DNA of 64,000 bases from Mesorhizobium sp. NZP2077 (GTDB taxonomy: Bacteria; Pseudomonadota; Alphaproteobacteria; Rhizobiales; Rhizobiaceae). The stretch lies in assembly GCF_013170805.1 (NCBI RefSeq), contig NZ_CP051293.1:1804001-1868000 (forward strand). The letters are read 5' to 3'. The notes under the pieces are model-generated. The model was not told where the DNA came from. It worked only from the letters and a program-made list of their open reading frames with translations, and did no database searches. Shown here piece after piece: positions 1 to 64,000 of this stretch. Position 1 is the stretch's first letter. Each line of letters begins with the position of its first letter. Made by a program: the position numbers and the translations under genes.

Positions 1-1709
1 TCGCCCATGATCACCGTGTCGGCGCCGAGCCCCTTGAGATGCTCGACCTCGGCATCGGAATGGGCGCGGGCGACGACGTTGATGTTGGGATTGGCGGCGC
101 GCGCCCTGAGCACGATCTGGCCGGCCTCGAAGGCGTTGGGGATGGCGAGGATCAGCCGCCTGGCGCCTTCGGGATTGGCGGCGGCGAACACTTCGGCGTT
201 GGCCGCATTGCCGGCGACGGTCTCGACGCCGTCGGCTTTCAGCTTGACCAGTGTCTTGTCGGCGTCCTCAATGACGAGGAAGGGCATTGCGGCGTCTTTC
301 AGCGCGACGCCGACCAGACCGCCGACACGGCCGTAGCCGATCAGGATGGCATGACCGGTGAGTGCCGTCTTTGGCGGCGGGCCGTCTTCCGCCTTGGCTG
401 TTGCCACGACCGAGGCGACTTGGCCCGGTTCCGTCGCCGGGCCGACCGGCTTGGCGTCCGCCGGCGGGGCCGTCCTGGCGGCGCGCGCTTCAAGCCATGG
501 TTTCATCCAGTCGAGGGCCAGGAACATCAGCGGGTTGAGCACGATCGACAGGATGGCGCCGGCAAGGATCAGGTCGCGGCCCTGTTCGGGCAGAAGTTTC
601 AACCCGACGCCGAGTTCGGCCAGGATGAAGGAGAATTCGCCGATCTGGGCAAGGCTGGCTGAAATCATCAAGGCCGTTGCCAGGGGATAGCCGAAGGCGA
701 CGACGATGACGAAGGCGGCCAACGACTTGCCGATGACGATAATGGCTAGCGTCGCCAGGATCGGCAGGCCGTTGCTGAACAGGCTGAACGGGTCGAACAG
801 CATGCCGACGGAGACGAAGAACAGCACCGAAAAGGCATCGCGCAAAGGCAGCGACTCTTCCGCCGCGCGGTGGCTGAGCTCGGATTCGCTCATGATCATG
901 CCGGCGAAGAAGGCGCCGAGCGCCAGCGAGACGCCAAACAGTTTTGCCGCGCCGAAGGCGACGCCGAGCGCGATCGCCAGCACCGCCAGCCGGAACAGTT
1001 CGCGCGACCCGGTATGGGCGACGTAATGCAGGATCCAGGGGATGACCCGGCGGCCGACCACCAGCATGACGACGACGAAGGCGGCGACCTTGGCCAGCGT
1101 AATGCCAACGACGCCCCAGATGCCGTAGCTGGCCGGCAGCGACAGCAGGCCGCTCGAGTGCACATCCGCCTGCTCTTGGCCGCCGAGCACGCCGGCAAGG
1201 GCCGGCAAAAGCACCAGCGCCAGCACCATGGCGAGGTCCTCGACGATCAGCCAGCCGACGGCGATACGGCCGCGTTCGGTCTCGATCAGGCGGCGTTCCT
1301 GAAGCGCGCGAAGCAGCACCACGGTCGAGGCGACCGACAGCGCCAGGCCGAACACCAGACCGGCGCCCATCGACCAGCCGAGCATCCAGGCAAGCCCGGC
1401 GCCGAGCGCCGTGGCAAAACCGATCTGGACGATGGCGCCGGGCACGGCGATGGCCCGGACCGACAGCAGGTCCTTCAACGAGAAGTGGAGGCCGACGCCG
1501 AACATCAGCAGGATGACGCCGATTTCGGCCAGCTCGTTGGCAAGGCCGGCATCGGCGACGAAGCCGGGTGTGTTCGGCCCGACCAGCACGCCGGCTACGA
1601 GGTAACCGACCAGCGGTGGGATGCGGAAGCGATTGGCGAGAGCGCCGAAGACGAAAGCCAGCCCCAGACCGGCGACGATGGTGGCGATAAGGGGCGTGTC
1701 ATGCGGCAT
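1..1709 (-). CDS. ybaL: Kef/YbaL-type monovalent cation:proton antiporter, 3' end outside the window
   Basis: Starts MPHDTPLIATIVAGLGLAFV, typical of YbaL. About 569 codons are present and the C-terminus is missing. The first ~400 residues are a run of hydrophobic segments forming a CPA2 Na+/H+ exchanger domain. From about residue 453 a TrkA-N (RCK) domain begins with the Rossmann glycine motif GYGRVGG, the nucleotide-binding regulatory module of Kef-type K+ efflux systems. It should act in the inner membrane as a K+/H+ antiporter gated by a soluble nucleotide or glutathione adduct; which ligand cannot be read from the sequence. A Pro/Ala-rich linker joins the two domains. It is transcribed away from the cys operon. 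Confidence 0.9.
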   Translation of the reverse strand, partial: MPHDTPLIATIVAGLGLAFVFGALANRFRIPPLVGYLVAGVLVGPNTPGFVADAGLANELAEIGVILLMFGVGLHFSLKDLLSVRAIAVPGAIVQIGFATALGAGLAWMLGWSMGAGLVFGLALSVASTVVLLRALQERRLIETERGRIAVGWLIVEDLAMVLALVLLPALAGVLGGQEQADVHSSGLLSLPASYGIWGVVGITLAKVAAFVVVMLVVGRRVIPWILHYVAHTGSRELFRLAVLAIALGVAFGAAKLFGVSLALGAFFAGMIMSESELSHRAAEESLPLRDAFSVLFFVSVGMLFDPFSLFSNGLPILATLAIIVIGKSLAAFVIVVAFGYPLATALMISASLAQIGEFSFILAELGVGLKLLPEQGRDLILAGAILSIVLNPLMFLALDWMKPWLEARAARTAPPADAKPVGPATEPGQVASVVATAKAEDGPPPKTALTGHAILIGYGRVGGLVGVALKDAAMPFLVIEDADKTLVKLKADGVETVAGNAANAEVFAAANPEGARRLILAIPNAFEAGQIVLRARAANPNINVVARAHSDAEVEHLKGLGADTVIMG

Positions 1710-2257
1710 TGTCTATGGAGCGCCTTTCAAGCTGGGGATGTCGGATGTGCGCCGCCCGAAGCCGCCGCCTGTTTTGCAATATGGTGGAAGGGGTGACGGT
1801 GATGCAACCGCAACGGTGCGAAAAGACGACGGTGCGGCGTCAAAATGCTTGACCGGCAGCCAAGATGCCGCTGATCCGCCGCGGTTTCGATTGGGGTAGT
1901 GGTGGTGTGGGAAGGTCTTGCGAAACCGAAATGTTCCAACCGCAAAGGCCGGTCGAACGCCCGTCGGCCGAGTCCCACGATTGAAAGTTGCCGGCTGGCG
2001 ACTTTAATCTACTGGATTGGTAGAAATTAGAAAAAACTGTTTTGCGAAACAAAGGGCAGACGGCTAAAAAGACCTGAAATCAAGGCCCGTTTCAGCGGCT
2101 TGAATCCATCCGCGCCCTGGATGTGGAATATTTTTCTCCTGCCTTTCGCAGTTGCGAAAAAGCGATTGCCTGCCATCACAGGATGCGCGAGTGCTTTGCT
2201 TCTGGTTTTTCGCGCCCGGGCGTAAAACTGCGAACCTGTTCTCGGATTGCACCCGTC
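1710..2257. other. 548-bp divergent intergenic region between ybaL and cysG
   Basis: No convincing gene. The cysG frame stays open upstream for 45 codons, but that peptide has no recognisable feature and the conserved protein begins at the ATG at 2258. The region is more AT-rich around 2001-2045 and carries the small dyad listed separately. It must hold promoters for both ybaL (leftward) and the sulfate assimilation operon (rightward), which leaves a leader of roughly 200 nt for cysG. I saw no riboswitch that I could name. Confidence 0.6.
2006..2029. promoter_or_regulatory. Candidate operator of the cys operon (CTAC-N7-GTAG dyad)
   Basis: An AT-rich stretch contains CTAC (2009-2012) and GTAG (2020-2023) separated by 7 nt, flanked by A/T runs. 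Rrf2-family regulators of cysteine and Fe-S metabolism bind short dyads of this general shape, and the site is the only AT-rich dyad in the divergent region ahead of cysG. The assignment to an Rrf2-type cysteine regulator is inference; no regulator gene is nearby. Confidence 0.35.
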
Positions 2258-3709
2258 ATGCCGCATATCGTGCCCAAGCTCAACGCCTTTCCCGTCTTCG
2301 TGCGGGTCGAGGGCGAAGCCGTGGCCATCGTCGGCGGCGGCGATGAGGCATTGGCCAAGGCGCGGCTGATCGGACAGTCGAGCGCGGTGCTGCGCATCAT
2401 TGCCGAAGATGCCGAACCGGAGCTGCTTGCCTTCATCGCCCAGTGCGGCGCCAGCCATGTCGCGGCGACCTATGATGCCTCACAGCTCGAAGGCGCGGTC
2501 ATGGTGTTTGCCGCCAGCGGCGACGAGACGCTCGACCGCCGCGTTGCCGCGGACGCGCGCAAACTGGGCATTCCGGTCAATGCCGTCGACCGGCCGGAGC
2601 TGTGCGATTTCTTCACCCCGGCGCTGGTCAACCGCGCGCCGGTCGCCATTGCCATCGGGACTGAAGGCGCTGGCCCGGTGCTTGCCCAGATGCTGCGCAG
2701 CCGCATCGATCAGATGCTGTCGCCGTCGCTTGGATCGCTGGCAACGCTTGCCGCCTCATTGCGAGGCGCGGCCGAAAAAGTGCTGCCGAAAGGCAATTCC
2801 CGCCGCCGCTTCTGGAGCAGTTTTTTCCAGGGTACGCCAGCGCACGCCGTGGAAGCCGGCCAGCTGTCTCAGGCGCGTGATGCCGCCGTGGATCTTCTGC
2901 TGTCGAACGCACCCGTTGCAGGCCACATCGCCCTGGTCGGCGCCGGTCCTGGCGCCGAGGATCTTCTGACCCTTCGTGCCCATCGCCTGCTGATGGAAGC
3001 CGATGTCATCGTCCATGACGCGCTGGTGCCGGAGGCGGTCGTCGCCATGGGTCGCCGCGATGCCGAGCGCCTTCCAGTCGGCAAACGCAAGGGCTGCCAC
3101 ACCAAGAGCCAGGCCGAGATCAATGCGCTGCTAGTCGAGCTTGGCCGACAGGGCAAGCGCGTGGTGCGGCTGAAGTCGGGCGATCCGCTGGTGTTCGGCC
3201 GCGCCGGCGAGGAAATGGCGGTACTGCGCGAAGCCGGCATCGCCTATGAGGTGGTTCCGGGCGTCACCGCGGCCTTTGCCGCCGCCGCCGATTTCGAGCT
3301 GCCGCTGACCTTGCGCGGCGTGTCGTCGTCTATGGTGTTCACCACCGGCCACGACCTCAAGGGCAATTCATTGCCCGACTGGGCGAAGCTCGCCATTTCC
3401 GGTGCCACCGTCGCCGTCTATATGGGCCGCTCGGTCGCCGCCGAAGTTGCCGGCCGGCTGATCGAAGCCGGCCTGTCGCCGGACACGGCGGTCGCCGTGG
3501 TCGAGAATGCCAGCCTGGCCAACCGGCGCCGTTTCCACGGCACGCTGGCCGACCTGCCGTCGCTGGAAGCGCGCGTTGATCTTTACGGGCCGGTCATGAC
3601 CATCATCGGCGACGCGGTTGCCGGCGCCAATTTTGAACGGTCCGAGCCGCTCGCGGCATATAGGCATGAAAGCGCCGCCAACGCGGCAGCAGTAGAGGTC
3701 GAAGAATGA
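2258..3709 (+). CDS. cysG: Siroheme synthase CysG (trifunctional)
   Basis: 483 residues. The N-terminal ~150 residues carry the NAD-binding dehydrogenase/ferrochelatase module (glycine motif AIVGGGDEALAKARL); the C-terminal ~260 residues are the SAM-dependent uroporphyrinogen III methyltransferase (LVGAGPGAEDLLTLRA, KSGDPLVFGRAGEE, VVPGVTAAFAAAA). It converts uroporphyrinogen III through precorrin-2 and sirohydrochlorin to siroheme, the cofactor of the sulfite reductase two genes downstream. The start at MPHIVPKL is chosen because the family begins there; the frame is open further upstream but without conserved sequence. Its TGA overlaps the ATG of the next gene (ATGA), so the two are translationally coupled. 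First gene of the sulfate reduction operon. Confidence 0.95.
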   Translation: MPHIVPKLNAFPVFVRVEGEAVAIVGGGDEALAKARLIGQSSAVLRIIAEDAEPELLAFIAQCGASHVAATYDASQLEGAVMVFAASGDETLDRRVAADARKLGIPVNAVDRPELCDFFTPALVNRAPVAIAIGTEGAGPVLAQMLRSRIDQMLSPSLGSLATLAASLRGAAEKVLPKGNSRRRFWSSFFQGTPAHAVEAGQLSQARDAAVDLLLSNAPVAGHIALVGAGPGAEDLLTLRAHRLLMEADVIVHDALVPEAVVAMGRRDAERLPVGKRKGCHTKSQAEINALLVELGRQGKRVVRLKSGDPLVFGRAGEEMAVLREAGIAYEVVPGVTAAFAAAADFELPLTLRGVSSSMVFTTGHDLKGNSLPDWAKLAISGATVAVYMGRSVAAEVAGRLIEAGLSPDTAVAVVENASLANRRRFHGTLADLPSLEARVDLYGPVMTIIGDAVAGANFERSEPLAAYRHESAANAAAVEVEE

Positions 3710-3999
3710 AGATATTGACCGCCAACCGCCTGACCGATGGCATAGCCGTCTGGTATGCCGACGGCGGCTGGGCCGAGACCGTCGACCACGCCGACCTTGC
3801 GCATGACAAGGCGGCCGAGGACCGCCTGGAAGCAATCGGCGCCAATGCCTATGCCGACAATGAGGTGGTCGACGTCAATCTGATCGACGCGGACGTCGTC
3901 GACGGCGTTGTCGAGCCGGTGCGGTTGCGCGAAAAGATCCGCGCCGCCGGCCCGACCATCCGCGGCGATCTCGGCAAGCAGGCCGAGCGGGCGGCGTAG
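3706..3999 (+). CDS. DUF2849 family protein of the sulfate assimilation operon
   Basis: 97 residues, acidic, no signal peptide or membrane segment. It matches the small DUF2849 proteins that sit between cysG and the sulfite reductase gene in rhizobia (start MKILTANRLTDGIAVWY). The first ATG overlaps the cysG stop, and cysI begins 45 nt downstream. Biochemical function is unknown; the fixed position suggests an accessory role in sulfite reduction, perhaps with the reductase itself, but that is inference from context only. Confidence 0.85.
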   Translation: MKILTANRLTDGIAVWYADGGWAETVDHADLAHDKAAEDRLEAIGANAYADNEVVDVNLIDADVVDGVVEPVRLREKIRAAGPTIRGDLGKQAERAA

Positions 4000-4044
4000 C
4001 CAGGATTTGAGTGAAACGGGCGGACGCGCCCTGAAAGACGAAGC

Positions 4045-5715
4045 ATGTACCGTTACGATGAGTTCGACCACGATTTTGTCCAGGCCCGCGTCGCCGAGTT
4101 CAGCGATCAGGTCGAGCGCCGGCTGTCCGGCGAGATCACCGAGGACCAGTTCCGGCCGCTCAGGCTGATGAACGGCGTCTACCTGCAACTGCACGCCTAC
4201 ATGCTGCGCATCGCGGTGCCCTATGGCACGTTGAGCGGCAAGCAGCTGCGCATGCTCGGCCACATCGCCCGCAAATACGACAAGGGCTACGGCCATTTCA
4301 CCACGCGCCAGAACATCCAGTTCAACTGGCCGGCGCTGTCGGACATTCCGGCGATCCTCGCCGATCTGGCCAGCGTCGAGATGCACGCCATCCAGACCAG
4401 CGGCAATTGCATCCGCAACGTCACCGCTGACCACTTTGCCGGTGCTGCCGCCGATGAGGTCGCCGATCCGCGCCCCTATGCGGAAATCCTGCGGCAATGG
4501 TCTTCGGTGCATCCGGAATTCTCGTTCCTGCCCAGAAAATTCAAGATCGCGGTGACAGGGGCGGAGCGCGACCGCGCCGCCATCCAGACGCATGATATCG
4601 GCCTTCATGTGAAGAAGAACGCCGCCGGCGAACTTGGTTTCGTCGTCTATATCGGTGGCGGCCAGGGCCGCACGCCGATGGTAGCCAAGAAGATCCGCGA
4701 TTTCCTGCCGGAAGCCGACCTTCTGTCCTACTGCACGGCGATCCTGCGCGTTTACAACCTCTATGGCCGCCGCGACAACAAGTACAAGGCGCGCATCAAG
4801 ATCCTGGTGCATGAGACCGGGGTCGAGGAAATAATCCGCCAGGTCGAGGCCGAGTGGCAGGAGTTGAAGGACGCCGAACTGAAGCTGCCGGATGCCGACA
4901 TCCGTGCCATCGAGGCCTATTTCGCGCCGCCGGCGCTCACTGAGCGACCGGAAGGCGATCAGGCGGTCAAGCTGGCGCGCCTCGATTCCAAGGGCTTCTC
5001 GGAGTGGCTCGACCAGAATGTGGTGACGCACCGCCATCCCGACTATGCGGCGGTGACGATCTCGCTCAAGGGCATCGGCGAGGTGCCGGGCGATGCTTCG
5101 GACAGCCAGATGGAAGCGGTGGCCGACATCGCCGAGAAATACGCCTTCGACGAGCTGCGCGTCAGCCATGAGCAGAACCTGATCCTGCCGCATGTGGCGC
5201 GCGCCGATCTCAAGGCGGTCTACGACGCGCTGGTCGACATCGGGCTGGCGACGGCCAACTCCAATTTGATATCGGACATCATCGCGTGCCCGGGCCTCGA
5301 CTATTGCGCGCTGGCCACCGCACGCTCGATCCCGATCGCGCAGGAAATCTCGCAACGCTTCGCCTCGCTTGAGCGGCAACGCGAAATCGGCGAGTTGAAG
5401 CTGAAGATCTCCGGCTGCATCAATGCCTGCGGTCACCACCATGTCGGCCATATCGGCATACTCGGCGTCGAGAAGAAGGGCTCCGAGCTCTATCAGGTGA
5501 CGCTGGGCGGCTCGGCCGACGAGAACACGTCGGTCGGCGAGATCATCGGCCGCGGCTTCTCGTCGGAGGAGATCACCGACGCCATCGAGCAGATCGTCGA
5601 GACCTATCTCGGCCTTCGGCTCAACCCCAGTGAAAGATTCATCGACGCCTACCGCCGTGTCGGTCCCGCGCCGTTCAAGGAGGCGCTCTATGCTGGCGAA
5701 ACCAAGGCCGCTTGA
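4045..5715 (+). CDS. cysI: Assimilatory sulfite reductase, siroheme/4Fe-4S haemoprotein (CysI-type nitrite/sulfite reductase)
   Basis: 556 residues with the duplicated ferredoxin-like plus catalytic repeats of the nitrite/sulfite reductase family. The four cysteines that hold the [4Fe-4S] cluster coupled to siroheme are visible: C415 and C421 in CPGLDYC, C458 and C462 in GCINACGHHH. An early siroheme-contact segment TSGNCIRNVT is also present. The family includes nitrite reductases, but placement between cysG and cysH supports reduction of sulfite to sulfide. No cysJ flavoprotein is nearby, so the electron donor (ferredoxin or a separate flavoprotein) is not evident. The 3' end overlaps cysH by 26 nt. 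Confidence 0.93.
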   Translation: MYRYDEFDHDFVQARVAEFSDQVERRLSGEITEDQFRPLRLMNGVYLQLHAYMLRIAVPYGTLSGKQLRMLGHIARKYDKGYGHFTTRQNIQFNWPALSDIPAILADLASVEMHAIQTSGNCIRNVTADHFAGAAADEVADPRPYAEILRQWSSVHPEFSFLPRKFKIAVTGAERDRAAIQTHDIGLHVKKNAAGELGFVVYIGGGQGRTPMVAKKIRDFLPEADLLSYCTAILRVYNLYGRRDNKYKARIKILVHETGVEEIIRQVEAEWQELKDAELKLPDADIRAIEAYFAPPALTERPEGDQAVKLARLDSKGFSEWLDQNVVTHRHPDYAAVTISLKGIGEVPGDASDSQMEAVADIAEKYAFDELRVSHEQNLILPHVARADLKAVYDALVDIGLATANSNLISDIIACPGLDYCALATARSIPIAQEISQRFASLERQREIGELKLKISGCINACGHHHVGHIGILGVEKKGSELYQVTLGGSADENTSVGEIIGRGFSSEEITDAIEQIVETYLGLRLNPSERFIDAYRRVGPAPFKEALYAGETKAA

Positions 5716-6454
5716 CCGTATCGTCGACGTCGATGATGGCGCCGCCGCCAAGGCAGCGGGGCTTGATGCGCTCTATGGCCATCTGAAGCCGCTCGAGATC
5801 ATCGAACGCGCGGCGCGCGACCTGTTTCACGACGAGATCGCCGCCGTGTCTTCCTTCGGCGCGGATTCGGCGGTGCTGCTGCACATGATCGCCGAGATCG
5901 ACCGCACCCTGCCGGTCATCTTCCTCGACACCGGCAAGCATTTCGAGGAGACGCTCGGCTATCGGGACGCGCTCGTCGCCGATTTCGGGCTGACCAACAT
6001 CAGCGTGATCAAGCCTGAGGAGGCGGCGCTCGAGCGGATCGACCCGACGGGCAATCTGCACCAGAGCAACACCGATGCCTGCTGCGACGTGCGCAAGGTC
6101 GAGCCGCTGGCGCGTGGGGTTGCACCGTTCCGGGCCTGGTTGACCGGGCGCAAGCGCTTCCAGGCCTCGACGCGGGCAGCACTGCCGGTGTTCGAGGCGG
6201 TCGGCGCGCGCATCCGCATCAATCCGCTGGCGCATTGGACGACCTCGGACCAGGCCGACTACATGCGCGCCCATGCGCTGCGCGAAAATCCGCTCGTCGC
6301 CTATGGCTATCTGTCGATCGGCTGTTTCCCGTGCACGCAGCCGGTGCAGCCGGGCGAGGACGCACGCAGCGGCCGCTGGGCCGGTCATGCCAAGACCGAG
6401 TGCGGCATTCACCTGTCGGGGCTCGAAGTGTCGCTGACCGACGCATCCCTTTAG
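5690..6454 (+). CDS. cysH: Phosphoadenylyl/adenylyl-sulfate reductase CysH
   Basis: 254 residues. PAPS/APS reductase fold with the P-loop-like SSFGADSAVLLHM and the C-terminal catalytic KTECGIH (C238). Extra cysteine pairs C131-C132 and C212/C215 (GCFPC) mark the Fe-S cluster-containing, APS-type bacterial enzyme, so adenylyl sulfate is the more likely substrate than PAPS. It releases sulfite for CysI. The start at 5690 lies inside cysI, preceded by AAGGAGG, giving a 26-nt overlap and probable coupling. The TAG stop is the first bases of an inserted palindromic repeat. Confidence 0.95.
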   Translation: MLAKPRPLDRIVDVDDGAAAKAAGLDALYGHLKPLEIIERAARDLFHDEIAAVSSFGADSAVLLHMIAEIDRTLPVIFLDTGKHFEETLGYRDALVADFGLTNISVIKPEEAALERIDPTGNLHQSNTDACCDVRKVEPLARGVAPFRAWLTGRKRFQASTRAALPVFEAVGARIRINPLAHWTTSDQADYMRAHALRENPLVAYGYLSIGCFPCTQPVQPGEDARSGRWAGHAKTECGIHLSGLEVSLTDASL

Positions 6455-6596
6455 GATGTGCTGATATTCAGGTGAGGCCGGCCTGCAAACGGCAGCTTCC
6501 TGCGCTTCCGGTGCTCACGTACTTCAAGTACGCTCCGCTCCGGTTCTCGGAAGCCGCCATTTTCGGCGCAGCCTGACCTGAATCTCAACACATCCT
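6453..6596. repeat. 144-bp palindromic MITE-like repeat with 26-bp terminal inverted repeats
   Basis: The left end AGGATGTGCTGATATTCAGG and the reverse complement of the right end AGGATGTGTTGAGATTCAGG match at 23 of 26 positions over the full arms. The interior holds a second, nested dyad around CGTACTTCAAGTACG. The structure looks like a miniature palindromic element of the kind dispersed through rhizobial genomes. It lies between cysH and the DUF934 gene, overlaps the cysH stop codon, and would form a large hairpin in the operon mRNA. Confidence 0.75.
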
Positions 6597-6626
6597 TGGC
6601 TCGTTTGAATATTTAGGAACTTTTTG

Positions 6627-7160
6627 ATGACCGAGACGACGACACCGGAGACCCGGCTCTGGACCCCCGAGGGGTTTCGCGACGATGAGTGGGCTCATGC
6701 CGAAAGTGCGGACGCGCTTTCCGGCAATGGCCGCTTCATCCTGCCGCTGCAGGCGTTCCTCGACCTCGACCCGGAGGTGCGCAGGTCCGCCAAAGAGCGG
6801 CTCGGCGTGGTGCTGCAGCCCGGCGACCAGCTCGAGAAGATAGCAGACCTGCTCGACCAGCTGTCGCTGGTGGCGCTGGTTTTCCCGGCCTTCAGCGACG
6901 GCCGCTCCTTCTCCAAGGCTGAACTGCTGCGCAGCCGCTATCATTTCGAAGGTGCCGTTCGCGCCACCGGCCAGGTGCTGGTCGACCCGTTGCCGCATAT
7001 GCTGCGGCTGGGCTTCGATGAGTTCGAGATTTCCAACCCGGTGCTGTTGAAGCGCCTGGAGGAGGGCCACACCGGCGGGTTGGGGCTCTACTACCAGCCG
7101 ACCGCCGTGCCGGAGCCAAACGGTCCCAAATATTCCTGGCGGCGCGTTCGCAACAGCTGA
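6627..7160 (+). CDS. DUF934 family protein (sulfate assimilation accessory)
   Basis: 177 residues. The diagnostic segment AFSDGRSFSKAELLRSRYHF near residue 92 identifies DUF934, a cytosolic family found downstream of cysI/cysH in proteobacteria and often labelled an oxidoreductase without direct proof. ATG at 6627 is preceded by AGGAAC; an adjacent TTG at 6624 is possible. It is separated from cysH by the palindromic repeat, so it may still be in the same transcript, with reduced expression. Function in sulfite reduction is inferred from gene order. Confidence 0.88.
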   Translation: MTETTTPETRLWTPEGFRDDEWAHAESADALSGNGRFILPLQAFLDLDPEVRRSAKERLGVVLQPGDQLEKIADLLDQLSLVALVFPAFSDGRSFSKAELLRSRYHFEGAVRATGQVLVDPLPHMLRLGFDEFEISNPVLLKRLEEGHTGGLGLYYQPTAVPEPNGPKYSWRRVRNS

Positions 7161-7256
7161 CGTAGGGGTAATTTCACACATCTTTACATAGGCCGTAATC
7201 GAGCTTTCTCTTGGTCATCCGGACGGAAACATCCGCCGGGTGCGAGGGAGGAAGTC

Positions 7257-8864
7257 ATGGATTTCGACTATGTTATCGCCGGTGGTGGGTCCGCCGGCTG
7301 CACGCTTGCCGCGCGGCTCTCCGAAGATACCTCGAAAACGGTCTGCCTGATCGAAGCCGGCGGCGAGGGCAGGAATCTGCTCATCCGCGCGCCGGCTGGC
7401 ATAATCGCGCTGTTGCCGGGTCGGCCGAAAATCAACAACTGGGCCTTCGAGACGGTGCCGCAGCAAGGCCTTGGCGGCCGCAAGGGCTACCAGCCGCGCG
7501 GCAAGGCGCTGGGCGGTTCCAGCGCCATCAATGCCATGCTCTACACACGCGGCCACCGTGGCGACTATGACGAATGGGCCGAGCTTGGCTGCGACGGCTG
7601 GTCGTGGGACGAGGTGCTGCCTTATTTCCGGCGCGCGGAAGGCAACCAGCGCGGCAGCGACGCTCTGCACGGCGGCGATGGGCCGCTGCGGGTCGGCGAG
7701 CAGCAGGAGCCACGTGCGCTGTCCCAGGCCTTTGTCGAGGCCTGCGGTGAAAACCAGATCCGTCGCAACGATGACTTCAACGGGATCGAGCAGGAAGGCG
7801 CCGGACTTTATCAGGTCACGCAATTCTGGGGCGAACACCGCAATGGCGAGCGCTGTTCGGCGGCAGCCGCCTACCTTCATCCGGCGATGACCCGGCCGAA
7901 CCTGACCGTCATCACCGGAGCGCATGCAACGGGCATCGTGCTGGACGGCAAGCGGGCCACCGGCGTTCGCTACCGCGTGGGCAAGGGCGAAGCCGTCGTG
8001 AAAGCCAGGCGCGAGGTCATCGTCTGCGGTGGCGCCTTCGGTTCGCCTCAGCTCCTGTTGCTGTCGGGCATTGGCCCAGCTGCCGAGCTTGCCATGCATG
8101 GTATTCCAGTCATTCATGAACTGCCCGGTGTTGGCAAGAACCTGCAAGACCACCTCGATTTCATCATGGGCTGGACGTCGAAGGATGCCGATATGATGGG
8201 CATCGGCCTGCGCGGCCTACCTGGCCTCCTGCGGCACATGCTGCGCTGGCGGAAAGATGGCGGCGGTATGATCGCCACGCCCTATGCCGAAGGCGGTGCC
8301 TTCCTCAAGTCCGATTCGGCGATTGAACGGCCCGACCTGCAACTGCATTTCTGCATCGCGATCGTGGATGATCATGGCCGCAAGCTGCATATGGGATATG
8401 GCTTTTCCTGCCACGTCTGCGTGCTGCGGCCGCATTCGCGCGGTGAGGTCGCGCTATCGACGCGTGATCCCTTGGCACCACCGCGCATCGATCCGCGCTT
8501 TCTTTCGGACGAACGCGACGCTGATCTATTGCTCAAAGGGGTCAGGATGATGCGCGGTATCCTGGAGGCGCCGGCGCTGGCCAGATACCGCCACAAGGAA
8601 ATCTACACCGCCGGGGTTTCGAGCGACGCGGAGCTGATGTCCCACATCCGCGCCCGCGCCGACACGATCTATCACCCGGCCGGCACGTGCAAAATGGGCG
8701 TCGACGAGATGGCGGTGGTCGATCCGCAATTGCGGGTTCACGGGCTTGAAGCCTTGCGGGTCGTCGACGCCTCGGTGATGCCGACGCTGATCGGCGGCAA
8801 CACCAATGCACCAACCATCATGATCGCCGAAAAGGCGGCGGACATGATCAAGGCAGTCGCCTGA
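7257..8864 (+). CDS. GMC family FAD-dependent alcohol/choline dehydrogenase
   Basis: 535 residues. The N-terminus has the FAD-binding dinucleotide motif DYVIAGGGSAGCTLAARLSE, then the GMC signature GKALGGSSAINAMLYTRG, a second GMC signature GAFGSPQLLLLSGIG near residue 258, and the C-terminal catalytic region HPAGTCKMG with the histidine-asparagine segment GGNTNAPTIMIAEKAADM. Such enzymes oxidise primary alcohols, polyethylene glycol or choline-like compounds in the cytosol or at the membrane; the substrate cannot be assigned. There is no betaine-aldehyde dehydrogenase next to it, which argues against BetA. ATG preceded by GGGAGGAAG. It appears to be a single-gene unit. Confidence 0.88.
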   Translation: MDFDYVIAGGGSAGCTLAARLSEDTSKTVCLIEAGGEGRNLLIRAPAGIIALLPGRPKINNWAFETVPQQGLGGRKGYQPRGKALGGSSAINAMLYTRGHRGDYDEWAELGCDGWSWDEVLPYFRRAEGNQRGSDALHGGDGPLRVGEQQEPRALSQAFVEACGENQIRRNDDFNGIEQEGAGLYQVTQFWGEHRNGERCSAAAAYLHPAMTRPNLTVITGAHATGIVLDGKRATGVRYRVGKGEAVVKARREVIVCGGAFGSPQLLLLSGIGPAAELAMHGIPVIHELPGVGKNLQDHLDFIMGWTSKDADMMGIGLRGLPGLLRHMLRWRKDGGGMIATPYAEGGAFLKSDSAIERPDLQLHFCIAIVDDHGRKLHMGYGFSCHVCVLRPHSRGEVALSTRDPLAPPRIDPRFLSDERDADLLLKGVRMMRGILEAPALARYRHKEIYTAGVSSDAELMSHIRARADTIYHPAGTCKMGVDEMAVVDPQLRVHGLEALRVVDASVMPTLIGGNTNAPTIMIAEKAADMIKAVA

Positions 8865-8947
8865 CTGCAAGCCTGGTAGAACCAGCGATGCTATTTTTGT
8901 TCGAGGCGAAGCGTCTTGTCACCTCCTTGGTCAGGAATGAAGAAAAC

Positions 8948-8958
8948 TGGTCGTACCA
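8948..8958. promoter_or_regulatory. Candidate GntR/FadR-type (FCD subfamily) operator
   Basis: TGGTCGTACCA is an inverted repeat that fits the TNGTNNNACNA consensus of FCD-type GntR repressors exactly. It sits about 100 bp upstream of the DJ-1/PfpI gene and downstream of the GMC gene. No GntR gene lies in the window, and an 11-bp match can occur by chance. Confidence 0.3.
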
Positions 8959-9055
8959 ATTGTGCGATTTAGACTTTCCCTTTCGCTGGCCTGCCCTTAG
9001 GATAGGTCGATTATTTCGCACTCCGAAATAAATGGCCACAAGGGAGGAACCGGAA

Positions 9056-9676
9056 ATGGCTGGCAAGAAAATATTGATGCTCGTTGGCGAGTTCAGCGAG
9101 GAGTATGAGATTTTCGTCTTCGAACAGGCGATGCATGCCGTCGGCCACACGGTGCATGTCATCTGTCCGGACAAGAAGGCCGGCGATATCCTGAAGACCT
9201 CGCTGCACGACTTCGAAGGGCATCAGACCTACACGGAAAAGCTCGGCCACGACTACATCCTCAACAAGACGTTTTCCGAGGTGAATCCGGCCCAATACGA
9301 CGCCGTCTACGCGGCGGGCGGGCGCGGTCCCGAATACATCCGCATCGACAAGCGCGTGCAGGCGCTGGTGCGGCATTTCCACGAGGCCGGCAAGCCGATC
9401 TTCACCATCTGCCACGGCGTGCAGATTCTGATCGCGGTCGATGGCGTGGTGCGGGGCAGGGAAGTGGCGGCTCTGCATTATTGCGAGCCGGAAGTGACGC
9501 TAGCCGGGGGCATCTACATCGATGTCGCGCCGACCGGCGCCCATGTCGACGGCAATCTGGTTTCAGCCAAGGGCTGGCCGGGCCTGTCCAACTTCATCCG
9601 CGAATGCCTGAAGGTGCTGGGCACCGAAATCCGCCATGGCGAGATCCTGATGCGCGACGAGCGCCAGGCAGCCTGA
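9056..9676 (+). CDS. DJ-1/PfpI family protein
   Basis: 206 residues, flavodoxin-like DJ-1/PfpI fold. The nucleophile elbow is FTICHGVQ with C119, preceded by the acidic AAGGRGPEYIRID segment. Members act as glyoxalase III, amidohydrolase, chaperone or deglycase, so the exact reaction is open. ATG at 9056 is favoured over the upstream in-frame ATG at 9032 because AGGGAGGA lies at the right distance. A GC-rich hairpin follows the gene. It stands alone, preceded by a candidate GntR site. Confidence 0.85.
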   Translation: MAGKKILMLVGEFSEEYEIFVFEQAMHAVGHTVHVICPDKKAGDILKTSLHDFEGHQTYTEKLGHDYILNKTFSEVNPAQYDAVYAAGGRGPEYIRIDKRVQALVRHFHEAGKPIFTICHGVQILIAVDGVVRGREVAALHYCEPEVTLAGGIYIDVAPTGAHVDGNLVSAKGWPGLSNFIRECLKVLGTEIRHGEILMRDERQAA

Positions 9677-9691
9677 TCCGGGATTTTTGAC

Positions 9692-9722
9692 GGCCGCCGC
9701 GCCCATAAGCGCGGCGGTCTTT
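9692..9722 (+). terminator. Rho-independent terminator after the DJ-1/PfpI gene
   Basis: Perfect 9-bp stem CCGCCGCGC (9694-9702) and GCGCGGCGG (9709-9717), loop of 6, followed by TCTTT. It lies 16 nt after the stop codon. Confidence 0.75.
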
Positions 9723-9727
9723 CCACA

Positions 9728-9837
9728 GCAATTCCGGACGGAAACCGTTCACACTTTTCCTGAAATTGCTCTAACTCTTTGTTTTGACGCAATTCCGGAC
9801 GCAAAACCGCTCACACTTTTGCTGGAATTGCTCTAGA
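9728..9837. repeat. Two tandem copies of a rhizobial palindromic repeat (GCAATTCCGGAC...GAATTGCTCTA)
   Basis: Two ~48-bp copies, 9728-9775 and 9789-9836, each begin GCAATTCCGGAC and end with (G/A)AATTGCTCTA, so each is a dyad of its own ends (GCAATTCC / GGAATTGC). A degenerate third copy lies at 26959-26999. The CTCTAG end of the second copy contains the stop codon of the convergent desaturase gene (CTA at 9833-9835). Confidence 0.8.
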
Positions 9838-10855
9838 TAGCCGCCCGTGCTTCGCGGAACGACACCAGCTTGCGGCGGTTCTCATCCCACAATGCCAGTT
9901 TGACGCAGCGCAGGCTGTCGAGCAGCGTGACGCGGCCGATGCCGCGCAGCTCCGGATAATCCCGCAGCACTTCCTGCAGCCGGTAGCCCGGCACCTTGGC
10001 GGAGAGGTGATGGACGTGATGGACGCCGATGTTGCCGGTAAACCAGTTCAGCACCGGCGGCAGGTCGTAATAGGACGAGCCATGCAGGGCGGCGTGCTGG
10101 AACTCCCAGTCGTCATCCTTTGCCCATTCCGTCTCCTCGAACTGGTGCTGCACGTAGAACAGCCAGATGCCGGCCGAACCGGCGAGAATGACGATCGGCA
10201 GATGGACGACCAGGAAGGCGCCGGGGCCGACGGCCCAGATGAGAATGGCTGCCGCAACCGCGATGGCGAGATTGGTGGTCATGGATGACACCCAGGGCGT
10301 CAGGCCGCCGCGCATCATGCCGATGGGCAGCCTTTGCTCGAAGATGAACAGCCAGATCGGGCCGAGCCCGAACATCACCAGCGGATGGCGGTAGAGCCGA
10401 TAGGCAAGACGGCCTCGCCAGGACAATTGCCGGTATTCGGCAACGGTCAACGTCCGGATGTCGCCCATGCCGCGCTCGTCGAGATTGCCGGCGCTGGCAT
10501 GATGCACAGCGTGGGCGCGCCGCCAGCAATCGTAAGGTGTCAGCGTGAGGACGCCGAGCGCACGGCCGATCCAGTCGTCGGCATAGCGGTTGGCGAAGAA
10601 GGAGCCATGTCCGCAATCGTGCTGGATCATGAAGATGCGCACCAGGAATCCGGCCGCAGGCAGGATCAGGATCAGCCCCCACCAATGGCCATAGGCATAG
10701 GCGGCCGAAGAGAGCGCCCAGAGCGTGGCGAACGGAATGAGGGTGATGGCGAGTTCGATGGCGCTGCGTCGCCGATCCGGCTTCTTGTAGCGCGCCAGAA
10801 TCTTCAGCCAGGCACGCCTGCTGTTGGCGGCCGCTTCGGGGGAAATCATGTTCAT
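9833..10855 (-). CDS. Membrane fatty acid desaturase (acyl-lipid desaturase family)
   Basis: 340 residues. Two pairs of hydrophobic segments surround three histidine boxes that bind the di-iron centre: HDCGHGSF, RRAHAVHHA and GVHHVHHLS. This is the DesA/DesC-like integral membrane desaturase family that inserts a double bond into membrane-lipid acyl chains with O2 and electrons from ferredoxin or another donor. Start MNMISPEAAANSRRAWL chosen; upstream in-frame codons look non-conserved, and the ribosome site is weak. The stop codon lies inside the palindromic repeat downstream. Monocistronic as far as can be seen. Confidence 0.88.
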   Translation of the reverse strand: MNMISPEAAANSRRAWLKILARYKKPDRRRSAIELAITLIPFATLWALSSAAYAYGHWWGLILILPAAGFLVRIFMIQHDCGHGSFFANRYADDWIGRALGVLTLTPYDCWRRAHAVHHASAGNLDERGMGDIRTLTVAEYRQLSWRGRLAYRLYRHPLVMFGLGPIWLFIFEQRLPIGMMRGGLTPWVSSMTTNLAIAVAAAILIWAVGPGAFLVVHLPIVILAGSAGIWLFYVQHQFEETEWAKDDDWEFQHAALHGSSYYDLPPVLNWFTGNIGVHHVHHLSAKVPGYRLQEVLRDYPELRGIGRVTLLDSLRCVKLALWDENRRKLVSFREARAAI

Positions 10856-10994
10856 CAGAAAGCATAGGCGGGGCTTGTGGCCACCGCAAGGCAACCATCA
10901 CGCAAAATTACTGTGCGTAATTGTCGCGCGACAGGCGATCCCGGGCCGGTTCTCCACAGTTCTGAAAGGCCGGGATGGCCCGGCCTGGCGGCGC

Positions 10995-11195
10995 CTATTG
11001 GCGACCGCCGCCAAGGCTGTTGCTCTCCACCCGATCGAGATGGTCAAGCAACTCCCTGAAGCGATTGGGAATGTCGGCTTCGGCACGGAAAGCCGGCAAG
11101 GTGCGCAGAAAGCGCGTCATCGCCTCGGCGCCGAACTGGCGCCTGACCTCGGTGGCGAGCTTTTCTCCCTTTTCAGCCTTGTCGCGGGTCATCAT
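10995..11195 (-). CDS. Small conserved-looking hypothetical protein (66 aa)
   Basis: Sequence starts MMTRDKAEKGEKLATEVRRQ. Charged, helical, no signal peptide or membrane segment, no motif that I recognise. AAGGA sits about 8 nt ahead of the start, which with the codon pattern supports translation. It is transcribed from the region opposite grpE, so it shares a divergent promoter region with the heat-shock gene, but no functional link is shown. Confidence 0.55.
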   Translation of the reverse strand: MMTRDKAEKGEKLATEVRRQFGAEAMTRFLRTLPAFRAEADIPNRFRELLDHLDRVESNSLGGGRQ

Positions 11196-11362
11196 TTCAA
11201 AATCCTTTGTCGGTTCCAAAACTCCTCCAGCAAGGGAATGGTTCCCGCATCACGCTTCCGTGGCAAGCCGAGCCGGCAAGTACGGTAAAATTTGAATTAA
11301 AATCGAGGGAGTGTCATTGGTCACCGTATCGGTCCTCCGAAGGTGCTCCCGGTGGCTTACCC

Positions 11363-11391
11363 CTTGATTTTTGCCTGCCAAACCTCGATAT
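11363..11391 (+). promoter_or_regulatory. Candidate RpoH (sigma-32) promoter of grpE
   Basis: CTTGAT at 11363-11368, 15 nt spacer, then CTCGATAT at 11384-11391. This resembles the alphaproteobacterial RpoH pattern CTTGAA-N15..18-CCATNT with mismatches in the -10. It lies 42 nt upstream of the grpE start. A CIRCE element was looked for and not seen. Confidence 0.4.
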
Positions 11392-11433
11392 CGGGCACAA
11401 AATCCACACCATTCGAGATGACGGGAAACGGCG

Positions 11434-12066
11434 ATGAGCGACCAGGCAAAAGACGAACGCGCGCCCAGTGAAGTCGAGGCGGCCGAGGCCAATGCCGAGC
11501 GCACGGAAGGCAGCATCGACGGCGACTATGAAGCGCTTGTGCGACTGCTGAAGGAAAATGAAGAACTGAAGGACCGCGCGCTGCGCGTCGCGGCCGAGAT
11601 GGAGAACCTGCGCCGCCGCACCGCGCGCGACGTGCACGACGCCCGCACCTACGCGGTTGCGAATTTCGCTCGCGACATGCTGTCGGTGTCGGACAATTTG
11701 CGCCGCGCGCTGGACGCGATTCCCGCCGAGGCCAAGGCGTCGGGCGACGCCGGCTTCAAGGCGCTGATCGAAGGCGTCGACCTGACCGAGCGTGCCATGC
11801 TGTCGGCGCTGGAACGGCACGGGGTCAAGAAGCTTACTCCCGAAGGCGAGAAGTTCGATCCCAATTTCCACCAGGCGATGTTCGAAGTGCCCAATCCGGA
11901 TGTCCCGGCCAACACGGTGGTTCAGGTCGTGCAGCCGGGCTATTCGATCGGCGAGCGGGTGCTGCGTCCGGCCATGGTCGGCGTTGCCAAGGGCGGTCCG
12001 AAGATTGCCGCCGAGGCGCCGGTCGAGCCGGGGCCGGTGAATGACGAGGCGGAGAAGGATGCGTAG
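11434..12066 (+). CDS. grpE: Nucleotide exchange factor GrpE
   Basis: 210 residues. Acidic disordered N-terminus, long coiled coil (about residues 35-95, with [20 protein letters not shown]), and the C-terminal beta domain [20 protein letters not shown] ending [13 protein letters not shown]. GrpE releases ADP from DnaK in the heat-shock folding cycle and acts as a thermosensor. In many rhizobia it follows hrcA; hrcA is not present here, and the upstream region instead shows an RpoH-like promoter. ATG preceded by a weak GGAAACGGCG. Confidence 0.96.
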
Positions 12067-12076
12067 TTAGGGATTA

Positions 12077-12108
12077 GGCAGTAGGGCAGTAGGGCAGTAG
12101 GGCAGTGG
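12077..12108. repeat. 8-bp microsatellite (CAGTAGGG units)
   Basis: CAGTAGGG is repeated three times plus a partial unit immediately after grpE. A complementary arm (ACTGCCTTACTGCCC and related, 12151-12185) follows 45 bp later, just before the TRIC gene, so the two can pair as a long imperfect hairpin that may serve as a transcription stop. Confidence 0.8.
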
Positions 12109-12150
12109 GAGGATAGGGGGCGTCCCAACTCTCCGGCTTCGTGTTAAACA

Positions 12151-12185
12151 TACTGCCTTACTGCCCTATTCCCTTACTGCCCTGG
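12151..12185. repeat. Inverted copy of the CAGTAGGG microsatellite
   Basis: TACTGCCTTACTGCCC followed by a second CTTACTGCCC; complementary to the units at 12077-12108. It ends only 7 bp before the ATG of the next gene and occupies the place where a ribosome-binding site would be expected. Confidence 0.7.
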
Positions 12186-12191
12186 CCTTCC

Positions 12192-12824
12192 ATGCATCCC
12201 ACCGCCCTTCTCGACTATGCCGGCGTCGCCGTTTTTGCGGCGACGGGGGCGTTGGCTGCTTCACGCAAACAGCTCGACATTATCGGCTTCCTGTTCCTGG
12301 CCAGCGTCACCGGCATTGGCGGCGGCACATTTCGCGACCTCATCCTCAATGTGCCGGTCTTCTGGGTGGGAAACCGCGACTATGTGCTGATCTGCGCTGT
12401 GGTGGCGGTTCTGGTCTTCTTCACCGCGCATCGCGTCGAATCCCGCTACAAGCTGCTGCTGTGGCTCGACGCTATCGGGCTGGCCGCCTTTTCGGTGATG
12501 GGCGCGGCAAAAGGCCTGGCAATCACCGGTTCGCCTGTGGTTTCGATCATCACCGGCATGCTGACCGCGACTTTCGGCGGCATATTGCGCGATCTTTTGG
12601 CCGGCGAGCCGTCGGTGCTGCTGAGGCCGGAGATCTATGTCACGGCCGCTCTGGCAGGCGCCGCCATCTTCACATTGGGTGACGTCGCCGGATTGCCGCA
12701 GATTGTCTCGGGATTGGCCGGCTTCGTCGTGGCGCTCGCCGTGCGCGGTGGCGCGCTGCGTTTCGGCTGGACGTTTGCGTCCTACAAGAGTCGGCCGGGA
12801 AGGCGGCCGGAAGATATTCCGTAA
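12192..12824 (+). CDS. TRIC channel / UPF0126 family membrane protein
   Basis: 210 residues, about seven transmembrane helices arranged as two homologous halves, each with the glycine-rich motif followed by RD: GIGGGTFRDLIL and TFGGILRDLLAG. The prokaryotic TRIC family forms trimeric monovalent-cation channels; the E. coli relatives (YicG, YadS) have unclear physiological roles. ATG at 12192 fits the family start MHPTALLDYAGVAVFAATGA; the frame is open upstream through the microsatellite, which encodes nothing conserved. It is an isolated gene with microsatellites on both sides and no clear Shine-Dalgarno. Confidence 0.85.
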   Translation: MHPTALLDYAGVAVFAATGALAASRKQLDIIGFLFLASVTGIGGGTFRDLILNVPVFWVGNRDYVLICAVVAVLVFFTAHRVESRYKLLLWLDAIGLAAFSVMGAAKGLAITGSPVVSIITGMLTATFGGILRDLLAGEPSVLLRPEIYVTAALAGAAIFTLGDVAGLPQIVSGLAGFVVALAVRGGALRFGWTFASYKSRPGRRPEDIP

Positions 12825-12884
12825 GAGAGGGAATGGGGAATAGTCAGTAGTGAGTGGTCAGAGCAGCGTGAACGTGACGTCTTC

Positions 12885-13801
<917 letters not shown>

Positions 13802-13852
13802 GAGTGATTCTCCTTCGAGCCATCCCTCTTGGCACGGGGATACGGTGTAGGT

Positions 13853-13870
13853 GCAACAGGATTGTGACAG
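13853..13870 (-). promoter_or_regulatory. Candidate PHO box upstream of olsB
   Basis: On the minus strand CTGTCAC-AATC-CTGTTGC: two 7-bp direct repeats with a 4-bp spacer, the architecture of PhoB sites (CTGTCAT-N4-CTGTCAT). The first repeat fits well, the second at five of seven positions. It lies 52 nt before the GTG start of olsB. Confidence 0.55.
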
Positions 13871-14002
13871 TACCGTGATACGGCGTCGCGGGCAATACTT
13901 CGTCGGCTGGCGAAAACGCTCAACCGGCTACGTTAGGTGAGGAAATCTGAAGCGCGTCGCGTTTGCACGAACCCAGGCAACGCGCGCCAGGTCCTTGTTT
14001 TC

Positions 14003-14053
14003 ATGCATGTCGTCGTGGCAAAAACGGAGTCACTTTCACGCGAAATGCACTAG
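14003..14053. repeat. Degenerate rhizobial palindromic repeat
   Basis: Ends TGCATGTCGTCGTG and CACGCGAAATGCA are imperfect inverted copies around a CAAAAACGGAGTCACTTT centre. It resembles short dispersed palindromes of rhizobial genomes and lies between olsB and the end of the hybrid kinase gene, so it could form an mRNA hairpin at the 3' end of the kinase message. Confidence 0.5.
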
Positions 14054-14075
14054 CAGCGCGCCGGAAAAAAGCTGC

Positions 14076-16358
14076 TCAGGCCGCGACCTGGCCCTCGACG
14101 GCGCTGACAAGCGCATCGGGGTCGAGCGGCTTGGTGACGAAGCCGCTGGCGCCGTGGGCGAGCACCGTATGGCGGGTTTTTTCCTGGCTGTCGGCCGACA
14201 GCACCATGATCGGCACGGGCGCCGCCGATGTTTCCTCTTCATGGCGGCGGATCGCGGCAATGGCGTCCAACCCGTCCATGATCGGCATATGCAGGTCCAT
14301 CAGCACCACGTCGAAGCGGTGCTTGTGCCCGGCGCTGGTGACGGCCTCGACGGCGGCCTTGCCATTGCCGACCACCTTGACGCGGTGCCCCGCCTTCAAC
14401 AGCGTGGCGCGAGCCAGCATGGCATTGATGTCGTTGTCTTCGGCGATCAGCACGGACAGGCCCTGCTGGCGGTCGCTTGAGGCGCGAAGTGCAGGAGTGC
14501 GGCGCTTTTCCGGCTGCGGCTGGGCAAGGGCCGGCGCATGGCTGGTCAAAAGCACACGCAAAAGTGTTCCCCCGCGCACGGGCCGAGCCAGGAAGGTCGC
14601 GTAGCCGCTGGCACGGAACTCGCCGAGCATACCGCGGTCGGTCGGCGCGATCAGCGTGATGGCTTCGCAATCGGAAAAGCCGCCTTGGCGCAACCGCTTG
14701 AGCAGCCTGCCGTCACCCTCCTCCATGGCCGCGTCGACCAGAAGCGCGTCGCAGCCCTCGGCCAGTGGGGCGGCCTGCGCCACGGTGGTGGCGATACCGG
14801 CCGTGCCGCCATTGGCGCGGATGGTGCGGGCGATGGCGTCGGCCTCGATGGCGTTCCTGGACAGGATCACCGCGCGCCTGCCGGCAAGCACGTTCTGCCG
14901 GCTCTGCGGCGCTTCCGTGGCCTCCGTGGCTGGGATTTCGAAGACGAATTCCGACCCCTGGCCAAGCCGGCTGGAGACTGAAATCGTGCCTCCCATGGCA
15001 GCCACCAGGCGCCTGGAGATGGCAAGTCCCAGCCCCGCCCCGCCATGTGTGCGCGTCGAGGTGCCGTCGGCCTGCTCGAACTCTTCGAAAATCCGCTCCA
15101 TGTCCTCGTCGCGCAGGCCGGGACCGGTGTCGGTGATGGTGAAGCAGATGCGGTCGCTGGTCTCGGTGCGGGCGCGCGCGATGCTGACCAGTACGCCGCC
15201 GCTGTCGGTGAACTTGATGGCGTTGCCGATGAGGTTGAGCAGCACCTGCCTTACCCGGCCCGGATCGGCGGTGATCAATTGCGGTACATCCGGTTCGACG
15301 TGGCAGCCGAGGCCAATATCCTTGGCGAAGGCGCGCGCGGCCAGCAATTCGATGATGTTGTCGGCGATCTCGCGCACCGACATCGGCTGCGGTTCCGGAT
15401 CGAAGCGACCGGCCTCGATCTTGGAATAGTCGAGCAGATCCTCGATCAAGGCGAGCAAGGCGCTGGCCGAGGTCGAGACGGCGCCGACATAGGTCTGCTG
15501 TTCCGGCGACAGGCTGGTGTCGGCCAATAGCCTGGCCATGCCCATGATGCCGTTCATCGGCGTGCGGATTTCATGGCTGACGGTGGCGAGGAAGCGCGAC
15601 TTGGCCTGGCTTGCGTATTCGGCCCGCTCGCGCGCGGTGATCAGCGAGGATTCAGCGCGCTTGCGGGCAGTGATATCGCGGGCGATGGCGCGATGCGAAA
15701 CCGCGCCGCTATCCTTGTCGCGCACCGACAGCTCGATCCAGGAGAACCAGCGCGAGCCGCTCGGCGTGCGGATTGCGACGTCAGTGGAACTCAGGCACTC
15801 ATGGTCGGAAAAGGCGGCATCGGGTACGATGCCGACCTCGATGCCGAGTTCGGCAAGGGTCTTGCCGGCAAGGTCGCGCTGATCGGTTTCGACCAGATCG
15901 GCGAACACCTTGTTGGCATAGACGATGTACCCGTCGCGGTCGCGATGGATGACGAGATCGCCAAGCGCGTCGATGAGACCGCGAAAGCGCTCCTCGCTTT
16001 CCTGCATTTCCCACATGCGGTCGGCGAGCGTCTCGATTTCGGCGCGGCTGCGGGCGGTGGTCTCGTCCAGCAGAACCACGGTGCGGTGGACGCTGCGTCT
16101 GGCGTTCAGATGCATTCCAAGGCCGGCGAGGCCGGTCGCCAGCAATGCGAGGCTGATGAAAATCGGCGCCCCGGTGAGATGCGCGAGGCCCGCCAGTATG
16201 ATGATGGCACCGAAGGTCAGTAGCGGCAGGCTTTCCCGCCTGGCCAATTGCTGCTCGGGCACCAACGGCGGCGCAGCGATGAACCGCCGCTCCGGTGCGG
16301 CTAACGCATCGACGTCGTCGCCCTTGTCCACCTGCTGGCTGTCGGATTCCGCGATCAT
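14076..16358 (-). CDS. Membrane hybrid sensor histidine kinase with C-terminal receiver
   Basis: 760 residues. Two hydrophobic segments about residues 46-85, PAS domain about 124-235, HisKA dimerisation domain with H262 in [10 protein letters not shown], HATPase domain with N box [10 protein letters not shown]1 DTGPGL and G2 GGAGLGLAI, then two receiver-like regions. The last (about 640-755) has the phosphoacceptor D688 in [13 protein letters not shown] and the lysine in [11 protein letters not shown]. The middle one (about 490-610) is degenerate: the acidic pair is missing and the lysine position is Arg. No histidine phosphotransferase domain or response regulator is adjacent, so the downstream partner is unknown. 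The input signal is not evident. Confidence 0.9.
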
Positions 16359-16494
16359 GCGAAATCCTTGCCAGACAGAGATTATGGAAAATTGCGGCGG
16401 ATCGTTCGAATTTTAGCGGATGCGCCTCTTTTGCTCGATGAGCCGGATTTTTCGCCAGAGAGTGTCAATTCCGCCAGCCTTCCGGCCGGCGGAC

Positions 16495-17484
16495 TCACAT
16501 GTCGACGACGACACGACCGCGGATCTTGCCGTCGACGATATCGCGCGCGGCATCGATGATGCCGTCGAAGCCGATGGTCGTGGACAGGCTGGCGAGCTTC
16601 TGCAGGTCGAGATCGGAGCCAATGCGCCGCCAGGCCTCAAGGCGCACGGCCTTCGGCGCCATCACCGAATCGATGCCAAGCAGCGAGACGCCGCGCAGGA
16701 TGAAGGGGGCCACGCTCGACGGCAGATCCATGCCGCCGGCGAGGCCGCAGGCCGCGACCGCGCCGCCATAGGAGGTCATCGACAGCACGTTGGCCAGCGT
16801 GTGGCTGCCGACCGAATCGATGCCGCCGGCCCAGCGTTCCTTGGCCAGCGGCTTGGCGGGCTGGTTGAGCTCGTCGCGCGAGATGACCTCGGCGGCGCCG
16901 AGGTTGATCAGATAGGGGCTTTCGGCATTGCGGCCGGTCGACGCTATGACGTGGTAACCGAGGCTGGACAGGATGGAGACCGCGACCGAACCGACGCCGC
17001 CGGCAGCACCCGTCACCACCACAGGACCGCGGTCGGGCAGGATGCCGTGCCGCTCCAGCGCCATGACGCAGAGCATGGCAGTGTAGCCCGCGGTGCCGAC
17101 CGCCATCGCGTCATGTGCGCTGATGCCTTCCGGCAGCGGCACCAGCCAGTCGCCCTTGACGCGGGCGCGCCCGGCATAGGCGCCGAAATGCGTCTCGCCG
17201 ACGCCCCAGCCGTTCAGGATGACCTTGTCTCCCTGGCGCCAATCGGGATTGGAGGACGAGATCACCGTGCCGGCGAAGTCGATGCCCGGCACCAGCGGCC
17301 AGCGGCGGACCACCGGCGCCTTGCCCGTAATGGCCAGCCCATCCTTGTAGTTCACCGTCGTCGCCTCTACCGCGACGGTGACGTCGCCTTCCATCAGGTC
17401 GGCGTCGGTCAGATCCGTCACGGCCACCGATTGCTTCTTGTCGGCATCGCGCGACACGAGGATGGCTTTGAAGGTTTCGGACAT
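16495..17484 (-). CDS. acuI: AcuI/YhdH family NADPH-dependent acryloyl-CoA reductase (MDR superfamily)
   Basis: 329 residues, zinc-independent medium-chain reductase. Features: substrate-domain [44 protein letters not shown], and the NADPH-binding [17 protein letters not shown] with a downstream STGRN that favours NADPH. AcuI reduces acryloyl-CoA to propionyl-CoA, protecting against this electrophile in 3-hydroxypropionate and DMSP metabolism; YhdH is the E. coli homolog. The exact substrate is inferred from family. Last gene of a minus-strand run after lspA (54-nt gap). Confidence 0.8.
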
Positions 17485-17538
17485 CTTTTTCTCCGCGAGC
17501 TTGCTCGGTGTGGACTGTGCGGCGATGGCCGCCTTCGG

Positions 17539-18039
17539 TCAATCTTTGGGAGGCTTGGCGTTCGAAGGCTTGGGTTCGCGTCGCCAGCCGATGAGTTCGT
17601 CGAAGACGACCAGTGCCGCGCCCACGGAAATGAAGGCGTCGGCGAGGTTGAAGACGTTGGCAAAGGACCAGACCGGCGTGTGGAACAGGATGTAGTCGAT
17701 GACGTGGCCGTAGACGGCGCGGTCGATCAGATTGCCCAGCGCGCCGCCGATGATCAGGGCAAAGCCGGTGCGGGCGATGACATGGGCCGATGGCGTGCGG
17801 GTGGCGAGGTAGAGCACGAAAGCAACGACCAGCACGGCGATGACCACAAGGCCGGTGTCGCCGAAGGAGGAGAACATCGAGAAAGCAATGCCGGTGTTGT
17901 AGGTGCGAAACAGCGCCAGGAACGGCACCAGATCGAGCTTTTCCTGGAAGGGCAGGCCGGTCTCGACCAGGTGCTTTATCCACTGATCGAGCGCTATAGC
18001 CGCGACGACGAGCAGCGCGTAGGGGGACCATGATCTCAA
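17539..18039 (-). CDS. lspA: Lipoprotein signal peptidase (signal peptidase II)
   Basis: 166 residues, four transmembrane helices. The two catalytic aspartates of the family are visible: D106 in GNLIDR and D134 in NVFNLADAFISVG. It cleaves the signal peptide of diacylglyceryl-modified prolipoproteins in the inner membrane. It starts 13 nt after the stop of the TrmH-family gene, so the two are co-transcribed. The C-terminal tail is Lys/Pro-rich and cytosolic. Confidence 0.95.
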   Translation of the reverse strand: MRSWSPYALLVVAAIALDQWIKHLVETGLPFQEKLDLVPFLALFRTYNTGIAFSMFSSFGDTGLVVIAVLVVAFVLYLATRTPSAHVIARTGFALIIGGALGNLIDRAVYGHVIDYILFHTPVWSFANVFNLADAFISVGAALVVFDELIGWRREPKPSNAKPPKD

Positions 18040-18052
18040 GGGCGGACAACCT

Positions 18053-18910
18053 TCATTGCTGGTCGGCGATTGGTTCGAGCTTCAGCGCGCCGCGACGGAT
18101 CTCGAACAGCATGATGCCGGTGGCGACGGCCAGATTGAGCGAATCGGCGCGGCCGGCTTGTGGGATCCGTAGCAGCCTGTCGCAACTCGCCGCCAGGCTT
18201 TCGGGCAGGCCCTGCTGCTCGTTGCCCATCATTAGCAGCACCGGCCCACGGGAAAAGTCGACCGAGCGGTAATCGACGGCGCCTTTCAGATGCGTGCCGG
18301 CGACGAGGCCTGAAAACCCGCCGCGCCAGGCAAGGAAAGCCTCGGTCGTCGCCTTGGCCACCGGCACGGCGAAAATGGAACCCATGGTGGCGCGCACTGT
18401 CTCCACCGAAAAAGGATCGGTGGTGTCGCCGACCAGGATGACGCCCTTGGCGCCGACGGCATCGACGGTGCGGATGACGGTGCCGAGATTGCCGGGATCG
18501 CGCACCCGGTCGAGCGCCACCCAGACATCGCCATTGTCGGCGCGGATATCCTTCAGGGCCAGGAATCTCTGCGAGAAGACGCCGACCACCATTTGCGGAT
18601 TGTCGCGGCGGGTAATGGCGACAAGCACTTTTTCCGACACTTCGAGCACGGTGCCGCCAGCGGCAACCGTGCGCGCCGCGACCTTTTCCACCGCAGCATT
18701 GCCGCGCCCGGCCTTGGCGAACACCAGCGTCCTGATCTGCCAGCCGAGGTCGAGCGCATCGATGACCAGCTTCAGCCCCTCGGCCATGAAGGCGTTCTGC
18801 TGGTCGCGGAATTTTTTCAGCGCAAGCGCCTTGATGTCCTTGATCAGCGGATTGGCGAGGCTGGTGACTTCCTTCACCTGGCCGGGTGCGCCGACGTGCC
18901 GTTCGTTCAT
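18053..18910 (-). CDS. TrmH/SpoU family RNA 2'-O-methyltransferase
   Basis: 285 residues. N-terminal substrate-binding domain (ANPLIKDIKALALKKFRDQQ) and C-terminal SpoU knot with the three family motifs: ALDRVRDPGNLGTVIRT, LLMMGNEQQGLPE, and IPQAGRADSLNLAVATGIM. It uses SAM to methylate a ribose 2'-OH in rRNA or tRNA; RlmB (23S G2251) is the closest E. coli type, but the target site is not provable from sequence. It lies 17 nt after another RNA methyltransferase gene and just before lspA, an RNA-modification pair in one operon. Confidence 0.88.
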   Translation of the reverse strand: MNERHVGAPGQVKEVTSLANPLIKDIKALALKKFRDQQNAFMAEGLKLVIDALDLGWQIRTLVFAKAGRGNAAVEKVAARTVAAGGTVLEVSEKVLVAITRRDNPQMVVGVFSQRFLALKDIRADNGDVWVALDRVRDPGNLGTVIRTVDAVGAKGVILVGDTTDPFSVETVRATMGSIFAVPVAKATTEAFLAWRGGFSGLVAGTHLKGAVDYRSVDFSRGPVLLMMGNEQQGLPESLAASCDRLLRIPQAGRADSLNLAVATGIMLFEIRRGALKLEPIADQQ

Positions 18911-18927
18911 TCAGGACTCCGGGGCAT

Positions 18928-20100
18928 TTAGGCCACCCAACGCGAAAACAGTGAGGTCGAAAGCGCCCTGCCGGCGGACTTTTCACGGATGATCAGCTCA
19001 CCCGATTCGACCCTGCCGTCCATGCCGGCAAAAGTGTCGCGCATCAGAGCGTGGATGGCGAAGAAGGAGGCGCGGATCGAATAGGCGGTCAGCACCACCG
19101 CGAGCGGTTTCGGCGTCAGGATCGCCCGGCAAAGGTCGGTAAGCGCAGGCAGGTCCTCGAACAATTGCCAGACCTCGCCCTTGGGGCCGCGGCCATAGGC
19201 CGGCGGGTCGAACAGGATGATGTCGTAACGGCTGCCGCGGCGCTCTTCGCGTTCGGCGAATTTCACCGCGTCGTCGACGATCCAGCGGATCGGCTTGCTG
19301 CCGAGCCCCGCTATCTCCTGGTTTTCACGCGCCCAGCCGATCGCCTTCTTCGAGGCATCGACATGGGTGACCTCGGCGCCGGCGCGGGCCGCCACCAGCG
19401 AGGCGAGGCCGGTATAGCCGAACAGGTTGAGCACCTTGACCGGCCGTCTGGCCGCCGCGATCAGCCCAGCCATATGGTCCCAGTGCGAGGCCTGCTCGGG
19501 AAAGACACCGACATGGCGAAACGAGGTGAAACGGCCGAGATAGTCGATGCCGTCGTGCTTCATCGGCCAGGTCTCGCCGAGCGGCGTCTTCGGAAAACGC
19601 CAGCGGCCGATGCCTTCCTCGTCAGTGTCACCGGTGAAGATGGCGTCGGCACGCCCCCAGTCCTTGGCCGGCAAGGCCTTCTGCCAGATCGCCTGGCCCT
19701 CGGGCCGCACGATGCGGTAGGGGCCGTATTGTTCGAGTTTTTCGCCGGCGCCGCTGTCGAGCAGCGCGTAATCGGCGTTGGGTGCTACTTCGAGGATTAC
19801 CGGAAGTTGTTCAGCGGGCAGCGTCCCTTCGCGGCGGGCGAGGATGCGCGGTGGGGATTTAGGTTCGGTCCGATCGTCGGTTCTGGTCTCAGGCCGCTCG
19901 CGCGGCCTGGCGTCCGGTCGTGCGGGGCCACGCGTCTCGTGCGGGCGCACCTCTGCGCTTCCGCCTTTCACGGGCGGGCGGCTGTCGCGGCGTTTGTCGC
20001 GAAAAGACTTCAAGCAGAGGTATCTCCGAGCGGCGTGCCGCTTTTGGCATAGGGCAACCGGCTTCGCAACCAAGTCCGCCGCGGCCACCCTTCCATTCAT
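18928..20100 (-). CDS. Class I SAM-dependent rRNA methyltransferase (RlmI/RlmK-like)
   Basis: Up to 390 residues. The C-terminal two thirds hold a Rossmann methyltransferase: KVLNLFGYTGLASLVAARAG (SAM motif I), THVDASKKAIGWARENQ, and the catalytic DPPAYGRGPKGEVW. The first ~90 residues are Arg/Pro-rich and low complexity, and no Shine-Dalgarno precedes the ATG at 20100, so the true start may be downstream; conserved sequence begins near LPVILEVAPNADYALLDSG. It is divergent from the WYL regulator and heads the run MTase-trmH-lspA-acuI. The target nucleotide is not known. Confidence 0.82.
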   Translation of the reverse strand: MNGRVAAADLVAKPVALCQKRHAARRYLCLKSFRDKRRDSRPPVKGGSAEVRPHETRGPARPDARPRERPETRTDDRTEPKSPPRILARREGTLPAEQLPVILEVAPNADYALLDSGAGEKLEQYGPYRIVRPEGQAIWQKALPAKDWGRADAIFTGDTDEEGIGRWRFPKTPLGETWPMKHDGIDYLGRFTSFRHVGVFPEQASHWDHMAGLIAAARRPVKVLNLFGYTGLASLVAARAGAEVTHVDASKKAIGWARENQEIAGLGSKPIRWIVDDAVKFAEREERRGSRYDIILFDPPAYGRGPKGEVWQLFEDLPALTDLCRAILTPKPLAVVLTAYSIRASFFAIHALMRDTFAGMDGRVESGELIIREKSAGRALSTSLFSRWVA

Positions 20101-20147
20101 GTCGGCCAGTGATGGACCAATGTCAAAGAAACAGGCAAATCAGCCTG

Positions 20148-20834
20148 ATGTCCCGCTCCGAACGCCTGCTCGACCTCATCCAGTGCCTGCGCCGGCATCG
20201 CCGGCCGGTGAGCGGACATGTGTTGGCCGACGAGCTTGGGATTTCGATCCGCACGCTCTACCGCGACATCGCCACGCTTCAGGGGCAGGGCGCGCCGATC
20301 GAGGGCGAGGCGGGTCTCGGCTATGTGCTCAAGCCCGGCTTCATACTGCCGCCGCTGATGTTCAGCGACGAGGAGATCGAGGCCATCGTGCTGGGATCGC
20401 GCTGGGTCGCCAAGCAGCCGGACCAGCGCCTGTCGGCCGCCGCCGCCAACGCGCTGGCCAAGATCGCAGCCGTGCTGCCGGACGACCTGCGCGAGGATCT
20501 CGATGCCTCGACGCTGCTGGTCGGGCCGCCCATGACGGCCATTGAAGGCATAGACCTCGGCGTCGTGCGGCAGGCCATCCGCAACGAGCGCAAGCTCGGC
20601 TTTCTTTATCGCGACGCCGGGGGTGCTGCTTCGCAACGTGTCGTCTGGCCATTCGCGCTCGGCTTCTTCGACAAGGTGCGGGTGGTGGTGGCGTGGTGCG
20701 AGATGCGGCAGGATTTCCGGCATTTTCGCGCCGATCGAATATCCGGCCTCGACGCCATTGATGCGCGCTATCCGCGTCGCCGCCAGGTGTTGCTCAAGGA
20801 ATGGCGAGCGACGCTCGACAAGCCGCGGCGGTGA
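20148..20834 (+). CDS. YafY-type transcriptional regulator (HTH_11 plus WYL domain)
   Basis: 228 residues. N-terminal winged helix (SERLLDLIQCLRRHRRPVSG, LADELGISIRTLYRDIATLQ) and a C-terminal WYL domain (about 120-225, ligand-sensing, Sm-like). The family often regulates an adjacent glyoxalase-like gene. Start MSRSERLL is the conserved one. Five bp after its stop is a 25-bp near-perfect palindrome, followed 50 bp later by the VOC gene, so it probably represses or activates the VOC-EVE pair through that site. Confidence 0.87.
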   Translation: MSRSERLLDLIQCLRRHRRPVSGHVLADELGISIRTLYRDIATLQGQGAPIEGEAGLGYVLKPGFILPPLMFSDEEIEAIVLGSRWVAKQPDQRLSAAAANALAKIAAVLPDDLREDLDASTLLVGPPMTAIEGIDLGVVRQAIRNERKLGFLYRDAGGAASQRVVWPFALGFFDKVRVVVAWCEMRQDFRHFRADRISGLDAIDARYPRRRQVLLKEWRATLDKPRR

Positions 20835-20839
20835 TGACG

Positions 20840-20864
20840 GCTACTGCCAGAATCTGACAGTAGC
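20840..20864. promoter_or_regulatory. 25-bp operator palindrome ahead of the VOC-EVE genes
   Basis: Arms GCTACTGCCAGA (20840-20851) and TCTGACAGTAGC (20853-20864) around a single central A, complementary at 11 of 12 positions. TATAT follows at 20871. Its place between a WYL regulator and its probable target makes it the likely binding site. Confidence 0.7.
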
Positions 20865-20913
20865 GCATCTTATATCAGCCAAGTCGAAACGCTGAACATC
20901 TCGGAGAGCAGAT

Positions 20914-21294
20914 ATGACCACGCCGAATTTCGTCATCCTCTATGTCGACCAGCCGCTGGAGAGCGGCGCCTTCTACGGCGCGCTGCTAGGGCGCGAGCCG
21001 GTCGAAAGCGCGCCGACCTTCGTGCTGTTCGTGCTCGACAACGGCTTCAAGCTTGGCCTCTGGTCCCGGCATACGGTCGAGCCGGCGGCGGCAGCGGGCG
21101 GTGGCGGCGCAGAGATCGTGTTTGCGCTCAAGACGCCTGACGCGGTCGATGCCACCCACGCCGACTGGGCCGGGCGCGGGTTGAAGATCCTGCAGCCACC
21201 GACCGACTTGGATTTCGGCCGCACCTTCGTTGCGCTCGACCCCGACAATCATCGCCTTCGTGTCTACTGGCTGTCAGATGGGGAACAGAAATGA
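20914..21294 (+). CDS. VOC family (glyoxalase/bleomycin resistance-like) protein
   Basis: 126 residues with the paired beta-alpha-beta-beta-beta units of the vicinal oxygen chelate fold ([20 protein letters not shown] and [14 protein letters not shown]). A canonical set of metal ligands is not obvious, so it may be a binding or resistance protein rather than a glyoxalase. GGAGAG lies ahead of the ATG. Its last four bases ATGA start the next gene. Likely controlled by the upstream WYL regulator through the palindrome at 20840. Confidence 0.82.
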
Positions 21295-21734
21295 GCGCGT
21301 ACTGGATCGCGGTTGCGTCGGCCGAGCATGTCCGGCGTGGTCGGGCCGCCGGCTTCATGCAGGTCAACCACGGCAAGGCGGCTCCGCAGTGCCGTGTCAA
21401 ACCCGGCGACGGCATCATCTATTATTCGCCGACCACGATTTTGGGCGAAAAGGATGGCCTGCAGGCTTTCACCGCAATCGGCACCGTGCGGGAAGGCGAG
21501 CCCTATCAAGGCGACATGGGCGGCGGCTTCACGCCGTTCCGCCGCGACGTCGAGTGGGTGGCGGCTGAAGAAGCGCCGATCAAGCCATTGCTCGACCGAC
21601 TGGACTTCACCGCCGGCAAGTCGAACTGGGGGTATCAGCTTCGCTTTGGTCTCTTCGAAATCACCGATCACGATTTTCGTCTGATCGCCGACGCGATGGG
21701 TGCCGCGAAAAAGCTTGCAGCGGCTACGGCTTGA
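21291..21734 (+). CDS. EVE domain (UPF0310-type) protein
   Basis: 147 residues. Begins [14 protein letters not shown], contains [14 protein letters not shown] and ends with [19 protein letters not shown], the EVE/PUA-like fold that reads modified bases in nucleic acids. Members occur alone in many proteobacteria and fused to nucleases in defence genes; here it stands alone. The four-base overlap with the VOC gene gives coupled translation, and its 3' end overlaps the convergent OCD gene by 11 bp. Cellular role unknown. Confidence 0.82.
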
Positions 21735-22689
21735 GCGCCTTGTAGACGGCGATGCCGGCGGCAAGGTCCTCAAGTGCCGCGCCAACCGACTTGAACAGCG
21801 TGATCTCGTCGGCGCTCGCGCGGCCCTTCTTCTGGCCGCGCGCCAGTTCATGCAGGTCGGCGATGATTGCTTCCGGCTTCAACACGCCCGATGCAAGCGG
21901 GATGACGATGTCGCCGGCCTCCTTGGTGGCGCCGGCGCGGGTGTCGACATAGACGCTGGTGCGCGCGATCGCATCGTCGTCGCTTTCGCGCATGGTCGGC
22001 GTGAAGCCACCGACCATGTCGACATGGGCCCCCGGCTTCAGCAGCACGCCCTTGATCAGCGGCGTGGTGGCGATCGTTGCCGAGGAAATGATGTCGGCCT
22101 CGGCAAGTTCGGCATCGAGATCACTTGCAGCACTCGCCGCGAGGCCGTCGGCGCGCAGATCGGCCGCGACTTTCTCGGCGTTGGCCGGGGTGCGGTTCCA
22201 GATGCGGATGGTCTTGATCGGCCGCACGGCTGCATGCGCTTTGGCGAGAAAGGGTGACAGTGCGCCGGCGCCGATCACCAGCAGCCTGGAGGCGTCCTCG
22301 CGTGCCAGATAGGAAGCCGCCAGCGCCGAGGCGCAGGCGGTGCGCCACTGCGTCAGCCGTTGGCCGTCGATCAGGGCTTCCGGTTCGCCGGTGGCGCCAT
22401 TGAGCAGGAGATAGAGCCCCATCACCGCCGGCTTGCCGATGGCGTTGTTGTCTGGCGAGACAGTGACGATCTTGACGCCGATATAGCCGCCGGAAGATGT
22501 GCCGGCAGCGTTGAAATCGGTCCATGCCGGCATCAGCAGCAAGGTCGAGGCCGCACCATCGGGCCGTTCGACCGCGTGATGATGCCTGACCGGCTGCACC
22601 GCGCCGTCGCGGAAAGCCGTGCGCAGCGTCTCGACCAGTCCAGGAAAGGTCAGCGCATGATCGACCTCGGCGGCCGAAATGGTCAGCAT
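21724..22689 (-). CDS. Ornithine cyclodeaminase / mu-crystallin family protein
   Basis: 321 residues. N-terminal substrate domain with [15 protein letters not shown] and [18 protein letters not shown], then a Rossmann NAD(P) domain [20 protein letters not shown]. The family includes ornithine cyclodeaminase, alanine dehydrogenase (archaeal), ketimine reductase and SbnB-like enzymes, so the reaction is uncertain. It lies at the end of the sppA-ihfB-lapA minus-strand group with a 37-nt gap, where rhizobia often carry trp genes instead. Confidence 0.8.
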
Positions 22690-22726
22690 GGAAAGCTCCG
22701 TGGAAAGAAAGCCGCCGGCCGACGGC

Positions 22727-23083
22727 TCAATTGGTCGGCTTCGGCAATGCGGACCCTTGGGCTGACCCCTGGATCGGTCCCTGCGGTGCCGATGGCACGC
22801 GGCTGACCGCCTGGCGCAGGTTTTCGGCCTCGACGCCGCGCTGGCGCGCCAGTTTGCGGTAGCGGCCCTGCTTGACCCATGTCGCCAGGCTGCCGACGAT
22901 CATGCCGATGGCGAGCGCCAGGAACAGGAAAATGAACAACGGCAAGGTGAGCGTCAGCTTCGGATTGCCGGGATTGAACGGGTCCAGCGTGAAGGCGACG
23001 AGTTCGCGATTGGCGACGGCCAAGGCAATCAGAATGATCGCCAAGGGTACGAAGACCACGATGAGCATGAAACGGTTGAGCAT
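22727..23083 (-). CDS. LapA domain (DUF1049) inner-membrane protein
   Basis: 118 residues with two transmembrane helices (about 5-24 and 45-68) and a cytosolic tail containing a short basic helix KQGRYRKLARQRGVEAENLR. This is the lipopolysaccharide-assembly LapA (YciS) family, which in E. coli works with LapB to control LpxC turnover; there is no lapB here. It follows ihfB by 36 nt, as in many alphaproteobacteria. Confidence 0.82.
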   Translation of the reverse strand: MLNRFMLIVVFVPLAIILIALAVANRELVAFTLDPFNPGNPKLTLTLPLFIFLFLALAIGMIVGSLATWVKQGRYRKLARQRGVEAENLRQAVSRVPSAPQGPIQGSAQGSALPKPTN

Positions 23084-23119
23084 TATGTTTTCCGTCGGAA
23101 GCTGGCGCTGAAGTCGCGC

Positions 23120-23404
23120 TTACTTGCCGCCGTTCAGCCTTTCGCGCAGTTCCTTGCCGGTCTTGAAGAACGGCACCCATTTCTCCTCGACCTCGACGGA
23201 TTCGCCGGTTCGCGGGTTGCGGCCGGTGCGGGCGGGGCGGTTTTTCACCGAAAAAGCACCGAAGCCGCGCAGCTCGACCCGGTTGCCCTCAGCAAGGGCG
23301 TCGGTGATCTCGTCGAAGATCGCGCCGACAATGTTTTCGACGTCGCGCAGGAAAAGATGCGGATTGCGCGTGGCAATAATCTGCACAAGTTCGGACTTGA
23401 TCAT
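23120..23404 (-). CDS. ihfB: Integration host factor beta subunit
   Basis: 94 residues, the standard length of a HU/IHF subunit. Starts [20 protein letters not shown] and carries the DNA-intercalating beta-arm signature [20 protein letters not shown]. With IhfA it bends DNA about 160 degrees at specific sites in recombination and sigma-54-dependent transcription, relevant because rpoN is nearby. It sits directly downstream of sppA (79-nt gap). Confidence 0.94.
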
Positions 23405-23483
23405 CAGACGGGTCCCCGTGAAAGCAGTGCGGTCGAAATTATGAGGATGATTTTATTGGCTTTTTAGCTGTCCCAAACCGCGC

Positions 23484-24440
23484 TCAAGGGTGCCAGACGG
23501 AAACGAGGCCGTCAAGAAACAAGCGGTCGGCGCCAAGCTCGTGGATGACATCGCTGCTTGAGTCCGGCAGTCCGAGTGCGCTGCCGGCCATTTTCACCAT
23601 GGCTTTTGACCACAGGAAGCTGCCGCGCCGGTCCGTGTCCTTCCATTCAACCACCTTGAGCTTGGCATCGACACCCTTGGTCGCGAGCCAGTCGATCGCC
23701 TCGGTCTCCCCGCCGACGGCATCGATCAGGCCGTTGGCGACGCCCTGGCGGCCGGTGAAGATCGACCCGTCGGCAAGCGCCAGTGCCTGTTCGTGGGTCA
23801 TCTTGCGGCGTTCGGCGACGATGCCGACAAACCAGTCGTAGCTGTCGAGGATAAGCTTCCGGACCATGGCGCGCTCGTCGTCATTGGTCGGCTTGAAGGG
23901 AGAGGGCGAGGCCTTGAGCGGTGAGGATTTCACCTCCTCCAGCTTGACGCCGAGCTTGTCCATCAGGCCGCTGACGTCAGGATACTGGATCAGCACGCCG
24001 ATCGAACCGACGATCGAGGTCTTGCGGGCGACGATGTGGTCAGCCGCACTGGCGATCATATAGCCCGCCGATGCGGCGAGCGTGCCGACTTCGGCCACGA
24101 CCGGCTTGTCGGCGGCCACCTTGCGCACTTCCTCGTAGATCGATTCACCCCCGACAGTGGTGCCGCCGGGCGAATCGATCGCCAGAATCACGCCTTTCAC
24201 CTTCGAGGACTTGCGGACGTCCTCCAGCCGCTTGATGAGTTCCTCGTCCTCGGTGATCGTGCCTTCGATCCTGACCTTGGCAATATGGTCGACAGTCGAG
24301 CCGCCGAGATCGTCGCGATAAAACCAGGCCGACAGCGCAATCACCCCGAGGGCGACGATGCCGATGGCCGCAACACGCCAGAATGTCAGCTTGCGCCGCA
24401 AACGGCGGCGGTCGATCAGGTCGTCGGCTCTCAATGCCAT
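23484..24440 (-). CDS. sppA: Signal peptide peptidase SppA, short form (S49 family)
   Basis: 318 residues. One N-terminal transmembrane anchor (about 24-44) and a single S49 protease domain. The GILAIDSPGG-like VILAIDSPGGTTVGGE segment, nucleophile serine in TLAASAGYMIAS and the candidate general-base lysine in KSSPLKASPSPF are present, as in the Bacillus-type single-domain SppA. It degrades residual signal peptides and membrane proteins. ATG at 24440 is favoured over a GTG four codons upstream. First gene of the sppA-ihfB-lapA group. Confidence 0.92.
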   Translation of the reverse strand: MALRADDLIDRRRLRRKLTFWRVAAIGIVALGVIALSAWFYRDDLGGSTVDHIAKVRIEGTITEDEELIKRLEDVRKSSKVKGVILAIDSPGGTTVGGESIYEEVRKVAADKPVVAEVGTLAASAGYMIASAADHIVARKTSIVGSIGVLIQYPDVSGLMDKLGVKLEEVKSSPLKASPSPFKPTNDDERAMVRKLILDSYDWFVGIVAERRKMTHEQALALADGSIFTGRQGVANGLIDAVGGETEAIDWLATKGVDAKLKVVEWKDTDRRGSFLWSKAMVKMAGSALGLPDSSSDVIHELGADRLFLDGLVSVWHP

Positions 24441-24823
24441 GGTCAGCCTCACATTCGGCGGGAACGGACGCTTTTAGACCATGATGTCCTCAGCGGGAAG
24501 CAGTTCCGTCTTGCATATGGCGCGGCAATCCGCCCAAGGCGATCCCAACGCTGTCAGTTTTGTGACTGGCCTGCGCAAGGGACGCAGGGTAAGGGGGAGA
24601 AGCGGCGGCGATGAAAAAACGGCGCAGGCGCGTCCATTTCTGCTAAGAAGTACCGGCTGTTGTGCTGACCTCGTTTTCGTTTGTAAAACGTCAGTGGTTT
24701 CGTTTGTACAACGTCAGTTGTCACATTTTTGCGGTTTTCGTGGGCTTGTGCTTGCTTGAGGGCACCGGCCCACCACCTATAGGCGGTGCTCCCTGGCGGG
24801 CAGGGGTTTAGAAGAAAGCAGTC
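24441..24823. other. 383-bp divergent intergenic region between sppA and lptC
   Basis: No gene seen. It holds promoters for both directions and a 23-bp tandem direct repeat (24675-24720). In some rhizobia a ribonuclease D gene precedes lptC; it is absent here. Confidence 0.6.
24675..24720 (+). repeat. 23-bp tandem direct repeat upstream of lptC
   Basis: Two head-to-tail copies of TTTCGTTTGTAnAACGTCAG plus TnG, identical at 21 of 23 positions, about 105 bp before the lptC start. Two helical turns apart, so one protein could bind both copies on the same face. Function unknown. Confidence 0.65.
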
Positions 24824-25537
24824 ATGTTAGCGCGATCGAATGAACCGACCAGCCCCGAGACGGAGTTGGCTCCCCCGGCGGATGGCTGGACTCGGGGCGA
24901 TGCGTTCGACCGCGCCCAGCGTCATTCGCGCCGCGTGCGCGTGCTCAAATTCGCCGTGCCCCTGGCTGCGGCGCTGATCGCCGTCGCCTTCCCGGTCTAC
25001 TCCTATCTCGCCGCACCCGTCTCCGTCGCGGTGCAGGCGGAAGGCACCGCCTTTTCCAACGGCAAGCTGGTGATGGCCAATCCCAAGCTCAACGGTTTCA
25101 CCAAGCAGAAGCAGCCCTATTCGATGACAGCCCTGCGGGCGATACAGAATGTCAACACGCAAGGCATCATCGAGCTCGAAGGCATAGACGCCAAGGTGCC
25201 GGTCGGGCCGGACAATGTCGCTGCGATCAAAGCCTCGCGCGGGACCTACGATCGCGACGGCAACACGATGAAAATGACCAGTGACGTCATGATCACCACG
25301 ACCGACGGCATGCAAGCCAAGTTCAAATCGGTCTTCCTCGACATGGGCAAAGGCACTATGAAGACGGATGATCCCGTCGATGTCAGCCGTGGCGGGTCGC
25401 AGATCACAGCGGATTCCATGTCGGTCCAGGACAATGGCAAGGTCCTGGTGTTCGAGAACCGGGTGCGCGTCAACATCGATCCCGCCGCTCTGAAGGCGGC
25501 TGAGGCAAAGGGCGAAGAAGCGAATGTGGCTCAATAG
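24824..25537 (+). CDS. lptC: LPS export ABC transporter periplasmic protein LptC
   Basis: 237 residues. A single N-terminal transmembrane helix about 41-64 (LKFAVPLAAALIAVAFPVYS) follows a charged cytosolic segment; the rest is a periplasmic OstA-like beta-jellyroll domain (GIDAKVPVGPDNVAAIKASR, VDVSRGGSQITADSMSV). It receives LPS from LptB2FG and hands it to LptA. Overlaps lptA by 14 nt. First gene of lptC-lptA-lptB-rpoN-hpf-ptsN. Confidence 0.9.
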   Translation: MLARSNEPTSPETELAPPADGWTRGDAFDRAQRHSRRVRVLKFAVPLAAALIAVAFPVYSYLAAPVSVAVQAEGTAFSNGKLVMANPKLNGFTKQKQPYSMTALRAIQNVNTQGIIELEGIDAKVPVGPDNVAAIKASRGTYDRDGNTMKMTSDVMITTTDGMQAKFKSVFLDMGKGTMKTDDPVDVSRGGSQITADSMSVQDNGKVLVFENRVRVNIDPAALKAAEAKGEEANVAQ

Positions 25538-26129
25538 TTCGATACGGCTTGCGGCCGCAACGTCAGCACTGGTCCTGCTGGGGCTGGCGCCCTCACTGGC
25601 ACAGTCCGGTGCCGCCAGTCAGGTGTCAGGTCTCAAACTGGCGGGCGACAAGCCGATCCAGATCGAAAGCGACAAGCTCGAAGTCCGGCAGGCCGAAAAT
25701 GTCGCCATCTTCACGGGCAATGTCACCGTCGTCCAGGGGCCGACGCTGATGAAGGCCGGCAAGATGATGGTCTATTACATCAAGGATCCGAATGCCGCCG
25801 CCAAGGGCACGGAAGCCGCGGGCGCGGCGATGACCGGCTCGGCCAACATCGACCATCTCGAGATCTCCGACAAGGTCTACATCAAGTCGGATCAGCAGGT
25901 CGCGACCGGCGATCAGGGCAGCTTCGATATGAAGAGCCAGGTGCTGGTGCTTTCGGGCAAGAAGGTTGTTCTTTCGCAAAACGACAACGTTCTGGTCGGC
26001 TGCAAGCTGACCGTCCAGATGAAAAGCGGGCTGGCCCAGGTCGATCCATGCGCTGGGCAGCGTGTCCAGATGTCGATCACGCCGCCGCCGAAATCGGATG
26101 CGCCGCAATCGGGAGCGACGAACCCCTGA
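25524..26129 (+). CDS. lptA: LPS transport periplasmic protein LptA
   Basis: 201 residues. Sec signal peptide [20 protein letters not shown] ending near SLAQSGAA, then an OstA-like domain with the motif [20 protein letters not shown] and [19 protein letters not shown]. LptA polymerises as the periplasmic bridge carrying LPS from LptC to LptD. Starts inside lptC and its TGA overlaps the ATG of lptB (TGATG). Confidence 0.92.
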
Positions 26130-26947
26130 TGGCCAGCCTGTCATCGCTGACGGCGCGTCTTCCGGGACGAGCCGCAAGCAAGATTTCGGCTCCGGCCACG
26201 ATCACCGTCGACAAGGCGAAGTTCAAGGGAACCTTGATCGCCAAGGGCCTGACCAAGAGCTACAAGGGCCGCAAGGTCGTCAGTGGCGTCACGCTGGGCG
26301 TGCGTGCCGGCGAGGCCGTCGGGCTGCTCGGGCCTAACGGCGCTGGCAAGACGACGTGTTTCTACATGGTCACTGGCCTGGTGCCGGTGGATGAGGGCAC
26401 GATCGAGATCGACGGCTTCGACGTCACCTCGATGCCGATGTACCGTCGCGCGCGCCTCGGCATCGGCTATCTGCCGCAGGAGGCGTCGATCTTCCGCGGC
26501 CTCAACGTCGAGCAGAATATCCGCGCCGTGCTCGAAGTGGTCGAAAAGGACCGCAAGGTGCGCGAGCGCAATCTCGACGAACTGCTCGAGGAATTCCACA
26601 TCAGCCATCTGCGCAAGGCGCCATCCATGTCGCTCTCCGGCGGCGAGCGACGGCGCCTGGAGATTGCGCGCGCGCTGGCGACGCGCCCGGCCTACATGCT
26701 GCTCGACGAGCCCTTTGCCGGCATCGATCCGATCGCCGTCGCCGATATCCAGCAACTGGTGCGCCATCTGACGGCACGCGGCATCGGCGTCCTCATCACC
26801 GACCACAATGTGCGTGAGACGCTCGGGCTGATCGATCGCGCCTACATCATCCATGCCGGTCAGGTGCTGACCCATGGCCGCGCCGACGAAGTGGTGGCGA
26901 ACCCGGATGTGCGGCGGCTTTACCTCGGCGAGGGGTTTACGCTCTGA
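26129..26947 (+). CDS. lptB: LPS export ABC transporter ATP-binding protein LptB
   Basis: 272 residues. Walker [17 protein letters not shown], signature [15 protein letters not shown], Walker [21 protein letters not shown] and H-loop [11 protein letters not shown], all as in LptB. It drives LPS extraction from the inner membrane with LptF/LptG, which are not in the window. About 30 residues precede the ABC core, longer than in E. coli. The 1-nt overlap with lptA gives tight coupling. Confidence 0.94.
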
Positions 26948-26958
26948 CTCATTTTTTC

Positions 26959-26999
26959 GCGGAATTCCGGACCGCAACGCAATTGTCCTGGAATTGCCT
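26959..26999. repeat. Degenerate copy of the GCAATTCC palindromic repeat
   Basis: GCGGAATTCCGGAC at the left and GTCCTGGAATTGC at the right are imperfect inverted ends; the same element is tandemly duplicated at 9728-9837. It lies just after lptB and may act as a 3' mRNA hairpin. Confidence 0.6.
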
Positions 27000-27087
27000 T
27001 GGGCGTGAAATTTGTTTCCTGACACGATTTTTTGCGTTTAGCGGGATGTTTTTCCGCGATTTTGCTCCGGCATAACGCTCCGGTAAG

Positions 27088-27125
27088 CGGCTTTTGCTAG
27101 GCTTTGCCTTGACAAGCAAAAGCCG
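27088..27125. promoter_or_regulatory. 11-bp perfect inverted repeat flanking the -35 of the putative rpoN promoter
   Basis: CGGCTTTTGCT (27088-27098) and AGCAAAAGCCG (27115-27125) are exact complements with a 16-bp centre. TTGACA at 27109-27114 abuts the right arm, and TTCTAT at 27133-27138 is a weak -10. The dyad could be an operator for rpoN or a U-tract-less terminator hairpin for the lpt genes. Confidence 0.5.
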
Positions 27126-27198
27126 GGCCAGTTTCTATGGTCGGCCGCGAAATTCATTTCCGGTAAGTCTGCGTAGAGGAGGCGTTTGAAACCGAACC

Positions 27199-28725
27199 AT
27201 GGCGTTGGCGGCGAAACTACAGCTCCGACAGTCGCAGTCGCTGGTGATGACGCCGCAGCTGATGCAGTCGATTCGGCTGCTGCAGTTCACCCATCTCGAA
27301 CTCGAGCACTTCATCGACGAGGAGATCGAGCGCAACCCGCTTCTGGAGCGCGCCGAGCCGCAGGACGACGCCGCGAGCGACCAGGCGCAGAAGACCGAGG
27401 CCGAGCCGCAAGCGGCCGCCGACGGCGACTGGTTCGAGAACGAGGCGGGATGGAGCGCCGAAGCGATCTCGGAAAAACTCGATACGTCGCTGGAAAACCT
27501 GTTTCCCGACGATCCCGGCACCAGCGAGCGGCTCGGACCGGACCTGACGGCGCAATGGAAATCGGCTTCCGGCAATGGCGGCGGCTCCTCGTCCGAGGGG
27601 CTTGACGCCGGCGACATGGCGGCGGGCGCCATCACCTTGCGCGACCATGTCGGCGAGCAGGTCGCACTCGCATTCGCCGATCCCGTGGGGCGACTGATCG
27701 CGGCCGACCTTGCCGACGCGCTCGACGAGACCGGTTATCTACGCGCGGACTTGGTCGAGGTCGCCGCGCGTCTTGGCACCGACGCTGCCACGGTGGCCAA
27801 GGTGCTGGCGGTGTGCCAGGGCTTCGAGCCGGCCGGGCTGTTCGCCCGGGATCTTGCTGAATGTCTTTCACTGCAGCTTGCGGTACGAGACCGCCTCGAT
27901 CCGGCGATGAAGGGCCTGGTCGCCAATCTCGAACTCCTGGCGCGGCGCGATTTCCAGGCGCTGAAGCGGATCTGCGGCGTCGACGAGGAGGACCTGCTCG
28001 ACATGCTGGCCGAGATCCGGGCACTCGATCCGCGCCCGGGCATGGCGTTTTCGGGCGGCGCCAGCGACGCCATCGTTGCCGATGTCGAGGTGCGTGCGGC
28101 CAATGACGGCAGCTGGACCGTCGAACTCAACGCCGAAACGCTGCCGCGCGTGCTGGTCGACCATATCTATTTCGCCCAGGTCTCGCCGCACGCGAAGAAC
28201 CAGGCGGAAAAGGATTTCCTGGCCGAGTGCCTGCAAAACGCCAACTGGCTGACGCGCAGCCTCGATCAGCGGGCAAAGACGATCCTCAAAGTGGCCTCGG
28301 AGATCGTGCGCCAGCAGGATGCGTTCCTGGTCCATGGCGTGCGCCAGCTGAAGCCGCTGAATTTGCGCACGGTGGCGGACGCCATCGGCATGCACGAGTC
28401 GACCGTCAGCCGCGTCACCGCCAACAAATACATGCTGACCCCGCGCGGCGTGTTCGAACTGCGCTATTTCTTCACCGCCTCGATCGCCGCGTCGGGCGGC
28501 GGCGACGCGCATTCCTCCGAAGCGGTGCGGGATCGCATCAAGCAGCTGATCGACGAGGAGAAACCCGTCGACGTGCTGTCCGACGACGCGATCGTCGACA
28601 TGCTCAAGGAGAGCGGCGTCGATATTGCAAGGCGCACGGTGGCCAAGTACCGGGAAGGCATGAATATTCCGTCTTCCGTGCAGCGCCGGCGCGAGAAGCG
28701 GGCGCTCGCCAGCGCGGGGCGTTAA
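27199..28725 (+). CDS. rpoN: RNA polymerase sigma-54 factor RpoN
   Basis: 508 residues. Region I is the Gln/Leu-rich LQLRQSQSLVMTPQLMQSI, region II is acidic (about 50-125), followed by the core-binding domain, the HTH (TVADAIGMHESTVSRVTANK, about 390-412) and the RpoN box ARRTVAKYRE at about 476-485. It directs transcription from -24/-12 promoters with AAA+ activators, including nitrogen fixation and assimilation genes in rhizobia. The start MALAAKL is the conserved one although GAGGAGG lies rather far (about 17 nt) upstream. Located between lptB and hpf. Confidence 0.96.
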   Translation: MALAAKLQLRQSQSLVMTPQLMQSIRLLQFTHLELEHFIDEEIERNPLLERAEPQDDAASDQAQKTEAEPQAAADGDWFENEAGWSAEAISEKLDTSLENLFPDDPGTSERLGPDLTAQWKSASGNGGGSSSEGLDAGDMAAGAITLRDHVGEQVALAFADPVGRLIAADLADALDETGYLRADLVEVAARLGTDAATVAKVLAVCQGFEPAGLFARDLAECLSLQLAVRDRLDPAMKGLVANLELLARRDFQALKRICGVDEEDLLDMLAEIRALDPRPGMAFSGGASDAIVADVEVRAANDGSWTVELNAETLPRVLVDHIYFAQVSPHAKNQAEKDFLAECLQNANWLTRSLDQRAKTILKVASEIVRQQDAFLVHGVRQLKPLNLRTVADAIGMHESTVSRVTANKYMLTPRGVFELRYFFTASIAASGGGDAHSSEAVRDRIKQLIDEEKPVDVLSDDAIVDMLKESGVDIARRTVAKYREGMNIPSSVQRRREKRALASAGR

Positions 28726-28758
28726 GGGCCTCGGATTTTCCACAGCTTTCGAGCTTCA

Positions 28759-28787
28759 TTGACAAGCCGTGGGGAAGTGGCTAGAAG
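28759..28787 (+). promoter_or_regulatory. Candidate sigma-70 promoter of hpf-ptsN
   Basis: TTGACA at 28759-28764, 17-nt spacer, TAGAAG at 28782-28787. It would give hpf a leader of roughly 200 nt. The rest of the 267-bp rpoN-hpf gap holds a small GC-rich dyad near 28790-28840 and no gene. Confidence 0.5.
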
Positions 28788-28992
28788 CCCGCCCGCATGA
28801 GACGGGCTGGATTGCCCGCTAGCGGATGGTCCGTCACGACAATGGCCTCGGGACGGTCAAAAAGGCGGCTTGTGATCAACCGGAAAGTTCGGATTTAAAT
28901 CGGCGCGAGTGACGCCGGAAAGCTTGTGCGCACGGATCACGAGTATAAACTCAGGCCAGTTTGAAGCCTGAGCAAGGAAGGTCAGTTTTCAG

Positions 28993-29577
28993 ATGAATCT
29001 GCGCATATCGGGAAAACACATGGATATCGGCGATGCGTTCCGCACACGCATCAACGATCGTGTCGGCGAAGCGATTGGCAAATATTTCGATCGCGGCTTT
29101 GCGGGACACGTCACCGTCATCAAATCGGGCTCGCGCTATTCGGCGGATTGCATGATCCGGCTGGATTCCGGTGCCTCGCTGCAGGCCACCGGCGATGCCC
29201 AGGATCCGACGCTCGCCTTCGAGGCCGCGGCCGATCGGCTGGAGACCAGGCTTCGGCGCTACAAGCGCCGTCTCAAGTCGCACAATTCGGGCAATGGCAA
29301 TGGCGAGTTGACCGACATCGCCTATACGGTGATGGCGCCGCTTGCCGATGACGACGAGGAGATCCCGGAGGATTTCGCGCCGGCCATCGTCGCCGAATCG
29401 ACCATGACGCTGAAGACCATGTCGGTGGCCTCGGCGGTCATCGAACTCGATACCAAGGACAGTCCGGTGTTCGTTTTCCGCAACGCCGGAACCGACCATC
29501 TCAATATCGTCTATCGCCGGCCCGACGGAAACATTGGCTGGATCGACCCGTCCACGACCAAGGTCGCACAGGGATAA
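28993..29577 (+). CDS. hpf: Ribosome hibernation promoting factor, long form (HPF/RaiA)
   Basis: 194 residues, the long form: N-terminal S30AE domain (MNLRISGKHMDIGDAFRTRI, about 1-100), variable linker, and the C-terminal dimerisation domain (KTMSVASAVIELDTKDSPVF, FRNAGTDHLNIVYRRPDGNI). It occupies the tRNA/mRNA channel of idle ribosomes and dimerises them to 100S particles. Gap of 59 nt to ptsN suggests co-transcription. Confidence 0.94.
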   Translation: MNLRISGKHMDIGDAFRTRINDRVGEAIGKYFDRGFAGHVTVIKSGSRYSADCMIRLDSGASLQATGDAQDPTLAFEAAADRLETRLRRYKRRLKSHNSGNGNGELTDIAYTVMAPLADDDEEIPEDFAPAIVAESTMTLKTMSVASAVIELDTKDSPVFVFRNAGTDHLNIVYRRPDGNIGWIDPSTTKVAQG

Positions 29578-29636
29578 AAGCCAGCCGCACGAGGGGTGGG
29601 GACTGGTGACGGCAGGCGAACAAGGGATTTTCAAGC

Positions 29637-30101
29637 ATGGATCTGAGCGATCTTATCAGCGTTCCGGCGATTTTGCCGGCGTTGAAGGCGAACTCCAAGA
29701 AGCAGCTTCTGCAATTGCTGTCCGAACGGGCAGCGGCGATTTCGGGCATTCCGGAGAGGGAAGTGTTCGACACCATCCTGCAGCGTGAGCGGTTGGGCTC
29801 GACCGGCGTCGGCAACGGCATCGCCATTCCGCATGGCAAGCTAGCCGGCGTGAAGCGCATCGCCGGTGTTTTCGCCCGTCTGGAGACGCCGGTCGATTTC
29901 GAATCGCTGGACGACCAGCCCGTCGATCTGGTGTTTCTGCTGTTGGCGCCGGAAGGCGCAGGCGCCGATCATCTCAAGGCGCTGTCGCGCATCGCGCGCG
30001 TGCTGCGCGACGCCGATACGGTGGCTAAGGTCAGGGGAACGCGCGACGCCACGGCGATCCACGCGCTGTTGTCGGACACGCAGGCCTCGCACGCCGCCTG
30101 A
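29637..30101 (+). CDS. ptsN: Nitrogen regulatory PTS protein EIIA-Ntr (PtsN)
   Basis: 154 residues, the usual length. The phosphorylated histidine is H66 in IAIPHGKL; the fold signature GSTGVGNGIAIPHG is intact. It accepts phosphate from NPr and controls K+ transporters, kinases and nitrogen-related functions by direct contact. Its place after rpoN and hpf is the classic proteobacterial rpoN block. A perfect hairpin follows. Confidence 0.95.
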   Translation: MDLSDLISVPAILPALKANSKKQLLQLLSERAAAISGIPEREVFDTILQRERLGSTGVGNGIAIPHGKLAGVKRIAGVFARLETPVDFESLDDQPVDLVFLLLAPEGAGADHLKALSRIARVLRDADTVAKVRGTRDATAIHALLSDTQASHAA

Positions 30102-30146
30102 ATCGTTGAGATAAGAGAACCCGCCAGTTGATATAAGACTGCCACA

Positions 30147-30167
30147 AGGGCCGCCATGGGCGGCCCT
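30147..30167. terminator. Hairpin terminator between convergent ptsN and DUF1150
   Basis: Perfect 9-bp stem AGGGCCGCC / GGCGGCCCT with a 3-nt ATG loop, between two convergent 3' ends. The U-tract is weak on both strands (GTCCGTTT on +), so it may rely on Rho or act as a bidirectional barrier. Confidence 0.6.
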
Positions 30168-30191
30168 GTCCGTTTCAGGCGGAGATCGCCG

Positions 30192-30446
30192 TCAGTGAAT
30201 AGCGACAGTGGTCAGGTCGTTTTCCATGGCGCCGGCCAGAGCGCGGTCACGCGCATCCGACAGCAGGATCGGTTGGCCATTGGCGGCAAACAGCGCCCAC
30301 AGCTCCATGCCGGGCGCGATTTCACCGAGATTGGGGAAACGGCCGAGCAATTCGTCGCTCGAGACCTTGCGCAGATAAGCGACCGAGCCCTCGCCGAGAT
30401 GGGCGAATTCGCCATTGGTCATGGTGATCGTTTCAGTTCTGGTCAT
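30192..30446 (-). CDS. DUF1150 family small protein
   Basis: 84 residues. Contains the family core GEFAHLGEGSVAYLRKVSSD and GMELWALFAANGQPILLSD. An AGGAGG six nt before the ATG at 30446 fixes the start. DUF1150 genes follow hsp20 genes in Rhizobiales, as here (64-nt gap), so it is probably part of the heat-shock transcript. Molecular function unknown; predicted cytosolic. Confidence 0.85.
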   Translation of the reverse strand: MTRTETITMTNGEFAHLGEGSVAYLRKVSSDELLGRFPNLGEIAPGMELWALFAANGQPILLSDARDRALAGAMENDLTTVAIH

Positions 30447-30510
30447 TTCAAGCCTCCTTGGCGCGAGGACGCCGCTCAAGGCCATCCCGCATGAGAGCCA
30501 TCGGTAAAGA

Positions 30511-30936
30511 TCAGTCTTTCACCGATATGTTTATTTTTCGTACCAGCCGTTCGGACTCCGGCCGATCGAGGTCGATCGACAAAAGGCCGTTTTTCAACTC
30601 CGCCGCGATCACCCGCATGCCATCGGCCAGCACGAAGCAGCGCTGGAACTGGCGCGCGGCGATGCCGCGATGAAGAAATTCGCGCTCGGTGTCGTCGGTC
30701 TGACGGCCGCGCACGACCAACTGGTTCTCCTCCGTTGTCACATCGAGATCGCTTTCGGCGAAACCGGCGACGGCGAGCGTGATGCGCAGCCTTTCGGCCT
30801 TGCCGTCGGCACCGCTGAGTCGTTCGATGTTGTAGGGAGGGTAGCTGTCACCGGATTTCGCCAAGCGCTCCAGGGTCTTTTCCATGGCGTCGAAACCAAG
30901 GAGAAGCGGGCTGGAGAAAGGCGTCATTCGGCTCAT
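30511..30936 (-). CDS. Small heat shock protein, Hsp20/alpha-crystallin family
   Basis: 141 residues. Alpha-crystallin domain from about residue 38 (YNIERLSGADGKAERLRITL) to the consensus AELKNGLLSIDL, with N-terminal MSRMTPFSSPLLLGFDAMEK typical of the class A/B rhizobial sHsps (IbpA/HspD type). An ATP-independent holdase for unfolding proteins. The start at 30936 is preceded by AGAGGA. The message begins at an excellent RpoH promoter and its short leader can fold into a ROSE-like thermosensor that hides the Shine-Dalgarno sequence. Followed by DUF1150. Confidence 0.93.
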   Translation of the reverse strand: MSRMTPFSSPLLLGFDAMEKTLERLAKSGDSYPPYNIERLSGADGKAERLRITLAVAGFAESDLDVTTEENQLVVRGRQTDDTEREFLHRGIAARQFQRCFVLADGMRVIAAELKNGLLSIDLDRPESERLVRKINISVKD

Positions 30937-30944
30937 GTTACACT

Positions 30945-30993
30945 GTCCTCTCAAGAGCGACATAAAGTGGAAAAACCCAGGTGGCATTTTTCC
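30945..30993 (-). ncRNA. ROSE-like RNA thermometer in the hsp20 leader
   Basis: Reading the minus strand, the leader forms hairpin I GGAAAAA/TTTTTCC (30993-30987 with 30975-30969, given on either strand) and then hairpin II GTCGCTC..GAGAGGAC (30961-30945). In hairpin II UCGCU pairs with the Shine-Dalgarno AGGA leaving one G bulged, which matches the conserved UYGCU/AGGA core of ROSE elements. The stem is 9 nt before the ATG. It is shorter than many ROSE elements (two hairpins). Confidence 0.7.
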
Positions 30994-31004
30994 CGATGGT
31001 CTTG

Positions 31005-31033
31005 ATATGGTCCGCCCCGCGACCAAGTTCAAG
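31005..31033 (-). promoter_or_regulatory. RpoH (sigma-32) promoter of hsp20-DUF1150
   Basis: On the minus strand CTTGAA (31033-31028), 17-nt spacer, CCATAT (31010-31005). This fits the alphaproteobacterial RpoH consensus closely and predicts a leader of about 60 nt. Confidence 0.75.
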
Positions 31034-31239
31034 CCACCAGAAGACCCGCCCAAAAAGACCAGGCCTTGGACTCACAGGAATAATCGACATGGCGCTTGAA
31101 ACGACGCGCGGATGCAAGGAGAAGCGCTGGGGTCGGGGCCGTTCCCGGTCGAGCGGTTCGGCAGCTTGCAGCCGGTTCGGCGTCCTTGCGGCGTGTGATC
31201 GGCCCGGTGAGCTTACGGCCAGCCAAACAAGGAATTGAA

Positions 31240-32181
31240 ATGCCTCAACCACGCAAGATCATCATCGACACCGATCCCGGCCAGGACGACGCCGTCGCCA
31301 TTCTGCTGGCGCTCGGCAGCAGCGAGCTGGAGGTCGTCGGCATCACCGCCGTTGCCGGCAACGTGCCCCTGAAATTGACCGAAAAGAATGCCCGCAAGAT
31401 CTGCGAACTGGCCGGCCGGCCGGAGATCAACGTCTATGCCGGTGCCATCCGTCCCCTGGCACGCACACTGGTCACCGCCGAGGAAGTGCATGGCAAGACC
31501 GGCCTCAACGGGCCGCAACTGCCCGAACCGACGATGAAGCTGCAGGAGCAGTATGCCGTCGACTTCATCGTCGAGACGCTGATGAAGGAAGAGAGCGGCA
31601 CCATCACGCTCTGCCCGCTCGGGCCGCTGACCAACATCGCGCTGGCGCTGATCCGCGAACCGCGCATCGCGCCGCGCATCAACGAAATCGTGCTGATGGG
31701 CGGGGGCTTCTTCGAGGGCGGCAACGTCACGCCTGCGGCCGAATTCAACATCTATGTCGATCCGCAGGCCGCCGATCTGGTGTTCAAGGCCGGCATCCCA
31801 ATCGTGATGATGCCGCTCGACGTTACCCACAAGGCGCTGACCACCACCAAGCGCACGCAGGCCTTCCGCGCGCTCGGCACCAAGGTCGGCATCGCGACCG
31901 CCGACATGCTGGAATTCTTCGAGCGTTACGACGAGGGCAAGTACGGCACCGATGGCGGGCCGCTGCACGACCCCTGCGTCATCGCCTATCTGCTGAAGCC
32001 GGAGTTGTTCAAGGGCCGCAACTGCAATGTCAGCGTCGAAACGGCGTCGGAACTGACCATGGGCATGACCGTGATCGACTGGTGGGGTGTGACCAAGCGG
32101 GAAAAGAACGCCATGGTGATGCGCGACATCGACCATGATGGCTTCTTCGCGCTGCTGGTGGAGAGGCTGGGGCGGCTGTAA
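31240..32181 (+). CDS. Inosine/uridine-preferring nucleoside hydrolase
   Basis: 313 residues. The metal-binding DTDPGQDDAVAILLAL at the N-terminus and later GPLTNIALAL, VLMGGGFFEGGNVTPAAEFN and the C-terminal histidine region of the IunH family are intact. It hydrolyses the N-glycosidic bond of ribonucleosides to base and ribose. ATG at 31240 follows AAGGAAT; the frame is open upstream but non-conserved. Ribose released could be phosphorylated by the ribokinase 3 kb away. Confidence 0.92.
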   Translation: MPQPRKIIIDTDPGQDDAVAILLALGSSELEVVGITAVAGNVPLKLTEKNARKICELAGRPEINVYAGAIRPLARTLVTAEEVHGKTGLNGPQLPEPTMKLQEQYAVDFIVETLMKEESGTITLCPLGPLTNIALALIREPRIAPRINEIVLMGGGFFEGGNVTPAAEFNIYVDPQAADLVFKAGIPIVMMPLDVTHKALTTTKRTQAFRALGTKVGIATADMLEFFERYDEGKYGTDGGPLHDPCVIAYLLKPELFKGRNCNVSVETASELTMGMTVIDWWGVTKREKNAMVMRDIDHDGFFALLVERLGRL

Positions 32182-32239
32182 CACTTCCACCCTCGATGCA
32201 AATGGTTTGCCCAGAGGGCATAGAGCTTTTGGGCATGTC

Positions 32240-32562
32240 TCACTCGGGAAACCGGTAGAAGACGACGCCATTGCCGCGTGTGACGCGTTCGATGCCCGCA
32301 TCTGGCCCAATCAGATGCGGGCGGTCGCCATCGATGAGCACAGACGAGCCATCATCGAGAACAAGCACATAGAGGATGTACTTGCCGTCTCTCCATTGGG
32401 CACTTTTGATCGTTGCATCGATGGCCCGACAGACCGGATTGGGCTTTCGTCATTAGCCCATTTGTTTGCCGCCAACATGAGCATAATCACAAACGCACCG
32501 ATGAAGAGGATCACGCCAGGCGCGTTCGTCTTCAAACCATTCCAAGTCCAAAAAACAGGCAT
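32240..32562 (-). pseudogene. Frameshifted gene for a small membrane-anchored protein (unknown)
   Basis: The first frame begins MPVFWTWNGLKTNAPGVILF with one transmembrane helix (about 14-35), preceded by GGGGGA. After about residue 42 the sense continues in the next frame: RAIDATIKSAQWRDGKYILY, LVLDDGSSVLIDGDRPHLIG and VVFYRFPE to a TGA at 32240. One extra base in 32425-32449 joins the two frames into a protein of about 107 residues. No family recognised. It may be a real mutation or an assembly error. Confidence 0.5.
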
Positions 32563-32666
32563 GAATCCCCCGATACAGATTCATGTGGCGGTGGGAGAGC
32601 ACACTTTCAATCGGATGCAATTCCAGGGCATTGCAATTCTTCGCGGCGCGTGCCGCGCGGTCGCCG

Positions 32667-33281
32667 TTACTTCGACCTTGAAAACGCCAGCCACAGGCCA
32701 CCGCCGACCAGGAAGCTGCCGCTGATCCTGGACATGAGCTTGATGCGGCTGGCCGATAGCAGGCGCCCGGCGCGGCTGGCGGCGAGTGCATAGGTCGAAT
32801 CCGACATGGCGGCGAAGATCATGGCGGTCAGGCCCATGACGACGATCTGCAGCGTATAATTGCCTTGCGGCGCGATGAACTGCGGAAAGAAGGCGCCGAA
32901 GAACACCAGCGTCTTGGGATTGCTTAGCGCCACCAGCAGGCCCTGCAGGAAGAAGCCGCCGCGCGGCTTCCTCGCGGTGCCGTCGGCGTTCAGCGTGCCC
33001 TTGGAGCGGAACATCTGTACGCCCATCCAGATCAGATAGGCGGCGCCGATCAGCCGCACCCATTCGAACCAATGGCCCATGCCCGCGATCAGCGTGTTGA
33101 GGCCGATGCCGACGATGGCGATCATGATGGCAAGGCCTGCCTGTGTGCCGGCGACATTGGCGAGACCGGCGCGGGCGCCATGACGAATGCTGTTGGCGAT
33201 GATCAGCGTGACCGTCGGCCCGGGCACCAGGATGATGACGATGCAGGCGAGGACATAAGCGGCGTAGAGTTCGAGCGACAT
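32667..33281 (-). CDS. LysE/RhtB family amino acid exporter
   Basis: 204 residues, six predicted transmembrane helices. Family signatures VIILVPGPTVTLIIANSIRH at residues 12-31 and LLVALSNPKTLVFFGAFFPQ near 125. These efflux proteins export amino acids or their derivatives such as homoserine lactones and threonine; substrate not assignable. ATG at 33281 preceded by AAGGGAAAG. Stands alone between the frameshifted gene and the amidase. Confidence 0.9.
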   Translation of the reverse strand: MSLELYAAYVLACIVIILVPGPTVTLIIANSIRHGARAGLANVAGTQAGLAIMIAIVGIGLNTLIAGMGHWFEWVRLIGAAYLIWMGVQMFRSKGTLNADGTARKPRGGFFLQGLLVALSNPKTLVFFGAFFPQFIAPQGNYTLQIVVMGLTAMIFAAMSDSTYALAASRAGRLLSASRIKLMSRISGSFLVGGGLWLAFSRSK

Positions 33282-33388
33282 GATCTTTCCCTTGGAATGC
33301 CGCCGATGCGGCGCAACTGGGAACAATCAATGCATGACAATGGCCTCCGCGCAAGACATCCGCGAAGCGCTGCGTCGTAGCACGCGCG

Positions 33389-34837
33389 TCAAGCGCCTGC
33401 TGGCCAGGGCAGCGTCGCCTCATAGGCTGCGGCCGCCCTCAGCACAGCGAGGTCGCCGCGCGGCCGGCCGATCAGCTGCATGCCCATTGGCCGGCCCTTG
33501 TCGTCGAAGCCGACCGGCACATTGACCGCCGGACAGCCGCCCAGCGTGGCAAAAGCTGAAACCTGCATCCAGCGATGATAGCTGTCCATCCGCCGTCCGG
33601 CGACCTCGTGCGGCCAGTGGGTCCCGACATCGAAGGGAAAGACTTGCGCGGTCGGCAGCGCGACGAGGTCGAAGCGGTCGAAGATCGACAGCAACGTGCG
33701 GTGCCAGGAGGAGCGGATGACCGAGCCCGCGCGGATCTGCGGCGCCGTCAGCCGCATTGCGTTCTCGACTTCCCAGATGGCTTCCGGCTTCAGCAGGCTG
33801 CGCCTGGAAGGGTCGTCGTAATGGACTTTCAGGGCGCAGCCGCTGCTCGCCTGGCGCAGCGTCACGAAGGCCTGCCACAGCGCTTCGAAATCGAAATCCG
33901 GCAGCAGGGGTTCGGTCAGGAAGGATGCATCCGCAAACCGGCCAAGTGCTGCCTCGCACAGATTGAGGATGCCGGCTTCGACCGGCAGATGGCCGCCGAG
34001 GTCGCCGAGCCAGGCGACGCGGCCGCCGGTCGACGGCATTGCCAGCCCTTCGAGGAACGAGCCTGGTTTCTCATAGGACAATGGTGCTTGCGGGTGGTAG
34101 CCCGCCTGCACGTCGAGCAGCAGCGCCATGTCGGCAACGTTGCGGCCCATCGGCCCCTCGACACCCATCTGCGCATGAAAGACTTCGAAGTCCGGGCCGC
34201 CGGGCACAAGCCCCTGCGACGGGCGGAAGCCGTAGACATTGTTCCACCCTGCAGGATTGCGCAGCGAACCGCCGAAGTCGCTGCCGTCGGCGATAGGCAC
34301 CATGTCGAGCGCCAGCGCCACGGCCGCACCGCCGCTCGATCCGCCGGCGGTCAGCGCCGGATCGAAAGCGTTCAGCGTCGGCCCGAACACGGTGTTGTAG
34401 GTGTTGGAGCCGAGCCCGAATTCGGGGACATTGGTCTTACCGATGATGATGGCGCCGGCGTCGCGGATGCGCTCGACGAAGAAATCGTCTTCCTGCGGCA
34501 CGAAATCGGCAAAGATCGGCGAGCCGAAGGAGGTTCTCAAGCCCGTTGTCGAGGCAAGGTCCTTGATGGCGATCGGCAGTCCGAAAAGCGTCCCGGCTTC
34601 GCCATCGGCCCGCCTGACATCGGCTGCATCGGCTTCGCGCAGGATGTCGCCGCGGTCGCGCAACGAGACGATGGCGTTGACCAGCGGGTTGACCGTTTCG
34701 ATGCGGTCGAGGAAGGCCGTCACCACCTCGCGTACAGACAGTTTCTTGCGGCGGATCGCGTCGGCAAGCTCGATGGCGGACAGGCGGCAGATATCGCCGG
34801 CCGGCGGCGCGGCATGTTTCGTCCGGGGGCGCATCAT
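33389..34837 (-). CDS. Amidase signature family amidase
   Basis: 482 residues. The Ser-cisSer-Lys triad is visible: K92 in LPIAIKDLAS, S168 in GGSSGGAA and S191 in GSDFGGSLRNPA. It has no GatB/GatC neighbours, so it is a stand-alone amidase rather than GatA; substrate unknown. It starts 2 nt after the stop of rbsK, so the two are coupled and both should answer to the operator upstream of rbsK. Confidence 0.9.
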   Translation of the reverse strand: MMRPRTKHAAPPAGDICRLSAIELADAIRRKKLSVREVVTAFLDRIETVNPLVNAIVSLRDRGDILREADAADVRRADGEAGTLFGLPIAIKDLASTTGLRTSFGSPIFADFVPQEDDFFVERIRDAGAIIIGKTNVPEFGLGSNTYNTVFGPTLNAFDPALTAGGSSGGAAVALALDMVPIADGSDFGGSLRNPAGWNNVYGFRPSQGLVPGGPDFEVFHAQMGVEGPMGRNVADMALLLDVQAGYHPQAPLSYEKPGSFLEGLAMPSTGGRVAWLGDLGGHLPVEAGILNLCEAALGRFADASFLTEPLLPDFDFEALWQAFVTLRQASSGCALKVHYDDPSRRSLLKPEAIWEVENAMRLTAPQIRAGSVIRSSWHRTLLSIFDRFDLVALPTAQVFPFDVGTHWPHEVAGRRMDSYHRWMQVSAFATLGGCPAVNVPVGFDDKGRPMGMQLIGRPRGDLAVLRAAAAYEATLPWPAGA

Positions 34838-34839
34838 TT

Positions 34840-35745
34840 TCAGCGGGCTTCCTGCAGGGCCTGATCGACATCCCTAGCCATCGGGATCGCTGGTTGAGCA
34901 CCGGGCTTCAGGCATGCCAGCGAGCCGGCCGCACCGGCGCGCGCCAGTGCCTTGTCGAGCGCAAGGCCGGACGACAGGCTGGCAGCGAAGTAGCCGCAGA
35001 AGGTGTCGCCGGCGCCGACCGTGTCGACAGGCGTGATCTTCATGGCAGCAACGGTCAGGAAATCTCTCGGCGTCGCCGCCATCACGCCATCGCCGCCGAG
35101 CGTGACGACGATGGTGCGGCCGGTTTTCGCGGCGAAGTCGCGCATGCGTGCCGCCCGGTCGCGGCCCTTCAACGCCAGCGCCTCGCCATAGAGGTCGAAC
35201 TCGGTCTCGTTGGCGACTGCATAATCGGCCTTGCCGAGGAAAGCCGCCGCATCGCCCTGGAAAGGGGCGGTGTTGAGCACGGTGACGGCGCCGGCCGCCC
35301 GTGCCTGGTCGAGTGCGGCCTCCACGGTCGCCAGCGGGATCTCGTGCTGGAGCAGCACGAGATCGCCTTTATTCAGAAAGGCCTTGGAGAGGTCGCCAGG
35401 CACCACAGAAGCATTGGCGCCGGGAACCACGGCGATGATGTTCTCGCCGTCGTTGCCGACCATGATCAGCGCCGTGCCGGTCGAGGCAAAGGTTTCCCCC
35501 ACGCCCGACAGGTCGACCTTGGCCTCGCGCAGCAATGCCAGCGCCTCGGCGGCGAAACTGTCCCTGCCGACGGCGCCGACCATGCGCACCGAGGCACCGG
35601 CGCGCGCGGCGGCCAGCGCCTGGTTGGCGCCCTTGCCGCCAGGCGCCGTGGCGAAACCGGAGCCGCTCACCGTCTCGCCGGGGGTCGGCAGGCGGTCGAC
35701 TTTGGCGATAAGGTCGAGGTTGATCGAGCCGATGACGACTATCAA
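34840..35745 (-). CDS. rbsK: Ribokinase
   Basis: 301 residues, PfkB family. GGKGANQALAAARAGA near the N-terminus, NTAPFQG, and the catalytic TVGAGDTFCGYFAASL with the base Asp. It phosphorylates ribose to ribose-5-phosphate. The start is TTG at 35745 (reading MIVVIGSINLDL), because GGGAGG lies 8 nt upstream and no ATG fits the family start. No rbs transporter is adjacent. A perfect palindrome lies about 60 bp upstream. Confidence 0.9.
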   Translation of the reverse strand: MIVVIGSINLDLIAKVDRLPTPGETVSGSGFATAPGGKGANQALAAARAGASVRMVGAVGRDSFAAEALALLREAKVDLSGVGETFASTGTALIMVGNDGENIIAVVPGANASVVPGDLSKAFLNKGDLVLLQHEIPLATVEAALDQARAAGAVTVLNTAPFQGDAAAFLGKADYAVANETEFDLYGEALALKGRDRAARMRDFAAKTGRTIVVTLGGDGVMAATPRDFLTVAAMKITPVDTVGAGDTFCGYFAASLSSGLALDKALARAGAAGSLACLKPGAQPAIPMARDVDQALQEAR

Positions 35746-35804
35746 GAAAGTGCCTCCCTGCCAGCGCTGGCCGGAAATCAGGATCGACTTTCGGAAAGCA
35801 CGAT

Positions 35805-35833
35805 GTGGATCGAGATCCACAATGTGGATCGAT
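35805..35833. promoter_or_regulatory. Candidate operator of the rbsK-amidase operon
   Basis: GTGGATC-GA-GATCCAC (35805-35820) is a perfect 7-bp-arm palindrome, immediately followed by another ATGTGGATCGAT half (35822-35833); a further ATGTGGAT occurs at 35922-35929. The size suits a LacI- or GntR-type regulator; none is in the window. Confidence 0.5.
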
Positions 35834-35845
35834 ATGGCGAGGCAC

Positions 35846-35873
35846 GACGGTGCATCAGTCTGGATGCACCGTC
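35846..35873. terminator. Perfect 11-bp stem hairpin between the SCPU cluster and rbsK
   Basis: GACGGTGCATC (35846-35856) and GATGCACCGTC (35863-35873) with a 6-nt loop. It lies downstream of the SCPU cluster on the minus strand, 80 nt after its last stop. No U-tract, so it could be a Rho-assisted terminator or an operator. Confidence 0.45.
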
Positions 35874-35953
35874 ACCCCGGTTGCGCGGGAAGCTAGCGCG
35901 TCATGCGATGAGTTGCCAGACCATGTGGATATCAAAAGGAGAGATTTGTCGCC

Positions 35954-36439
35954 TCACTCGCAGCGCACGGTGACGGTGCCCTGATAGGTACCGGCGGGAA
36001 AGATGCCGCTCGACTTGGTGGCGGTGAGATCGACCTGCAGGGGATGGCTGCCGTTGACGACCCTTTGCGGCACGCTGCCGTTGATATCGACCCCCGAGCC
36101 GTCGAGGCGGAAGACCGAGGCGAAGGTCACATTAGTGCCGCCGCCGCTCGGCGCGGACGAGAATGCGGCAGGCGCCGGCGCAGAAACCGAATAGCAGTCC
36201 AGCAAGTTGAGTATCGAGCACAGCAGCGAGCTTGCCACCACCGTGGCGCTGGCGCTCGATCCGCCTGCCTGTTTGGAGCCCAGTATGCTGATGGCGGGAT
36301 TTGCAGTCATTGTTCCCGACGCCCCGACCACGATGGTGCAGGTGCCGATGATCGCCGGTTGCGCCGGAAGGCAGAAGCCGGCAAGGGCTGCCATCGCAAG
36401 CAGTGCGCGGTTATTTCTTCTTCTTCTTTTTCTTGCCAT
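35954..36439 (-). CDS. Secreted spore coat protein U (SCPU/pilin-like) domain protein, second copy
   Basis: 161 residues. Basic start MARKRRRRNNRALLAMAALA then signal peptide ending near LPAQPA, and a beta-rich SCPU domain with GTCTIVVGASGTM, a Cys pair in SLLCSILNLLDCYSV, and the C-terminal motif GTYQGTVTVRCE. SCPU proteins are fimbrial-like secreted subunits of the Csu-type chaperone-usher class. The C-terminus copies the paralog at the other end of this cluster. The N-terminal Arg run and the Lys run of the upstream gene are the same DNA read in two frames (29-nt overlap). Confidence 0.75.
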   Translation of the reverse strand: MARKRRRRNNRALLAMAALAGFCLPAQPAIIGTCTIVVGASGTMTANPAISILGSKQAGGSSASATVVASSLLCSILNLLDCYSVSAPAPAAFSSAPSGGGTNVTFASVFRLDGSGVDINGSVPQRVVNGSHPLQVDLTATKSSGIFPAGTYQGTVTVRCE

Positions 36440-36929
36440 CGCTATTTCCGGTCCTGAGGCTCCAGCCTTCGTTGGCCCATCCGGGTGATGCGGCCGTGGG
36501 AGCAGTGGTGGCAACGCTTGCCGTCGTGCCGCCGTCGACATTGACGCCCATCTTCAACAGCTTCAGTTCCATTTGCAGGCGCTGCACCTCGAGTTCATAG
36601 AGGCGGCTGCAGTCGAGACGTTTTGGCGTCCGGCCGATCGGGATCACCACCCGGCCATAGGTGGCGACGTCATTGTTCGACTGGTTGTTGCCCCTGATGA
36701 CGCCGAGATCGAGATAGGCGCCGCTTCCGGAAACCGCCGAGCGGCAGGTGGTGCCATCGGCAGCGTGCACCTCGTCCTGACCCTGGGGCAAGGTGACGCC
36801 GGGCAGATTGAATCCGGTCTCGTTCTGGTTGAGGTTGTAGACATCCTGGGCCAGAGCCGGCGCAGCGCTTGCCACGGCAACCGCGAGTGCCAGCGTCAGG
36901 ACTTGCGATGTCCAAAGAACTTTCCGCAT
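36411..36929 (-). CDS. Secreted protein of unknown function with a C-terminal poly-lysine tail
   Basis: 172 residues. Signal peptide to about residue 28 (VAVASAAPALAQ). The middle has CRSAVSGSGAYLDLGVIRGN and a short amphipathic helix (SRLYELEVQRLQMELKLLKM), then a disordered Thr/Ala stretch and seven consecutive lysines at the end. No family recognised. It lies between a PapD-like protein (34-nt overlap) and an SCPU protein (29-nt overlap), so it is most likely part of the same surface structure or its assembly. Confidence 0.6.
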   Translation of the reverse strand: MRKVLWTSQVLTLALAVAVASAAPALAQDVYNLNQNETGFNLPGVTLPQGQDEVHAADGTTCRSAVSGSGAYLDLGVIRGNNQSNNDVATYGRVVIPIGRTPKRLDCSRLYELEVQRLQMELKLLKMGVNVDGGTTASVATTAPTAASPGWANEGWSLRTGNSDGKKKKKKK

Positions 36930-37288
36930 ATCTGTGCCTTTATCTGGGTCTGCTGATTGGGAAAGGGGATGCTTTCGGTACAGATACGCACTTTACGGTC
37001 CGGGGCGCCGTCGAAGGGCACGACCACAAGCACGGGACGGGAAGCCTGCGAAGCCAGCTGGAAGACACTGGGAGAGATTTTGGCGTCCACCGGCTGAAAA
37101 TCCTGATCGTAGACGTGGACTTCGATCTTGATCTTCTGGTCGTAGGGATTGGCCGGGAAAACGCGGACCGCGAAGACGTCGGCGAAACTGTTGACCTCGC
37201 CGCGCATCGGCGACATCGACTGAGCCGCGGCGGCAACAGGGATCAGGCCGACGACCAGCGCCGTCGCCAAGGTTCCAGAAAGTGTCAA
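36896..37288 (-). CDS. PapD-like single-domain periplasmic chaperone
   Basis: 130 residues. Signal peptide ending near VAAAAQ, then one Ig-like domain resembling the N-terminal domain of fimbrial chaperones (NSFADVFAVRVFPANPYDQK, PVLVVVPFDGAPDRKVRICT). The second Ig domain of classical PapD/CsuC chaperones is absent, so the protein is about half length. It is placed among SCPU-type subunits, fitting a role in their folding. Overlaps the next gene by 34 nt. Confidence 0.65.
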   Translation of the reverse strand: MTLSGTLATALVVGLIPVAAAAQSMSPMRGEVNSFADVFAVRVFPANPYDQKIKIEVHVYDQDFQPVDAKISPSVFQLASQASRPVLVVVPFDGAPDRKVRICTESIPFPNQQTQIKAQICGKFFGHRKS

Positions 37289-37308
37289 GGATGCCTCCTT
37301 CCCGAGGG

Positions 37309-37779
37309 CTATTCGCAGCGCACCGTCACGGTTGCCTGATAGTTTCCGGAGGCGAAGCGGTTGCTGCCGCCCTTGGTGCCGGCGAGGTGGACCGTGACGA
37401 GATCGGCACCGGGCGCGGTCAGGCTGGTGGCCGAGCCTGTCTCCGCGATCGTGTGGGCACCGCTCGCCGAATAGGTTGGCGTCCAGGTGATGGCCGTGGT
37501 GTCGGCGGCAGGCACTGTGGTGGTGGTGACCGGATCGACGCTCAGCGACACACCTCCGGTGGTGGTGAGCGTGACCGTCCCCGCCGAGCCACCGCTGTTA
37601 TGAGAACTCAGTGATTGGAGATCGGGGCTCACCGTCATCGTGCCGTTGGTGGCGACCACCAGCGTACAGGTCGCAGTGATCGTGCCGTTGAAAATGACAT
37701 TCTGCGTCGTGGCCAACGCCGCCTGGTCCATACAGGCGACCAGCATGCCTGCACCGAACGCAGTGCGAAACAACGTCAT
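37309..37779 (-). CDS. Secreted spore coat protein U (SCPU/pilin-like) domain protein, first copy
   Basis: 156 residues. Signal peptide to about ACMDQAALA, SCPU-like beta domain beginning NGTITATCTLVVATNGTMTV and ending GNYQATVTVRCE, the same ending as the paralog at 35954-36439. Thr-rich middle. First gene of a four-gene minus-strand cluster that has no usher and no adhesin gene in the window. The 220-bp region upstream (37780-37999) is strongly AT-rich and contains a short direct repeat CGTGGGTTGT (twice). Confidence 0.7.
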   Translation of the reverse strand: MTLFRTAFGAGMLVACMDQAALATTQNVIFNGTITATCTLVVATNGTMTVSPDLQSLSSHNSGGSAGTVTLTTTGGVSLSVDPVTTTTVPAADTTAITWTPTYSASGAHTIAETGSATSLTAPGADLVTVHLAGTKGGSNRFASGNYQATVTVRCE

Positions 37780-37999
37780 CGAGACCTCCTATTAAGCCGG
37801 ATTGCCCGAATTAATATGGGTCATCATCGCTTTATCGTGGTTAATTTAGGGTAAACTAAAATACTTAATTGAAGTAGCTGTTGTGCAACCCGTGGGTTGT
37901 CGTGGGTTGTAAGGAAGAAAAGCGTCACAGAATTATTGCCTATACTTCCTATTTATAAATATATGTAGATTTATACGGCAATAGCTGGAAAATCGACAT

Positions 38000-38878
38000 T
38001 CATGACGACACTTGCCCCGCCTCCCAGCCCAGGATGGCGCGCTTGCGGGTCAGGCCCCAGTGGTAGCCGGTGAGGTCGCCGGACTTGCCGATGGCGCGGT
38101 GGCAAGGCACCACGAAAGAGAGCGGATTAGCGCCGTTGGCGGCGCCGACCGCGCGGCTGGCGCTTGGCGCGCCGATGCTGGCGGCGATCGAGGAATAGGT
38201 GCGGGCCTTGCCCATCGGAATCTGCAGCAGCGCCTCCCAGACGCGAACCTGGAAGTCGGTGCCGATCATGACGACATGCAGCGGCTGGTCGGGGCGCCAC
38301 AGCGTCTGGTCGAAGATGCGCGCGGCATAAGGCCCGGTGGCAGTCATGTCCTCGACATAGATGGCGTTTGGCCAGCGGCTGGACATGTCGGCGAACGACG
38401 CACGTTCCTCGCCGGGATCGCTGAAGGCGAGGCCGGCAAGGCCGCGGTCGGTGGCCATGATCAAGGCGGTGCCGAACGGCGAGGGGTGATAGCCGTAGCG
38501 GATGGTCAGCCCGGCGCCGCGCGTCTTGTAGTCGCCCGGCGACATCGCCTCGTGGGTGACGAACAGGTCATGCAGCCGGCCGGGACCGGACATGCCCAGT
38601 TCGAACGAGGTTTCGAGCAGCGGCATGCCGGAATCGAGCAGCCGGCGCGCATGGTCGAGCGTCACCGCCTGCAGGAAGGCCTTGGGCGACAGGCCGGCCC
38701 AGCGAGTGAAGAGTTTTTGCAGGCCGGTCGGCGTCTCGCCGACCTCCTCCGCAAGCTCCTCGAGCGAAGGCTGGTCGCGATAGTCGAGGCTGATCTTCTC
38801 GATGGCGCGGCGCACGATCTCGTAGTCGCTGCCTTGCGGCGTGATGTCCTTTTTGAGGACTGCTGTCTGTGTGCTCAT
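38000..38878 (-). CDS. Ada-like regulator/methylated-DNA-protein cysteine methyltransferase (AraC HTH plus MGMT)
   Basis: 292 residues. AraC-type HTH about 25-105 (SLEELAEEVGETPTGLQKLF), then an Ada-like RNase-H fold and the MGMT domain with the acceptor C259 in VVPCHRAIG and the upstream IPMGKARTYSSIA. It removes O6-alkylguanine alkyl groups irreversibly. The N-terminal Zn/cysteine domain (methylphosphotriester sensor) of E. coli Ada is missing, so it cannot sense damage the same way. AAGGAGA precedes the ATG at 38878. Divergent from the methyltransferase gene. Confidence 0.9.
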   Translation of the reverse strand: MSTQTAVLKKDITPQGSDYEIVRRAIEKISLDYRDQPSLEELAEEVGETPTGLQKLFTRWAGLSPKAFLQAVTLDHARRLLDSGMPLLETSFELGMSGPGRLHDLFVTHEAMSPGDYKTRGAGLTIRYGYHPSPFGTALIMATDRGLAGLAFSDPGEERASFADMSSRWPNAIYVEDMTATGPYAARIFDQTLWRPDQPLHVVMIGTDFQVRVWEALLQIPMGKARTYSSIAASIGAPSASRAVGAANGANPLSFVVPCHRAIGKSGDLTGYHWGLTRKRAILGWEAGQVSS

Positions 38879-38993
38879 CGAACTGTCTCCTTGACCAGGA
38901 ATATCGCCCCTTGGGGCGCCGTTCGCCACCCGAAACTTGCCTTCTTGCCGCGCATGCCCAGATAGACTCGGGCTGCGAGCCCAGGAGTCGATC

Positions 38994-39809
38994 ATGGCCG
39001 GCGAGAAAGTGCAGTTGACCGGGGCAAAGGAAACCTTGCTGATGACGCTCTACGGCAAGGCGCTGGAGAGCCGGCTGCCGCATTCGCTGCTTGGGGATCA
39101 CTTCGCCGACGAGGCGGTGCGCAAGATCGACTATGATTTTGCGAGGCTCAAGGTCGACGAGAATCTCGGCATTGGCCTGGCGATCCGGGCCAAGACACTG
39201 GACGTTCATGTTGAGGATTTCCTGGCCAGAAATCCCGGTGCCATGGTGCTGCATCTGGGTTGCGGACTCGACACGCGCATCTTCCGCGTCGATCCGCTGC
39301 CAGGCGTGGACTGGTTCGATGTCGACTATCCCGAAGTCATCGAGTTGAGGCGCAAGCTCTACCCGACCCGCGACCATTACCACCTCATCGCTTCGTCGGT
39401 GACCGAGCCCGGCTGGCTGGCCGGAGTGCCCCGCAACCGCCCGGCCATCGTGGTGGCGGAGGGGCTGACGCCTTATCTGCCTGCAGACGCAGGGTTACAG
39501 CTGGTTTCGCGGCTTGTCTCGCATCTTGCCGGCGGCGAGCTGATGTTCGATGCCTATAGCCGTTTCGGGCTGACGCTGCTTCGCCTCAATCCGACCATCA
39601 GGGCGACAGGCGCCGAGGTCCACTGGGCGATAGACGATCCGCACGAACTGGAACTGGCGGTGCCGAAGCTGCGCTTCGTCGAGGATATCTCCGCCTATAA
39701 ACCGGAACACGCCGCCCGCATGGGCTGGTCGGCCAAGCTGTTCGTGCGTCTTTGGAAACACATTCCGGCGCTGCGCAAAGTCGGCAGGCTTTTGCGGTAT
39801 CGTTTCTAG
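38994..39809 (+). CDS. Class I SAM methyltransferase of the LCMT/TcmP type
   Basis: 271 residues. N-terminal KETLLMTLYGKALESRLPHS and the SAM site MVLHLGCGLDTRIFRVDP, followed by WFDVDYPEVIELRRKLYP: the leucine carboxyl methyltransferase/polyketide O-methyltransferase family (Ppm1/TcmP). Small-molecule O-methylation is likely; the substrate is unknown. AGGAG six nt ahead of the ATG. Monocistronic, between divergent and convergent genes. Confidence 0.82.
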   Translation: MAGEKVQLTGAKETLLMTLYGKALESRLPHSLLGDHFADEAVRKIDYDFARLKVDENLGIGLAIRAKTLDVHVEDFLARNPGAMVLHLGCGLDTRIFRVDPLPGVDWFDVDYPEVIELRRKLYPTRDHYHLIASSVTEPGWLAGVPRNRPAIVVAEGLTPYLPADAGLQLVSRLVSHLAGGELMFDAYSRFGLTLLRLNPTIRATGAEVHWAIDDPHELELAVPKLRFVEDISAYKPEHAARMGWSAKLFVRLWKHIPALRKVGRLLRYRF

Positions 39810-39811
39810 AT

Positions 39812-40306
39812 TCAGCGCGCCTTAGCGGTCGCCAGTGCGCGCGAGAAGGCGGTGGCAAAGCTCTCGCGGGACTCGGGATCGAGAAAGCCGCCGATCGGCA
39901 CATTCCGGCCTACCCCTTCCACCGTCATTTTGGTGATGCCGATCTCGGCGTGACGGGCGACCGAGAACCGCGTCCAGAACGGGTTGAAGCGGTGCGCTTC
40001 CGATTTCCCCGAAGGGGCCGTCTTGCGGATATCGAGGCTGGTGCGGGAGACCGAAACTTCCTCGCGGGCGCGAGCGGCGCGATAATTGGCACGGAAAGCG
40101 ATGTAGACGGCGACAACGTCGAGGCCGAAGAAGCCGAACACCGGCCAGGCACCACGCGACAGGAAAAACGCGCCGGTCACCAGCCAGCCGAACAGCAGGG
40201 TGCCCATCAGGACCAGGAAGCCCGTCCTGCCCAGCGAGCGGTGTGGGGTCAGCAATGCGTGAAAGAAGGGCTCGTCAGCCTGAAACGAGGCGTTTGTGTC
40301 GCTCAT
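39812..40306 (-). CDS. DUF2244 membrane protein
   Basis: 164 residues, two transmembrane helices about 27-68 (GFLVLMGTLLFGWLVTGAFF) and a cytosolic C-terminal domain with FNPFWTRFSV and GRNVPIGGFLDPESRESFAT, the DUF2244 family of alphaproteobacteria. It starts near the nth gene on the opposite strand and ends 2 bp from the methyltransferase stop. Unknown function; in relatives it also neighbours nth. Confidence 0.85.
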   Translation of the reverse strand: MSDTNASFQADEPFFHALLTPHRSLGRTGFLVLMGTLLFGWLVTGAFFLSRGAWPVFGFFGLDVVAVYIAFRANYRAARAREEVSVSRTSLDIRKTAPSGKSEAHRFNPFWTRFSVARHAEIGITKMTVEGVGRNVPIGGFLDPESRESFATAFSRALATAKAR

Positions 40307-40328
40307 GACGGGATATTATAGGAGGGAA

Positions 40329-41141
40329 ATGGCGAGCCCCAAGTCCAAAGATTCTTCCAAGCCCGAAAAAGAGCTGCCGGCCGGACGGCGCGACGGTTCG
40401 AATGCCAAGCCGCGCCCACGGCCGGCGCGGCGGACTTCGCGCTACAGTCCGGCCGAAGTGCACGAGATTTTCCGGCGCTTTTCGGTGCAGCGTCCGGAGC
40501 CGAAGGGCGAGCTCGAACACGTCAACGCCTTCACGCTGCTGGTGGCGGTGGTGCTTTCGGCACAGGCGACCGATGCCGGCGTCAACAAGGCGACGCGGGC
40601 TCTGTTCAAGGTCGCTGACACGCCGCGGAAGATGCTGGCGCTGGGCGAGGCCACGGTCGGTGACCACATCAGGACCATCGGGCTGTGGCGCAACAAGGCC
40701 AAGAACATCATCGCGCTGTCGGAAGCGCTGATCCGCGACCATGGCGGCGAGGTGCCCGACGACCGCGATGCGCTGGTTAAACTGCCGGGGGTCGGGCGCA
40801 AGACCGCCAATGTCGTGCTCAACATGGCTTTCGGCCAGCACACGATGGCGGTCGACACGCACATCTTCCGCATCGGCAACCGGCTCGGCCTGGCGCCGGG
40901 CAAGACGCCCGAACAGGTCGAGCAGGGCCTGCTGAAGATCATCCCCGACGAATTTATGCGCCATGCGCATCATTGGCTGATCCTGCATGGCCGCTATGTC
41001 TGCAAGGCGCGCAAGCCGGATTGCCCGGCCTGCGTCATCGCCGACATCTGTAAGGCGCAGGAGAAGACGACCAGCGTTCCAGCGCCGCTGGTGCCGATCG
41101 CTCCGCTTGAGACGGTGGGTGCTGAAGATCAGGTGCCGTAA
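40329..41141 (+). CDS. nth: Endonuclease III (DNA glycosylase/AP lyase)
   Basis: 270 residues with an Arg/Pro-rich N-terminal extension of about 45 residues. Helix-hairpin-helix LPGVGRKTANVVLN containing the catalytic Lys, the catalytic Asp in VDTHIFRIGNRL, and the C-terminal [4Fe-4S] cysteines in CKARKPDCPACVIADIC. It excises oxidised pyrimidines and nicks the abasic site. AGGAGG ends only 3 nt before the chosen ATG; in-frame GTG 40296 and ATG 40305 are alternatives. The 3' end overlaps the convergent DUF2214 pseudogene by 13 bp. Confidence 0.94.
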   Translation: MASPKSKDSSKPEKELPAGRRDGSNAKPRPRPARRTSRYSPAEVHEIFRRFSVQRPEPKGELEHVNAFTLLVAVVLSAQATDAGVNKATRALFKVADTPRKMLALGEATVGDHIRTIGLWRNKAKNIIALSEALIRDHGGEVPDDRDALVKLPGVGRKTANVVLNMAFGQHTMAVDTHIFRIGNRLGLAPGKTPEQVEQGLLKIIPDEFMRHAHHWLILHGRYVCKARKPDCPACVIADICKAQEKTTSVPAPLVPIAPLETVGAEDQVP

Positions 41142-41583
41142 CCGCGCGCCATCGCCGCCGCGAAGACCGGGATCAGCAGGAAGACGAAGGTTTCAGTGCG
41201 GATATAGGTCTTCACCGAGGCCAGTTCGCTCGCGGGTACAGTGAAGGAGGGATCGGCGCCGGCCTGCCTGTTCCAGGAAATGAAGCGCACCGTCGGGATG
41301 ATCGACAGCAGCCCGACGAGGCCAAACGCCGCCATCTTGGCCCAGAACACCCAGTTGTAGACATAGAACTCCCAACCCTTCAGGCCCCAGACGACACGGC
41401 CGATGCGACGACGATGATCAGCGTGGCGATGATGCCATAGTGGCGGTCGATGCCGGCGAGCCGCTTGAGCGTCACGGCGGGCAGGTCGCCGCGGATCAGC
41501 ACGAATTCGGCGCTAATGATCGCTGCCAGGGAAAACACCAGCAGATGATGGACAATGGCAAGCACAAGGTCGGTCGTGTCCAT
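41129..41583 (-). pseudogene. DUF2214 membrane protein gene with a one-base deletion
   Basis: The first part (MDTTDLVLAIVHHLLVFSLA to ATLIIVV) and the second part (GRVVWGLKGWEFYVYNWVFW onward to RGYGT) are the two halves of one DUF2214 four-helix protein, in different frames. Inserting one G near 41404-41406 gives IIVVGIGRVVWG and a continuous ~152-residue protein. Codon use is normal on both sides, so the break is recent or an assembly error. Function of the family unknown. Confidence 0.8.
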
Positions 41584-41795
41584 GTTTTTTCCCTTGGGTT
41601 TGTGCACCAGCCGCGTCTGAAAAAAGTCGCGTCGCGAGGTGCTGAATCAACCTGCCGGGACGATAACGTCGTCGAAGGGATTTCTCACCGCAGAACATTG
41701 CACATTGCGGTCCTGGATGATGGCGCATCTTCTGCTGGCCCTTGCACCGCAGGGGCGATTTGCTAAGCGCGGACACCATCAGCGAGGCAAGTCCC

Positions 41796-42335
41796 ATGAA
41801 CAACCGCCAAGTGATCGTCGCCCCGGTCATCGAGACGCAGCGAACCATCCTGCGGGCGCACCGTCTTGACGATTTCGATGCCTATGTCGCCATGTGGGCA
41901 GATCCCGTCGTCACCCGTTTCATCGGCGGTAAGCCGCGCACGCGCGAAGAAAGCTGGATGCGCTTCCTGCGTCACGCCGGCCTGTGGTCGCTGCTCGGCT
42001 ACGGCTTCTGGGCGATCGAGGAGAAGGCAACGGGCCGCTTCGTCGGCGAGGCCGGCTTTCACGATCTGAAGCGCGACATGGAACCGTCGATCGAAGGCAT
42101 TCCCGAAGCCGGATGGGCGCTGGCTCCGGCCGTGCACGGTGCCGGCCTTGCCACCGAGATCGTCAGCCGCGTGCACGTCTGGGGCGACGAGACCTTCGGA
42201 CGTGCCAAAACCGTCTGCATCATCGATCCGGAAAATACGGCTTCACAGAATGTCGCCAGGAAGTGCGGCTACAACGAGGTGACGCGGACCCTCTATCACG
42301 ATGCCCCGACCATCCTGCTCGAGCGGCGGCCCTGA
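41796..42335 (+). CDS. GNAT family N-acetyltransferase (RimJ/RimL-like)
   Basis: 179 residues. RimJ/RimL-type acetyltransferase with ETQRTILRAHRLDDFDAYVA, the GFWAIEEKATGRFVGEAGFH strand region, the acetyl-CoA loop-like APAVHGAGLATEIVSRVHVW and IDPENTASQNVARKCGYNEV. Substrate unknown (protein N-termini or small amines). The upstream in-frame codons are not conserved; ATG 41796 chosen. Confidence 0.86.
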   Translation: MNNRQVIVAPVIETQRTILRAHRLDDFDAYVAMWADPVVTRFIGGKPRTREESWMRFLRHAGLWSLLGYGFWAIEEKATGRFVGEAGFHDLKRDMEPSIEGIPEAGWALAPAVHGAGLATEIVSRVHVWGDETFGRAKTVCIIDPENTASQNVARKCGYNEVTRTLYHDAPTILLERRP

Positions 42336-42399
42336 GCGGCGTCATCGACTGGACATACCCGCTCTGTTAGCATCGATCATCAAATGAGGGGGATGATCG

Positions 42400-43500
42400 A
42401 TGCATGCATTCAAGACGACAGTCATGAGGTTGTTCTGGGCGGCGCTCGTGCTTGCGCTGACACTGCGGCTCGCGGCGGCCGACGCTACGGTGCCGACCGC
42501 CGATATCAAGGGGGCCGCCGACAATCAGCTGGCCAAGCGCTACGAAGGCTCGTTCATCGTCTCCTATGTGAAATTGGCCTTCACCGATTTCAGTGTGCCG
42601 CTGTCGCCCTTGAAGCCGAGCGCTGACCCGGACGCGCGTGATGCGATGAACAACCGCGTCTTCGCCCCCGACAAGAAGGCCGAGGTCGAGGGCGCCTTGA
42701 CCCGCATCGCCTATGTGCTGCCGGCCGAGCGCTCGCCGCTTGAAGTTCTGCGCAATTATCAGGATGTAATCAAGGCAGCCGGTGGCGAGGTCCTGTTTGA
42801 GTGCAAGAAGGAGGAGTGCGGCGGCGCTGCCGACCGTTCGTCGAGCGGTGGCGGCGGCGACATGAGCCTGACGATGTATTCCTTCCACGAGAGCGATCTC
42901 AAGGACGCGGCATTCTCCAATGGCGCTTGCGCGCTGGCCACCGGCATCAACGACCAGCGCTATTTCTCGGCCAAGGTGCCGCAGGATGGCGGCGACGCCT
43001 ATGTCACCGTGCAGACCTATTCGCTGACCGACGATCTCTACTGCAAGGCGCTCAACGGCCGCACCGTCGCCGTTGTCCAGGTGCTGGAGCCCAAGGCGCG
43101 CGACAAGAAGATGGTGGTCGTCGAGGCTGCCAAGATGGCGGATTCGCTCTCCGCCACCGGCAGCATTTCGCTCTACGGCATCTTCTTCGACACCGACAAG
43201 GCCGCTATCAAGCCGGAGTCGGAGCCGACGCTGAAAGAGATTTCGAAACTTCTGGCCGGCGACCCGAAGATGGCCGTGATCGTTGTCGGCCACACCGACA
43301 ATCAAGGCGCCTTCGACTACAATCTCGACCTGTCGTCGCGGCGGGCGGAAGCGGTCAAGGCAGCGCTGGTGGCGAAATATGGCATCGATGGTTCGCGGCT
43401 GACGGCGGCCGGCGCCGGCATGATGGCACCCGTCGCCAGCAATGACGACGAGGCGGGCCGCGCCAAGAACCGCCGCGTGGTTCTGGTCAAGCTGAACTGA
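42400..43500 (+). CDS. OmpA family protein with N-terminal DUF4892-like domain
   Basis: 366 residues. Signal peptide to about residue 28 (LALTLRLAAADA), a DUF4892-like periplasmic domain (about 30-240, four Cys including CKKEEC), then an OmpA-type peptidoglycan-binding domain from about 245 with GIFFDTDKAAIKPESEPTLK, VGHTDNQGAFDYNLDLSSRR and the closing NRRVVLVKL. It should sit in the periplasm or outer membrane and hold peptidoglycan. GAGGGGG precedes the ATG. Monocistronic. Confidence 0.85.
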   Translation: MHAFKTTVMRLFWAALVLALTLRLAAADATVPTADIKGAADNQLAKRYEGSFIVSYVKLAFTDFSVPLSPLKPSADPDARDAMNNRVFAPDKKAEVEGALTRIAYVLPAERSPLEVLRNYQDVIKAAGGEVLFECKKEECGGAADRSSSGGGGDMSLTMYSFHESDLKDAAFSNGACALATGINDQRYFSAKVPQDGGDAYVTVQTYSLTDDLYCKALNGRTVAVVQVLEPKARDKKMVVVEAAKMADSLSATGSISLYGIFFDTDKAAIKPESEPTLKEISKLLAGDPKMAVIVVGHTDNQGAFDYNLDLSSRRAEAVKAALVAKYGIDGSRLTAAGAGMMAPVASNDDEAGRAKNRRVVLVKLN

Positions 43501-43507
43501 GCGCGCT

Positions 43508-46009
43508 TCAGCCGGCCTTGCGGCGCAGCTTCCGTGCCAGATCGGCCCACGGATCGGCGGCATCGGCCGCGGCCGGCGTGACGCTCGGGCCAAGCAGCAC
43601 CGTCGAAGCATCGAAGGGCTTCGGCATGGCGATCCCATAGCCCTGGGCGTAGTCGACGCCGATCGTCTTCAGGGCGGCGATGATGCCGTCGCTTTCGACG
43701 AACTCGGCGATGGTGCGCTTGCCCATGACCTTGCCGATGTGGTGGATCATCTCGACCATGGCGCGGTCGATGCGATCCTCCACCATGTCCTTGACGAAGC
43801 TGCCGTCGATCTTGAGGTAGTCGACCGGCAGGTGCTTGAGATAGGCGAACGACGACATGCCGGAGCCGAAATCGTCGAGCGCAAAACGGCAGCCCAGGCT
43901 GCGCAGATCGTCAATAAAGCGAATGGCATTGGTCAGATTTGCAATGGCGCTGGTTTCGGTGATCTCCAGGCAGATCATGGCAGGCGAAATGCGGTGGACG
44001 AGGAACTGCTCGCAAAGGAAGCCGAGAAAGGTCTCGTCGCCGAAAGTCGCGCCGGAAAGATTGATGGCGCATGTAGCGATCGGCGCCATGCCCGGATCGG
44101 CTTGCCGTGCGGCCAGGACTCGGAAGGTATTGCGCACCACCCAACGGTCGATCGACGGCATCAGGCCATAACGCTCGGCCGCGGGAATGAAGCTTTGCGG
44201 GGTGACGAAGCTGCCGTCTTCATCGGTCAGCCGCAACAGGATCTCGATATGCGCGCCCGCCCAGGCGGCGTCATCGTTGAGCGGCCAGATTTCCTGGGCA
44301 AGAAGCCTGAAGCGGTTTTGCTCCAATGCGGCGTGCAGGCGCTGCACCCAGGCCATCTCGCCGAAGCGCTCGCGCAAGGCCATGTCACTGTCGCTGTGGA
44401 TCTGGACACGGTTGCGGCCCTTTTCCTTGGCCATGTAGCAGGCGACATCGGCGGCCCGCAGCGCTTCCTCGATAGTCACTTGCGCATCGGCGATCTGCAC
44501 CATGCCGATGCTGACGCTGGTGTTGAAGGGTCTGCCATCCCAGGCGAAATGCATGTCCTGCACGGCCGTGCGCAGCCGTTCGGCGATGTCGGCGGCGGTT
44601 TCGCAGTCACTGTCCACCAGCAGCACGCCGAATTCGTCGCCGCCCAGCCTGGCCAGCACGTCTCCCGGCCGCAATTCGTGGGTCAGCAGTGCGGAGATCT
44701 GGCGCAGCAACTGGTCGCCAGCGGCATGGCCGCAGGTATCGTTGACCAGCTTGAACTGGTCGAGATCGAGATACATCAAGGCGTGCTGCCGAGGCTGGCC
44801 CTTCAATTCGACGATCGTCCTTTCCAGCCGACTTTCGAAATCGCGCCGGTTGGCGAGCCCGGTCAATGCGTCATGCGAAGCCTGCCATGAAAGCCGCTCT
44901 ATATAGCCCTCTTCGCGCGTCATGTCGTGGAAGGCAAGCACCGCGCCGACGACTTCACCGGAAACGAGCAGCGGCGCGCCCGTCAGCGCGACGGGAACAA
45001 CAGAGCCATCCGACCGCTGCAGCAATTGCGGACGGGCGCTGGAACGGCGCGGTTCGCCGGCCAGCAGGCTTTCAATCAGTCGGGGTTCTTCGACGCTGGT
45101 GTCTTTGTCCACCAGCCGGAACAGCGAAGCGATCGGTTTGCCCTTGGCGCTGCTGAACGGGCAGGCCAACAATTTCTCGGCGACCGGGTTCATATAGTCC
45201 AGCCGCCCGTCACGGCCGGTGCTGATGACGGCCTGGCCGATCGAAGCCAGCGTGATCTGAGCGCGCTCGCGCTCGGTGTTGAGCGCCAGCTGGAAGGCCT
45301 GGCGCTGCGCCAGGAGCTTGCGCGTGCGCCATACGGCAAGCAGGATCAACAAGGCCGCGGTGACGAGATTGGCAAAGGTGAGCAGCATCCGGATGAAGCG
45401 CGATCCCTCGCCGAGACTGTCCGAGAAGGCCTTGGAAAGAGGGCTGATCTGACGGTCCAGCTGATGGATATCCGTCTTCCAGGCGTTGATCTCGGCTGGT
45501 GACGCCTGCCCCTTGCTCAACGTCGCGTGCATCGCGTCGCCGAGCTTCTGGATGGCGAGGATCATCGTGTCGGCGGCGGTCCAGTGCCGGATAGCGGTGT
45601 CGAGATAGATAAAGCCACGGAAATTCTGGAACAGCCAGATCATCCCGGTCACGTCGTCAGTGTGGTTGCCGCCCCGCAGAAAGCCGGCGCGCGCCGCTTC
45701 AGTGTCGGGCTCAGGCTGCTCAAGTGCCAGGCGGGCCGAGCGGTCGGCCAGCGGAACGGCGATCGCTGCACGATACTCGCCGAAGAACTCCTCCTTGCCG
45801 GTGTCGGCATAGAGGCTGAGGAAATAGATGGCGTGCTTTTGCCCCTTGGACCACTGGCTTTCGCCGCCGACATAGGCGCGAACCGCCGACAGCGTGTAGA
45901 GGCTCAGGCTGGCGACCAGCGCCTGGATGAGGACAACGGCGATGAACGGCCAGACGAGCCCGAGAAGACGGGGGCTGGCGTCCATCGATGACGGCTTCTT
46001 CGAATTCAC
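43508..46009 (-). CDS. Membrane GGDEF-EAL cyclic-di-GMP enzyme with PAS domain
   Basis: 833 residues. Two transmembrane helices (about 17-42 and 207-228) bracket a helical periplasmic sensor; then PAS (about 245-370), GGDEF (RLGGDEFGVLL, GGDEF at 456-460) and EAL domains. The inhibitory I-site RPGD lies five residues before GGDEF. The EAL motif reads EIL but the later catalytic segments LEITETSAI, ALDDFGSGMSSF, KIDGSFV and FVES are intact, so both activities are possible. Start GTG 46009; ATG 45985 is an alternative. Proposed to tune c-di-GMP, perhaps for surface attachment. Confidence 0.9.
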   Translation of the reverse strand: MNSKKPSSMDASPRLLGLVWPFIAVVLIQALVASLSLYTLSAVRAYVGGESQWSKGQKHAIYFLSLYADTGKEEFFGEYRAAIAVPLADRSARLALEQPEPDTEAARAGFLRGGNHTDDVTGMIWLFQNFRGFIYLDTAIRHWTAADTMILAIQKLGDAMHATLSKGQASPAEINAWKTDIHQLDRQISPLSKAFSDSLGEGSRFIRMLLTFANLVTAALLILLAVWRTRKLLAQRQAFQLALNTERERAQITLASIGQAVISTGRDGRLDYMNPVAEKLLACPFSSAKGKPIASLFRLVDKDTSVEEPRLIESLLAGEPRRSSARPQLLQRSDGSVVPVALTGAPLLVSGEVVGAVLAFHDMTREEGYIERLSWQASHDALTGLANRRDFESRLERTIVELKGQPRQHALMYLDLDQFKLVNDTCGHAAGDQLLRQISALLTHELRPGDVLARLGGDEFGVLLVDSDCETAADIAERLRTAVQDMHFAWDGRPFNTSVSIGMVQIADAQVTIEEALRAADVACYMAKEKGRNRVQIHSDSDMALRERFGEMAWVQRLHAALEQNRFRLLAQEIWPLNDDAAWAGAHIEILLRLTDEDGSFVTPQSFIPAAERYGLMPSIDRWVVRNTFRVLAARQADPGMAPIATCAINLSGATFGDETFLGFLCEQFLVHRISPAMICLEITETSAIANLTNAIRFIDDLRSLGCRFALDDFGSGMSSFAYLKHLPVDYLKIDGSFVKDMVEDRIDRAMVEMIHHIGKVMGKRTIAEFVESDGIIAALKTIGVDYAQGYGIAMPKPFDASTVLLGPSVTPAAADAADPWADLARKLRRKAG

Positions 46010-46218
46010 GGACGTGCCATGATCCTGTCAGCGCGTCTGTCCGACTGTTTCACCCGTCGGTTGAGACGATGTTTCTTCCCTCATGTCGCTCAGATGGCGA
46101 CAACGATCCGGTTACCACGGGTGGGCTTAACAGCGAATAAATAATTCCCCTTTATAGGAAGCCGGTTCTTGCTGCGAGCGAGCCGAATATTACGCAACGT
46201 CAAGAAAACGCTTCAAGT

Positions 46219-46560
46219 TTGTTCAATTTGTATTTGAGGCGTATCGAGCCTTTCCGGGCCGCAACTGCGGGAACCAGGGCAGAGCCTCCGCCGCTGGCGT
46301 TGCTGGGCGCCGACGCAATCAAGGTCGAGGGGCTGCGAGGCGCCGACCTGGCGCGCCAGCTCGGCGGCTCACCAAAGCTCAACCAAGCCGGCATGGCTGC
46401 CTCGTTCCTGGCGCAGAACGCCGGCAAACGATCCGTCGTGCTCGATCTCAAGGCAGAAGCCGATCGCGAGCGTTTCCTCGATCTGATCGCCGGTGCCGAC
46501 GCGCTGGTGGAGAATTTTCGACCCGGCGCTGTGCCGACAGATCAAGCGAGCTGGCGTCGG
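46219..46560 (+). pseudogene. CaiB/BaiF family III CoA-transferase, N-terminal remnant
   Basis: From about 46295 the frame reads ALLGADAIKVEGLRGADLAR, then GMAASFLAQNAGKRSVVLDL and IAGADALVENFRPGA: the CoA-binding N-terminal region (about residues 25-110 of ~400) of a family III CoA-transferase. Neither the beginning nor the remaining three quarters is present. Homology stops near 46545 and citryl-CoA lyase sequence begins, so an internal deletion has joined two neighbouring genes. Confidence 0.7.
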
Positions 46561-46574
46561 ACTCCGCTTTGCCG

Positions 46575-46847
46575 AGCGTGAGACACGCAACCGCGCGGCG
46601 CAAGGGCAAGAAGATCCCGCTCAACATCGATGGAGCCACGGCCGTCATCTACGGAGAACTCGGCTTCCCGCCGCCGCTGACACGGGGGCTCTTCGTGCTG
46701 TCGCGCTCTGTCGGCATTCTGGCGCATGCCTGGGAGCAGTCGCAGCAGAGCGAACGAAACAAGGGACCGCTGCCGCGCGAATGGCTGTGGACCTATACCG
46801 GCACACCGGTACGCCCTTTCCCCGAAGACGGCGGTACGAGCGGCTGA
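46575..46847 (+). pseudogene. Citryl-CoA lyase / citrate synthase-like, C-terminal remnant
   Basis: About 90 codons reading KGKKIPLNIDGATAVIYGEL, RGLFVLSRSVGILAHAWEQS and WTYTGTPVRPFPEDGG: the C-terminal end of a citrate synthase-type citryl-CoA lyase, with its natural stop. All upstream parts are missing. An in-frame ATG at 46569 exists but gives no useful enzyme. It directly abuts the CoA-transferase remnant. Confidence 0.7.
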
Positions 46848-46856
46848 GGACGGCCC

Positions 46857-47333
46857 TCAGCCGGCTTCGAGCGGCGCAGGTCCGGGAATGGTCAAGGTCG
46901 CCACCAACGTCGAAAGGTCCGGCTCGTCGATCAGCGTCGCTGCATCAGCCGGCGCCAGCCAGGCCCGCTGCCGCCGTTTGGCCTCCTGCCAACTGGCCAG
47001 TTCCTCGGTGACCTCGAGCAGATAGACGATGACGTCGACACGAATGAAGTTGTTGGCCAGCCGTTTCCAGTAGGAATAAGTGCCCGCCGGTTGCTTCAAT
47101 GTCTTGCCGAGCACGCCGGCTTCTTCCATCGCCTCGATGGTGGCTGCCTTGCGGCCGCTCTTGCCTTTCATCGGCCATCCCTTGGGGACGATGAAGCGCT
47201 GCGTCGTCCGCGACGTGACCAGCATCACCTCGATGTCGCCATGCGCGTTTCGCCGAAAGGGGATCGCCGCGACCTGGCGGATCCGCTCGCCTTTCTTGGC
47301 CTTGCGTACGGCCTTTTTCTTGGTGGCTGCCAT
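46857..47333 (-). CDS. Nudix hydrolase (DIPP-like)
   Basis: 158 residues. Basic N-terminus (KKKAVRKAKKGERIRQ) and a Nudix fold with PKGWPMKGKSGRKAATIEAM and EEAGVLGK. The box retains the key EExG glutamates but the first Glu is Lys and the RE is IE, as seen in diphosphoinositol polyphosphate phosphohydrolase-like members. Likely cleaves a nucleoside or inositol polyphosphate linkage; substrate uncertain. Start at MAATKKK is preferred to an upstream in-frame ATG. Confidence 0.82.
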   Translation of the reverse strand: MAATKKKAVRKAKKGERIRQVAAIPFRRNAHGDIEVMLVTSRTTQRFIVPKGWPMKGKSGRKAATIEAMEEAGVLGKTLKQPAGTYSYWKRLANNFIRVDVIVYLLEVTEELASWQEAKRRQRAWLAPADAATLIDEPDLSTLVATLTIPGPAPLEAG

Positions 47334-47417
47334 TCGTAACAATCCAGTCGGTGCAGTGCCCCATAGCGTGATGTGGCGCCTTTGCAAAACCCAAACTGCC
47401 GCAGGGGCACTCGAACG

Positions 47418-47460
47418 CCCCTACCATGTAAGTCGGCTAATTAAAAGAGCAGCCCGCCCG
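47418..47460. other. Short gap between the small secreted protein and the Nudix gene, with an upstream hairpin
   Basis: Just left of this gap, AGGGGC...GCCCCT around 47402-47421 can form a 6-bp stem, on the 3' side of the minus-strand small secreted protein gene. It may act as a weak terminator. Confidence 0.3.
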
Positions 47461-47769
47461 TCAGCGACAGGTGCTTACGGCGGTGCTGCCGATTATCTGC
47501 GTCTGGCAGCTCGGCCTGACCTGCGGCACCACCGGCGGCGGCTGCTGGACGATTACCCGGTCCTGGGCGCGATACTGCTGTTGCTGCTGCTGAAATTGCT
47601 GCCGCTGCACCCGGTTCTGCAAGATCTGCAGATCGTTTTGCTGGATCAGCGCGTTACTTTTGGCAGCGGGACTGAGCGCTTGCGCGCAAGCGGAAGAGCC
47701 CAGGTCCGCCAGCACTACCGTGGCGAGCACGGCCGACATGAAAATCGTTGATGGTCGAAGCGCCGACAT
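47461..47769 (-). CDS. Small secreted glutamine-rich hypothetical protein
   Basis: 102 residues. MSALRPSTIFMSAVLATVVL is a signal peptide cleaved near SACAQA. The mature part is a Gln-rich coiled stretch (LQNRVQRQQFQQQQQQYRAQ), then a Pro/Val segment and a terminal CQTQIIGSTAVSTC pair of cysteines. Family not recognised. Divergent from the giant autotransporter gene across a 377-bp region holding a perfect palindrome, so co-regulation is possible. Confidence 0.6.
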   Translation of the reverse strand: MSALRPSTIFMSAVLATVVLADLGSSACAQALSPAAKSNALIQQNDLQILQNRVQRQQFQQQQQQYRAQDRVIVQQPPPVVPQVRPSCQTQIIGSTAVSTCR

Positions 47770-48146
47770 CTGCTCATTTCCGCAAGAAGAAGATCTGCCT
47801 CCACATATAGGGCGCTTGCGCGGTGATGCCATGGCCAGGGCCTTGATCGCCATGAAATCGATTATCCGTCGGCCCTGGCCCCGCCACCGTGGCCGCCACA
47901 AGTTGTCGTCATATGACGACTAGGAATCACCAGGGGCTTTAGCCAATGTCGGTTAGTTAAAATTTCGTTACCATTCAGCATAAGTTAATATATTCTAATC
48001 AAGTCTGTACTGCATAAGCTGGAATGCATATGCCGACTTTGAAGTATCCGGACTTGTTTCAGGCACAACATTTCCAGGGCGCATACGGGTGACTTCGGCG
48101 CGCATCTCAGGGGATCGGAGGAAGCGTCGACAGCGGGGGTAAGTGT
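47770..48146. other. 377-bp divergent promoter region between the small secreted protein and the autotransporter
   Basis: No gene seen. It contains a perfect 16-bp palindrome at 47905-47920 and a strongly AT-rich stretch from about 47941 to 48005, the usual place for a promoter or for an AT-rich-binding repressor such as a MucR/Ros or H-NS-like protein. The autotransporter start is preceded by GCGGGGGT. Confidence 0.6.
47905..47920. promoter_or_regulatory. Perfect 16-bp palindrome GTCGTCATATGACGAC
   Basis: Exact self-complementary 16-mer in the divergent region, 135 bp from the small secreted protein start and 227 bp from the autotransporter start. No known regulator is assigned. Confidence 0.55.
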
Positions 48147-51100
48147 ATGGCTTTGTTGTCAAAGCGTGTTGTTGCGCGTCCTGAGTTCGGAGCGTCAACC
48201 GGCCAGGAATCAGCCAGCGCGTATCTCACAGGAGCTCAGGCAGCGGCTCCGCAAACGGAGTCTCCGAGGCGCGCGAGTCGACGTTTCGCCATTCCGCCGA
48301 AACGTCTCGCGCTCTTGCTCGGCGCCACGGCGATGGTCGGGCTCTTTGCACCTTCTCCAGGCGTCGTCCACGCACAGGTGGTGATCAACCACGACGGTGC
48401 CAAGGGCGATGACGGTGCTTCCGTCTTCGGCAATGCCGATGGCGATCCGGGCCATCCGTCGACCGGTCCCGTCACGGACACGAACACCACATCCGGCGGC
48501 AACCAATATGGCGGGACCGCAAATGGCGGCCGGGGCGGCGACGGCGGCACCGTGTTTCAGCCTATACCGCCCAAGCTGGAGGGCGGCAACGGTGGCAGGG
48601 GCGCCGATGGTGGTGTCGTCGACGTTACCAACAATGCCACGCTGACCGGCTTCGGCATCATCAGCCAGGCCAATGGCGGCCGAGGCGGCGACGCCGGCTG
48701 GGCAGCCGATTTCGGGCTCTCCGATGGCGGCACCGGTGGCGGCGGCGGCAATGGCGGCAATGCAAAGGCCACGAATGCGCTTGGCGCGAGCGTGACAACC
48801 ACGCTCGCCAACCGCAACGGCATGACGGTCGAGGCCAGCGGCGGCAGTGGCGGCAATGGCGGCACCGAGGTTGGCGCCATCGGCGGTGGCGATGGCGGCA
48901 ATGGCGGCACCGGCGGCAATGGCGGCACAGGCGAAGGGGTCAATGCCGGTGACATCAGCACGCAAGGCACGCTTTCCAAAGGCATGCTTGTGCGCGCGGC
49001 CGGCGGCGTCGCCGGCGATGGCGCCGGTGGGTTTGGCCTGCTATCCGGACAGGGTGGCAATGGCGGTAACCCGACCATCGGCGGCAACGCGACAGGGAAC
49101 AACTCGGGCAACATCACGACAATCGGCGACTACGCCAGCGGCATGGTCGTGCAGTCGGTCGGTGGCGGCGGCGGCGATGGCGGCGATTCGTTCGGCGTTT
49201 GGGGTGGCGGCGGTTCCGGCACGGCCGGCAATGATGGCGCCACCGCAACCGGCACCAACACCGGCACGATCAAAACCAGTGGCGTCGGTGCGATCGGCAT
49301 GCTGGTCGAATCGGTCGGTGGCGGCGGCGGCGATGGCGGCGGCGCGATCGGCGTCGTTTCGATCGGCGGCACTGCTGGCGGTGGCGGCAAGGGCGGTACT
49401 GTCAATGCCAATGTCGGCGGAACGATCACCACCGGCGTCGACGGCAGCGGTGACGGCGCGCATGGCGTGCTCGCTCAGTCGGTCGGCGGCGGCGGTGGCA
49501 ATGGCGGCTTCGCGTTCTCTGCCGGCGCGACAATTGCCGTCGCCATTGGTGGTGGTGGCGGCACGGGCGGCAATGGTGGGGCGGTCAACGTCAACCAGGC
49601 GGGCGCTGGCGCCAACGTCAGCACCACGGGCAACTCGGCAATCGGCATTATCGCGCAGTCAATCGGCGGCGGCGGCGGCAATGGCGGCGGCAGCCTGGCC
49701 ATTGGCAGCATCGTCTCGGTTGCCGTCGGCGGCAGCGGCTCGGCCGGCGGCGACGGCGACGTGGTGACCTACAACATCGGCAACGCGACCGTTAAGACGA
49801 ACGGCACGGATTCCACCGGCATTCTGGCGCAATCGGTCGGCGGCGGCGGCGGCAATGGCGGTTTTGCCCTGAGCGGTGCCGGTGTCGTTGCGGTCGGCGT
49901 CGGCGGCCAGGGTGCAGCCGGCGGTTCCGGCAAGGAGGTCGACGTTACGTCCGGAGGCAACGTCGAGACCTCCAAGGATCGCTCGGTCGGTATCATCGCG
50001 CAGTCGCTCGGTGGCGGTGGCGGCAATGGCGGCTTTGTTGTCGCCGGCAGTTTTGGGGCCACCGTCGGGGTCGGCGGCTCGGGCAGCAAGGGCGGCGACG
50101 GCGGCGAGGTGTTCTTCCGCACGCCCGACGGTGGTGTCAATCAGTCGATCACCACGCATGGCACGGATTCGGCCGGCCTGATTGTCCAGTCGGTGGGCGG
50201 CGGCGGCGGCAATGGCGGCTTCGTCGGGACTTTCGCGACAGTGGCCAATCTGGGCATTGGCGGTGGTGCGGGCGCCGCCGGCGCGGGCGTTGCTGTCCAC
50301 ACGACCTATAATGGCTCGGTCGAGACCTTTGGAGAGCGTTCGGCCGGTATCATCGTGCAGTCGATCGGCGGCGGTGGCGGCAATGGCGGCGGCGTCATCG
50401 GCGTCGGGCTCGGGCTGACGGTGGGCATTGGCGGAAACGGAGCGGGCGGTGGCGGCGCCGGGGCCGTGGAATACCACTCGGCAAGCACCATCATAACCAC
50501 GCATGAAGCCGACTCGGCCGGTCTTATCGTGCAATCGATCGGCGGCGGCGGCGGCAATGGCGGCTTCTCGTTCAATCTGTCGGCGGGTGCCGCTGTCGGT
50601 GTGGGCGGCAAGGCTGGAGCAGCCGGCGGATCGAATACCGTCACGGTAAGCATAGACGACGGCACCATCCATACGATGAACGATCGTTCGACCGGCATTC
50701 TGGCTCAGTCGGTCGGCGGCGGTGGCGGCACGGGTGGCGGCAGCGTCGCCGGCAGCTTTGCCCTCAATGTCAGCATTGCAGGCAAGGGTGCAGGCGGCGG
50801 TGCCGGCAACATCGTCGATGTCACCAACGGGGCCGACATCACCACCGACGGTATCCAATCGCACGGGATCCAGGCGCAATCGATCGGCGGCGGCGGCGGT
50901 TCGGGCGGTTTCGCGATCGCCGTCGGCGGACCGTCGCTGGCGGTTGGCGGGGCTGCTTCCGATGGCGGCAGCGCCATGAAGGTCACGGTGACGAACACAG
51001 GTGAGATCAAGACAAACCAGGCGATGTCGATCGGTATCCTGGCGCAGGCCATTGGCGGCGGCGGTGGCGACGGCGGTCTCGCGGGAGCCGGTGGTCTGTT

Positions 51101-54100
51101 CACCGCGATTGGCGTTGGCGGCAAGGGTGGCGGCGGCGGCAATGGCGGCGAGGTGGTTGTCAAGAATACCGCCGCCATCACGACCAAGGGCGATCTCGCT
51201 CACGGTATATTGGCGCAATCGGTTGGCGGCGGCGGCGGCAATGGCGGCAGCGCCGGCGCGGTTTCCGTGGGCGCCTTCGTTGGCGTCGGCGTTGCCGTCG
51301 GTGGCGATGGTGGCGCCGGCCGCGACGCCATGGAGGTCGATGTCACCCAGGTCGGCGACATCACGGTCAGCGGCATGGGCGCCAAGGGCATCATCGCGCA
51401 GGCGATCGGCGGTGGCGGCGGCAATGGCGGCAAGGCCGTCGCCGGTGCGTTCAGTGTCGGTCTCTACGCTTCAGCGGCCGTAGCGGTTACACTCGGCGGT
51501 GATGGCGGCGATGGCGGCTCGGGTGGGGTGGTCAGCGTCAAGGCGGATGGCAAGATAGATTCCTTGACCAGCGCCGACGGCTCGGGCGGCATCGTCGCGC
51601 AGTCGATTGGCGGCGGCGGCGGCAATGGCGGTCGCGCGACATCCATCGCCGGCGCGGTGAGTGACGAAGTCGCGATCAATCTCGGTGTGGCCATCGGCGG
51701 CAGCGGCGGCAATGGCGGCCAGGGCAAGACGGTTACCGTGGAGATCGGTCTGGTCAGCGGTGGGGAGATCATCACCCACGGCTTCCAGGCTGTCGGTATC
51801 CTGGCGCAGTCTATTGGCGGCGGCGGCGGCAATGGTGGCGACACGTTTGGTGGCGCCGGCGGCTACGGCAACAGCGTAACGGTGACGGCTTCCGTCAACA
51901 TCGGCGGCAAAGGCGGCGGTTGCATTGGCAATGATCCGACCAAGTGCAACAGCGCCGGCGATGTCCACGTCACAAACGCCATGACGATTTCCACCGATGG
52001 CGACTCGAGCAGCGCGATTGTGGCGCAATCGATCGGTGGTGGCGGCGGCAATGGCGGCACCAGCACCGGCGGCAGCGCCAATGTCGGCGGCGGCGACGGC
52101 GTCAACATCGCGGCGAATTTCGCCATGGGCGGGGGTGGTAGCAAAGGCGGCTTCGGCAACACGGTCGACGTCGTCAATTCAGGCAACCTGACCACGACGG
52201 GGGCTTTCTCGTCAGGCATCATGGCGCAGTCGATTGGTGGCGGTGGCGGCATCGGCGGATCGAGCACGGCCAAATCCTACAACATCGGCGGCAGCAGCCA
52301 GACCAGCGTTAGCGTCAATATGGGCCTGGGCGGTTCGGGCGGCGGCGCCGCCGACGCCATGAAGGTGACGGTGGGCAACACCGGCATCATAAACACCTCG
52401 GGCTTTGGCTCGTCGGGCATCATCGCCATGTCCGTCGGCGGCGGTGGCGGTGCTGCCGGCGCCGCGTCGGCATCCGATGAAGATGTCGGCGGCGGCAGCG
52501 GCGGCGGTGAAGGGGATGACGGCCAGACTACCGTCTCGATCGGTGTTGCGTTGGCGCTCGCTGGCGGTACAGCAGGCAATGGTGGCGAGGTCTCCGTCAC
52601 CAACAACAACTCGATCTTCACCGACGGTGCTTTCTCCTACGGCATCAGTGCCAGTTCCATCGGCGGTGGCGGTGGCGTCGGCGGCTCGGCTTCAGCCGGT
52701 GCCAGCGCCAAATATGCCATCGGCGGCGGCATTGGCGGCGCCGGTGGCAGTTCAGGTTTCGGCCAACATGTCGAGGTCTTCAATCAAGCCAATGGGTTCA
52801 TCTGGACCAAGCAGGAAAACTCCATCGGCATCTTCGCGCAGTCTGTCGGCGGCGGCGGCGGTTCGGGCGGCGCCGGCAAGAGCACCGGCAGCGACGGCGG
52901 CAGCGTCGACATCAAGATGACCATGGGTGGGCTTGGCGCTGGCGGCGGCAATGGCGGCGACGTCAATGTCGAAAACAGCGGGACGGTCTGGACCGACAAG
53001 GCCAATTCGCACGGCATCCTGGCCCAGTCGATCGGCGGCAGCGGTGGCGTCGGCGGGGCAGCGGGCTCGGCCACCGCAGATGCCGAGACGACGATCGGCT
53101 TCGCTTTGGGCGGGCTGGGCGGCGACGGCGGTGAGGGCCATGCCGTTACGGTGAAGAATTTCGCATCAGGGTGGATCTGGACCCAGGGCGACAATTCCGA
53201 CGGCATTTTCGCCCAGTCGATCGGCGGCGGCGGCGGCGCGGCCGGTGGCGGCTCGACGACAAGTGGCGAAGCCGATACCAATGTCAGCCTGGCGGTTGGC
53301 GGCCTTGGCGGCAAAGGCAATACGGGCGGCAGGGTCGAGGTCGACAACTACGGCACGATCACAACCGAAGGAGATCTTTCACACGGCATCTTTGCCCAAT
53401 CGGTTGGCGGCGGTGGTGGCGCCGCGGGGTCCGCGTCCAATGCATCCACGGCTGACATGACGATAGGCGTGGCGACGTCCACTGTTGGGGGCGGGGGGGC
53501 CAATGGCGGCTATGTCGAGGTCAACAACGATGGTGTGATCAGCACATCCGGCAAGGGTGCGATCGGTATCATGGCACAGTCTGTCGGCGGCGGAGGCGGT
53601 TATACAGGCGTCGTTTCCAGCGATGCCGCCGGCGACGACTCCTTTACACTGAGCATTGGTGGCAAGGGCGGCAATGGCGGCAACGGCGGCGATGTCAAGG
53701 TGACCGTCAACGGCTCGATCAGCACGACAGGAGATTATGCGCACGGTGTTGTCGCCCAGTCGATCGGCGGTGGCGGCGGCTACGGTGGCGATGCCAATGG
53801 CAAGACCTCGAACGCACTGGCGATCGGCGGCTTCGGTGGCGCCGGCGGCGACGGCGGTGATGTGACTGTCATCCGCACCGGCACGATCACCACGACAGGT
53901 CTGGGCTCGATAGCCATCATCGCACAGTCCGTCGGCGGCGGCGGCGGCTTTGGCGGTGCTGGATTCGGGCGCTTCGGCGCTAGCGCCGACGGCGGCAGCG
54001 GCCTCGACAACAACACTGTCGGCTTCAAATCGCTCGGTGGCGACAAGGGCACCGGCGGCACCGTGAGCATCATCCAGTCCGGCGCGATCGAGACCGCTGG

Positions 54101-56369
54101 TGACCGTTCACATGGTATCGTCGCCCAGGCGGTTGGCGGCGGCGGCGGCGTCGGCGGCACGAGTTCGCTCGCCATGGGTCAGTCTGGCGCCGGCTCACAA
54201 GGCGGCATAGGCGACGCCGCGGCGGCGACGGCCAGCACCGACAGCCAGGTCTGGGTCAAAGGCGCAAGCTCCTATGCCATGTTCGGTCAGAGCGCGACCG
54301 GCCAAGGCAACTCGAACCTCGTCCATCTGACAGCCGAGGGAAGTCTTTTTGCCCAAGGTGCCGATTCGGTCGCGGCGTACGGCGAAAGCACGGCTCAAGG
54401 GACGAAGGGCAACATAACGCTCGACCTGGAGGGCCAATACACGATCGGCGGCGCCAACACCGGCGTGGCGGCCATGCTGGTCGGCGGCCAGAACAACACC
54501 GTCAATAACAACAGCCTGCTCTACGCGATGGGGGCGACGCCGACATTCTCGGTCATGCAGTCCAGTTTCGCCTCGTTCAAAGCGTCGCTGCTGGCTCCCG
54601 GGCCGGTCGTGCCCACTGACGCGATCCTTGAAACTCTGCTCGACGATTTCAGCCCATTCGCTATCACCGGAACGTCGGGCAACGATACGATCAAGAACCA
54701 ACAGAGCGTGGTGGGTCTCGGCCGCGTCATCGGCAACATCGACCTCGGCGGCGGCATCAACGAGTTCGACAATTTCGCCGATTCATCGATGGTTGGTCTC
54801 AAAACCATCAATCTCGGAGCCGGCGGGCTGTTCAAGAATCAGGGCCTGATGACCAACCAGGGTATCGGGGTCGTTGCGACCGTTGCCGTCACCGGTGGAT
54901 TTACCCAGGACGGTACCGGCAGTTTCGTCACCGACATCGACCTGAACAACCAGATCACCGACGCGCTGACATTGACCGGCGCCGGCAATTTCGACGGCAC
55001 GGCAGCGCTGAACTTCCTGTCGATCGACAAGCTGTTCACGCAATACGTGCTGGCGACCGGCTCGTCCATGGCTGACAACTACCTGACGCCGACGACGCCG
55101 CATCCCTATGTCGGCTTCAATTTCCTGACCAAGGTCGACGGCAACGATCTCGTTCTCTACGCCGACAACAAGACCTTCCTCCAACTGGCACAGGACCCGG
55201 GGTCCGGCACCAACGATCCAGGCGTGTTCCAGATGGCGCAGTATCTCGACGACGTCGAGGCCTCGTCCACCCCGGACAATCCAATGGCCCGGCTCATCAA
55301 CATGTTGCGTTTCCTGCCCAGCGAAGAGGAACTGGGCGCTGCGCTGACGCGACTGACACCACATTATGCGGTGCATACGTTCGACATGATCAACCGCGAA
55401 GCCGACATGATGCTGGAAGCGGCGCGCGAGTGCACCGGCGCGCCGGCCTACAAGAATCCGGATGGTCGCTGTGTCTGGGCGTCGATCAGCCCGCAGGCGG
55501 AGTATAGCCGCGATGCCGGTGCGGGGACGACAAGCCGCGACGACGTGCTGAAGACGATGTCGCTTGGCGGCATCGGCGAGGTCGGCCAGAACTGGTCGCT
55601 CGGCGCCACCATCGGCCGTACGGAATTCGATTCCAAGATCGACTTCAACGGCGATCTGCTGTCGGAAACCACCGGCGAGGCCTGGCAGGCATATGCGCTG
55701 GCGAAATATGCCAACAAGAACTACTTCGTCGATTTCGCAGTCGGCGGGGGTACCGGCTCCTTCAAGGGAGAACGCGATACGTATGTCGACCAGGTCGGCT
55801 TCATTCCGGGCGAAACGCTGATCGGCGATTATCTTCCGGAAGAACTGCTGCCCGGCATAGGCAACAGCGTGACCTACACCCAGAAGACCGCCATGTTCGG
55901 CGGCTCGGCGCGGTTCGGCGTAACGCAGCAGATGGGCGTTTTCTACCTGCAGCCGACCTTGCAATTGGACGCGCGCTGGCTGCGTGTTTCGGGCAAGGAA
56001 GAAGGCTCGGTGGCCGCCTTCAACTTCGATGGCTCGGCGAACACATACTATTCGGCGACCCCGGCTTTGGAGATCGGCACCGACATCGCGCTCAGCGATG
56101 TTGCCAGTCTTCGCCTCTACGGAAAGGCCGGAGTGGAGTTTTCCAATAAGGAGTGGGAGATCGAAGGCCGCTTCGCCGCGGCGGAGAATCTGCCCGGCAG
56201 CCCCGCATTGCACTTGACGGAGCCCGTCGATTCGCCGCTCTATCGGGTCGGCGCCGGCCTCGAGCTGAATGGCGTCAATGGCGTCGGCATGTCAGTCAGG
56301 TATAACGGCGCCTTCGGGGAAACGGTCAAACAGAATGCAGTCAGCGCGTCTCTCAAGGTCAGTTTCTAG
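48147..56369 (+). CDS. Giant repeat autotransporter (type Va secretion), 2740 residues
   Basis: A 76-residue extended signal peptide (hydrophobic KRLALLLGATAMVGLFAPSP, cleavage after VHA). The passenger starts with Gly/Asn-rich sequence and from residue 332 to about 2045 holds about 28 tandem repeats of mean 61 residues, each opening with G(I/V)xAQS(I/V)GGGGGNGG and closing with a beta strand such as VDVTNSGxITT. This predicts a long glycine-rich beta-solenoid. Residues about 2050-2420 are typical autotransporter stalk, and about 2440-2740 the 12-strand beta-barrel ending in SASLKVSF. One repeat (16) carries C1259 and C1267. Secreted to the cell surface, probable adhesin or matrix-like fibre. 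The IalB gene follows by 36 nt. Confidence 0.92.
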   Translation: MALLSKRVVARPEFGASTGQESASAYLTGAQAAAPQTESPRRASRRFAIPPKRLALLLGATAMVGLFAPSPGVVHAQVVINHDGAKGDDGASVFGNADGDPGHPSTGPVTDTNTTSGGNQYGGTANGGRGGDGGTVFQPIPPKLEGGNGGRGADGGVVDVTNNATLTGFGIISQANGGRGGDAGWAADFGLSDGGTGGGGGNGGNAKATNALGASVTTTLANRNGMTVEASGGSGGNGGTEVGAIGGGDGGNGGTGGNGGTGEGVNAGDISTQGTLSKGMLVRAAGGVAGDGAGGFGLLSGQGGNGGNPTIGGNATGNNSGNITTIGDYASGMVVQSVGGGGGDGGDSFGVWGGGGSGTAGNDGATATGTNTGTIKTSGVGAIGMLVESVGGGGGDGGGAIGVVSIGGTAGGGGKGGTVNANVGGTITTGVDGSGDGAHGVLAQSVGGGGGNGGFAFSAGATIAVAIGGGGGTGGNGGAVNVNQAGAGANVSTTGNSAIGIIAQSIGGGGGNGGGSLAIGSIVSVAVGGSGSAGGDGDVVTYNIGNATVKTNGTDSTGILAQSVGGGGGNGGFALSGAGVVAVGVGGQGAAGGSGKEVDVTSGGNVETSKDRSVGIIAQSLGGGGGNGGFVVAGSFGATVGVGGSGSKGGDGGEVFFRTPDGGVNQSITTHGTDSAGLIVQSVGGGGGNGGFVGTFATVANLGIGGGAGAAGAGVAVHTTYNGSVETFGERSAGIIVQSIGGGGGNGGGVIGVGLGLTVGIGGNGAGGGGAGAVEYHSASTIITTHEADSAGLIVQSIGGGGGNGGFSFNLSAGAAVGVGGKAGAAGGSNTVTVSIDDGTIHTMNDRSTGILAQSVGGGGGTGGGSVAGSFALNVSIAGKGAGGGAGNIVDVTNGADITTDGIQSHGIQAQSIGGGGGSGGFAIAVGGPSLAVGGAASDGGSAMKVTVTNTGEIKTNQAMSIGILAQAIGGGGGDGGLAGAGGLFTAIGVGGKGGGGGNGGEVVVKNTAAITTKGDLAHGILAQSVGGGGGNGGSAGAVSVGAFVGVGVAVGGDGGAGRDAMEVDVTQVGDITVSGMGAKGIIAQAIGGGGGNGGKAVAGAFSVGLYASAAVAVTLGGDGGDGGSGGVVSVKADGKIDSLTSADGSGGIVAQSIGGGGGNGGRATSIAGAVSDEVAINLGVAIGGSGGNGGQGKTVTVEIGLVSGGEIITHGFQAVGILAQSIGGGGGNGGDTFGGAGGYGNSVTVTASVNIGGKGGGCIGNDPTKCNSAGDVHVTNAMTISTDGDSSSAIVAQSIGGGGGNGGTSTGGSANVGGGDGVNIAANFAMGGGGSKGGFGNTVDVVNSGNLTTTGAFSSGIMAQSIGGGGGIGGSSTAKSYNIGGSSQTSVSVNMGLGGSGGGAADAMKVTVGNTGIINTSGFGSSGIIAMSVGGGGGAAGAASASDEDVGGGSGGGEGDDGQTTVSIGVALALAGGTAGNGGEVSVTNNNSIFTDGAFSYGISASSIGGGGGVGGSASAGASAKYAIGGGIGGAGGSSGFGQHVEVFNQANGFIWTKQENSIGIFAQSVGGGGGSGGAGKSTGSDGGSVDIKMTMGGLGAGGGNGGDVNVENSGTVWTDKANSHGILAQSIGGSGGVGGAAGSATADAETTIGFALGGLGGDGGEGHAVTVKNFASGWIWTQGDNSDGIFAQSIGGGGGAAGGGSTTSGEADTNVSLAVGGLGGKGNTGGRVEVDNYGTITTEGDLSHGIFAQSVGGGGGAAGSASNASTADMTIGVATSTVGGGGANGGYVEVNNDGVISTSGKGAIGIMAQSVGGGGGYTGVVSSDAAGDDSFTLSIGGKGGNGGNGGDVKVTVNGSISTTGDYAHGVVAQSIGGGGGYGGDANGKTSNALAIGGFGGAGGDGGDVTVIRTGTITTTGLGSIAIIAQSVGGGGGFGGAGFGRFGASADGGSGLDNNTVGFKSLGGDKGTGGTVSIIQSGAIETAGDRSHGIVAQAVGGGGGVGGTSSLAMGQSGAGSQGGIGDAAAATASTDSQVWVKGASSYAMFGQSATGQGNSNLVHLTAEGSLFAQGADSVAAYGESTAQGTKGNITLDLEGQYTIGGANTGVAAMLVGGQNNTVNNNSLLYAMGATPTFSVMQSSFASFKASLLAPGPVVPTDAILETLLDDFSPFAITGTSGNDTIKNQQSVVGLGRVIGNIDLGGGINEFDNFADSSMVGLKTINLGAGGLFKNQGLMTNQGIGVVATVAVTGGFTQDGTGSFVTDIDLNNQITDALTLTGAGNFDGTAALNFLSIDKLFTQYVLATGSSMADNYLTPTTPHPYVGFNFLTKVDGNDLVLYADNKTFLQLAQDPGSGTNDPGVFQMAQYLDDVEASSTPDNPMARLINMLRFLPSEEELGAALTRLTPHYAVHTFDMINREADMMLEAARECTGAPAYKNPDGRCVWASISPQAEYSRDAGAGTTSRDDVLKTMSLGGIGEVGQNWSLGATIGRTEFDSKIDFNGDLLSETTGEAWQAYALAKYANKNYFVDFAVGGGTGSFKGERDTYVDQVGFIPGETLIGDYLPEELLPGIGNSVTYTQKTAMFGGSARFGVTQQMGVFYLQPTLQLDARWLRVSGKEEGSVAAFNFDGSANTYYSATPALEIGTDIALSDVASLRLYGKAGVEFSNKEWEIEGRFAAAENLPGSPALHLTEPVDSPLYRVGAGLELNGVNGVGMSVRYNGAFGETVKQNAVSASLKVSF
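49140..54290 (+). repeat. Coding repeat array inside the autotransporter (~28 units of about 184 bp)
   Basis: Each unit holds a GC-rich core encoding AQSxGGGGGNGG. The core DNA (for example CAGTCGGTCGGCGGCGG) is nearly identical between units while the rest diverges, so the array is old but its glycine core is kept alike. It can cause slippage and unequal recombination. Confidence 0.88.
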
Positions 56370-56405
56370 GCTGGTTCGAGACGGAGCCGGGCGGGAGAGG
56401 TCTTG

Positions 56406-56987
56406 ATGAGGAAATACGCGTATTTGGTTGCGGTGCTGGGTGTGGCCTGCATTGTCGGGCTGCCGGCCGTGGCCGCGCAGACCAAGGGCGACAAGGTGGC
56501 GGCGACGCCCGCGCCCGCCGCTGACGCGCCGCAACTGCCCGGCGGGGCATCGGCCTTGTCCGAAACCCATGGCGACTGGACGGTCAATTGCCAGATATCG
56601 GGCACGAACAAGGTCTGCAGCCTGTCGCACCAGCAGTTCAACAAGCAAAGCAACCAGCGGCTGCTGGCGATCGAGCTGTCGAGCAAGACCGGTGACGATG
56701 CGACGGGGACCCTTGCCCTGCCGTTTGGACTGGCTCTCGCCAAGGGCGTTACGCTCACCATCGACGACCAGAAGCTGGACGGCAGCCTGGCGTTCAACAC
56801 CTGCCAGGTGGTCGGCTGCCTGGTGCCGGTGGCGTTCGATGCCAATGTCACACCTCTGCTCAAGAACGGCACGACGCTGAAAATCGACGCCTTTGCCGCC
56901 GACACGGGGCAAGCGGTGAGCTTTTCCATTCCGCTCAACGGTTTTGGCGGGGCGCTTGCCCGCACGGCGGAGCTTTTGTCCAACTGA
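56406..56987 (+). CDS. Invasion-associated locus B (IalB) family secreted protein
   Basis: 193 residues. Signal peptide to about residue 25 (GLPAVAAQ), then the IalB domain beginning SETHGDWTVNCQISGTNKVC with LLAIELSSK, LALPFGLALAKGVTLTIDD and FNTCQVVGCLVPV. Four cysteines may form two disulfides. In Bartonella IalB affects red-cell invasion, but family members are common in free-living rhizobia and their role there is unclear. GGAGAGG precedes the ATG, and the 36-nt gap to the autotransporter suggests the two are co-transcribed. Confidence 0.88.
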   Translation: MRKYAYLVAVLGVACIVGLPAVAAQTKGDKVAATPAPAADAPQLPGGASALSETHGDWTVNCQISGTNKVCSLSHQQFNKQSNQRLLAIELSSKTGDDATGTLALPFGLALAKGVTLTIDDQKLDGSLAFNTCQVVGCLVPVAFDANVTPLLKNGTTLKIDAFAADTGQAVSFSIPLNGFGGALARTAELLSN

Positions 56988-57043
56988 GGGCGGAGATCAC
57001 CGGCGGCAAGAGGGGTTGGCGGAAGGGTTTTCCCGCCAACAGG

Positions 57044-58513
57044 TCAAACAGCGATCGTCTTCAACCGCTCGGCAATGAGGGCGGCGAGCCGCGTCGCCAC
57101 CTCGTCCTTGCTCATTTCGGGCCATTCCTCGACGCCGGTCTTCGACACGATCCGCACCCGGTTGCGATCGCCGCCCATCACGCCTGAAGGGCCGATGCCG
57201 CTTTCATGCGAGACATCGTTTGCGACGATGAAATCGGCACCTTTCTTCCTGAGCTTGGCCTCGGCGTTGCGCAAAAGATCCTGCGTCTCGGCGGCGAAAC
57301 CGATGACCAGGCCGGGCCGTTGGCTGTGATGGCCGACGCCGGCAAGGATGTCGGGGTTCTCGACCATGCGCAGCACCGGCGGGCCTTCACCCGCCACCTT
57401 CTTGATCTTCTCACCGGCCGAATTCTCGCTGCGCCAGTCGGCGACGGCGGCGACGAACACCGCGGCGTCCGCTGGCAGAAGCTGTTCCACCGCATCGTGC
57501 ATTTCCTGCGCACGTTCGACATGGATGGTCTTCACACCGGCCGGGTCGGCAATGCTTACGGGACCCGAGACGAGGCGCACATCGGCGCCGAGCCTGGCCA
57601 ACGCCGCGGCGATGGCGTGGCCCTGCTTGCCGGAGGAGCGGTTGGCGATGTAGCGCACCGGGTCGATCGGCTCGTGTGTCGGGCCGGAGGTGACGATGAT
57701 CTTGCGCCCCGTGAGCGGTTTGAGGCCGGCATCGAGCAGCACTTCGATAGCGGCGACGATCTCCAGCGGCTCGGCCATGCGGCCTTCGCCGGCCTCATTG
57801 CTCTCGGCCATCTCGCCCTTGGCCGGACCCATGAAGGCGATGCCGTCCTTGCCCAATGTCGCGCGATTGCGGCGGGTGGCCGGATGCGCCCACATTCTGG
57901 GGTTCATCGCCGGCGCCATCAGCACCGGCTTATCGGTGGCCAGCAGCACGGTCGAGGCGAGATCGTTGGCATGGCCGTTGGCGAGCTTGGCCATCAGATC
58001 GGCGGTAGCGGGCGCGACCACCAGAAGGTCGGCCTCGCGCGACAGCCTGATGTGGCCGACATCATGCTCGTCATTGCGGTCGAACAATTCGGTGAAGACA
58101 TGGTCGGCCGAGAGCGCGCCGACAGACAGCGTGGTGACGAATTCCTGTGCCGCTGACGTCATCACCACGCGCACTGCCGCGCCGCGCTCGCGCAGCCGGC
58201 GGATCAGGTCGAGCGCCTTGTAGGCGGCGATGCCGCCGCCGATGATGAGCAGGATGCGCTTGCCAGAGACGCTGCCGCGCGGAAGGATCCTGCCCGCAGG
58301 GGCCGCAACAGGAGCCGCTGTACCCTGCGCAATGGTCAACTCGCGCAGGGTCTTTTCGATCTGGTCGATACGGCCGGGTCCGATCTGACCGTCGACTGCG
58401 GCCCGGATCATCACCCGCGCCTGTTCTTCCATCGAGCGGTTGTTCTCCGCCGCCAACCGGCGCAGCATCTCCTTGACCTCATCGTCAAGGTTGCGAATGG
58501 TGATGCTGGCCAT
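57044..58513 (-). CDS. coaBC: RHH-CoaBC fusion: bifunctional phosphopantothenoylcysteine decarboxylase/phosphopantothenate-cysteine ligase with N-terminal FitA-like domain
   Basis: 489 residues, against about 400 for usual CoaBC. Residues 1-40 (ASITIRNLDDEVKEMLRRLA, NNRSMEEQARVMIRAAV) are a ribbon-helix-helix domain of the FitA antitoxin type. A linker (about 41-80) leads to CoaC, a flavodoxin-like decarboxylase with GGGIAAYKALDLIRRL, APATADLMAKLANG and PAMNPRMW, and CoaB with SGPTHEPIDPVRYIANRSSGKQG. It makes 4'-phosphopantetheine from phosphopantothenate, cysteine and CTP. No start codon fits at the natural CoaC start. The neighbouring gene is not a PIN toxin. Downstream of ubiE-ubiB but with its own leader carrying FitA-like half-sites. 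Confidence 0.9.
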   Translation of the reverse strand: MASITIRNLDDEVKEMLRRLAAENNRSMEEQARVMIRAAVDGQIGPGRIDQIEKTLRELTIAQGTAAPVAAPAGRILPRGSVSGKRILLIIGGGIAAYKALDLIRRLRERGAAVRVVMTSAAQEFVTTLSVGALSADHVFTELFDRNDEHDVGHIRLSREADLLVVAPATADLMAKLANGHANDLASTVLLATDKPVLMAPAMNPRMWAHPATRRNRATLGKDGIAFMGPAKGEMAESNEAGEGRMAEPLEIVAAIEVLLDAGLKPLTGRKIIVTSGPTHEPIDPVRYIANRSSGKQGHAIAAALARLGADVRLVSGPVSIADPAGVKTIHVERAQEMHDAVEQLLPADAAVFVAAVADWRSENSAGEKIKKVAGEGPPVLRMVENPDILAGVGHHSQRPGLVIGFAAETQDLLRNAEAKLRKKGADFIVANDVSHESGIGPSGVMGGDRNRVRIVSKTGVEEWPEMSKDEVATRLAALIAERLKTIAV

Positions 58514-58514
58514 G

Positions 58515-58564
58515 TGATTGCACTTTTCTCATCTTAGCCGATGGCGATGATAGCAATGCAATCA
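58515..58564. promoter_or_regulatory. Candidate FitA-type operator in the coaBC promoter
   Basis: Three TGATnGCA-like half-sites lie just before the coaBC ATG: TGATTGCA (58515-58522), TGATAGCA (58548-58555) and its inverted partner TGCAATCA (58557-58564). The last two make a 17-bp palindrome with one mismatch. TGATAGCA is, as I recall, the half-site of the gonococcal FitAB operator. GTGATTGCA/TGCAATCAC is also a perfect 9-bp dyad over the whole 52 bp. Confidence 0.55.
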
Positions 58565-58619
58565 CTGACGAGCAAGCGCGATCGGCGATCGCCAGCGAGC
58601 CTATTTTGGCAATTCGGAA

Positions 58620-58910
58620 TCAGTCTTCTCGGATCGGAAGACCCACCAATTTCCCGGAACCGCTCGTTGGTGGGTTGGCTTCAAGCACAATGTTGACGTA
58701 ACCTGACCACTCTAGATGGCGTTGCGTTAGCGTAACGCGGCGCCCCTCAAACTCGTGGCCCTCGGTCAGCACAATCCCGGCCCAAAGCTTTGGCTCCGAG
58801 CGCTCAAGTTTCATCGTAAAAGCAGCCGGCACCTCGGGACGGAACTCACCTGCAATGAGCCACCCGTAGCCATAGATTGGCTTCACCTCTACGACTGGCA
58901 ACGTGTCCAT
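58620..58910 (-). CDS. Hypothetical protein (96 aa)
   Basis: Sequence begins MDTLPVVEVKPIYGYGWLIA and contains FTMKLERSEPKLWAGIVLTE and ANPPTSGSGKLVGL. No signal peptide or membrane helix; no family recognised. It lies between ubiB and coaBC on the same strand, where many relatives have the two genes adjacent, so it looks like an inserted small gene. Its codon use is less GC-biased than its neighbours. Confidence 0.5.
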   Translation of the reverse strand: MDTLPVVEVKPIYGYGWLIAGEFRPEVPAAFTMKLERSEPKLWAGIVLTEGHEFEGRRVTLTQRHLEWSGYVNIVLEANPPTSGSGKLVGLPIRED

Positions 58911-58954
58911 ACCGCCAAGATAACCCTATCGCTACCCGCTCCACTATCCGGCAA

Positions 58955-60529
58955 TCACAAGATTTTCCACGCAATATAGATCAGCGTCAGCGCGATCACC
59001 CACAGCGCCGCGCGGCCGGAGCGGCTGTAGCGCGCCTCAGCCTTGCCTATGGCGCGGGCGGTGGTCTCGTCGAAGCGCAGCCCGTGCTCGGCCATCAGGT
59101 CGATTTCGCGCGACAGCCGGTCGGTGCGCGCGGCAAGTTCGGGTATCTGGCGGGCCAGCGTCAGCAGCGCCTTGGCGCCGTCGCGCGCATCGATCATCAT
59201 GCCACGCGGGCCAAGGTTGCCGGCAATCCAGCCGCCGACCACCGGCTCGGCCGTCTTCCACATGTTGAAGGCCGGATCGAGCGTGCGCGCCACGCCTTCG
59301 ACCACCACCATGGTCTTTTGCAGCAGGATCAATTCCGGCCTTGTCGCCATGTCGAAGAGCTCGGTCACTTCGAACAGCAGCGTCAGCAGCTTGGCCATGG
59401 AAATGGTCTCTGCCGGCTGGCCGTGGATCGGCTCGCCGATGGCGCGGATCGCTTGCGCGAACGCCGCGACATTGTGCTGACGCGGCACGTAGCCGGCCTC
59501 GAAATGCACTTCGGCAACACGCAGATAATCGCGCCTGATGAAACCGTAGAGGATTTCGGCGAGGAAGCGGCGCTCCTTCTTGCCTAGCCTGCCAGCAATG
59601 CCGAGATCGACGGCGACGATGGTGCCGTTGGCCTCGACGAACAGATTGCCGGGATGCATGTCGGCATGGAAGAAGCCGTCGCGCAAAGTATGGCGCAGGA
59701 ACGACTGGATGAGATTGGCGGCGATCGCCTTCAGGTCGTGGCCGGCGGCTTCGAGGCCCGCGATGTTGTTCATCTTGACGCCGTCGACCCATTCCATGGT
59801 CAGCACGTCGCGGCCCGTGCGTTCCCAGTCGACGTAAGGCACGCGAAAGCCTGGATCGTCCCTGGTGTTCTCGCCAAGCTCCGACAGGGCCGCGGCCTCG
59901 AGGCGCAGGTCCATCTCGATCTTGGTGGTCTGCGCCAACGTCTCTGTCACCTCGACAGGCCGCAACCGGCGCGACGAGGGGATATATTTCTCCTGCAGGC
60001 GGGCGGCGAGGAAATAGCTCTCGAGATCATGGAAGAAGCGGCGGCGCACGCCGGGCCGGATCACCTTCACCGCGACCTTGGTGGCAACGCCGTCATGGAT
60101 GGTTTCGGCGGCATGGACCTGGGCGATCGAGGCTGCCGCGACGGGATCGCCGAACTCGGCGTAGAGATCGCCCACCTTGCGCCCGAGCGAGGCCTCGATG
60201 GCCGCCACCGCCTCGGTCTTCGGAAAGGTGTGCATCTTGTCCTGCAGCATGGCGAGATCGAGCGCCATGTCGTTGCCGACGACGTCGGGCCTTGTCGCCA
60301 GGAACTGGCCGAGCTTGACATAGGACGGGCCGAGCCGGACCACCGCCTTGGCCAGCCGGTCGCTGCGCTCATAAGCCAGCGCGCGGCGGCGGGTGAACAG
60401 CCGCGCCAAACGCCAGCCGAATTTCGGCAGGCCGGACAGTTCCTCGCCCGGCAGCGCGGCGATGACGCCCTCGCGCACCAGCACCCAGCCGGCCCGTGCG
60501 AGCCTGAAACCGGCGCCGACGCTGCTCAT
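58955..60529 (-). CDS. ubiB: UbiB family ABC1 kinase-like protein (ubiquinone biosynthesis)
   Basis: 524 residues. ABC1/UbiB kinase-like fold: KLGQFLATRPD, the Ala-rich loop AAASIAQVHAA and the lysine KVAVKVIRPGV, catalytic-loop HADMHPGNLFV and DLGIAGRL, with a C-terminal single transmembrane helix (LWVIALTLIYIAWKIL). UbiB is an atypical ATPase aiding ubiquinone head-group modification, not itself the hydroxylase. Start at MSSVGAGFRLARAG preferred over a GTG at 60562. It follows ubiE by 67 nt on the same strand. Confidence 0.94.
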   Translation of the reverse strand: MSSVGAGFRLARAGWVLVREGVIAALPGEELSGLPKFGWRLARLFTRRRALAYERSDRLAKAVVRLGPSYVKLGQFLATRPDVVGNDMALDLAMLQDKMHTFPKTEAVAAIEASLGRKVGDLYAEFGDPVAAASIAQVHAAETIHDGVATKVAVKVIRPGVRRRFFHDLESYFLAARLQEKYIPSSRRLRPVEVTETLAQTTKIEMDLRLEAAALSELGENTRDDPGFRVPYVDWERTGRDVLTMEWVDGVKMNNIAGLEAAGHDLKAIAANLIQSFLRHTLRDGFFHADMHPGNLFVEANGTIVAVDLGIAGRLGKKERRFLAEILYGFIRRDYLRVAEVHFEAGYVPRQHNVAAFAQAIRAIGEPIHGQPAETISMAKLLTLLFEVTELFDMATRPELILLQKTMVVVEGVARTLDPAFNMWKTAEPVVGGWIAGNLGPRGMMIDARDGAKALLTLARQIPELAARTDRLSREIDLMAEHGLRFDETTARAIGKAEARYSRSGRAALWVIALTLIYIAWKIL

Positions 60530-60596
60530 GGCTGCACCCAGGCCGAGCCTTGCGGCCGGCACGAGCTATAGCGAGGATGGGAAATGCGGGCCAGCC

Positions 60597-61373
60597 TCAA
60601 AGCTTCCAGCCCGAATGCAGCGCGGCAATACCGCCGGAATAGTTGCGGAAGGAAACGCGGTCGAAGCCGGCGCGGGAAATCATCGCGGCGAAGTTCTGCT
60701 GGTTGGGGAATTTCGCGATGGACTCGACCAGGTAGGAATAGGGCTCGCCGTCGCCGGTGACCATCTTGCCAATCTTCGGGATGGCGTTGAACGACCAGGC
60801 TTCATAGGCCTTGTCGAGCAGCGGCATCTCGACCTCGGAAAATTCGAGGCACAGGAACCGGCCGCCGGGCTTCAGCACGCGGAATGCTTCGCTGAGCGCG
60901 ACATCGATGCGCGGCACGTTGCGGATGCCGAAAGCGATGGTGTAGGCGTCGAAGGTGGCGTCGGCGAAGGGCAGTTCCTCGGCATTGGCCTCGACGAAAT
61001 CGGTGTTGCCGGACAGGCCTTTCTTTTCGGCCCGGTCACGGCCGACACTGAGCATCGAGCCGTTGATGTCGAGCACCGTGGCATGAACATTGCCATGGCT
61101 GGCATCGACGATGCGGAAGGCGATGTCGCCGGTGCCGCCGGCCACATCCAGGACCTTCCAGCCCGCCCGTTTCGGCGGATTGAGCCATGTCACCATGGCA
61201 TCCTTCCACAGCCGGTGCAGGCCGGCCGACATCAGGTCGTTCATCAGGTCGTAGCGGTTGGCGACCTTGTGGAAAACATCGTTGACCAGGGACTGCTTCT
61301 CGCCTTCCCCTACACGCTTGAAACCATAGGAGGTTTCCATGCCGCCCGCGGCCGTGGTTCTCTCAACTGACAT
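60597..61373 (-). CDS. ubiE: UbiE C-methyltransferase (ubiquinone/menaquinone)
   Basis: 258 residues. [20 protein letters not shown] and the SAM motif [16 protein letters not shown], then [20 protein letters not shown] and FSEVEMP. It methylates the ubiquinone precursor ring carbon using SAM. First gene of the ubiE-ubiB pair. A small GC-rich dyad at about 61438-61461 (GCGCGG/CCGCGC) lies in the gap before add. Confidence 0.95.
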
Positions 61374-61507
61374 TTTTTTGATCCGTCATAAAACCGGCGG
61401 GACCATAGCCGATCGATGCTGTGGGCGCTATTGTTTAAGGCGCGGTGTTCAGCCGCGCTTCCAGGTGGTGGGTTTTCAAGACCTGGACTGACCGACGGGA
61501 TGTTTGA

Positions 61508-62482
61508 ATGCCTTTGAAAGCGGAACTGCACTGCCACATTGAAGGGGCAGCGGCGCCAGAACTCGTTATCCGCCAGGCGCAGAAATACGGCAAGGACACT
61601 TCGCCCTATATCCAGAACGGCTCGTTTGTCTGGCACGATTTTACGTCTTTTCTCGCGGCTTACGACTTTTCCGCCGATCTGTTCCGCACCGAAGAGGATT
61701 ATGCGCGGCTGGCCGACCATTATCTGACCAGCCTGGCCCGAGACGGGGCGATCTATTCCGAGGTCTTCACCTCGCCGGACCATGCGACGAAGGCCGGGCT
61801 GTCGCCCAAGGCCTATACCGACGCGCTCGGGGAAGGCATGCTCCGCGCCAAGGCGAAGACCGGCATAGAGGGCCGCATGATCGTCACCGGCGTGCGCCAT
61901 GTCGGCGTCGAGTCGATCGAACAGGCAGCGCGCTTCGCGGCGCGCTGCGGGCATCCGCTGGTCACCGGCTTCGGCGTTGCCGGCGACGAGCGGATGGGCG
62001 AGATGGAGGACTATGTCCGGGCTTTCGAGATCGCCCGCGAAGCCGGGCTTGGCATCACCGTCCACGCTGGCGAACTGACCGGCTGGGAGACGGTGCAGGC
62101 GGCGCTCGACCATATCAAGCCTTCGCGTATCGGGCACGGCGTGCGGGCCATCGAAAACCCGGACCTTGTCCGGCGTATCGCCGACGAGGGCATCGTGCTG
62201 GAATGCTGCCCCGGCTCCAACATCGCGCTCAACGTGTTCGACAGTTTTGCCGACCATCCGTTTCCGGCGCTGCAGGCGGCCGGCTGCAAGGTGACGCTGA
62301 ACTCCGACGATCCGCCCTATTTCTGGACGTCGCTGAAGCGCGAATACGATATTGCAGCGGAGCATTTTGCGATGAACGAGAAGGCGCTGGCAGCCGTCAC
62401 CAGAACCGCCATCGAAGCCGCCTTCGTCGACCGGAAGACCAAAGCCGCACTTCTCGCCCGGCTGAACGGCACGGCACGCTGA
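61508..62482 (+). CDS. add: Adenosine deaminase
   Basis: 324 residues, a TIM-barrel amidohydrolase. Metal ligands H8 and H10 in ELHCHIEG, H186 in VHAGE with E189 as proton donor, and D267/D268 in NSDDPPYF. It deaminates adenosine to inosine; related alphaproteobacterial enzymes may prefer adenine, so the exact substrate is probable, not proven. Lies 152 bp before upp, with which it forms a salvage pair on the same strand. Confidence 0.92.
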   Translation: MPLKAELHCHIEGAAAPELVIRQAQKYGKDTSPYIQNGSFVWHDFTSFLAAYDFSADLFRTEEDYARLADHYLTSLARDGAIYSEVFTSPDHATKAGLSPKAYTDALGEGMLRAKAKTGIEGRMIVTGVRHVGVESIEQAARFAARCGHPLVTGFGVAGDERMGEMEDYVRAFEIAREAGLGITVHAGELTGWETVQAALDHIKPSRIGHGVRAIENPDLVRRIADEGIVLECCPGSNIALNVFDSFADHPFPALQAAGCKVTLNSDDPPYFWTSLKREYDIAAEHFAMNEKALAAVTRTAIEAAFVDRKTKAALLARLNGTAR

Positions 62483-62634
62483 TTTCTTCCGACAAAGCTG
62501 TGGTCGATGGCGGTCAAGCGGTTCCTTGGCCGGTCCATTGTCGTTAGGGTTCGCCCAGGCAGCTTGAAGCGCGACATATCCCCGGGGATTCATGCGCGCG
62601 GTTTCGGGCGACACGCATGCATCAGGAGAACATC

Positions 62635-63264
62635 ATGAAGGGCGTCACCGTCGTCGACCACCCGCTTGTCCAGCACAAGCTGACCATCATGCGCAAGAAG
62701 GAGACTTCCACGGCCGGCTTCCGGCGGCTGCTGCGCGAGATATCATTGCTGCTCGGCTACGAGGTCACCCGCAATCTCGAACTGACGACGACGACGATCG
62801 AGACGCCGATGGAGACCATGGAAGCGCCGACGCTGGAGGGCAAGAAGCTGGTGTTTGCTTCGGTGCTGCGCGCCGGCAACGGCTTGCTCGAGGGTCTACT
62901 CGACCTGGTGCCGGCGGCACGCGTCGCCCATGTCGGTCTCTACCGTGACCATGAGACGCTGGAGGCGGTCGAGTATTTCTTCAAGGCGCCAAGCGACCTC
63001 GCGGACCGGCTGGTGATCGTCGTCGACCCGATGCTGGCGACCGCCAATTCGGCGATCGCGGCGATCGACAAGCTGAAGCAGCGCGGCGCCACCAACATCC
63101 GTTTCCTGTGCCTGCTGGCGGCGCCCGAAGGCATAGAGCGCTTCACCAAGGCGCATCCGGATGTCCCGGTCTTCACCGCGTCCATAGACCGCCAGCTCAA
63201 CGAGAAGGGCTACATCATGCCCGGCCTCGGCGACGCCGGCGACCGCATGTATGGAACCAAGTAG
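62635..63264 (+). CDS. upp: Uracil phosphoribosyltransferase
   Basis: 209 residues. [20 protein letters not shown] at the start, the family [20 protein letters not shown] and the PRPP-binding loop [20 protein letters not shown], which replaces the usual ATGGS by ATANS, and the uracil loop [17 protein letters not shown]. It turns uracil plus PRPP into UMP. ATG at 62635 is preceded by AGGAGAA. Followed at once by a hairpin. Confidence 0.94.
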
Positions 63265-63266
63265 TA

Positions 63267-63284
63267 CCAGGCAAAGTTGCCTGG
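63267..63284 (+). terminator. Hairpin after upp
   Basis: CCAGGCAA and TTGCCTGG are exact complements separated by 2 nt, starting 3 nt after the stop codon. Stem of 8 bp with a tight loop and only a weak T run afterwards. Confidence 0.55.
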
Positions 63285-63372
63285 CACGATTTACCGAATG
63301 TTTACGCAACGGCGCGGTTTTAGCGCCCGTTAAAGCGGCAAACACCATCCAGCGCTAATGAATCGGCTCTCA

Positions 63373-63478
63373 CTACAGCGCCGCGCGTCCATTCGGACGC
63401 GCAAAAGGACGCTGTAGCACTTTGTTTTTTGCGCATGATCCTTTCCGAAAAATCGATCCCGATTTTCGGGGTCATGCG
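63373..63478. repeat. Rhizobial palindromic repeats (CTACAGCG..CGCTGTAG and GCATGATCC..GGTCATGC)
   Basis: The first unit (63373-63417) has outer arms CTACAGCG/CGCTGTAG and inner arms GCGCGTCC/GGACGCGC. The second (63434-63478) has GCATGATCC and GGTCATGC ends around the imperfect CCGAAAAATCG / CGATTTTCGG stem. The pair lies immediately before the protease gene, and an in-frame upstream ATG of that gene (63474) is inside the repeat. Confidence 0.75.
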
Positions 63479-63491
63479 GCGAGGCCGATCC

Positions 63492-64000
63492 ATGCTGCGC
63501 AAGCTTCTCATCCTCAGCGTCTTTGCCGGTGCATCGGCATCGATCCCGGTTGTCTACCAGTCGAATCCGCAGATGTTCGAAAAGCTGCTGAAGTCGGCGG
63601 TGACGGCCAAGCCCGAGGTCGAGACGCCACCAGAGGTCAACCTGGCGTCTGTGCCCAACAAGCCGGTGGCGCCACTGCCGACCGGCCGCAAGGTCGTTGT
63701 CGCGGCGGACGCACGTGGGCATTTCTCATCGACCTTCAAACTCAACGGCCGTCAGGTCGACGGCATGATCGACACCGGCGCGACACTGGTCGCGGTCAAT
63801 ACGTCGACGGCGCGCAGGATTGGGCTGTCGCTCAATCCGTCCGATTTCAGCCACGAGGTCAGCACTGCCAACGGCACGATCAAGGCGGCGGTGGTGGCGA
63901 TTGATCGCCTTCAGATCGGCAGCATCAGCGTCGACAACGTGCAAGCCATAGTGCTCGACGACAAGGCGCTGCAGACCAATCTGATCGGCATGAGTTTTCT
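63492..64000 (+). CDS. Retropepsin-like aspartic protease, TIGR02281 family (clan AA), 3' end outside the window
   Basis: At least 169 residues, C-terminus cut. N-terminal signal/anchor (LRKLLILSVFAGASASIPVV), a linker, and the aspartic protease core with the catalytic D94 in MIDTGATLVAVNTSTARRIG and the later HEVSTANGTIKAAVV strand. One active-site Asp per subunit means it works as a dimer, as in retropepsins. The start at 63492 follows GAGG at 7 nt; an upstream ATG (63474) is in repeat sequence. Substrate unknown; likely periplasmic or membrane-bound. Confidence 0.85.
   Translation, partial: MLRKLLILSVFAGASASIPVVYQSNPQMFEKLLKSAVTAKPEVETPPEVNLASVPNKPVAPLPTGRKVVVAADARGHFSSTFKLNGRQVDGMIDTGATLVAVNTSTARRIGLSLNPSDFSHEVSTANGTIKAAVVAIDRLQIGSISVDNVQAIVLDDKALQTNLIGMSF

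Follow-up and report, generated by a model that had tools for sequence, protein, structure and literature searches.

Domain organization of the coaBC locus

The stretch of DNA analysed here (hereafter the window) comprises 64,000 nt of the Mesorhizobium sp. NZP2077 contig NZ_CP051293.1. The coaBC gene lies on its reverse strand at positions 57044..58513, as a single frame of 489 aa that runs from an ATG at 58513 to a stop at 57044. A reading of the sequence alone had proposed that the first ~40 residues of this protein form a ribbon-helix-helix (RHH) domain like that of the FitA antitoxin, in one open frame with complete CoaC and CoaB domains and a linker of about 40 residues. Domain searches bore out this proposal. 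Residues 2-40 (58394..58510, reverse strand) matched the Pfam family PF22513, FitA-like_RHH (E = 2.5e-14, 53.4 bits vs a cut-off of 27), PF02441 (Flavoprotein, CoaC) covered residues 85-256 and PF04127 (DFP, CoaB) residues 267-455. The NCBIfam equivalog TIGR00521 (coaBC_dfp) spanned residues 83-478 (E = 3e-121, 405 bits vs a cut-off of 219.7). From these matches the CoaC domain was placed at residues 83-256 (57746..58267, reverse strand) and the CoaB domain at residues 267-478 (57080..57715, reverse strand), and CoaBC is, with catalysis predicted from its domains, a bifunctional enzyme that carries CoaC and CoaB in one chain. A variable linker, residues 43-82 (58268..58387, reverse strand), separates the RHH head from the enzyme. 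The AlphaFold2 model of the window protein (mean pLDDT of 77) predicts a linker helix at residues 46-62, and pLDDT falls below 50 at residues 60-79. The ribbon was absent from both AlphaFold2 monomer models, in which residues 2-7 form a low-confidence helix.

A profile built from eleven fused RHH heads matched FitA itself in the PDB (2h1o, 2bsq; E = 3e-7); the single 45-aa head sequence alone gave no FitA match there. The solved CoaBC (Dfp) chain 6tgv, which has the same CoaC-CoaB body and no RHH head, gave a full-length CoaC-CoaB match (E = 4.6e-81) that began only at query residue 84, and the RHH head is therefore an addition to CoaBC. Both PF22513 and PF02441 were present in 61 of 61 database relatives of residues 1-90 (E ≤ 1e-10), and PF04127 in all of them except P0002, a 288-aa fragment.

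The upstream neighbour of coaBC is ubiB (58955..60562, reverse strand; TIGR01982). The PIN toxin gene that would adjoin a FitA-type antitoxin gene is absent from the ubiB-coaBC interval of the window, as the sequence-only reading had noted. This interval holds a 96-aa frame (58620-58910, reverse strand) with no match in Pfam, NCBIfam or a plasmid collection. On the other side, an IalB-family gene (56403-56987, forward strand; PF06776, E = 1e-22) converges with coaBC, and beyond it lies a glycine-rich, repetitive frame of 2740 aa (48147-56369, forward strand) that has no Pfam match at E ≤ 0.001 and is autotransporter-like by reading.

Purifying selection on the RHH head

One objection to the fusion is that translation may start downstream of the head, within the linker. 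We compared by the Nei-Gojobori method 36 close genes, namely that of the window and those of 35 named loci, one from a Hyphomicrobiales MAG and the other 34 from records titled Mesorhizobium. The head (residues 1-42) had a dN/dS ratio of 0.058, close to that of CoaC (0.067); the ratio was 0.117 in CoaB and 0.381 in the linker (residues 43-80). The RHH head is under strong purifying selection, being constrained like the CoaC core. Start-like codons, CTG included, reached 30% of the 36 genes in just three linker columns, where TTG was found in 7/36 and 1/36 genes and GTG in 4/36, and single ATG codons are present in the linkers of some relatives (e.g. P0033 and P0053). With so low a dN/dS across the head and so few start-like codons in the linker columns, the fusion survives the objection, and these sequences make a linker start unlikely as the sole translation start of coaBC.

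Distribution of RHH-CoaBC fusions

Searches of 151 genomes of the family detected CoaBC in 148. The first set of loci (set 1) comprised the window and 120 others, taken from one genome per genus (L011-L114) and from 16 further genomes; the 28 CoaBC loci left out of it included contig-edge or fragment matches in G031, G056, G077, G110 and G130, and in G056 and G110 the match contained the head. Among the 121 loci of set 1, 38 were fused, 24 had separate RHH and PIN genes upstream, 2 had a PIN remnant, 50 had neither and 7 had an RHH gene only, a class that partly reflects the limit of the PIN profile used (L017 has a PIN gene by Pfam, and L019, L027 and L041 have FitB-like genes by reading). 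The proportion 38/121 is no frequency because 13 of the 16 extra genomes were picked as known or likely fused; in the one-per-genus series (L011-L114), the fusion occurred in 24 of 103 genera other than that of the window. The best 80 matches in named genomes, 13 of which duplicate set 1, comprised 48 fused loci, 25 with RHH and PIN genes, 1 with RHH only and 6 with neither. Fused genes among these best 80 came from M. loti DSM 2626, M. huakuii, M. ciceri WSM4083, Phyllobacterium and Paramesorhizobium deserti, and also from a Hoeflea MAG, an Ochrobactrum and Brucella haematophila. The fusion is also kept in small genomes of the family, of 1.4-1.9 Mb (L110, L113 and L091), the heads of L110 and L113 being diverged by reading.

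Within the same order, 199 genomes were surveyed and 20 loci were chosen among the matches listed; RHH was absent at 15 of these and the other 5 were fused. All five sampled genomes of one genus (g143) in another family (f35) carried the fusion. Relatives of its head bear the NCBI name Bradyrhizobium, and this genus is apparently Bradyrhizobium. The 120 relatives of this head among the matches listed all contained PF22513 and PF02441, and all but P0076 and P0099 contained PF04127; the record of P0099 is named 'plasmid stability protein/3-polyprenyl-4-hydroxybenzoate decarboxylase'. Beyond the order, 239 other genomes of the class were surveyed, two of which belong to the same order, and up to 29 candidates were scored in each. 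Apart from that of the window itself, no frame of 440-530 aa among these candidates matched PF22513 at E ≤ 1e-10; PF22513 matches did occur in frames of 248, 397 and 796 aa.

Database annotation names these fusions mostly as plain CoaBC, and we found no paper on the RHH-CoaBC architecture in the open-licence full-text literature (searched by titles and the starts of abstracts, with most subscription journals lying outside it). The earlier reading had seen in the fusion a candidate for an undescribed regulatory system; the architecture itself is widespread and visible in databases.

The ubiB-coaBC interval and the history of the fusion

In many relatives the gap between ubiB and coaBC is a slot for separate RHH antitoxin and PIN toxin genes, the ubiB stop codon lying no more than 120 bp before the RHH start in 19 of the 24 RHH+PIN loci. 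In G073, a genome of the same genus whose CoaBC is 93% identical to that of the window, the order is ubiB (by reading), an RHH gene of 69 aa, another of 84 aa, a PIN gene of 135 aa and coaBC; Pfam identified both RHH proteins as FitA-like and confirmed the PIN protein. The presence of RHH-PIN genes in this slot, even within the same genus, points to the origin of the RHH domain of the fusion. Locus L120 (G135), which was counted as fused, has a separate RHH-PIN pair followed by a fused RHH-CoaBC. Two fusions look, by reading, like exceptions to the variable linker: in L119 (the same sequence as L204, from a Hoeflea MAG) a stretch of the linker resembles by eye the tails found in antitoxins of the FitA type, for example in L017, and in L162, a Mesorhizobium MAG, an antitoxin-like head and tail appear joined to CoaBC. 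The array upstream of L162 is of the unfused type and lacks the boxes of the window. A motif search found PIN toxin relics before unfused coaBC in both PIN-remnant loci and in 1 of the 50 loci with neither gene. Remnants of a PIN toxin C-terminus, signs of toxin decay, lie just before the unfused coaBC of L031, L040 and L047.

In a tree of CoaBC, fused and unfused proteins were intermixed, with 14-15 changes of state, at least 9 of them forced by starred branches, and the nearest row to the window was the unfused G073. The fusion is dispensable, since it was gained or lost so often. The tree of the RHH domains (38 columns, 4 of 72 forks starred) placed 30 of the 38 fused heads in one clade (SH-aLRT 90) and needed 4 changes, vs 25 in shuffles; for 37 of the 38 fused RHHs the most similar sequence was another fused RHH. 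We lean from these sequences towards an old fusion that repeatedly disappeared or gave way to antitoxin-toxin pairs, together with a few younger fusions, L162 and perhaps L014 and L119/L050. As the RHH alignment has 38 columns, this account of the origin is a leaning and not a proof. A single recent deletion of the toxin gene, in its simple form, was rejected as the origin of this fusion on two results, the 37 of 38 heads nearest to another fused head and the 4 changes in the RHH tree vs 14-15 in the CoaBC tree.

A conserved array of boxes at the inferred coaBC promoter

Upstream of coaBC in the window lies a candidate operator, TGATTGCA-T-TGCTATCA, made of two boxes with a 9-bp period (58548..58564, reverse strand), and a third box, TGCAATCA, ends 1 bp before the start codon (58515..58522, reverse strand). 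We take TGCTATCA to be the FitA half-site as well. The exact inverted pair TGATTGCA-T-TGCTATCA occurs once in the 7.69-Mb genome. The 64-kb window contains three exact boxes, every one of them upstream of coaBC, and the other upstream flanks, 177,710 bp in total, contain two. Conservation across the 36 aligned upstreams of the close genes was 98% over the array (21 columns, chosen as the conserved core), 100% (rounded) over the box at the ATG and 62% over the other 40 upstream columns. Successive boxes were spaced by 9 bp in 24 of 50 cases.

The candidate operator overlaps a putative -10 element, TATCAT (58547..58552, reverse strand), and a putative -35 element, CTTGCT (58571..58576, reverse strand), lies 18 bp before it, the best of four spacings tried. 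CTTG preceded TATCAT by 18 bp in 34 of the 35 upstreams having the core, the 36th (L147) being a one-base variant. The array would then take up the spacer between the two elements and reach into the putative -10. A scan for E. coli-type promoters detected none upstream of coaBC, and for that reason we speak of an inferred promoter. As read from the sequence, the conserved candidate operator sits at this putative promoter of coaBC itself.

The boxes accompany the fusion across loci

The boxes were first noticed in the window and then tested in the other loci. In all 121 loci of set 1, the window included, the 120 bp that precede the start were examined on both strands for TGATTGCA or TGCTATCA. 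Results showed boxes in 36/38 fused loci, 3/24 RHH+PIN loci, 3/7 RHH-only loci, 0/2 PIN-remnant loci and 0/50 loci with neither, that is, in 6/31 separate RHH genes and 0/52 remaining coaBC genes. A confounding factor is that the end codons of ubiB spell boxes in six loci of set 1 (3 fused, 3 with a separate RHH gene) and in 1 RHH+PIN locus of the second set described below. When only the sequence after the ubiB stop was considered, boxes were present in 33/38 fused, 2/24 RHH+PIN, 1/7 RHH-only, 0/2 PIN-remnant and 0/50 remaining loci (pooled, 3/31 separate RHH antitoxin genes and 0/52 other coaBC genes). Fused and unfused loci thus remained clearly different once the ubiB codons were left out. 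In five fused loci (5/38) the sequence after ubiB contains no box like those of the window: TGATATCA is paired in L072 and L124, L119 has a TGATTTCA-type pair, and L049 and L126 have near-boxes only.

In 67 further non-duplicate loci (set 2), boxes followed ubiB in 42/43 fused loci, 2/19 RHH+PIN loci (3/19 when ubiB codons are included) and 0/5 loci without RHH or PIN, the 43 fused loci not being independent because 36 of them are from Mesorhizobium or near it. Dinucleotide shuffles gave an expectation of 1.8/38 loci and a maximum of 8 in 200 shuffles, for a three-box set that includes TGATATCA, added after viewing the relatives. A kinship-corrected test, which used the 120-bp counts with ubiB codons included, drew 8 independent pairs on well-supported branches; on average the boxes changed with the fusion in 6.8 pairs, against it in 0.0 and neither way in 1.2 (median p = 0.016, range 0.016-0.063). 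In the other family (f35) boxes were present in 5/5 fused genes.

Discussion

The earlier reading had also suggested that a CoA-biosynthesis enzyme carrying its own DNA-binding domain could be an autoregulatory metabolic enzyme. An N-terminal RHH fused to a complete enzyme, with a conserved array at its own putative promoter that is strongly associated with the fusion and almost unparalleled elsewhere in the genome, supports this suggestion as far as sequence comparison goes. We propose, with a probability of roughly 0.8, that RHH-CoaBC would be trifunctional, acting both as a CoA-biosynthesis enzyme and as an autogenous repressor of its own gene in the manner of PutA; RHH-CoaBC probably regulates its own synthesis. 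The economical explanation is negative autoregulation, because the head belongs to a DNA-binding family, the array lies at the likely promoter of the gene itself, selection on both is tight and the genome holds one marginal other FitA-like match.

In the mechanism that we envisage, the RHH head, which would descend from FitA-type antitoxins, would dimerise, and its ribbon would read the 8-bp boxes TGATTGCA and TGCTATCA placed every 9 bp between the -35 and the -10 of coaBC, with a further box beside the start codon. When RHH-CoaBC is ample, several dimers of the head, joined through the CoaBC oligomer, would fill the array cooperatively, and the filled array would block RNA polymerase, which would keep the level of the enzyme steady. 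The long and, in the AlphaFold2 model, partly disordered linker would perhaps let the heads of one oligomer reach adjacent boxes, and the affinity might shift with substrate, FMN, CTP or CoA. As a tentative extension, the occupancy or oligomer state of CoaBC (phosphopantothenate, CTP, FMN, CoA, acyl-CoA) might set the DNA affinity of the head and so wire the CoA pool to transcription, and the ubiB-coaBC gap might be a place of recurring antitoxin capture into an essential enzyme, more than once.

Among the alternatives, the one that fares best, though improbable, is that RHH-CoaBC regulates further genes besides its own. In its favour, a perfect direct pair, TGATTGCACTGATTGCA (C1:1428128-1428144; L211:3129-3145), is found ~26 bp before a phyR-like gene. 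Against it, the exact inverted pair has its single genomic occurrence at coaBC, and the direct pair is found only in the window's own genome among 30 Mesorhizobium upstreams (30 of 40 matches had loci). The phyR-like gene was rejected as a second target on this comparison, the other 29 upstreams being without the TGATTGCACTGATTGCA pair; at least one TGCAATCA is present upstream of it in 10 of the 30 genomes. By reading, the gene is phyR-like and a frame close by encodes a sigma factor.

A purely structural role, in which the RHH is kept just for dimerisation or for the stability of the enzyme oligomer and DNA binding has been lost, seems less probable than that. RHH domains dimerise and CoaBC is oligomeric, which would suit such a role, as would the many relatives that manage without the head. 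This reading leaves unexplained the conserved array of boxes tied to the fusion, and also the ribbon residues T5 and R7, which are invariant across eleven diverse fused heads.

We consider it very unlikely that the boxes are real operators bound in trans by another RHH regulator or antitoxin. Other, similar 9-bp arrays lie upstream of unfused antitoxin genes (by reading, e.g. TGCTAGCA or TGACTGCA), and the genome does hold one further PF22513 match, in a survey that covered FitA-type RHH only; this match, however, scores 28 bits and is barely above the cut-off of 27, and the boxes track the fusion across lineages. Even less credit is due to the idea that the head is still an antitoxin, neutralising a PIN toxin encoded elsewhere and so tying toxin control to an essential enzyme: RHH-PIN pairs do occupy the same locus in relatives and the L119/L204 fusion keeps, by reading, a FitA-type-like tail, yet the linker, where a toxin would be expected to bind, is poorly conserved in the window's lineage (the dN/dS of 0.381 given above). 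That the head is a relic or an annotation effect and the working protein begins in the linker is hardly credible, for all the TTG, GTG and single ATG codons in the linkers of some species, given the dN/dS across the head and the promoter-like array that directly precedes the RHH start.

The closest functional analogue of the proposed autorepressor is PutA, which is described (PMC5293562) as a two-activity flavoenzyme whose N-terminal RHH moonlights as an autogenous repressor of the put regulon. Both proteins carry an N-terminal RHH on a bifunctional enzyme, but their enzyme domains and pathways are unrelated (the window protein has seven Pfam matches at E ≤ 1, and these include neither PRODH nor P5CDH), the head of RHH-CoaBC is of the FitA type, and PutA controls the put regulon whereas the exact inverted pair of RHH-CoaBC was found only at its own gene. 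Two other papers describe four FitA-FitB heterodimers assembling on a 36-bp segment upstream of fitA-fitB (PMC3920265) and operator-bound FitAB, a system of the VapBC type (PMC3384007). The head of RHH-CoaBC belongs by profile match to the same RHH family (PF22513) as FitA of the Neisseria FitA/FitB system, from which the fusion differs in that the window has no adjacent PIN partner and in that a variable linker and an enzyme seem to replace the antitoxin tail. MetJ and Arc are RHH proteins whose dimers read short boxes, as we propose for RHH-CoaBC; unlike it, they are separate regulators that are not fused to enzymes.

The transcriptional control of bacterial CoA synthesis is poorly known. 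RHH-CoaBC would offer a concrete circuit in agriculturally important rhizobia, consisting of one enzyme, one promoter and ~60 bp of DNA, and would add to PutA a second RHH-bearing enzyme that represses its own gene, apparently one that arose independently. Relatives of the window have the separate antitoxin-toxin pair, the fused form and, at one locus (L120), both, which suggests how a toxin-antitoxin regulator may become domesticated.
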